This document shows, in pieces, positions 1 through 25,724 of a stretch of DNA of 25,724 bases (within the stretch, counting starts at the first letter, position 1; each line of letters opens with the position of its first letter). The notes under the pieces are model-generated. The model was not told the DNA's origin. It made no database searches and saw only the letters and a program-made list of their open reading frames with translations. The position numbers were made by a program, and so were the translations under genes. The stretch is taken from the IMG/VR virus record IMGVR_UViG_3300032334_000128, positions 1 to 25,724 of that record; one strand, written 5' to 3'. Source of the DNA: a virus.

Positions 1-171
1 GAAAAAGTAAATTTCAAAGCAATACCAGGTGTTTTTGTTTTTTTTAATTCATATATTGGTCATGAATTTACAGTAGATCCGGGAATTGAACCATTTAGAT
101 TTATACACTTTAATATACAAGCTGTTCCAAAAGAATTAATAGATAACGATATAAAACATATTTCATCTTAG
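1..171 (+). CDS. C-terminal end of a probable 2OG-Fe(II) oxygenase (5' truncated)
   Basis: The open frame begins before the window at base 1 and ends at TAG 169-171, giving the last 56 residues. The segment PGVFVFFNSYIGHEF followed by RFIHFNIQAVP resembles the end of the double-stranded beta-helix of Fe(II)/2-oxoglutarate dioxygenases of the prolyl-4-hydroxylase-like type. There the second metal-binding His sits in a FPS-x-L-x-H strand, and a downstream Arg in an R-[IF]-x-x-x-FN strand binds the 2-oxoglutarate carboxylate. The candidate residues are His21 of the visible part and the Arg of RFIHFN. The HxD half of the metal triad would lie outside the window. Marine phages commonly carry such genes near structural genes; the substrate is unknown. 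The assignment rests on one short C-terminal pattern, so the function is moderately likely while the reading frame itself is secure. Confidence 0.5.
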   Translation, partial: EKVNFKAIPGVFVFFNSYIGHEFTVDPGIEPFRFIHFNIQAVPKELIDNDIKHISS

Positions 172-196
172 TTAAATATGGGGTATAAGAAACCCT

Positions 197-2110
197 ATGC
201 CTTTAAAAAAGATACCTATAAAAGCTGGATTTAATAAACAAGATACCGCAACTGCTGCAGAAGGTCAGTGGATTGATGGTGATTTTATTCGTTTTCGTTA
301 TGGATACCCTGAAAAAATAGGAGGTTGGCAACAATTACTTTCTCAAACATTAGCAGGAGTTGCAAGAGATCAACATACATGGACAGATTTGAAGGGCAAT
401 AAATATGCAGCAATAGGAACTAATAAAATACTAGCTATTTATTTTGAAGGTGCATTTTATGATATTACTCCACTTGGTACAGCTATAACTGGATGTACTT
501 ACACATCTACGACAGGATCAACTACAGTCACAATTAATAAGGCAGGTCATGGACTTGCAGTTGGTGATTATATTATATTTACAAGCGTTACAACACCAGG
601 ACCAACTACAACAAGTTATACATCAGCAAGTTTTACAACGAATACTTTTGAAGTCATATCAGTTCCAACTTCATCTACATTTAGAATTACAATGGCTACT
701 GCTGAAACAGGAACTGGAGTTACTGGTGGGGGATCTTTAGTTACAACTCCTTATGTATTCGTGGGCCCTGTTAATCAAACTTATGGTTATGGGTGGGGAA
801 CATCTACTTGGGGAACAGTTGGTTGGGGTGAAGCATCATCATCACCTACAGTTGTATTGTCACCAGCAAACTGGGCGTTTGATAACTTTGGACAAATATT
901 AGTTTCAACTATTAAAGATGGAAAAACATATTCATGGGATCCATCCGTAGGAGGTGCTTTAAGTACTAGAGCAACTGTAATAGCAAACGCTCCAACTAAA
1001 TCAATTTGTTCTATTGTGTCCGATAGAGATAGACATTTAATTTTACTTGGAACTGAAACAACTATTGGATCCCCATCAAGTCAAGATCCAATGTTTATAA
1101 GATTTTCAAACCAAGAAGATTATAACACTTGGGCACCCACTGCAACAAATAGTGCAGGTACCTTTAGACTTGACACAGGAAACTACATTGTAGGGGCTGT
1201 ACAAGGTAAAGATTATATATTTATTTTAACGGATCAAGCAGCTTATGTTATGCAATTTGTTGGTCCTCCATTTGTTTTTTCAATTAGACAGGTGGGTACA
1301 AACTGCGGATGTATTGGTCAACATTCAATAGTCTTTGCACAAGGTGCAATATTCTGGATGGGATTTGGTGGAGGATTCTTTGTATACGATGGTACTGTTA
1401 AACAATTGCCGTCATTAGTTGAAGATTATGTGTTTACAACAGGTGGGGATAATCCTGGTATAAATTATAATTCTTCAGATATTGTCTACGGATCTCATAA
1501 TAGTTTGTTTAATGAAGTAATTTGGTTTTATCCAACTGCAAATTCATCAGCAGTTAATGCATCTGTAGTTTACAACTTTGTTGAAAACACATGGACTACT
1601 ATGTCTTTAACTAGAACAACTTATTCAGATGCTCAGACGTATGATAAACCTTATGCTACTAAATGGATATCAACTGGTGTGCCTACATTTCCAACTATTA
1701 ATGGTGTAACAAATACGTATGGAGCATGTACATATTATGAACATGAGACAGGTGTTAATGAAGTAAGTTACGCTGGAGTTAAAACAGCTATTCCTGCATA
1801 TGTTGAATCTGGAGACTTTGACTTAGATATAGAAGGGGATGGTCAATTCTTAATGAAGATAAATAGATTTATACCAGACTTTAAAATACTTACAGGAAAT
1901 GCTAAAGTAACTTTATTATTAAGAGATTATCCATCTCAAACACAAAATAGTCAGATGCTTGGACCATATACTGTAACTTCATCTACAACTAAGATAGATA
2001 CTAGAGCAAGAAATAGATTAATGAGTATTAAAGTTGAAAATGATTCTGTAGATGAAAATTGGAGATATGGATTATTTAGAATAGATATTCAACCTGATGG
2101 AAGAAGATAA
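197..2110 (+). CDS. Large virion structural protein, probable head-tail/DNA-stabilisation (P22 gp10-like) protein
   Basis: This 637-residue protein begins with a Pro/Lys-rich stretch and then GQWIDGDFIRFRYG and YPEKIGGW. That N-terminal pattern is found in a widespread family of podovirus structural proteins related to the packaged-DNA stabilisation (head-closure) proteins. The body is rich in Gly, Thr, Ser and aromatic residues and looks all-beta, with a Thr/Ser-rich insertion at about residues 95-180. WDPSVGG, FFVYDGTVKQLPS and VYNFVENTWTT look like blades of a beta-propeller. There is no signal peptide or membrane segment. ATG 197 is preceded by GGGGT about 15 bases upstream, so the ribosome site is weak; no better start is visible in frame. 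The stop overlaps the next start by one base (TAATG), implying translational coupling. The structural role is well supported; the exact position in the particle is inferred. Confidence 0.65.
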   Translation: MPLKKIPIKAGFNKQDTATAAEGQWIDGDFIRFRYGYPEKIGGWQQLLSQTLAGVARDQHTWTDLKGNKYAAIGTNKILAIYFEGAFYDITPLGTAITGCTYTSTTGSTTVTINKAGHGLAVGDYIIFTSVTTPGPTTTSYTSASFTTNTFEVISVPTSSTFRITMATAETGTGVTGGGSLVTTPYVFVGPVNQTYGYGWGTSTWGTVGWGEASSSPTVVLSPANWAFDNFGQILVSTIKDGKTYSWDPSVGGALSTRATVIANAPTKSICSIVSDRDRHLILLGTETTIGSPSSQDPMFIRFSNQEDYNTWAPTATNSAGTFRLDTGNYIVGAVQGKDYIFILTDQAAYVMQFVGPPFVFSIRQVGTNCGCIGQHSIVFAQGAIFWMGFGGGFFVYDGTVKQLPSLVEDYVFTTGGDNPGINYNSSDIVYGSHNSLFNEVIWFYPTANSSAVNASVVYNFVENTWTTMSLTRTTYSDAQTYDKPYATKWISTGVPTFPTINGVTNTYGACTYYEHETGVNEVSYAGVKTAIPAYVESGDFDLDIEGDGQFLMKINRFIPDFKILTGNAKVTLLLRDYPSQTQNSQMLGPYTVTSSTTKIDTRARNRLMSIKVENDSVDENWRYGLFRIDIQPDGRR

Positions 2111-2286
2111 TGGCAAAAATTACAACATACATACCAGAACCAAGTCAAGAGTATTCACCGGATAATCAAAGACAAGTTCTACAAGCTTTAGAGACATTAA
2201 AAGATCAATTAAACTTTTCTTTCCAAGAAGACTTAAAACAAGATCTTCAAAGATTTACTTGGTTTAATATGAGGTTTGGCTGCTAA
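2110..2286 (+). CDS. Small 58-residue phage protein of unknown function
   Basis: This short gene starts at the ATG sharing its A with the previous stop and ends at TAA 2284-2286, again sharing a base with the next ATG. It therefore fills the gap exactly between two structural genes. The product starts MAKITTYIPEPSQEY and ends RFTWFNMRFGC. The middle is a charged, Gln/Leu-rich segment (about residues 20-50) likely to be helical, with no membrane segment. The one-base overlaps on both sides and the fit with the operon pattern are the main evidence that it is a real gene. Similar small proteins follow the RFRYG-type structural gene in related marine phages, so it may assist or join the same head-tail assembly; that is inference from position only. 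Confidence 0.7.
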   Translation: MAKITTYIPEPSQEYSPDNQRQVLQALETLKDQLNFSFQEDLKQDLQRFTWFNMRFGC

Positions 2287-3530
2287 TGAGTTGTGATAAT
2301 TTAAACTCAGGTCCAAGTAATCCAGCTTATGTTGCAATAGGTGGAACCAACACAGATGCATTCGGAAGATTAAGAGTATCCCAACCATATACATTATTTG
2401 ATTCTCAAAATAGATACGCAATAGATAATCAATTTGATACATCTACTGCATCTAGTGGATCTACTACTTATTTACCAAATGAATCATCTGTTAGAATGGA
2501 TGTAACAACTACATCTGGTTCTGAAGTTGTTAGACAAACATTTAGATCTTTTCCTTATCAACCAGGTAAGGGTTTATTAGTTCTTGCAACTTTTGTAATG
2601 AATGAAGCTAAAACAAATTTAAGACAACGTGTTGGTTATTTTGGAGTTCAAAATGGAGTATTTTTTCAATTAAATAATACAACTAAATCATTTATATTAA
2701 GAACTTATATTATTGGTTCTGTTGATGATACTACAAGAAAAGTAGATCAATCATCATGGAATGGAGATAAATTAGATGGAACAGGTGCAAGTGGTTTAAC
2801 TTTAGATTTAACTAAACCTCAAATCTTATGGATGGATTTTGAATGGTTAGGTGTTGGTAATGTTAGATGTGGTTTTATTATTAATGGACAATACATAGTT
2901 TGTCATACTTATCAAACTGCAAACGTTTATGGAACTTCTGTTTATATGACAACTGCAATATTACCTGTAAGATATGAAATAACAAATACTGCGGCAACGG
3001 GATCAGCTTCTTATTTAAAACAAATTTGTTCATCGGTAGTGTCTGAAGGTGGTTATGAACAAACATCTATTGAACATGTTGCAACGATGACAAGTGCAAC
3101 AGCTGGAAATTATTTAACAACAACTTATAAACCACTCGTTTCTATTAGACTTGCATCTGGTTCATTAGGTGCTGTTGTTATTCCTTATAATGTAAATATT
3201 TTACCAACAACTACAGACAATTATCAAATAGGTTTATTTAAAAATGGTACATTAACAGGTGCTTCTTATTCAGCTGTTGCATCAGATGCAAATGTAGAAT
3301 TTGATATTGCGGCTACTGCTATAACTGGAGGTACTTTAGTATATAGTGAATTTTTAACTTCTAAATCTGGAAGATCTGCTTTATCTGGAGCTAATGCTTC
3401 TTTTAATTTTGATTTACAATTAGGTGCTTCTCTTGCAGGAGCTAGTGATGTTTACTCACTTTGTGCTAGAACACTTACTAGTACAGGTGGTGGAATTGGA
3501 CTTTTAACTTTTTATGATTTAACACAATAA
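2286..3530 (+). CDS. Virion structural protein, probably tail or fibre associated
   Basis: This 414-residue protein carries the N-terminal pattern AFGRLRVSQPYTLFDSQNRY, which I recognise from structural proteins of many marine cyanophages and other marine phages. The sequence is dominated by Thr, Ser, Gly, Val and Tyr and looks like repeated beta-strands. Residues about 150-210 (KPQILWMDFEWLGVGNVRCGF and the following strand) resemble a jelly-roll or lectin-like fold. No catalytic motif, signal peptide or membrane span is seen. The start overlaps the previous stop by one base (TAATG), and the next gene begins one base after its stop. The family is known from virion proteomics of marine phages as structural, but whether it is a fibre, a decoration or a tail component is not resolved from sequence. 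Confidence 0.6.
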   Translation: MSCDNLNSGPSNPAYVAIGGTNTDAFGRLRVSQPYTLFDSQNRYAIDNQFDTSTASSGSTTYLPNESSVRMDVTTTSGSEVVRQTFRSFPYQPGKGLLVLATFVMNEAKTNLRQRVGYFGVQNGVFFQLNNTTKSFILRTYIIGSVDDTTRKVDQSSWNGDKLDGTGASGLTLDLTKPQILWMDFEWLGVGNVRCGFIINGQYIVCHTYQTANVYGTSVYMTTAILPVRYEITNTAATGSASYLKQICSSVVSEGGYEQTSIEHVATMTSATAGNYLTTTYKPLVSIRLASGSLGAVVIPYNVNILPTTTDNYQIGLFKNGTLTGASYSAVASDANVEFDIAATAITGGTLVYSEFLTSKSGRSALSGANASFNFDLQLGASLAGASDVYSLCARTLTSTGGGIGLLTFYDLTQ

Positions 3531-3531
3531 T

Positions 3532-3876
3532 ATGGCAAATATTTATAAAAACGCATTTTATGATCCTAGCACTACAGCTGCTGTGACAGTATATACATGT
3601 CCATCAAATGCTAATGCAATTATTCAAAATATACAGGTGACTAATGAATCTGGGAGTAAAGTATTAAAAGTATCCATTAATGACGATTCAGTATCTACAG
3701 TTTATCAGATAGCTTATGCTAGTATATCTGGTCCAACGATTTGTAATCTAGCAAAGGGGCCAATTGTATTAGAAGAAACCGATACCATAAGACTTGAAAG
3801 TTCTGTTACATCTGGTATAAGTGCAACACTAGCAATATTAGAAATAAATAGAGACGATCAAAACGGACAGAATTAA
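3532..3876 (+). CDS. Small beta-rich structural protein
   Basis: This 114-residue product (MANIYKNAFYDPSTTAAVT...) begins one base after the preceding structural gene. It contains alternating hydrophobic strands (AIIQNIQVTN, KVLKVSIND, TIRLESS, ATLAILEI) typical of a small beta-sandwich. The motif pattern 'VYTCPSNANAIIQNIQVTN...' resembles phage decoration or tail-associated proteins in which a strand of type A-x-V-x-N is followed by a hydrophobic core. No enzyme motifs are present. Its place directly downstream of the AFGRLRVSQPYTLFD protein suggests a partner in the same tail or fibre assembly. The C-terminus DDQNGQN is polar. The gene is secure; the role is inferred from fold-like pattern and neighbours. 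Confidence 0.55.
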   Translation: MANIYKNAFYDPSTTAAVTVYTCPSNANAIIQNIQVTNESGSKVLKVSINDDSVSTVYQIAYASISGPTICNLAKGPIVLEETDTIRLESSVTSGISATLAILEINRDDQNGQN

Positions 3877-3877
3877 T

Positions 3878-4012
3878 ATGTTTTATTTTTGGCATACAGC
3901 AATAGTAATATTATTCTTAGCATTCTCATTTTTTATGGGTTATAGAATGGGAAAGAAAAATGTTAATAAGACAGAAGAAGTTAAAAGAAAATGTCCAATG
4001 GGATTTAATTAA
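3878..4012 (+). CDS. 44-residue single-span membrane protein
   Basis: A short open frame starts at ATG one base after the previous stop and ends at TAA 4010-4012. The product has an N-terminal hydrophobic segment (residues 4-21: FWHTAIVILFLAFSFFMG) followed by a strongly basic tail (YRMGKKNVNKTEEVKRK) and a short CPMGFN end. The charge distribution predicts one membrane helix with the C-terminus in the cytoplasm. It sits in the late region between virion genes, so it could be a virion-associated membrane peptide or a small lysis-related protein such as a pinholin-like or spanin-like element; nothing in the sequence decides. The tight spacing to both neighbours is the best evidence that it is real. 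Confidence 0.65.
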   Translation: MFYFWHTAIVILFLAFSFFMGYRMGKKNVNKTEEVKRKCPMGFN

Positions 4013-4015
4013 AAT

Positions 4016-4210
4016 ATGGATAAGAAAGAATATCATATAGAGACAGAAACTGTTACAGTAATAAAGAATAAAAAAACAGGATACATCTATAAAGACGAAG
4101 AAGAACTTAAAGCTGCAAACGTTGATAATAATGATATCAGTCGTGATGTTGTAGTTAAAGTTACTAATAAAGGATTAGAAGTATTTAAGAAATTTATGAG
4201 TGAAAAATGA
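4016..4210 (+). CDS. Small charged protein of unknown function
   Basis: This 64-residue protein (MDKKEYHIETETVTVIKNKK...) is acidic and basic by turns, with a beta-like N-terminal half (EYHIETETVTVIKN and GYIYKDEEEL) and a C-terminal Lys-rich helix (LEVFKKFMSEK). It lacks a signal peptide or membrane span. It starts four bases after the 44-residue membrane protein gene, and its stop TGA overlaps the start of the glycosyltransferase gene as ATGA, so the two are probably translated together. I do not recognise a family. Its coupling suggests a role linked to the glycosyltransferases, but this is inference from spacing alone. Confidence 0.6.
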   Translation: MDKKEYHIETETVTVIKNKKTGYIYKDEEELKAANVDNNDISRDVVVKVTNKGLEVFKKFMSEK

Positions 4211-5139
4211 AACCTAGAGGTGGTACAGAATTACAATTTGAGTTTTTAGAAAAACATGTAAATAAAGATTTGCTTGATCAAGTGCAAATATGTACATCCG
4301 TTCCTGGTAAAGTTCCATTAGATCCAAATAAAGTAAATATACTTTGGCAAAAGAATTCATATGATCAACCAAATTTAGCACCTTGGTTTCAAGATAAATC
4401 TAATCATAATAAATACGATTGGTATGTATTTAACTCACATTGGAATTATGAAAAGTTCAGAATGTATTTTGATATACCAACTGAAAAATGTATTGTTATA
4501 AAAAATGGTGTAGTACCAATAGTTCCAAGGACCAGACATGTAAAAGGTGATCCTATTAAACTTATATTTCATCCAACTCCATGGAGAGGTTTAAATGTCA
4601 TTCTAGCTGCAATGCAACTTGTTAAGAATCCTCTCATTAGTTTAGATGTTTATTCATCAACTGAAGTATATGGAGATGCCTTTAAACAAGCTAATGATGA
4701 TGCATATAAAGATTTATATGAACAAGCTAGATCTTTACCTAATGTAAATTACATTGGTTACAAACCTCATGAATATATAAGAGAGAATTTAAATAAATAT
4801 CATATCTTTGCTTTTCCAAGTATCTGGGAAGAAACATTTTGTATATCAGCATTAGAGGCAATGGCAGCAGGTCTTTATTGTATTACAACTGATTATGGTG
4901 CTTTGTATGAAACAGGTGCAGAATTTATTACATATGTTCCATACGAGAAATCATTTACAAGTTTAGCGAATAAGTTTGCATTTGCAATTGAGCATGCAGC
5001 AGGGACCTTGGATCACCCATCAATCAGACAGCATTTAGATATGCAAATAGATTACACAAATAGATTTTATAACTGGAATAAGATTGGTTATGCATGGACT
5101 AAATTCTTGGAAGGAGCAATTAATGCAAGACGCAAGTAG
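4207..5139 (+). CDS. Glycosyltransferase, family 4-like (GT-B fold)
   Basis: The 310-residue protein shows the hallmarks of GT4 retaining glycosyltransferases. GGTE (residues 5-8) is the N-terminal donor-loop motif. VFNSHW is followed by IKNGV in the linker to the second domain, and HPTPWRGL matches the usual S-x-x-x-x-KG-strand region. The E-x7-E signature is WEETFCISALEAMAAG with Glu209 and Glu217. It is short for the family (350-400 is usual) because the first beta-strand normally preceding GGTE is missing; an in-frame stop at 4201-4203 shows this is the true start rather than a mis-annotated one. It would transfer a sugar from a nucleotide-sugar to an unknown acceptor: DNA, virion protein or host surface glycan are all possible. 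The start overlaps the previous stop (ATGA) and the end overlaps the second glycosyltransferase by 17 bases. Confidence 0.8.
   Translation: MKPRGGTELQFEFLEKHVNKDLLDQVQICTSVPGKVPLDPNKVNILWQKNSYDQPNLAPWFQDKSNHNKYDWYVFNSHWNYEKFRMYFDIPTEKCIVIKNGVVPIVPRTRHVKGDPIKLIFHPTPWRGLNVILAAMQLVKNPLISLDVYSSTEVYGDAFKQANDDAYKDLYEQARSLPNVNYIGYKPHEYIRENLNKYHIFAFPSIWEETFCISALEAMAAGLYCITTDYGALYETGAEFITYVPYEKSFTSLANKFAFAIEHAAGTLDHPSIRQHLDMQIDYTNRFYNWNKIGYAWTKFLEGAINARRK
5111..5116 (+). promoter_or_regulatory. Ribosome binding site deciding the start of the second glycosyltransferase
   Basis: AAGGAG lies six bases before ATG 5123 and inside the end of the upstream glycosyltransferase gene. It favours 5123 over an in-frame ATG 39 bases earlier, at 5084, which has no comparable site. 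Confidence 0.65.
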
Positions 5140-5995
5140 ACCTATATGGTTTAAGAAAGAAGAAATTAAAACAGAAATTATACAGACACAACAAACAGAT
5201 AGTTTTGATTTTAAAAATATAACTTTATTGGTTGCAACTCCAGTCCATTCTGAAGTATCTATTCATTACGCTGAATCATTATTAACATTACAAGGAATGG
5301 GTCATTCTTTAGGACTTACAATAGATTTTTTATTATTAAAATCATCTTTAGTGACACAAGGTAGAAACTTATGTGTAGCTAACTTTTTAAATAAAAAAGA
5401 ATATACACATATGTTGTTTATAGATTCTGATATATCTTTTGATCCATCTTCTGTAGTTAAATTATTAAAATGTAATAAAGATGTTGTTTCAATTCCATAT
5501 CCAATGAAAACTATAAATTGGAATAAGTTACATGGTAGAATTAAAGATGATAAAAATATTAGTATAGAAGACTTATCTAGATCTGGTTTTACATATCCAA
5601 TAAAAGTAGAGGATCAACAAAGCATAACTGTTAGTAAAGGTGTTATGGAAGTAACTCATGCTCCAACTGGATTTATGCTTATTAAAAAAGAAGCTATTTT
5701 AAAGATGATTGAAAAATATCCTAATCTTAAAATTAAACAACCTACAATAATTAATGGTGAAACAAAAGATACTGAGAATCTATGGAATTTCTTTGATACT
5801 TGGTTTGATCAAGAAACAAATAAATACTATGGAGAAGACTTTGCATTCTGTCAAAAATTCAGAGATATTGGTGGAAAATGCTATTGTTACGTTGATGATT
5901 TTATTACTCATGTTGGAGAATATTCTTATGAAGGTAAGTTTATTGATGAATTAATAAATACAAGAAAGATTGACGATTCCAATAAAATCAAGTAA
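5123..5995 (+). CDS. Glycosyltransferase, family 2-like (GT-A fold)
   Basis: From ATG 5123 the product has 290 residues. ITLLVATPVH near residue 33 is the first Rossmann strand. MLFIDSDISF holds the DxD-type metal and donor-binding motif (Asp101, Asp103) and is followed by the DVVSIPYPMK strand. APTGFMLIKK and the later YYGEDFAFCQKFRDIGGKCY provide the usual acceptor-site Asp/Glu (ED) and the loop before a conserved VDDFITHVGEYSYEG His-containing end. This combination matches GT2-like proteins found in many large and marine phages. The enzyme would act in the cytoplasm on nucleotide-sugars; the acceptor is unknown. It overlaps the GT4-like gene by 17 bases, so the two are probably made together and may act in sequence on one glycan. 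The 52 bases after it hold a possible leader ORF. Confidence 0.75.
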   Translation: MQDASRPIWFKKEEIKTEIIQTQQTDSFDFKNITLLVATPVHSEVSIHYAESLLTLQGMGHSLGLTIDFLLLKSSLVTQGRNLCVANFLNKKEYTHMLFIDSDISFDPSSVVKLLKCNKDVVSIPYPMKTINWNKLHGRIKDDKNISIEDLSRSGFTYPIKVEDQQSITVSKGVMEVTHAPTGFMLIKKEAILKMIEKYPNLKIKQPTIINGETKDTENLWNFFDTWFDQETNKYYGEDFAFCQKFRDIGGKCYCYVDDFITHVGEYSYEGKFIDELINTRKIDDSNKIK

Positions 5996-6018
5996 AGTCT
6001 ACTGTTTTCAGGATATTT

Positions 6019-6051
6019 ATGCCTGCCTTATTAACGATTATTAATTTATGA
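6019..6051 (+). CDS. Possible 10-codon leader ORF coupled to the next gene
   Basis: An ATG preceded by CAGGA (spacing about six bases) opens a frame encoding MPALLTIINL. Its TGA overlaps the ATG of the following structural gene as ATGA. The following gene itself has almost no ribosome binding site (ATTATTAATTT before its ATG), so translation of the short frame could deliver ribosomes to it. There is no protein family to support it; the overlap and the good ribosome site could be chance in an AT-rich spacer. Confidence 0.3.
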   Translation: MPALLTIINL

Positions 6052-7604
6052 CAATAGCGCGAGCACAAATGAATAGACAATTATACGGGATAGGAAATCT
6101 AGTAGATCGTGAAAAATATGGTCTAGGTAGTAAGCTTAAAAAATTTGTAAGAAATATTATACCAAATGAAGTAGCCTCTATTGCTTCAGCAGCAGCTCCA
6201 TTTGTTGCTCCATTCAATCCATTGCTTGCAGCTGGAATGTCAGGACTTGGAAACTTTGATAGAACAGGAAGTATTGGTGGTAGTTTAAAATCAGCTGCTC
6301 TAACATATGGTGGTGGACAGATTGCAAGAGGAATAGGTGGAGCAGGTTTTCAAACTGGAATAAATCCATTTGATGCAGCATCATTAGGACAAAGTGCTTC
6401 TAGTTTTATAGGTGTTCCTTATTCAAGTCCACTTGGAACTACAACAGGATTACAATTAGGACAATACACTGATGCAGGTAGATCAGCGGTGAATCAAATG
6501 GAACCATTTGGTGGTTCAGCTACAACTGGAACATTCAGCAAGGCTCCTGGAACTTTAGATCAATTAAAGACAATTTTTGATCCAACATCTGGAGTTGATT
6601 TTGGAACAAGAGCTAAAACTGCAATGGATTTAACAGGAAGTGCTATTAAAGCTATGTATACTGATGCTAATGGTAATGTAGATAAAAGAGCAGTTATTGC
6701 AACTCTATCGGCTATACCCAGTTATTTAGATGCTAAGAAAAAAGCAGAACAAGTTGGATTATCTGCCAACGAATTTAATGAACAAATTTATAATGAACAA
6801 AAGGCAATGTATCAAACGGCATATCAATCAAGACTTCCTATGGAATCTTTTGGTATAAGAACAACTGCTCAAGCTGGTGGTATAATGAATGGACTTCAAC
6901 AACAACAGCAAGAACCTATATTCCCAAGATTAGAAACATTGAGTGAAAATTTAGGTCAAGCTGAACAAACACTTGGTCAACCAAGTAATCAGTCTAGTAA
7001 TTCACCAATGACATCTTTAATGATGGGTCCACAAGGATTTGCAGAAGGTGGTCTTTTAAGTATTAAACTTACACCAAGAGAAGGTTACTTACTTGGAAAT
7101 CTAGTTTCTGGTTCTGGAGTAGTTGATGCAGTTAGTGGTCCCGCTTCTGGTCAAAATATTAATATCGGTGGGGGTGGTGGACTTGGTGGAATGATAGCTA
7201 AATTAATACAACAGAATCCTCAAATGTTTAAACCACAAGGTGCAAGTAATTTAACATATTCAATATCTGATTTTATAGATATTGATCCAAAAGATGGAAT
7301 TGATGATCGAACACAAAAAGCAAATGGTGGTAGAATGGATTATGCTATGGGTAGTGAAATACCAACGAGACAAAATCAAGGTGGTATAACAGAATTAGAC
7401 TTAAGAGCAAAAGGTGGATATATACCAGTTGGAATTAAAGAAAAAGCAGACGATGTTCCTGCTATGTTAAGTAAGAATGAGTTTGTATTTACAGCTGATG
7501 CCGTAAGAGGTGCAGGTAATGGAAGTATTAACAAAGGTGCTCAAAAGATGTATAAGTTAATGAAGTCTTTAGAGAAAAAAGTTAAAAAAACTAAGGTAAC
7601 ATAA
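6048..7604 (+). CDS. Internal virion or tail-associated structural protein with Gly-rich repeats
   Basis: The 518-residue product begins MTIARAQMNRQLYG, a start shared by a family of marine phage virion proteins. Residues about 40-100 are Ala/Gly-rich and hydrophobic (VASIASAAAPFVAPFNPLL...), suggesting membrane-active or internal core character. Gln-rich stretches occur near 285 (QQQQQEP). The C-terminal part has FAEGG, KANGGRMDYAMG (from Lys424) and then GGYIPVGIKEKADDVPAML followed by SKNEFVFTADAVRGAG, a strongly conserved domain in pelagiphage-like proteins. The end is very basic (KKVKKTKVT). The gene precedes two further low-complexity virion-like genes and the giant protein, the usual place of podovirus ejection proteins. 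An internal-core or ejection role is inferred; no enzyme motif is visible. Confidence 0.6.
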   Translation: MTIARAQMNRQLYGIGNLVDREKYGLGSKLKKFVRNIIPNEVASIASAAAPFVAPFNPLLAAGMSGLGNFDRTGSIGGSLKSAALTYGGGQIARGIGGAGFQTGINPFDAASLGQSASSFIGVPYSSPLGTTTGLQLGQYTDAGRSAVNQMEPFGGSATTGTFSKAPGTLDQLKTIFDPTSGVDFGTRAKTAMDLTGSAIKAMYTDANGNVDKRAVIATLSAIPSYLDAKKKAEQVGLSANEFNEQIYNEQKAMYQTAYQSRLPMESFGIRTTAQAGGIMNGLQQQQQEPIFPRLETLSENLGQAEQTLGQPSNQSSNSPMTSLMMGPQGFAEGGLLSIKLTPREGYLLGNLVSGSGVVDAVSGPASGQNINIGGGGGLGGMIAKLIQQNPQMFKPQGASNLTYSISDFIDIDPKDGIDDRTQKANGGRMDYAMGSEIPTRQNQGGITELDLRAKGGYIPVGIKEKADDVPAMLSKNEFVFTADAVRGAGNGSINKGAQKMYKLMKSLEKKVKKTKVT

Positions 7605-8500
7605 TGGCAACAGAACAAATTACAATATCAAAACCAGCACCATATTTAGAAGCAGCAGGTCAAACATATTTAGATTTACTAACAGCAAAAACAGGACAAG
7701 CTCCAACTGCTGCAGAGATGACAGCAATGTCACCAACAGTTGCTGGACAAAACGTATTAACACAAGCAGCACAACAACAAGCAGCAACACAAGCTGGACT
7801 TGGTGCATTAACATTTGATCCAACTACTGGAGCAGTTACGGGTGTTGGTCAAGGAACAGGTATTGCAGGGTATCAACCATATTTAAGTCAAGCTCAACAA
7901 TATTCAGGACCAGGTGCATATCAACAATTTATGTCTCCATATCAACAAGATGTTATCTCAACTACTCTTGCTGAATATGACAGACAAAGACAAATTGCAG
8001 CACAAGCAATACCAGCTGCAGCTATACAAGCTGGAGCATTTGGTGGCGGACGTGAAGGAGTTCAAAGAGCAGAATTTGGAGCTGAGAGTTTAAGAAATAG
8101 AGCTGCACTACAAGCACAATTATTACAACAAGGTTATCAAGCTGCACAACAAGCAGCAGGAACTGCATTCAGTCAACAACAACAACTTGCTGCATTACAA
8201 CCAACATTAACTGCAACAGGTATTCAACAATTAGGTGCTGCAGGAACTTCAAACCTTGCATACCAACAAGCAGTATTAGATGCTCAAAGACAAGCTGCAC
8301 AATTTGCTTATCAAGAGCCATATCAAAGATTATCTGTACTTGGTTCAGGAATAACTGGACTATTAGCAGGACAACCTCAGGCCCCATATTCACAACAAGT
8401 AACTCCATTAGGGGGAGCTGGTCAACAAGCTAGTCCATTGAGTCAAGCTTTATCTTCAGCTGCAACTGTTTATGGACTTGGAAGTTTATTTGGAAAATAA
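7604..8500 (+). CDS. Gln/Ala-rich internal virion-like protein
   Basis: This 298-residue protein starts at an ATG overlapping the preceding stop by one base. Gln and Ala dominate (for example QAAQQQAATQAG and AQLLQQGYQAAQQAAG), with a conserved-looking core QQFMSPYQQDVISTTLAEYD and AGAFGGGREGVQRAE between residues about 105 and 165. The middle is likely a long helix followed by a turn-rich end (SSAATVYGLGSLFGK). The pattern SPYQQxV...AGAFGGxR is shared with structural proteins of other podoviruses in the region just before the large ejection proteins. It has no membrane segment or enzyme motif. Heavy use of CAA and GCA codons creates long open frames on the other strand that are not genes. 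Confidence 0.6.
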   Translation: MATEQITISKPAPYLEAAGQTYLDLLTAKTGQAPTAAEMTAMSPTVAGQNVLTQAAQQQAATQAGLGALTFDPTTGAVTGVGQGTGIAGYQPYLSQAQQYSGPGAYQQFMSPYQQDVISTTLAEYDRQRQIAAQAIPAAAIQAGAFGGGREGVQRAEFGAESLRNRAALQAQLLQQGYQAAQQAAGTAFSQQQQLAALQPTLTATGIQQLGAAGTSNLAYQQAVLDAQRQAAQFAYQEPYQRLSVLGSGITGLLAGQPQAPYSQQVTPLGGAGQQASPLSQALSSAATVYGLGSLFGK

Positions 8501-8502
8501 AA

Positions 8503-9963
8503 ATGTATAACGTATTTAAAAGACCAATGTTTAAGATGGGTGGTCAAGCTGACCAAGGATCAGGGATCATGTCTCATGTTGAGCCTAGACAAAATTATAT
8601 GTTTGGCAATATTGCTCAACCATTAACTCCATTTCAAAATTCTTATACCAATCTTCCAGTTTATGCTATGGGTGGAAGAATCGGTTATGCTCAAGCTGGA
8701 CCAGTAACACCAGGAACATTGCCGATATTAGAAAATAGAAGAATATTTGATGAACAACAGAGAGCTTTACAACAACAAAATAGAGAACAGTTTGGTATTC
8801 AATCTATTCCAATTAAAAAAAATGAAGGAGAAGGGTTTTTATCTAGTATTTTTGGACCTAGTGCTGATGAAAAATTATTAATAGAAAAAGGAATTTTATC
8901 TCCAGATGCAACTGCTAGAGAAAGAATTGATGCTATTAAGAATTTAAGATTAGCAAGAGCAACAGGAATGGAAGCTGAGAAATATTCAAGTGAAGATATA
9001 GCTCCTCCTAGAGAATCAAAAATAGTAACAAATGAATATAGAACTAAGGAAGGAAAAGAAACTGATCCAAGAAGTGATATTAGAAAAGAAGCGGATATGT
9101 TAAAAGGTTTATTAAAAGATGAAGGATTAACTACTGCTGAAAATGCTTTAATTATTGCAAGGGCTTTAGCTGTTCCTGGTGGTATTAATGCAAAAATAGC
9201 TGCTGCCGGAGAATTAGCTATGCCTCTTATTAGAGAAAGAGCTAAAATAGATAGAGAAGCAGTATTAAAGGCTTATGAAACAAGTAAAGAAATTAAAAAA
9301 GCTGAAATATCTGCTGGAGCTTCAAGTGCACAAATGAAAGGTATTGAAGAGTCAATAAGATCTCAAATTAATTTAGCTAGAGATAGAAATGAAGTAACTT
9401 ATAGAGAAGATGGGACACCTCTATATAATGGTTTATCAGAAGCAGATTTAAGAGAAAGAGCTTATGCTCAAGCCACTGGAAAATATACAGCTCCACAATT
9501 ACAACAAGCTGTAACTCAAGTTGAAGACGCTAAGAGAAAATTAGCAGCTGAAAAAGCTAAGGCTAAACCAGACCCAAATTTAATTAATAAATATGAAACT
9601 ATAATTAAGATAGGAACTGAAACATTTAGATTACCTAAAGCTAATGGTGGAAGAATAAATAAAGCTACTGGTGGAATGTCGATTATGGATTCAACTGTTG
9701 AAGATACAACCGATGGATCAACTACAAAATCTGAAACAATCGTAGATACTAATGTAAGTGGATTTCCAGAAAAACCAGTTCAAAAATTATCTTTTGAAGA
9801 AATAAGAAATAGACTTCCAAGAGAAATTACAGATGATATTGTTAGACTTATTTCAAGTAGCGCTGAAGCATTACAAGACTTTGCTTATATAAAGACACAA
9901 CAAGATGTAAATCAATTTAATGTTAAATATGGAGTTAATTTAGTATTACCTCAAAACGCATAG
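8503..9963 (+). CDS. Internal virion-like protein with GGR repeats and coiled-coil centre
   Basis: The 486-residue product opens with FKRPMFKMGG and YAMGGRIGYAQAG (residues 54-66), which belong to the GGR-[IM]-x-Y motif family of marine phage virion proteins. A second cluster, KANGGRINKATGG, starts at Lys379. Between them lies a long charged helical region (about residues 180-370, rich in Glu, Lys, Ala and Arg) that may form coiled coils. The C-terminus (EEIRNRLPREITDDIVRLI...) looks globular and helical. No catalytic motif or membrane span is present. The gene starts two bases after the Gln/Ala-rich gene and ends just before the giant gene, whose AGGAG ribosome site overlaps its stop. An internal core or scaffold role is inferred from position. 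Confidence 0.55.
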   Translation: MYNVFKRPMFKMGGQADQGSGIMSHVEPRQNYMFGNIAQPLTPFQNSYTNLPVYAMGGRIGYAQAGPVTPGTLPILENRRIFDEQQRALQQQNREQFGIQSIPIKKNEGEGFLSSIFGPSADEKLLIEKGILSPDATARERIDAIKNLRLARATGMEAEKYSSEDIAPPRESKIVTNEYRTKEGKETDPRSDIRKEADMLKGLLKDEGLTTAENALIIARALAVPGGINAKIAAAGELAMPLIRERAKIDREAVLKAYETSKEIKKAEISAGASSAQMKGIEESIRSQINLARDRNEVTYREDGTPLYNGLSEADLRERAYAQATGKYTAPQLQQAVTQVEDAKRKLAAEKAKAKPDPNLINKYETIIKIGTETFRLPKANGGRINKATGGMSIMDSTVEDTTDGSTTKSETIVDTNVSGFPEKPVQKLSFEEIRNRLPREITDDIVRLISSSAEALQDFAYIKTQQDVNQFNVKYGVNLVLPQNA

Positions 9964-9970
9964 GAGTACT

Positions 9971-12900
9971 ATGGCGACTTTTAATATTTTTAATACATCT
10001 GAAGATCAAGAAGATTCGGAAAGTTTACAACCAGGTAGTTTAGGTAATATATTTGGAAAAACAACATCGGAAGAAGTATTACAACCGAGAGGCTCACCAA
10101 CTCTTACAGATTATTTTACAGATATAGTATTTCAAGCTCCTGCAAAAGCAGTTGGTAGTATTGCAAAAGGATTATTACAAATACCTTTGGCTGGAATAGA
10201 TTTAGCTTTTGATACTGATACTTTAACAAAATTAGATAAATTTTTTAGTGAAGGATTTTTTAAAATACCTGAAACAGAAACTGGAATAGGAGATATCACT
10301 GCTGTTTTAGTGCAGTATGGTATTCCAATTGCTAAGGCAACAAAAATAGCTCCATTTATTCCTGGATTAAGTAAATTAAGTCAATTTCAAAAATTAGATG
10401 ATATTCCAAGTGTAGCAGGTAAAGCTGGTGAAATCGCTAAGAGAGCTGGTTATTTTGGAGCAGTTGGAGGTTTAACTGATTTTGTAGTATCTGCTCCTGG
10501 TATAAATCAAACAGCTGGAGAACAATTTGGATTATACGAAGGATATGCTGGAGAAGATTTAGCAGGAAAAGATAAAGCATCTGAGGTATTAAAGAGTAAA
10601 TTAAAATTTGGAGCAGAAGGTGCAACATTAAGTGGAGCAATACCCTTACTTCCAGTTGCTGGAACCTTAGGATTTAAATATGGATTACAACCAGCTGGAC
10701 AAGCATTGGGATATGTTGGAGGAAATGCAATAAGAGCTGTTGATTATGCAGTTATAAATCCAGTTGCATCTGTGATTTCTGGAGGAAAAGTTGCTAGAAT
10801 TGATGTTCCTCAAATAGTTCCAAAATTGATAAATAGAATACAATCTGGAATGGATGTTGCTGGAGAAAAAATTGTTGGATTACTTCCTCCAAAAGACACA
10901 CCATTTGGAAAATTAATAGATAATTCTACAGCTAAAGTTAAAGAATGGCTTTTTTCCAATGGTGGAGTTAGAGGAGATCTTGTATTAGTTAGAGATCAAA
11001 TATTAGCAAATGGAGATGCTAGAGCAAAGAAAGCTGCTGATACATTTATTTCCATGAATAAAACATTAGAAGATAATATTGTAAGTCAATTTAAAACTGC
11101 TTTTAATAAAGGAGAATCTAAAAATATAATTCAGTTAGAACAAAGTAAATTATTAGATTATTTTAACAACACTGGAAACGTAAAAGCTACTCCTAGAAAA
11201 ATAAAAGAAGTTGATCCAGTTACTAAAAAAATTAAAGAGATTGTAGAAAAAGATCCTATAACTGGAAAAGTATTGTATGATTATAAATATTCTGAAAATG
11301 AAATAACTAAAAAAATATTAGATACTTTAGATCCAACGGTATCTCAACAAGTAAAAGAATATGCACAAAAATTAAAACAACAGCTTGTGGATATACAGGG
11401 TGAATTAAGTCCTTATTTAACATCTAAAGAATTAAAATCTGGATTTGTAGATTTTATGGGTACTTCATTTAAACAATCCCTTGCTTCATTTAATAATGCA
11501 AGATTTGCATTTGATCCATTAAAACAAGAAAAGGTTATTAAATTATTTTCAGATGAAATTTTATTAAGTAAACAAGATTTACGAGCATCTATAATTAATA
11601 GACAAACTGCAAATACATTTGGTAGCGATCCCATATATAGAGCTATTAAAAGAAGAGAGGGTAATATTGATGAAATATTTAATGTTAATGAAAGAAATTT
11701 AACTAAATTTAATAATAAATATAATCTTGATTTAGATATGAAATCAGTAAATGATTTTAAAACAAAATATAATTCTTCAATTTTAAATGAAAATGTTTTT
11801 CAAGCTATTAAAAATAAAAAAGGATCTGCTAATGAAATATTAGCAGTTGATTCAAAAAATTTAAAAGAATTCAATAAAAGAAATAAATTAAATTTAAATA
11901 TTAACCAAGTTGATGATTTTAAAAAATCTTTATATCAAGAAGCTGAAATGAGAACGTTAGATATAAAAAATGCAGCGATAAGAAGTGATTTAGACCCTAG
12001 ACAAATATTTACAAATATATCAAAGCAATTAGGAGAGGGAACAAATATAGATAGTTTAGCTAAATTATATAAAAAAATTGAACAATTACAAGGTAAAGGA
12101 AAAACAAATCTTAGTTCTGTTGTTGATTATTTATCTACTCCAAAAGGATCCGAAGTAACAATAAAAGGTAAGAAAGTGCCATTACCAACTTCTGATTATA
12201 GTTCTGGAATATTGGGTGGTCTTATATATCTAAATAAACAAAATTCTTACAGAAGATTTTTTGATTCTTTAATTGATATGTCTGAAAGAACATTAGATCC
12301 GAGTAAAAAATTAATACTTAGAAAAGAAGAAGCAGAAGCATTAGGTGTAAATAAAAATAATTTACAATCTATAAAATATAGAAAAGATGAATTTGTAGAT
12401 AATATATTTCAATCTGATTTATTAAAAGGTGGTTATTATGCACGACCTGAAATAGTTAATTCATTAAGAGGAGTAGAAGCAGTATTTAATGGTTTATTAG
12501 ATAATCCAGTTTATGCAAATATAATGAAAATTAAAGGTGTTGCTCAAATTGGTGGAACAGTATTTTCTCCAGTAGCACAAATAAGAAACGTAACTGGTAA
12601 CGCTTTTATTGCATTAGTTAATGGTCTTTATGGGGGTCGTACTTCTTTATCAGATAGTTTTAAAATAATTACTCAGGATATATTTAAAGGTGCAAAAATA
12701 AATCCAAAATTATTACAAGATAAAATTGACGATTTAATAACAAGAGGAGTTATTGATCAAAATATTCAAGCACAAGAATTAAAGAAATTATTTGAAACAG
12801 CTAATAAAGGAAAAATAGATTTAAATTCATTTATGAATAATCCATATGTTAAAAAAGCTATTGATATATATCAAGGGGCAGATAGTGGATGGAAAATATT

Positions 12901-14623
12901 TGCTGATTCTTTTTATCAAAGTGCATTTGGAACAGCACTTAAAGCTGAAAATCCAGCCTTATTACAAAAAGGAACTAAGGCATATGATGATTTTATGAAA
13001 GAAGTAAAAGATTGGTATAAAACTGTTGCAAAACAAGAGTTTCAAGAAATTAATTATTTAACGGGTAATTTAAAAACCCCTACTGATATAGTTGGAGAAA
13101 TGTCGGCTTATTTAGTTAAACAAACTATGCCAACTTATAGTCAAGTTCCAAAAGCTGTAAGAGGACTTAGAAATTTACCATTTGGTAATTATGTATCATT
13201 TCCATCAGAAATAATTAGAAATAGTGCAAATATAATTTCTATTGGTGCTAGAGAACTTACAAGTGCTAATCCTTTAATAAGACAAATGGGAGCAAGAAGA
13301 TTAATGGGTGCTTCTGCAGGATTTGGTGGATTAGGATATGTAACTAAAAAAACAGCTGAAGCTTTAACTGGTGTGGGTGAAGATAAGATAGAAGCATTTC
13401 AAAGATCATTTGCTGCTCAATATCAAAAAAATTCAACATTAATTCCAGTAACAGCACCAGATGAAAATGGTAATTTTAAATATTATAACTTTTCATATAC
13501 CAATCCATATGATTCAATGTTACGTCCTGTTAATGCAGTATTAAATGCATTTGCAGATGGTTCTTTAAATAAAGACACTGTTGATAAAGTAGTTATGAAT
13601 GCATTATTTGGAAATGCTGTAACTGGAAGATCTGGAGCTATTGGAGAGTTTTTTGCACCATTCGTTGATGAATCGATTGGAACAGAAAGACTTTTTGATA
13701 TTACACTTAGAGATGGAATTAAAAGAGAAGGCGGAAAAGTATTTTATCCTCAAGATGATATTAACACCAAAATTTCAAAAAGTATTCAACATATAGCAGG
13801 TGGAGTTGTACCTGGAGCAGTTAAATCTGCACAAAGAGTATGGGAAGGAGCTACTGGTAAATTTACAGATGCAGGAACTATAAGAGATATGAATACAGAA
13901 CTTGTTGCAATAACTACCGGAGTTAGAATTGAAGATGCTAAACCACTAGCAAGTATGCCATTTATTGTAACATCTTATAATAAGGATAAACAAAATGTAG
14001 ATAGAAAATTTGCTGAGATAGCTTATAAACCGTCTTCAACTATGGAACAAAGATTAGATGCTTATAAAAATTACTTAACTGAATCATATGATTCACAAAA
14101 TAAAATGTATCAAACTATAAAAGATGCAAATACTATAGGTATAGATGAAACAGATGTTAAAGATATTGTTCAAAGCAGATTAAATAATAAGAAGGAAACT
14201 GACTCTTTATTTAATGGTATATTCAAAGTTCCAACATATAATGAAAAAGCATTTAGCTCTATGATTAGTAGATTAGAAAAAGAAGATCCAACATTAGCTG
14301 CAAAAGTAGAAGTTCAATTAGATACTATTAAAGGAATTTATAAAGATATGAATAGTGAATTTCAAAACTTTGATTTAGGAACTTCAAAAGAACAGTTCGA
14401 AAATCAATTAAATAGAGTACTAACACCTGGTGTTAGAGAAATAAGAAGACAACCACAAACTATTAATATTTTACCATCTAGTTCAACGCCAGTAACTCCT
14501 GGAACACCTTTTACTTATAATACACCAAATCCTTCACAGAACGTATTATCTATTAATAGACCACAACAACAAGAACCACAAACTTTAGGAGAGCGATTTG
14601 CTCTTTTATTCCCTAGAGGTTAA
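9971..14623 (+). CDS. Giant internal virion (ejection) protein
   Basis: At 1550 residues this is the largest product in the window and occupies the place of the large internal core or ejection proteins of podoviruses. AGGAG at 9962-9966 precedes the ATG by four bases, a good ribosome site. Residues about 40-280 contain Gly/Ala-rich amphipathic or hydrophobic stretches (AVGSIAKGLLQIPLAG, GAEGATLSGAIPLLPVAG). A long charged helical middle follows, then a 54-residue direct duplication from residue 555. A region about residues 840-1150 (VAQIGGTVFSPVAQIRNV, GNYVSFPSEIIRNSANI, ASAGFGGLGYVTKK) has hydrophobic helices. The Pro/Gln-rich tail is TPGTPFTYNTPNPSQN. I see no lysozyme or transglycosylase catalytic motif. 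It likely enters the host with the DNA or forms a conduit; that role is inferred from size and position. Confidence 0.65.
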   Translation: MATFNIFNTSEDQEDSESLQPGSLGNIFGKTTSEEVLQPRGSPTLTDYFTDIVFQAPAKAVGSIAKGLLQIPLAGIDLAFDTDTLTKLDKFFSEGFFKIPETETGIGDITAVLVQYGIPIAKATKIAPFIPGLSKLSQFQKLDDIPSVAGKAGEIAKRAGYFGAVGGLTDFVVSAPGINQTAGEQFGLYEGYAGEDLAGKDKASEVLKSKLKFGAEGATLSGAIPLLPVAGTLGFKYGLQPAGQALGYVGGNAIRAVDYAVINPVASVISGGKVARIDVPQIVPKLINRIQSGMDVAGEKIVGLLPPKDTPFGKLIDNSTAKVKEWLFSNGGVRGDLVLVRDQILANGDARAKKAADTFISMNKTLEDNIVSQFKTAFNKGESKNIIQLEQSKLLDYFNNTGNVKATPRKIKEVDPVTKKIKEIVEKDPITGKVLYDYKYSENEITKKILDTLDPTVSQQVKEYAQKLKQQLVDIQGELSPYLTSKELKSGFVDFMGTSFKQSLASFNNARFAFDPLKQEKVIKLFSDEILLSKQDLRASIINRQTANTFGSDPIYRAIKRREGNIDEIFNVNERNLTKFNNKYNLDLDMKSVNDFKTKYNSSILNENVFQAIKNKKGSANEILAVDSKNLKEFNKRNKLNLNINQVDDFKKSLYQEAEMRTLDIKNAAIRSDLDPRQIFTNISKQLGEGTNIDSLAKLYKKIEQLQGKGKTNLSSVVDYLSTPKGSEVTIKGKKVPLPTSDYSSGILGGLIYLNKQNSYRRFFDSLIDMSERTLDPSKKLILRKEEAEALGVNKNNLQSIKYRKDEFVDNIFQSDLLKGGYYARPEIVNSLRGVEAVFNGLLDNPVYANIMKIKGVAQIGGTVFSPVAQIRNVTGNAFIALVNGLYGGRTSLSDSFKIITQDIFKGAKINPKLLQDKIDDLITRGVIDQNIQAQELKKLFETANKGKIDLNSFMNNPYVKKAIDIYQGADSGWKIFADSFYQSAFGTALKAENPALLQKGTKAYDDFMKEVKDWYKTVAKQEFQEINYLTGNLKTPTDIVGEMSAYLVKQTMPTYSQVPKAVRGLRNLPFGNYVSFPSEIIRNSANIISIGARELTSANPLIRQMGARRLMGASAGFGGLGYVTKKTAEALTGVGEDKIEAFQRSFAAQYQKNSTLIPVTAPDENGNFKYYNFSYTNPYDSMLRPVNAVLNAFADGSLNKDTVDKVVMNALFGNAVTGRSGAIGEFFAPFVDESIGTERLFDITLRDGIKREGGKVFYPQDDINTKISKSIQHIAGGVVPGAVKSAQRVWEGATGKFTDAGTIRDMNTELVAITTGVRIEDAKPLASMPFIVTSYNKDKQNVDRKFAEIAYKPSSTMEQRLDAYKNYLTESYDSQNKMYQTIKDANTIGIDETDVKDIVQSRLNNKKETDSLFNGIFKVPTYNEKAFSSMISRLEKEDPTLAAKVEVQLDTIKGIYKDMNSEFQNFDLGTSKEQFENQLNRVLTPGVREIRRQPQTINILPSSSTPVTPGTPFTYNTPNPSQNVLSINRPQQQEPQTLGERFALLFPRG
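11633..11926 (+). repeat. Tandem 54-residue duplication inside the giant virion gene
   Basis: Residues 555-608 and 609 onward align without gaps at an offset of 54. AIK, the Gly four residues on, EI, V, NL, FN, L-x-L and V-x-DFK recur in step (about 18 of the first 44 positions identical, many others conservative). The second copy is recognisable to about residue 652. The DNA copies have diverged, so the duplication is old or under protein-level selection. Confidence 0.7.
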
Positions 14624-14625
14624 TC

Positions 14626-14847
14626 ATGGCTAACGGAAAAGAACCAAAGACAACTGGAGAACATATTGTTGCTCTTTATGGTCATATATCTGGAATTAAA
14701 AGAGATCTAAGACATCTTACAGAAGAGTCTTGCCGTAATCATTCTAAGATAGATAGAAGAGTAGAAAAATTAACTTGGTGGATCATTGGTGGACTTGGAT
14801 CTACTATCTTATTGTTACTAACTTTCTTTTTTAAATTTATAAAATAA
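14626..14847 (+). CDS. Small membrane protein, possible holin (XhlA-like layout)
   Basis: The 73-residue product has a hydrophilic N-terminal half with a likely short coiled coil (residues about 17-48, ISGIKRDLRHLTEES...IDRRVEKL) followed by one C-terminal membrane helix (residues 51-69, WWIIGGLGSTILLLLTFFF) and a short basic tail. This layout matches XhlA-type hemolysin/holin-associated proteins and similar proteins of marine phages. It is placed right after the giant virion gene, where lysis genes often lie. No endolysin gene is next to it, so the lysis role is tentative. The start is three bases after the preceding stop; the following 39 bases contain a 22-bp palindrome. Confidence 0.5.
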   Translation: MANGKEPKTTGEHIVALYGHISGIKRDLRHLTEESCRNHSKIDRRVEKLTWWIIGGLGSTILLLLTFFFKFIK

Positions 14848-14855
14848 ACTATTGC

Positions 14856-14877
14856 ATATAGTTTTAAAAAACTATAT
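14856..14877. repeat. 22-bp AT-rich palindrome upstream of speD
   Basis: The arms ATATAGTTTT (14856-14865) and AAAACTATAT (14868-14877) are exact reverse complements around a central AA. It occupies the short gap between the membrane-protein gene and speD and ends two bases before the GGCGTTTATGGA translation start sequence. There is no T-run to make it an intrinsic terminator. It may be an operator, an RNA hairpin or a processing site. Confidence 0.55.
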
Positions 14878-14886
14878 TAGGCGTTT

Positions 14887-15459
14887 ATGGAAGTACTTGT
14901 ACATAAACATTTAATTATTAGAGCGGAAGCAAAAAATCCTCCTATGGATGAAACTGTTCTTACGGAATGGTTTAAGAAATTTATAAAAGAAATTGGAATG
15001 AAGGTTATGATGGGACCATACGTAAAGTATTCTCATATGATTGGGAATCGCGGTATTACAGGTGCTGCAATTATTGAAACATCACATATAGTAATGCATG
15101 TTTGGGATGAACCTGACCCCGCCTTGCTTCAGTTTGATGTTTACTCTTGTGGTGAATTTGATCCTGAAACAATATGTGAAAAGATAAAGAAAGATTTTAA
15201 TACAACAAAAATAGAATACAAATTTTTAGATCGTGAAAATAATTTAAGTGAATTACATACTTTAACTTATACTGATCCAATAGTTAAAAACTATGAAAAT
15301 AAAGAAATAGAAAAGAAAAATAATGCATTATTAAAAAGTAGAAAAGAAGTTGAGATTAATGGTAGCGGAACTCATGGATATAGAATTAAAGAGGGTATTC
15401 ATAAAGGCACAGTTCTTGGCCATATTACAAGAGAAAAATCAGTACTTGAAAATCAATAA
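14887..15459 (+). CDS. speD: SpeD-type pyruvoyl-dependent decarboxylase (S-adenosylmethionine decarboxylase family proenzyme)
   Basis: The 190-residue product matches the short bacterial/archaeal AdoMet decarboxylase family over residues 1-120. AdoMet decarboxylase makes decarboxylated AdoMet, the aminopropyl donor for spermidine. GITGAAIIETSHIVMH holds the self-cleavage site: Ser66 would become the pyruvoyl group and His71 is the processing His. QFDVYSCGEFDP holds Cys88, the catalytic proton donor. Against the Thermotoga enzyme the Ser-to-His spacing (5) is kept, the loop to Cys is two residues longer, and Thr58 replaces the usual processing Ser. A charged extension of about 65 residues after residue 125, ending in GTHGYRIKEGIHKGTVLGH, is not part of the usual core. 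No speE is visible, so host spermidine synthase would be needed. Some SpeD homologues decarboxylate arginine or ornithine instead, so the substrate is open. Confidence 0.8.
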   Translation: MEVLVHKHLIIRAEAKNPPMDETVLTEWFKKFIKEIGMKVMMGPYVKYSHMIGNRGITGAAIIETSHIVMHVWDEPDPALLQFDVYSCGEFDPETICEKIKKDFNTTKIEYKFLDRENNLSELHTLTYTDPIVKNYENKEIEKKNNALLKSRKEVEINGSGTHGYRIKEGIHKGTVLGHITREKSVLENQ

Positions 15460-15475
15460 ATAATATTTATATATA
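15446..15475 (+). promoter_or_regulatory. Possible sigma70-type promoter for hsp20
   Basis: TTGAAA (15446-15451) is followed after 16-18 bases by overlapping TATATA boxes (15468-15475), just before the hsp20 5' leader. It overlaps the end of speD. In DNA this rich in AT such a match is only weakly informative. The leader downstream has a short inverted repeat, CCACA (15476-15480) and TGTGG (15491-15495). Confidence 0.3.
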
Positions 15476-15518
15476 CCACAGGTTGCATCATGTGGATGGA
15501 CCTATTAACTTGCTTAAC

Positions 15519-15525
15519 AAAGGAG
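15519..15525 (+). promoter_or_regulatory. Strong ribosome binding site of hsp20
   Basis: AAAGGAG stands six bases before ATG 15532, the best Shine-Dalgarno sequence in the window. It fixes the hsp20 start at 15532 and argues against the in-frame ATG at 15490. Confidence 0.75.
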
Positions 15526-15531
15526 ATAATA

Positions 15532-15978
15532 ATGACTTTTAATTCATTATTCCCAAATAACGGTTTACTTGATGTAAACAAATTACAAAAAGAAATATTC
15601 AATGGATCAACAAAGTTTTTTGATGATGCCTTTGAAAATATTTTTGACACGTGGTCAAAAGTACAATCATTTCCATTCTATAACGTAGTAAAATACTCAA
15701 AAGGTAAATACGGTTTAGAAATCGGTTTAGCTGGCTACAATAAAGAAAACGTACTTGTAGAAGTTAAAGATGGTATCTTAACAGTAGAAGGAAAAGTGGA
15801 AGATAAGAATGTAGACTACGTACAAAAAGGTCTAGCATTCAGAAAATTCTTTAAACAGTTTGAATTAGCTAAAGATACAGTAGTTGATGAAGCTGAAATG
15901 AAGGATGGATTACTTAAAATTAAATTTGGTTTTAATGAACCAAAAGAAATTGAAGGTGTTAAAATAGAGGTAAAGTAA
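15532..15978 (+). CDS. hsp20: Small heat-shock protein, Hsp20/alpha-crystallin family
   Basis: The 148-residue product has an N-terminal aromatic/hydrophobic arm (residues 1-48: SLFPNNGLL, KFFDDAFENIFDTW). The alpha-crystallin domain runs from about residue 49 to 133 (YGLEIGLAGYNKENVLVEV, then GILTVEG at 81-87). FRKFFKQFELAKD and AEMKDGLLKIKF (121-132) correspond to the A-x-x-x-n-G-x-L signature. The short C-terminal end has IEV at 145-147, the I-x-I/V motif that links subunits. Proteins of this family are ATP-independent holdases that keep unfolding proteins soluble. Cyanophages and other marine phages often carry one, presumably to protect virion or host proteins during infection. The very strong ribosome site suggests high expression. 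It is the last plus-strand gene before the convergent helicase. Confidence 0.9.
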   Translation: MTFNSLFPNNGLLDVNKLQKEIFNGSTKFFDDAFENIFDTWSKVQSFPFYNVVKYSKGKYGLEIGLAGYNKENVLVEVKDGILTVEGKVEDKNVDYVQKGLAFRKFFKQFELAKDTVVDEAEMKDGLLKIKFGFNEPKEIEGVKIEVK

Positions 15979-16046
15979 TGATACCCTATACACCATGTGA
16001 AAATGATTGGTTATCTAAATCCAATCTTTCAATTCTTCACCCATAA
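15978..16046 (+). other. Short overlapping ORF after hsp20, possibly a gene remnant
   Basis: An ATG overlaps the hsp20 stop (TAATG, the usual coupling arrangement here) and reads MIPYTPCENDWLSKSNLSILHP before a stop that lies inside the 3' end of the opposite-strand helicase. It may be the start of a gene truncated when the helicase arrived, or chance. Confidence 0.2.
16005..16026. terminator. Weak bidirectional hairpin between convergent genes
   Basis: GATTGG (16005-16010) and CCAATC (16021-16026) pair around a 10-base loop, with further A-T pairs possible beyond one mismatch. It overlaps the stop codon of the minus-strand helicase. T-rich DNA follows on both sides (TTTCAATTCTT rightward, ATTTTCACATG leftward). 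The location between convergent genes fits a shared terminator, but the stem is short. Confidence 0.35.
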
Positions 16047-17457
16047 CTTGTGAAGCTATATTGATTTTCTTGCGGAGGGCCTTTACGATTTTTTCGTCTA
16101 CTGTGCCCTCTGCAATGATATCTACATAAGTCATTTTTCTAGTTTGACCATGTCTATTAATTCTAGCTTCTGATTGAGTTCTTTTCTCAAGATCATAACC
16201 ATTAGAATAATAAATCATTGTATTAGCTTCAGTTAAAGTAATTCCATATCCACCGGTCTGAGGAGTACCTATTAAAAACTTAACACTACTATGTGGATCC
16301 TGTAATAGTTTAATATTATTTTGTCTATCAGATTGAAGTGTATCTCCGTAATAAGTTACATAAGAATCTTTACCGAATTCTTTTTCAACTGCTTTAATGA
16401 TAGCTTCTATATCATATCTATAGTGAGCCCAGATGATTGCTTTGTTTTCAACTTCTCTTAATATATCAATCAACGCATCTAATCTTTCATTTTTAATTTC
16501 TTTAATAGAACCATCATCAGCAGTGAAGTGTCCACAAGTTATTTGATGTAATCTCATTAATTGAACAAGAGCTGTTGCTGTTGTCATAAGTTTTCCATCT
16601 AATGCAGCAAGTGCAACTTCTTTCATAGAACCATAAATCTTTTTTTGTTCTGGACTTAATTGAACTATTCTCTTTGTATAAACATGATCTGGTAAATCTA
16701 AACAATCTTCTTTTAAAACTCTGTATGAGAATGGTTCAAGCTTCTTAGATAGTTCATCAAGATTACGATATCCAATAACTAATTGAACTGATCTTCCACC
16801 AAAGTTAGCGGTCTTTAAAACGGCATAACGGGTTCTGAATGCGTAATATGAAGAATAATCCAATAAACAAGGATCAAGGAACTCGCATTGTTTATATAAA
16901 TCTAATGGAGATTTAGTAACAGGAGATCCGGTTAATATTCTTCTATACTTAGCCTGGGTTCCAAGATTAACAATAGCTTTAGTTCTAATAGCATCTGGAT
17001 TCTTTATTGTAGTAGATTCATCTATTGCCATTAATGTTTTATGACAACTTAAAAACTTTTGAGCAAATGCAACTCCATGTTTTGTAGACATAGATTCTAC
17101 ATTCATAACTAATATATGAAGTTCATGACTTGATTCAAATAAGGGTTCAACTTCTTTAGATACAATTCTTCCATCTTTCATAAAAGATGCTTTCCATAAA
17201 ACTTTCTTCATCTCAATATGTTTTGGAAGATGGGTTGGTATTTCTATGTCATACCAAGTCTGATAAACACCTTTAGGAGCAATAATTAAAGCGCCATCAA
17301 TCTTTCCTTTGTCATATAGCATTGCAATATTATCAATAAGAACTTTAGATTTTCCAGTTCCCATTTCCATAAAATAAGCAAATACTTCTTTATTCCATGA
17401 CTTTTCTAACGCAGTTATTTGATGCGCATACGGCTTAGTTTTAAATTTATAATTCAT
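16015..17457 (-). CDS. SNF2-family (superfamily 2) helicase/ATPase
   Basis: This 480-residue protein has the ordered SF2 motifs of SNF2-like ATPases: Q-motif-like YAHQ (10-13), Walker A MGTGKSK (Lys36), IIAPKGVYQTW (motif Ia), MAIDEST (Asp146, Glu147; a DEST form of the DEAH box) and LTGSP (175-179). The C-terminal RecA lobe has GGYGITLTEA and QSEARINRHGQ (428-438, arginine finger region). It is a minimal version without accessory domains, common in phages. It would translocate on double-stranded DNA, perhaps to remodel protein-DNA complexes during replication or recombination. It is the only minus-strand gene here, convergent with the late genes and divergent from the replication genes, and has its own strong promoter. 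Its ribosome site is weak (AGAAAG, well upstream). Confidence 0.85.
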   Translation of the reverse strand: MNYKFKTKPYAHQITALEKSWNKEVFAYFMEMGTGKSKVLIDNIAMLYDKGKIDGALIIAPKGVYQTWYDIEIPTHLPKHIEMKKVLWKASFMKDGRIVSKEVEPLFESSHELHILVMNVESMSTKHGVAFAQKFLSCHKTLMAIDESTTIKNPDAIRTKAIVNLGTQAKYRRILTGSPVTKSPLDLYKQCEFLDPCLLDYSSYYAFRTRYAVLKTANFGGRSVQLVIGYRNLDELSKKLEPFSYRVLKEDCLDLPDHVYTKRIVQLSPEQKKIYGSMKEVALAALDGKLMTTATALVQLMRLHQITCGHFTADDGSIKEIKNERLDALIDILREVENKAIIWAHYRYDIEAIIKAVEKEFGKDSYVTYYGDTLQSDRQNNIKLLQDPHSSVKFLIGTPQTGGYGITLTEANTMIYYSNGYDLEKRTQSEARINRHGQTRKMTYVDIIAEGTVDEKIVKALRKKINIASQVMGEELKDWI

Positions 17458-17489
17458 ATAATTAACACTTTATCTTTCTATAAAAAGGA

Positions 17490-17519
17490 ACTATAACACA
17501 TTTATTATTAATTTGTCAA
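17490..17519 (-). promoter_or_regulatory. Leftward sigma70-type promoter (P1) for the SNF2 helicase
   Basis: On the minus strand a perfect TTGACA (17514-17519) is followed after 17 bases by TTATAG (17491-17496), or after 18 by TATAGT (17490-17495). Transcription would start near 17483, about 26 bases before the helicase ATG. The spacer and downstream sequence resemble those of the rightward promoter at 17887. Confidence 0.7.
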
Positions 17520-17529
17520 ATACGAAAGT

Positions 17530-17883
17530 ATGGAAAATACGGTTTATATTATACAGGAATTACCTGGCACAAGAATTGGTCAGCCAAAATTTAATATTTT
17601 GGGAGCACAGAAATTCGGTAAATTAAAAACATTACTTCCTGAATATTCACAAATGATATTAAGTCCAGGACCATTAGTTGCTAAACTAAGATCTCTACTT
17701 AAAGATTATACCGCAAAAGATTATTTACTACTTACAGGTGATCCTGCAATTATTGGTGTAGCATGTTCTATAGTTTCAGATATTACTGGTGGTAGATATA
17801 ATTTATTAAAGTGGGATAGACAAGAACAAACTTATTATCCTATTGAAATTAATTTATATGAGAAAGGAAATATTGAATCCTAG
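17530..17883 (+). CDS. Conserved marine phage protein of unknown function
   Basis: The 117-residue product (MENTVYIIQELPGTRIGQPKFNILG...) belongs to a family I have seen repeatedly next to replication genes of uncultured marine phages. It has a beta-strand start, then FGKLKTLLPEYSQMILSPGPLVAKLRSLL, and a hydrophobic strand-turn DYLLLTGDPAIIGVACSIVSDI. It ends KWDRQEQTYYPIEINLY. LTGDPAIIG resembles a nucleotide- or cofactor-binding loop but carries no recognisable catalytic motif. No membrane segment or signal peptide is present. The gene is sandwiched between the two divergent-type control regions and reads rightward. I see no clear rightward promoter upstream of it. An early regulatory or takeover role would fit the location but is not shown. 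Confidence 0.7.
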   Translation: MENTVYIIQELPGTRIGQPKFNILGAQKFGKLKTLLPEYSQMILSPGPLVAKLRSLLKDYTAKDYLLLTGDPAIIGVACSIVSDITGGRYNLLKWDRQEQTYYPIEINLYEKGNIES

Positions 17884-17886
17884 ATA

Positions 17887-17915
17887 TTGACATAATAATA
17901 AAAGTGTTATATACT
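17887..17915 (+). promoter_or_regulatory. Rightward sigma70-type promoter (P2) for the replication block
   Basis: A perfect TTGACA (17887-17892) is followed after exactly 17 bases by TATACT (17910-17915), five of six matches to the -10 consensus. The predicted start is near 17922, about 48 bases before ATG 17970. The spacer (TAATAATAAAAGTGTTA) shares AATAATAA and GTGTTATA with P1, and both are followed by TTCC and a TAGAAAGA run. Confidence 0.75.
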
Positions 17916-17932
17916 TCCACTTATGAAGTATA
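17910..17932. promoter_or_regulatory. Operator-like inverted repeat over the P2 -10 box and start site
   Basis: TATACTTC (17910-17917) and GAAGTATA (17925-17932) are perfect 8-bp inverted arms around a 7-base centre (CACTTAT). The left arm contains the whole -10 box and the right arm lies just after the expected transcription start. A dimeric repressor bound here would block P2. Alternatively the right part could shape the mRNA 5' end. No repressor gene is visible in the window. Confidence 0.55.
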
Positions 17933-17969
17933 ATAGAAAGAAAGTTAACAATAAACAGAAAGAAATAAA

Positions 17970-18521
17970 ATGCAAAATATAAATTTTGAACAAGATCAAA
18001 CAGAATCATTAACACAGATTAATGACGCTAAAGCTTTATCGGATCAAGTAGTTAAATTAAGATTACTTGAAGATAAAATACTACAAGCTGAAGAAAATTT
18101 AAAAAAATTAAAAGAAGAAGCAGATGTTCTATCGGGGGAAGTTATTCCTACTATGATGACTGAAATGAATATCTCAACATTGAAATTAGCAGATGGTACC
18201 GCTGTAGAAGTGAAACCCATCTACGGTGCTTCTATTTCCGCTGATAGGAAAGAAGAGGCATTTAACTGGCTTCGTACAAACGGTCTAGGTGATCTTATTA
18301 AAAATGAGGTTACCGTTTCTTTTGGCCGCAACGAAGATAACAAGGCAATTGCTTATGCAAACCTTGCGGAAGAGAATGGATATCAACCAGCCCAGAGATT
18401 AAAGGTTGAGCCCATGACTCTCAAAGCATTGGTCAGAGAGCGTATCGAAGCTGGGAAAGATATGCCCTCTGATCTATTTAACGTGTTCGCAGGAAACAGA
18501 ACCAAAATAATAAGGAAATAA
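17970..18521 (+). CDS. Early protein with N-terminal coiled coil, function unknown
   Basis: The 183-residue product has a long N-terminal helix likely to form a coiled coil (residues about 25-57: VVKLRLLEDKILQAEENLKK onward). A small beta-domain follows (STLKLADGTAVEVKPIYGASIS), then a helical half with FNWLRTNGLGDLIKNEV, VSFGRNEDNKAIAY and MTLKALVRERIEAG. No catalytic motif is recognised. It is the first gene after promoter P2 and stands two bases before the putative ssDNA-binding gene; the pair is often kept together in marine phages, so a helper in DNA replication or recombination is plausible but inferred. Bases 18180-18490 are richer in G+C (about 43% over four counted 60-base lines) than the flanking genes (28% in one counted line of the next gene). 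Confidence 0.65.
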   Translation: MQNINFEQDQTESLTQINDAKALSDQVVKLRLLEDKILQAEENLKKLKEEADVLSGEVIPTMMTEMNISTLKLADGTAVEVKPIYGASISADRKEEAFNWLRTNGLGDLIKNEVTVSFGRNEDNKAIAYANLAEENGYQPAQRLKVEPMTLKALVRERIEAGKDMPSDLFNVFAGNRTKIIRK

Positions 18522-18523
18522 AC

Positions 18524-19336
18524 ATGAATAAAGCACAAAGTACAATGGACCAAGGAACAAAAAAGTCCAATGCAGTAACTGAGAAAGTAGCTGCAGGAGC
18601 TTTAGCTGTTAGCTTCTTTGAAGCAGATGCAGATAAAGGTCTTGGTAATATGGGTCATGAAGATCTAGCATTACCTTTTCTTAAAATACTAGGACAGTTA
18701 TCTCCAGAAGTTAATAAGAGAGATGGTAAATATGTTCAAGGTGCAGAACCTGGAATGATTTACAACTCTGTTACAGGAGAATTGTTTAATGGTGAAACAG
18801 GGATTGATGTCATTCCTTGTCATTACAAATTAGAATATATTGAATGGCAAGATAGAGGTGAAGGTTCTGGTGCTCCAGTTGGAATACATTCATCATCTAG
18901 TGACATATTAACAAAAACAAAAAGAGATGCTTCTTTCAAAGATAGACTTCCTAATGGAAACTATATTGAAAAAACTGCAAGTCATTTCTTAATTGTTTGT
19001 GGTCAAACTCCAACTACAGCTTTACTTGCTATGAAATCTACGCAATTAAAGATTAGTAGAAAATGGAATAGTATGATGGCTAGTATAAAGATGAAAGGTA
19101 AGAATGGATTATTCACTCCAGCTTCTTTTAGTCATACATATAAATTAAGAACTGTACAACAATCAAATGATAAAGGTACTTGGTTTGGTTGGGAAGTGAG
19201 TAAAGTAGGTCCTGTTGAGGATTCTTCTTTATATCAACAAGCTAAGTCGTTTGCTGAAAGTGTTTCAAGAGGAGACATTAAAGTTAAACATGGTGAGTCC
19301 AACGTGTCTGAAAAGACATCGGAAGCCCACTTCTAA
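18524..19336 (+). CDS. Putative single-stranded DNA-binding/recombination-associated protein
   Basis: The 270-residue protein has a polar N-terminus, a helix FFEADADKGLGNMG, then LALPFLKILGQLSPEV and a beta-rich centre (GIDVIPCHYKLEYIEWQDRG onward). A conserved-looking basic patch LKISRKWNSMMASIKMKGK follows. It ends in a flexible tail with terminal Phe (SEKTSEAHF), reminiscent of the C-terminal tip by which phage and bacterial SSBs bind partners, though less acidic than usual. The family is common just upstream of phage primases. The SSB assignment rests on position, tail and basic/aromatic composition; I do not see a diagnostic OB-fold motif, so it could be another replication-associated protein. 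The ribosome site is AAGGA about nine bases before the ATG. Confidence 0.4.
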   Translation: MNKAQSTMDQGTKKSNAVTEKVAAGALAVSFFEADADKGLGNMGHEDLALPFLKILGQLSPEVNKRDGKYVQGAEPGMIYNSVTGELFNGETGIDVIPCHYKLEYIEWQDRGEGSGAPVGIHSSSSDILTKTKRDASFKDRLPNGNYIEKTASHFLIVCGQTPTTALLAMKSTQLKISRKWNSMMASIKMKGKNGLFTPASFSHTYKLRTVQQSNDKGTWFGWEVSKVGPVEDSSLYQQAKSFAESVSRGDIKVKHGESNVSEKTSEAHF

Positions 19337-19347
19337 TAATTAATAAA

Positions 19348-19371
19348 TGGGGCAAGTTAATTCTTGCCCCA
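19348..19371. other. GC-rich hairpin between the SSB-like gene and the primase gene
   Basis: TGGGGCAAG (19348-19356) and CTTGCCCCA (19363-19371) form a perfect 9-bp stem with loop TTAATT. This is the strongest GC hairpin in the window. It is not followed by a T-run on the plus strand, so it is unlikely to be a full intrinsic terminator. It may be a leaky terminator, an RNA processing site or a stabiliser of the upstream mRNA. Confidence 0.65.
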
Positions 19372-19387
19372 AACAATAAGGGCGTTT

Positions 19388-21043
19388 ATGGAGAAAGAAT
19401 TTGGAGAAATATTTAGCGGGCTAAAAAGAAATTTTGGTATTGCTTATTTAGATGAATTTAAAATTGATCCTAACACAGGAAAGAAAAAACCAAAACAATA
19501 TGGATGGTCATTTAAAGAAATAACTGAGAAACATTATTTAGATCATTTAAACGGTAGAACATCTATCGGTATTCAACCATGTGATGATGATGGCATGGCA
19601 AGTTTTGGTGCAATAGACATTGATGATAAGGAACATAGTTATGTTAATTTTCCATATAAAAAATATTTAGATATTATAAAACAAAATAATCTTCCATTAA
19701 TTCCAGTTAAATCAAAAAGCGGTGGACTACATTTATATTTATTTTTAAAAGAAAAAGTAAGAGCAGTGTTTTTAAGAAATTTTTTAGAGAGTTTATTATA
19801 TGTTTTAAAATTAAAACCAAGTACAGAAGTGTATCCAAAACAAACTGAACTTGGATATGATGAAGAGAAAAAAGAATGGTCTAATGGTCAGTACATAAAT
19901 CTTCCTTATTTTAATGGAGATGAAAGAGTTGCGATTAATTATGATGGAACTGCTTTTACATTAGAACAATTTATTAAAGTAGTTAATCACAATAAAAAAA
20001 CAAAAGAAGAATTAGAAGAGTTTTCGCTTGCCCTTGTGAAAACTGTCTTACAAGGAGGTCCAGACGAATTTAATGATGGCCCTCCTTGTTTACAGATTAT
20101 GGCTAAAGAACCATTAACTGATGCTAGAGATAGATGGTTATATAACTACATGGTATTTGCTAAGAAAAAATATCCAGATAATTGGCAAGAGGTTCTTAAA
20201 GCAGCACCACAAAAATATTTTATAAAAGATTCTAATGGTGTTGTGTTAAATGATTGGGGATCAGAGAAAAAAATAATAGATAAAATTAGATCTTGGAAAA
20301 AAGATAATACAAAAGGTTATACATGTACTCAAGAGCCTATTGTTAATTTCTGTATGAAATCAGAATGTCTTAAAAGAAAACATGGTGTTGGATCTGATAG
20401 AAAAAGAATGTTTCCACCATTATCAAATTTAGTAAAAATTAATTATCCAGAACCAGAATATACTTTCAATGTAGAACTACCAGAAAACAAAGGTATTAAA
20501 CAAGTAAGAGCTAAAGATATTAAACAAATTAAAGATCAAGAGGAATTAAGATCTTTAATTATGAAAACTGCAAATATTTATGTAGCAAAAGTAAAAGGAG
20601 ATGACTTTGAAAATGTTATCGCTAAATTATTACCTCCTGTAGAAATACATCAACCACCTAAAGGAACAACTCCTGATGAATTATTACATGAATATTTAGA
20701 AGATTATCTTAATGGACCAAAAGCAAAATCATATGCTTCTTTTAAATCAGGGGCTGTATTAGTTGAAGATGGGTTTGCATATTTTAAATTTGCAAATTTC
20801 TTTAATAGTTTAAAGAATAAAGAATGGAAAGAAGGAAAAGAAAGAACAGGTCAAAAAATAAAAGAAAAATATCAAGCAGAATTTGGTATTAAGAAAAGAT
20901 TTCCAAAATTAAACAATGAAACTACAAATTATGAAGCTATAGAAGTTGTAAAAATAAACTTAAAGTTAGAAGGAAATAAATTTATAAAAGACATAGCTAA
21001 AACAGAATTAGTTAAAATGAAAGGTAATAAAGACGTATTCTAA
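19388..21043 (+). CDS. Archaeo-eukaryotic-type (AEP) primase, TOTE/PrimPol-like, with Cys cluster
   Basis: From ATG 19388 the product has 551 residues. FGAIDIDD (Asp77, Asp79) is AEP motif I, which binds metal. VKSKSGGLHLYLF (His115) is motif II. EVYPKQ (147-152) followed by NGQYINLPYF (166-175) matches the region around motif III in TOTE-type primases. After a linker, GGPDEFNDGPPCLQIM and then CTQEPIVNFCMKSEC give a C-x8-C-x4-C cluster followed by RKHGVG, like the C-terminal Cys motif of related phage primases. The last 150 residues are Lys-rich and unassigned. It would make primers for the phage PolA. No helicase domain is fused; the next gene encodes one. I prefer 19388 over a TTG at 19364 because that TTG lies in the hairpin stem. 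The ribosome site AAGGG is close to the ATG. Confidence 0.75.
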   Translation: MEKEFGEIFSGLKRNFGIAYLDEFKIDPNTGKKKPKQYGWSFKEITEKHYLDHLNGRTSIGIQPCDDDGMASFGAIDIDDKEHSYVNFPYKKYLDIIKQNNLPLIPVKSKSGGLHLYLFLKEKVRAVFLRNFLESLLYVLKLKPSTEVYPKQTELGYDEEKKEWSNGQYINLPYFNGDERVAINYDGTAFTLEQFIKVVNHNKKTKEELEEFSLALVKTVLQGGPDEFNDGPPCLQIMAKEPLTDARDRWLYNYMVFAKKKYPDNWQEVLKAAPQKYFIKDSNGVVLNDWGSEKKIIDKIRSWKKDNTKGYTCTQEPIVNFCMKSECLKRKHGVGSDRKRMFPPLSNLVKINYPEPEYTFNVELPENKGIKQVRAKDIKQIKDQEELRSLIMKTANIYVAKVKGDDFENVIAKLLPPVEIHQPPKGTTPDELLHEYLEDYLNGPKAKSYASFKSGAVLVEDGFAYFKFANFFNSLKNKEWKEGKERTGQKIKEKYQAEFGIKKRFPKLNNETTNYEAIEVVKINLKLEGNKFIKDIAKTELVKMKGNKDVF

Positions 21044-22545
21044 TGATAAAAAAAGTATTAGGTCCACCAGGAACAGGAAAGACAATGACATTATTAAATG
21101 AAGTTAATAACTATTTAATGAAAGGAGTTCCATTAAATAAAATTGGTTATTTTGCATTTACAAGAAAGGCTGCTGCAGAAGCAAGAGAAAGATTTTTAAA
21201 CAAGAATAAAAATTATGTAAGATCCGATGTTAAATTTTTTCAAACACTTCATTCATTAGCTTTTCATACATTAGGTATGAGTGAGGAAAATGTAATGCAA
21301 CCAGTTCATTATGAACAAATAGGAAAGGAATTAAGTATAAGAGTTAATTATTATTCTGAAAATGATGAAAGTGGTTATTTAAATTGTGATAATGAATATT
21401 TTAAATTGATTAATAAAGCACGAATTAAAAATATATCTATTGAAGATGAGTTTAATACTAATGAATGGAGCAGAGAAATAGATTTTGAAGTACTAAATCA
21501 CGTTTATGAAAATTTTTTAAATTATAAAAAGTCTTATAATCTTTATGATTTTACAGATATGGTTACTCAATTTGTAAATAATAAAGATAAATGTCCATCA
21601 TTTGATGTTGTATTTATTGATGAAGCTCAGGATTTATCTCCAATACAATGGAAGATGTTTGATATTTTAAATGATAAATCAAAAGATATTTTTATAGCGG
21701 GGGATGATGACCAGGCTATATTTGCATGGGCTGGAGCTGATGTTAATAGATTCATTGATCAACCAGCAGTAGAAGAAGTACTACAACAATCTGAACGTAT
21801 ACCACAAGCTGTTCAAGAAGTTTCAAATATTATATTAGATAGAATACAGGGTAATAGAAAAGAAAAAACATACTTTCCAAAGAAAGACAGCAACGGAAAT
21901 ATTATACAAGGTAAAGTAGAATCAATATTTAACTTTGATAATTTAGATATCAACAATGATAAATGGTTAATATTAACAAGAACTGTATACAGAGCTTTAG
22001 AAATATCTAATCAATTAAAACAAAATAATCTTTATTATAAAAATATGTACGGAAAAAGTTTTAATAATAAACTTTATAAATCAATATTAAGATGGACATC
22101 TTTGACTGAAGGAAATCAAATATCAATAGCTGACTGCAAAGACATATATGATTATTTAGAAGAACCATTTAATGAAAATAATTTTAAAAATAAAATGACA
22201 GTTAGAATAGAAGATCTTGGATTTAATAGGGATGTTAGATGGTATGATGCATTTGTAAATGCAGATCATAATGAGGAATTTTACATTAGAAGTATGTTAT
22301 CTAATGGAGAGAAATTATCTGAAGAACCAAGAATAGAAGTATCAACCATTCATGCGGCAAAGGGTGGTGAATGTAAGAATGTTATTCTTGTATTAGATAA
22401 TGCAAGAAAAATCAGAGAAGCTACTGCTGAGAATATAGAAAAACAAGATGAAGAAAATAGAGTTTGGTATGTAGGTGTAACACGATCTATGGAAAATCTT
22501 TATTTATTTAAATCAAAAAAAGAAAGGTATGGTTATCAGTTATGA
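21043..22545 (+). CDS. UvrD/Rep-like superfamily 1 helicase
   Basis: The 500-residue protein has all SF1A motifs in order: Walker A GPPGTGKT (7-14), motif Ia FAFTRKAAAEA, VVFIDEAQD (Asp193, Glu194), AGDDDQAIFAWAGAD (219-233, motif III) and QSERIP (motif IV). Later come STIHAAKGGE (motif V, His437) and VWYVGVTRS (motif VI, Arg481). It is shorter than UvrD (about 720), with small 1B and 2B insertions, closer to Dda-like phage helicases in size. It would unwind DNA 3'-5' or 5'-3' during replication or repair. Its start overlaps the primase stop (TAATG), so primase and helicase are made together. No DnaB-type replicative helicase is visible in the window, so this protein may do that job. Confidence 0.85.
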   Translation: MIKKVLGPPGTGKTMTLLNEVNNYLMKGVPLNKIGYFAFTRKAAAEARERFLNKNKNYVRSDVKFFQTLHSLAFHTLGMSEENVMQPVHYEQIGKELSIRVNYYSENDESGYLNCDNEYFKLINKARIKNISIEDEFNTNEWSREIDFEVLNHVYENFLNYKKSYNLYDFTDMVTQFVNNKDKCPSFDVVFIDEAQDLSPIQWKMFDILNDKSKDIFIAGDDDQAIFAWAGADVNRFIDQPAVEEVLQQSERIPQAVQEVSNIILDRIQGNRKEKTYFPKKDSNGNIIQGKVESIFNFDNLDINNDKWLILTRTVYRALEISNQLKQNNLYYKNMYGKSFNNKLYKSILRWTSLTEGNQISIADCKDIYDYLEEPFNENNFKNKMTVRIEDLGFNRDVRWYDAFVNADHNEEFYIRSMLSNGEKLSEEPRIEVSTIHAAKGGECKNVILVLDNARKIREATAENIEKQDEENRVWYVGVTRSMENLYLFKSKKERYGYQL

Positions 22546-22766
22546 GTAATAAGGCATTTTTTAAACAAATAGGAGGAGCACATTATAAAAAATATAAAAT
22601 ACAGCCCTCTTTATTTATCAATAAGAATAAGATACTGTTCGCTGAAGGTAATGCAATTAAATATATTTGCAGGCACCAGGATAAAGGAAAGAAACAGGAT
22701 TTGTTAAAAGCAATCCATTATATAGAAATGATTATAGAAAGGGATTATGAAAGTACCTCTGTTTGA
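22542..22766 (+). CDS. DUF3310 family protein
   Basis: The 74-residue product fits the DUF3310 pattern: IGGAHYKKYKIQPSLFI, then FAEGNAIKYICRHQDKG and KKQDLLKAIHYIEMII. In the family, conserved HY, IQP, GN-x-IKY-x-R and DL-x-KA-x-YL elements recur in this order. These proteins are found in many phages beside replication or nucleotide metabolism genes and have no proven activity that I can cite; some are annotated as nucleotide kinase-like. It overlaps the helicase gene by four bases (ATGA) and the polymerase gene by 20 bases, so it is embedded in the replication operon. Family assignment is firm, function open. Confidence 0.85.
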   Translation: MSNKAFFKQIGGAHYKKYKIQPSLFINKNKILFAEGNAIKYICRHQDKGKKQDLLKAIHYIEMIIERDYESTSV

Positions 22767-24603
22767 AGCACAAAAGGAATGGGTAGAACCAGAAGAGTTT
22801 CCAGATCTACGATCTTATGATGAGATCGCAGTAGACTTAGAAACAAGAGATCCTGATTTAAAAAAGAAAGGATCTGGTTCTGTTATAGGTAATGGAGAAG
22901 TAATTGGTATAGCTGTAGCTGTACCAGGAAGATCTTTTTATTTTCCAATAGCGCATGGATCTGGTCCTAATATGGATCGTAAGAAAGTCTTAGAATGGTT
23001 TAAAGACACCATGGCAACTCCATCAATAAAAATATTTCATAATGCAATGTATGACGTTTGTTGGATAAGACAAATGGGTATTAAAATCAATGGCTTAATT
23101 GTAGATACTATGATTGCAGCATCATTAATTGATGAGAATAGATTTCAATATAGTTTAAATATGTTGTCTTGGGATTATCTTGGCTATGGTAAAAGTGAAG
23201 CAGCTTTAAATGAAGCAGCTAAGTCTAGAGGATTAGACCCTAAAGAAGATATGTGGCAATTACCAGCGATGGAAGTTGGAGCTTATGCTGAGAAAGATGC
23301 TGAACTTACATTAGAACTTTGGCAAATGTTTAAAAAAGAAATAGTTCATCAAGATATAGAATCAATGTTTAGTTTAGAGACTGATTTATTTCCTTGTCTT
23401 GTAGATATGAGATTTAAAGGAGTAAGAGTTGATATAGAACGTGCACACAAGCTGAAACAACAACTAACAGCACAAGAGAATGAATTGTTATTAAAAGTAA
23501 AACAAGAAACAGGGATAGAACCACAGATTTGGGCCGCAAGAAGCATAGCAACAGTTTTTGATAAACTTGGCTTAGAATATGATAGAACCGAGAAATCATC
23601 TGCGCCATCCTTTACTAAAAATTTTTTACAAGAACATTCTAATCCTATAGTTCAAATGATTGCAAAAGCAAGAGAAATTAATAAAGCACATACAACTTTT
23701 ATTGATACAATCATCAGGTACGAACACAAAGGAAGAATTCATGCTGAGATTAATCAGATTAGATCTGATCAAGGTGGAACTGTAACTGGAAGATTTAGTT
23801 ATAACAATCCAAACTTACAGCAACTTCCAGCAAGGAACAAGGATCTTGGACCATTGATTAGATCTTTATTCTTACCTGAAGAAGGTCATACGTGGGGTTG
23901 TTTTGACTACTCACAACAAGAACCAAGACTAGTTGTACACTATGCATCATTGCATCAATTTCCTTCTGTATATCCTGTAATAGATTCTTATAAGAACAAT
24001 CCTAATACAGACTTTCACCAGATTGTTGCTGATATGGCTAATATTCCAAGATCACAAGCTAAAACAATTAACCTTGGATTATTCTATGGAATGGGTAAGG
24101 CTAAGTTACAAGCTGAACTTGGTGTGTCTAAAGAAAAAGCTGCAGAACTTTTTGATCAGTATCATGCTAAAGTTCCATTTGTTAAACAGTTAATGAACTC
24201 AGCATCTAATAGAGCTCAAGAGCGTGGTCAAATAAGAACGTTACTTGGTAGATTATGCAGATTCCATTTATGGGAACCAAATAGTTTTGGTATGCATAAA
24301 GCATTACCTCATGAAGATGCACTACAGGAACATGGACCAGGGATCAAGCGAGCTTACACTTACAAAGCTTTAAATAAATTAATTCAAGGTTCAGCTGCAG
24401 ATATGACTAAAAAATCTATGTTGGAATTATATAAGCAAGGTATAGTTGCTCATATTCAAATTCATGATGAATTAGATATATCAGTTGAATCTCCAGAACA
24501 TGCTAAAAAGATTGTGGATATAATGGAAAGTGCAATTGATTTAGATATTCCTAATAAAGTTGATTATGAATCAGGTGAAAACTGGGGCGATATATATGAT
24601 TGA
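22747..24603 (+). CDS. polA: DNA polymerase I (family A) with 3'-5' exonuclease
   Basis: The 618-residue enzyme has an N-terminal 3'-5' exonuclease: IAVDLETRD (Asp30, Glu32; ExoI), IFHNAMYDVCW (ExoII) and YAEKDAELTLEL (ExoIII). The polymerase domain has TGRFSYNNPNLQQLPAR, motif A FDYSQQEPR (Asp387), motif B RSQAKTINLGLFYGM (Arg435, Lys439, Leu443, Tyr447) and motif C IHDELD (His573, Asp574, Glu575). No 5'-3' exonuclease domain is present, as is usual for phage PolA. Motif B places Leu at the position of E. coli Phe762, a substitution used in viral ecology as a marker of replication style. Motif A has QQEPR where QIELR is usual. AAAGGG five bases before the ATG is a good ribosome site inside the DUF3310 gene. 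It is the replicative polymerase of this phage. Confidence 0.93.
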   Translation: MKVPLFEAQKEWVEPEEFPDLRSYDEIAVDLETRDPDLKKKGSGSVIGNGEVIGIAVAVPGRSFYFPIAHGSGPNMDRKKVLEWFKDTMATPSIKIFHNAMYDVCWIRQMGIKINGLIVDTMIAASLIDENRFQYSLNMLSWDYLGYGKSEAALNEAAKSRGLDPKEDMWQLPAMEVGAYAEKDAELTLELWQMFKKEIVHQDIESMFSLETDLFPCLVDMRFKGVRVDIERAHKLKQQLTAQENELLLKVKQETGIEPQIWAARSIATVFDKLGLEYDRTEKSSAPSFTKNFLQEHSNPIVQMIAKAREINKAHTTFIDTIIRYEHKGRIHAEINQIRSDQGGTVTGRFSYNNPNLQQLPARNKDLGPLIRSLFLPEEGHTWGCFDYSQQEPRLVVHYASLHQFPSVYPVIDSYKNNPNTDFHQIVADMANIPRSQAKTINLGLFYGMGKAKLQAELGVSKEKAAELFDQYHAKVPFVKQLMNSASNRAQERGQIRTLLGRLCRFHLWEPNSFGMHKALPHEDALQEHGPGIKRAYTYKALNKLIQGSAADMTKKSMLELYKQGIVAHIQIHDELDISVESPEHAKKIVDIMESAIDLDIPNKVDYESGENWGDIYD

Positions 24604-24605
24604 TT

Positions 24606-25247
24606 ATGTCTTATCTTAATGCTAACATTCCTCCGATTTATTGTAATGTAAGGAGTGAATATTTATATGACTTTAAACAACATCACGGAGAAACTCAAAG
24701 TTGTGTGGTCTTTGGTATTGCGAGCATATCTGGCCGCGCAATATTATTTCATTGTATACTTGAATCAGGTGCAATCTATTACAGATTACCTATCAGCGCT
24801 TTTATTCAAAAAGGTTTTGATCGCAGAGACGTACCAGATCAAGATCTCAAAGATCTTGAATTATGGAATTCATTTAGTTATTTTCCTAGCGTTATCTGCT
24901 TTGATTTTTTAAAAGGACAATCTTGTAAATATTTTAGTAATGGTAAAACACATAATGCAGAATATTTATTTACTATTGACTGGGCGCATCCAGATGCTAA
25001 TATTCTTAATACTGAACATTCCGAAATGGTTTCAGAACATAAATGTGCTCATGTTCTCAAGCTTACTAACGGTAATTTCGCTGCTCAGCCTAACAATCGC
25101 ATTCTTTGGAATGTGCCTAATTTCACTAATTATTCAGGCGTACCAGACTATAAAGTTCAAACTACTGAATGGAATGTTGAAAATAAAAATTGGGTGACAG
25201 AGGATTCAGATAAAATGTTTTATAACGTAGAGGATAAAAATGAGTAG
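24606..25247 (+). CDS. Conserved marine phage protein next to polA, function unknown
   Basis: From ATG 24606, two bases after the polA stop, the 213-residue product reads MSYLNANIPPIYCNVRSEYLYD and belongs to a family often found beside DNA polymerase in uncultured marine phages. It contains CVVFGIASISGRAILFHCILESGAIYYRLPISAF in the first half. DWAHPDANI, SEHKCAHVLKL and AAQPNNRILW follow in the second, rich in aromatic and Cys/His residues. No catalytic motif or membrane segment is recognised. A TTG three bases before the polA stop would add two residues but ATG is preferred. Its constant neighbour suggests a part in replication or early takeover, which remains inference. It overlaps the next gene by eight bases. 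Confidence 0.7.
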   Translation: MSYLNANIPPIYCNVRSEYLYDFKQHHGETQSCVVFGIASISGRAILFHCILESGAIYYRLPISAFIQKGFDRRDVPDQDLKDLELWNSFSYFPSVICFDFLKGQSCKYFSNGKTHNAEYLFTIDWAHPDANILNTEHSEMVSEHKCAHVLKLTNGNFAAQPNNRILWNVPNFTNYSGVPDYKVQTTEWNVENKNWVTEDSDKMFYNVEDKNE

Positions 25248-25590
25248 TGAATTTAAATTAAATGACCAGACAAATGTGTCATTACCGATTAAAAACATAA
25301 TAGCTATTGTATCTGCTATTGTTGTAGCGGTATGGACTTATTTTGGTCTTGTTGAAAGATTAAATAGATTAGAGACTAATGAAAAGTTAATGGCTCAAGA
25401 TCTTTTAAAAAAAGCTGATCAAACACCTAAAAATCAAGAAATGTTTATGTTAATTGAATATCAAGCAAAAGCTTTAGACAAACATTCTAAACAATTAGAA
25501 GAAAACGTACATACTAAAGTATTAATAGCTCAATTAGAAAAGAAAGTAGATAAACTAGAAAAAGAATTAGATACCTTAAGAGGTAAATAA
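25240..25590 (+). CDS. Membrane-anchored coiled-coil protein
   Basis: The 116-residue product starts SEFKLNDQTNVSLPIKN, then has one membrane helix (residues about 17-38, IIAIVSAIVVAVWTYFGLV). A long charged helix to the C-terminus (LVERLNRLETNEKLM ... KKVDKLEKELDTL) has regular Leu/Ile/Val spacing typical of a coiled coil. This resembles both holin-associated/XhlA-type proteins and inner-membrane spanins; position next to replication genes rather than lysis genes keeps this open. The start overlaps the preceding gene by eight bases, and its stop shares a base with the next start. A membrane topology with the helix anchoring an extended coil is well supported; the role is not. Confidence 0.65.
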   Translation: MSSEFKLNDQTNVSLPIKNIIAIVSAIVVAVWTYFGLVERLNRLETNEKLMAQDLLKKADQTPKNQEMFMLIEYQAKALDKHSKQLEENVHTKVLIAQLEKKVDKLEKELDTLRGK

Positions 25591-25724
25591 TGGTTGAAGT
25601 GGTATTTGCATTATTAATGTATATGAATGGTAAATTAGAAGGCTATTCTCCTAAAGCTAATGTTGCAGATTGTTTAGAACAAAAAAGAAAAGTAGAACGT
25701 GATGGTAACCCAAATGTTACTTCA
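25590..25724 (+). CDS. Start of a small phage protein of unknown function (3' truncated)
   Basis: The ATG shares a base with the preceding stop (TAATG) and the frame stays open to the end of the window, giving 45 residues. The sequence starts with a hydrophobic stretch VEVVFALLMYMNG (possible short anchor or buried strand), then GYSPKANVADCLEQKRKVERD, a Cys- and Lys-containing helix. Small proteins with the same outline (hydrophobic start, then a C-x-x-x-KRK helix) occur in other marine phages beside membrane/coiled-coil genes. The family has no known function; the true length is unknown because the window ends. Confidence 0.65.
   Translation, partial: MVEVVFALLMYMNGKLEGYSPKANVADCLEQKRKVERDGNPNVTS

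Follow-up and report, generated by a model that had tools for sequence, protein, structure and literature searches.

SpeD of the pelagiphage HTVC201P (AXH71538), a SpeDA-type arginine decarboxylase, was the closest biochemically characterized relative identified for the protein described here. The purified enzyme is a pyruvoyl L-arginine decarboxylase with a kcat/Km of 290 M-1 s-1; neither ornithine nor lysine was measurably decarboxylated, and the enzyme did not restore spermidine in E. coli (PMC9992855). A substrate shift in pelagiphage SpeD is already published (PMC9992855). Phage relatives of SpeD also include ornithine decarboxylases, UCP01 acts on both ornithine and arginine, and the SpeD proteins of S-PM2 and P2559S were validated as AdoMet decarboxylases (AdoMetDCs) (PMC9992855). 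The processing and catalytic residues of T. maritima AdoMetDC are S63, H68, and C83, and SpeDC ornithine decarboxylases carry diagnostic Gln, Thr, Phe, and Tyr residues (PMC10407285). Fusions of SpeD have been described in bacteria as SpeD-SpeDC proteins, in which both halves are SpeD-type enzymes (PMC10407285). The gene analyzed here is a different kind of fusion, since SpeD is joined to a small module of phage origin that gives no indication of being an enzyme.

The gene lies in a stretch of 25,724 nucleotides from a virus (IMG/VR record IMGVR_UViG_3300032334_000128), called the window below, and its parts are listed in Table 1. The proteins of the window were closest to those of the Pelagibacter phages HTVC027P, HTVC023P, and 023Pt_psg01, with identities to HTVC027P/HTVC023P proteins of 67% for the DNA polymerase and 62% for a structural protein. 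We assign the window to an HTVC023P/HTVC027P-like pelagiphage, and from its phage relatives we infer a SAR11-type host. In the window, the large structural gene is separated from the helicase by a 73-aa ORF, the SpeD fusion, and an Hsp20 gene, in that order. HTVC023P and HTVC027P have neither speD nor an annotated Hsp20 gene at this place, and a search of the whole records found no SpeD domain in either phage. The Hsp20 family gene is listed at 15490-15978, but it probably starts at the ATG at 15532, which follows AAAGGAG, rather than at the listed 15490. Elsewhere in the window, positions 4207-5995, amid the structural genes, hold two ORFs, of which one encodes a group 1 glycosyltransferase (PF00534) and the other has no Pfam match.

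Table 1. Positions in the window of the fusion gene and its parts
Feature	Position	Strand	Basis or remark
speD-phrog_32989 fusion gene	14887..15459	+	ATG to TAA, 190 aa; ORF list, Pfam, PHROG
SpeD catalytic domain, aa 1-125	14887..15261	+	AlphaFold2 model and fold match
Predicted beta chain (aa 1-65), then start of alpha chain; SpeD domain	14887..15261	+	
Thr58 codon	15058..15060	+	Position of T. maritima Ser55
Ser66 codon	15082..15084	+	Predicted self-cleavage site (T65/S66) and source of the pyruvoyl group; invariant column
His71 codon	15097..15099	+	Invariant in alignment; equivalent of T. maritima His68
Cys88 codon	15148..15150	+	17 residues past His71; equivalent of T. maritima Cys83
Captured tail module (putative), aa 130-190	15274..15456	+	Alignment with free ORFs, catalogue of copies
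Tail motif RKEVEINGxGTxGYxIKEGxxKGxV, aa 152-176	15340..15414	+	Near-invariant in aligned free and fused copies

The enzyme half was recognized by both profile and structure. Pfam AdoMet_dc (PF02675) matched aa 20-116 (E=5.6e-17; score 62.5 bits, cut-off 25), and PHROG 3125 covered aa 5-125 in a PHROG profile search. AlphaFold2 modeled the domain with a pLDDT above 90 over about residues 11-110, and the best solved-structure matches of this model were T. maritima AdoMetDC (1tmi/1tlu), including the S63A mutant, with a probability of 1.00. The window protein shares with the T. maritima enzyme the predicted fold and the processing Ser, His, and Cys, Ser66 being the equivalent of Ser63, but the T. 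maritima enzyme has a loop two residues shorter, a Ser at position 55, and AdoMet as substrate. Ser66, His71, and Cys88 were invariant across the SpeD alignment; these three residues and Thr58 stand where a previous reading of this DNA from sequence only had placed them.

That sequence-only reading had also proposed that Thr58 is an altered processing residue, which did not hold. The counterpart of Thr58, eight residues before the processing Ser, was Thr in every subfamily member compared, and two validated AdoMetDCs, those of S-PM2 and P2559S, likewise have Thr there, as does the arginine decarboxylase of HTVC201P. Because these validated enzymes share the Thr, it is uninformative on failed processing, and altered or failed processing was rejected as an explanation for Thr58. 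The claim of a loop before Cys88 that is two residues longer was true relative to T. maritima. The distance from His to Cys was 17 in the window protein compared to 15 in T. maritima, S-PM2, P2559S, and phiYS40, and it was also 17 in HTVC201P and in nearly all the phage and cellular relatives compared; one divergent relative (L212) had 15. The two extra residues thus mark the whole subfamily, HTVC201P included.

A shift away from AdoMet, as had been suggested from the sequence, was supported by comparison with HTVC201P SpeD, the nearest characterized relative, which is a proven arginine decarboxylase without AdoMetDC activity in vivo (PMC9992855). The two proteins are alike in fold family, in the Thr at -8, in the 17-residue loop, in pelagiphage context, and in the signature GNxGxT...IETSH...WDE..P...QxDVY[ST]C. 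They differ in that HTVC201P SpeD is 122 aa long with no tail and is 37.6% identical to the window protein, and the HTVC201P gene adjoins ribonucleotide reductase genes, whereas the window gene precedes Hsp20. The nearest SpeDs in the phage collection were those of HTVC115P, HTVC103P, HTVC104P, and HTVC109P, with about 50% identity over the SpeD domain and no tail; in a residue-by-residue comparison, those of HTVC103P, HTVC109P, and HTVC115P had the same loop and Thr as the window protein. In the SpeD tree, the window protein, HTVC201P, and marine cellular relatives were split from four validated AdoMetDCs (S-PM2, P2559S, phiYS40, and T. maritima) with a support of 100/95, the branches to these four being very long. 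The window protein and HTVC201P fell into the same large group, inside which the cellular and phage branches were weakly resolved.

These results bear on the possibility that the core is an ordinary AdoMetDC that supplies a spermidine synthase of the host or another source. Membership in PF02675 is compatible with such an enzyme, and most of the phage SpeD homologues in the collection were from cyanophages, as found with an approximate cyanophage-type SpeD query, with S-PM2 SpeD as a validated case (PMC9992855). However, the window protein lies outside the validated AdoMetDC group, and the four validated AdoMetDCs lack the two extra loop residues. The window protein also scored 55.9 bits against TIGR03330, the NCBIfam equivalog for bacterial AdoMetDC, below its cut-off of 75.65. 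Neither the window, for which this had been pointed out before, nor 14 related contigs, the majority of them possibly fragments, yielded a spermidine synthase (PF01564) in a search that gave a match in 11 of 14 control genomes. Also, the genes of SAR11 hosts include a homologue of homospermidine synthase (PMC9992855). An ordinary AdoMetDC is thus a very improbable identity for the core. According to PMC10407285, one Pro is fully conserved among AdoMetDCs. The two candidates for this residue, one before G-V-S-G and one in WPE, are both missing from the window protein, and the second is missing from phiYS40 as well.

A less remote alternative, though still a doubtful one, is that the core uses its pyruvoyl group to decarboxylate L-ornithine, or both ornithine and arginine, which would give putrescine directly. 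Several freshwater phage SpeDs that were described as HTVC201P-like are ornithine decarboxylases, with UCP01 using both substrates (PMC9992855), and HTVC201P itself was placed inside the ornithine decarboxylase clade in another study (PMC10407285). The low identity between the window protein and HTVC201P also leaves room for a different substrate and counts against our main reading, in which the putative substrate is carried over from that homologue. On the other side, phage arginine and ornithine decarboxylases form separate well-supported clades (PMC9992855), and the 17-residue loop and the signature are common to the window protein and the arginine decarboxylase of HTVC201P. No labeled ornithine decarboxylase sequences were found in the phage collection. 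Since the related phage enzymes include ornithine decarboxylases and a dual enzyme, and since HTVC201P has been grouped with ornithine decarboxylases (PMC10407285), we place arginine ahead of ornithine as the likely substrate, with a pyruvoyl-dependent arginine decarboxylase as the most likely identity of the core. The enzyme half is probably a further substrate-shifted pelagiphage SpeD, of a kind already published.

Agmatine, the product expected from arginine, would be usable in SAR11 because these hosts encode a homospermidine synthase homologue and enzymes that lead from agmatine to putrescine; their PLP-dependent arginine decarboxylase is clustered with AIH/NCPAH or arginase/agmatinase (PMC9992855). 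Agmatine deiminase was not found in the window or in the 14 related contigs, most of them possibly fragments. Close cellular relatives with the longer loop were seen in marine gammaproteobacterial contigs (L174-L183, L211, and others, including Thioglobus), and these are a possible source of the phage gene. No polyamine genes were recognizable beside the cellular relatives when their neighborhoods were read by eye. One contig filed as Thermoplasmatales archaeon SG8-52-3 (L203, LSSG01000033.1) looks like a misbinned phage contig, with the gene order of the window: speD, a small Hsp20-like ORF, a minus-strand helicase, and Pam3-type genes.

The second half of the protein matched PHROG 32989, a small phage family of unknown function, over aa 138-175 (E=5e-8, profile search). 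Members of phrog_32989 occur as free proteins of about 54-65 aa, such as AGE60573 of HTVC011P, and the tail is homologous to them over RKEV-NGxGTxGYxIKxGxxKG. A scan of viral contigs returned fused copies as well as free ORFs of 64-66 aa starting MIERLKDLIAKNF..., which align over the whole length of the tail and share the motif with it. The module is free in those phages, whereas in the window it is fused, with a linker in place of its first ~8 residues. By these alignments, aa ~130-190 correspond to a complete small phage gene that is fused in frame to speD. The charged tail of about 65 residues that had been described earlier is therefore real, at ~60-65 residues, but it is a phage gene in its own right, fused in frame, and not a loose extension. 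The tail is basic (predicted pI 9.3) and the enzyme part acidic. AlphaFold2 modeled the last 60 residues at a pLDDT of ~45-60, and this low-confidence model gave no clear fold match, with viral-library matches only at E >= 0.28. We rejected the tail as a separately translated internal ORF, as the fusion junction of the window lacks an in-frame start codon (ATG, GTG, or TTG).

The surroundings of the free copies were also examined. In one contig (L053), a 135-aa SpeD is followed 34 bases downstream by the free gene with its own AGGAG site, and the same order, with a free phrog_32989-type gene directly behind speD, was found in L041 and L125. Of 57 loci, 28 had the free gene directly behind a PF11351-type holin, and 9 more had it behind phrog_2524, an ORF of 125 aa, with some of these loci being on the same contig; in L034 the phrog_2524 ORF adjoins a lysozyme. 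Cultured pelagiphages carry a distant free copy, for example next to DNA maturase A in HTVC011P and EXVC020P. The place behind holins suggests, by association only, a late role for the phrog_32989 module. Near the holin region of one fused phage, an ORF (L319, 1770-2207) reads by eye as a LAGLIDADG-type homing endonuclease. Six speD genes (L026, L030, L035, L050, L053, and L121) end in the same peptide, YDELGY, with the surrounding DNA TATGATGAATTAGGATATTGA, and such endings occur with or without a fused tail. A ribosome site for the next gene was considered as a possible reason for these endings. The unfused SpeDs of L048 and L052 have a cysteine-rich end, CGCDSCKCK, possibly another small C-terminal addition.

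The tail was present in 30 coding sequences from relatives of the window gene. In fused genes, the median dN/dS was 0.17 for the tail compared to 0.06 for the enzyme; these are simple pairwise estimates, and many SpeD pairs were near saturation. A dN/dS of ~0.17 indicates purifying selection on the tail. None of the six contigs that carry both the fusion and a PF11351 holin (G001, G002, G003, G004, G006, and G014) had a second copy, and the free gene was absent from the holin surroundings inspected in fused contigs. Five contigs with an unfused speD (G007, G017, G018, G020, and G021) had one free copy each. The exception was L034, on the 10.6-kb contig G015, which had one fused and one free copy, so the rule of one copy per phage is not absolute. 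The fused and free states look like alternatives. On the SpeD-domain tree, fused and unfused forms were interleaved, and the fused label needed 14 changes, at least 4 of them forced by well-supported branches. These changes imply that the module was gained or lost repeatedly or that SpeD domains were swapped under the module.

Another explanation for the fusion is a neutral read-through accident, with the tail as tolerated baggage that has no function while attached. The low-confidence model of the tail and the many close relatives whose SpeD lacks it would fit an accident of this sort. Purifying selection on the tail in fused genes, the many fused contigs with several different linkers between SpeD and tail, and the lack of a second, free copy in the six holin-bearing fused contigs all speak against it, and we regard it as improbable. 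Random read-through was likewise disfavored by the dN/dS and the conservation of the tail.

We therefore consider it probable that the protein is a pelagiphage-type core, most likely an arginine decarboxylase, with a captured phrog_32989 tail that is kept by selection. The proenzyme would be a pelagiphage-type class 1b SpeD homologue with a predicted T. maritima AdoMetDC-like fold. It would cleave itself between Thr65 and Ser66, with Ser66 becoming the pyruvoyl cofactor, and this cofactor would most likely serve, in infected SAR11-type cells, to decarboxylate L-arginine to agmatine. Host enzymes may then turn agmatine into putrescine and homospermidine. The fusion may have arisen by loss of the stop codon and intergenic region, which would have joined the phrog_32989 gene in frame to speD, and the tail module would remain on the larger, alpha chain after self-cleavage. 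A more specific idea, which we hold to be unlikely, is that the tail acts late, in lysis or packaging, and that the fusion couples polyamine supply to the end of infection or steers the decarboxylase to the partner of the tail, with recombination switching between the free and fused states.

No earlier report of a SpeD-phrog_32989 fusion was found in the literature searched, which does not prove that none exists, and the fusion of SpeD to a captured small phage protein appears to be unreported. Under the reading favored here, the known pelagiphage polyamine enzymes extend to the HTVC023P-like group, whose cultured members HTVC023P and HTVC027P lack speD. The small phage protein phrog_32989 is also tied physically to an enzyme for the first time. 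Some phages have the module as a free gene behind the holin and close relatives have it fused to SpeD, so its function can be tested by comparing these two states.
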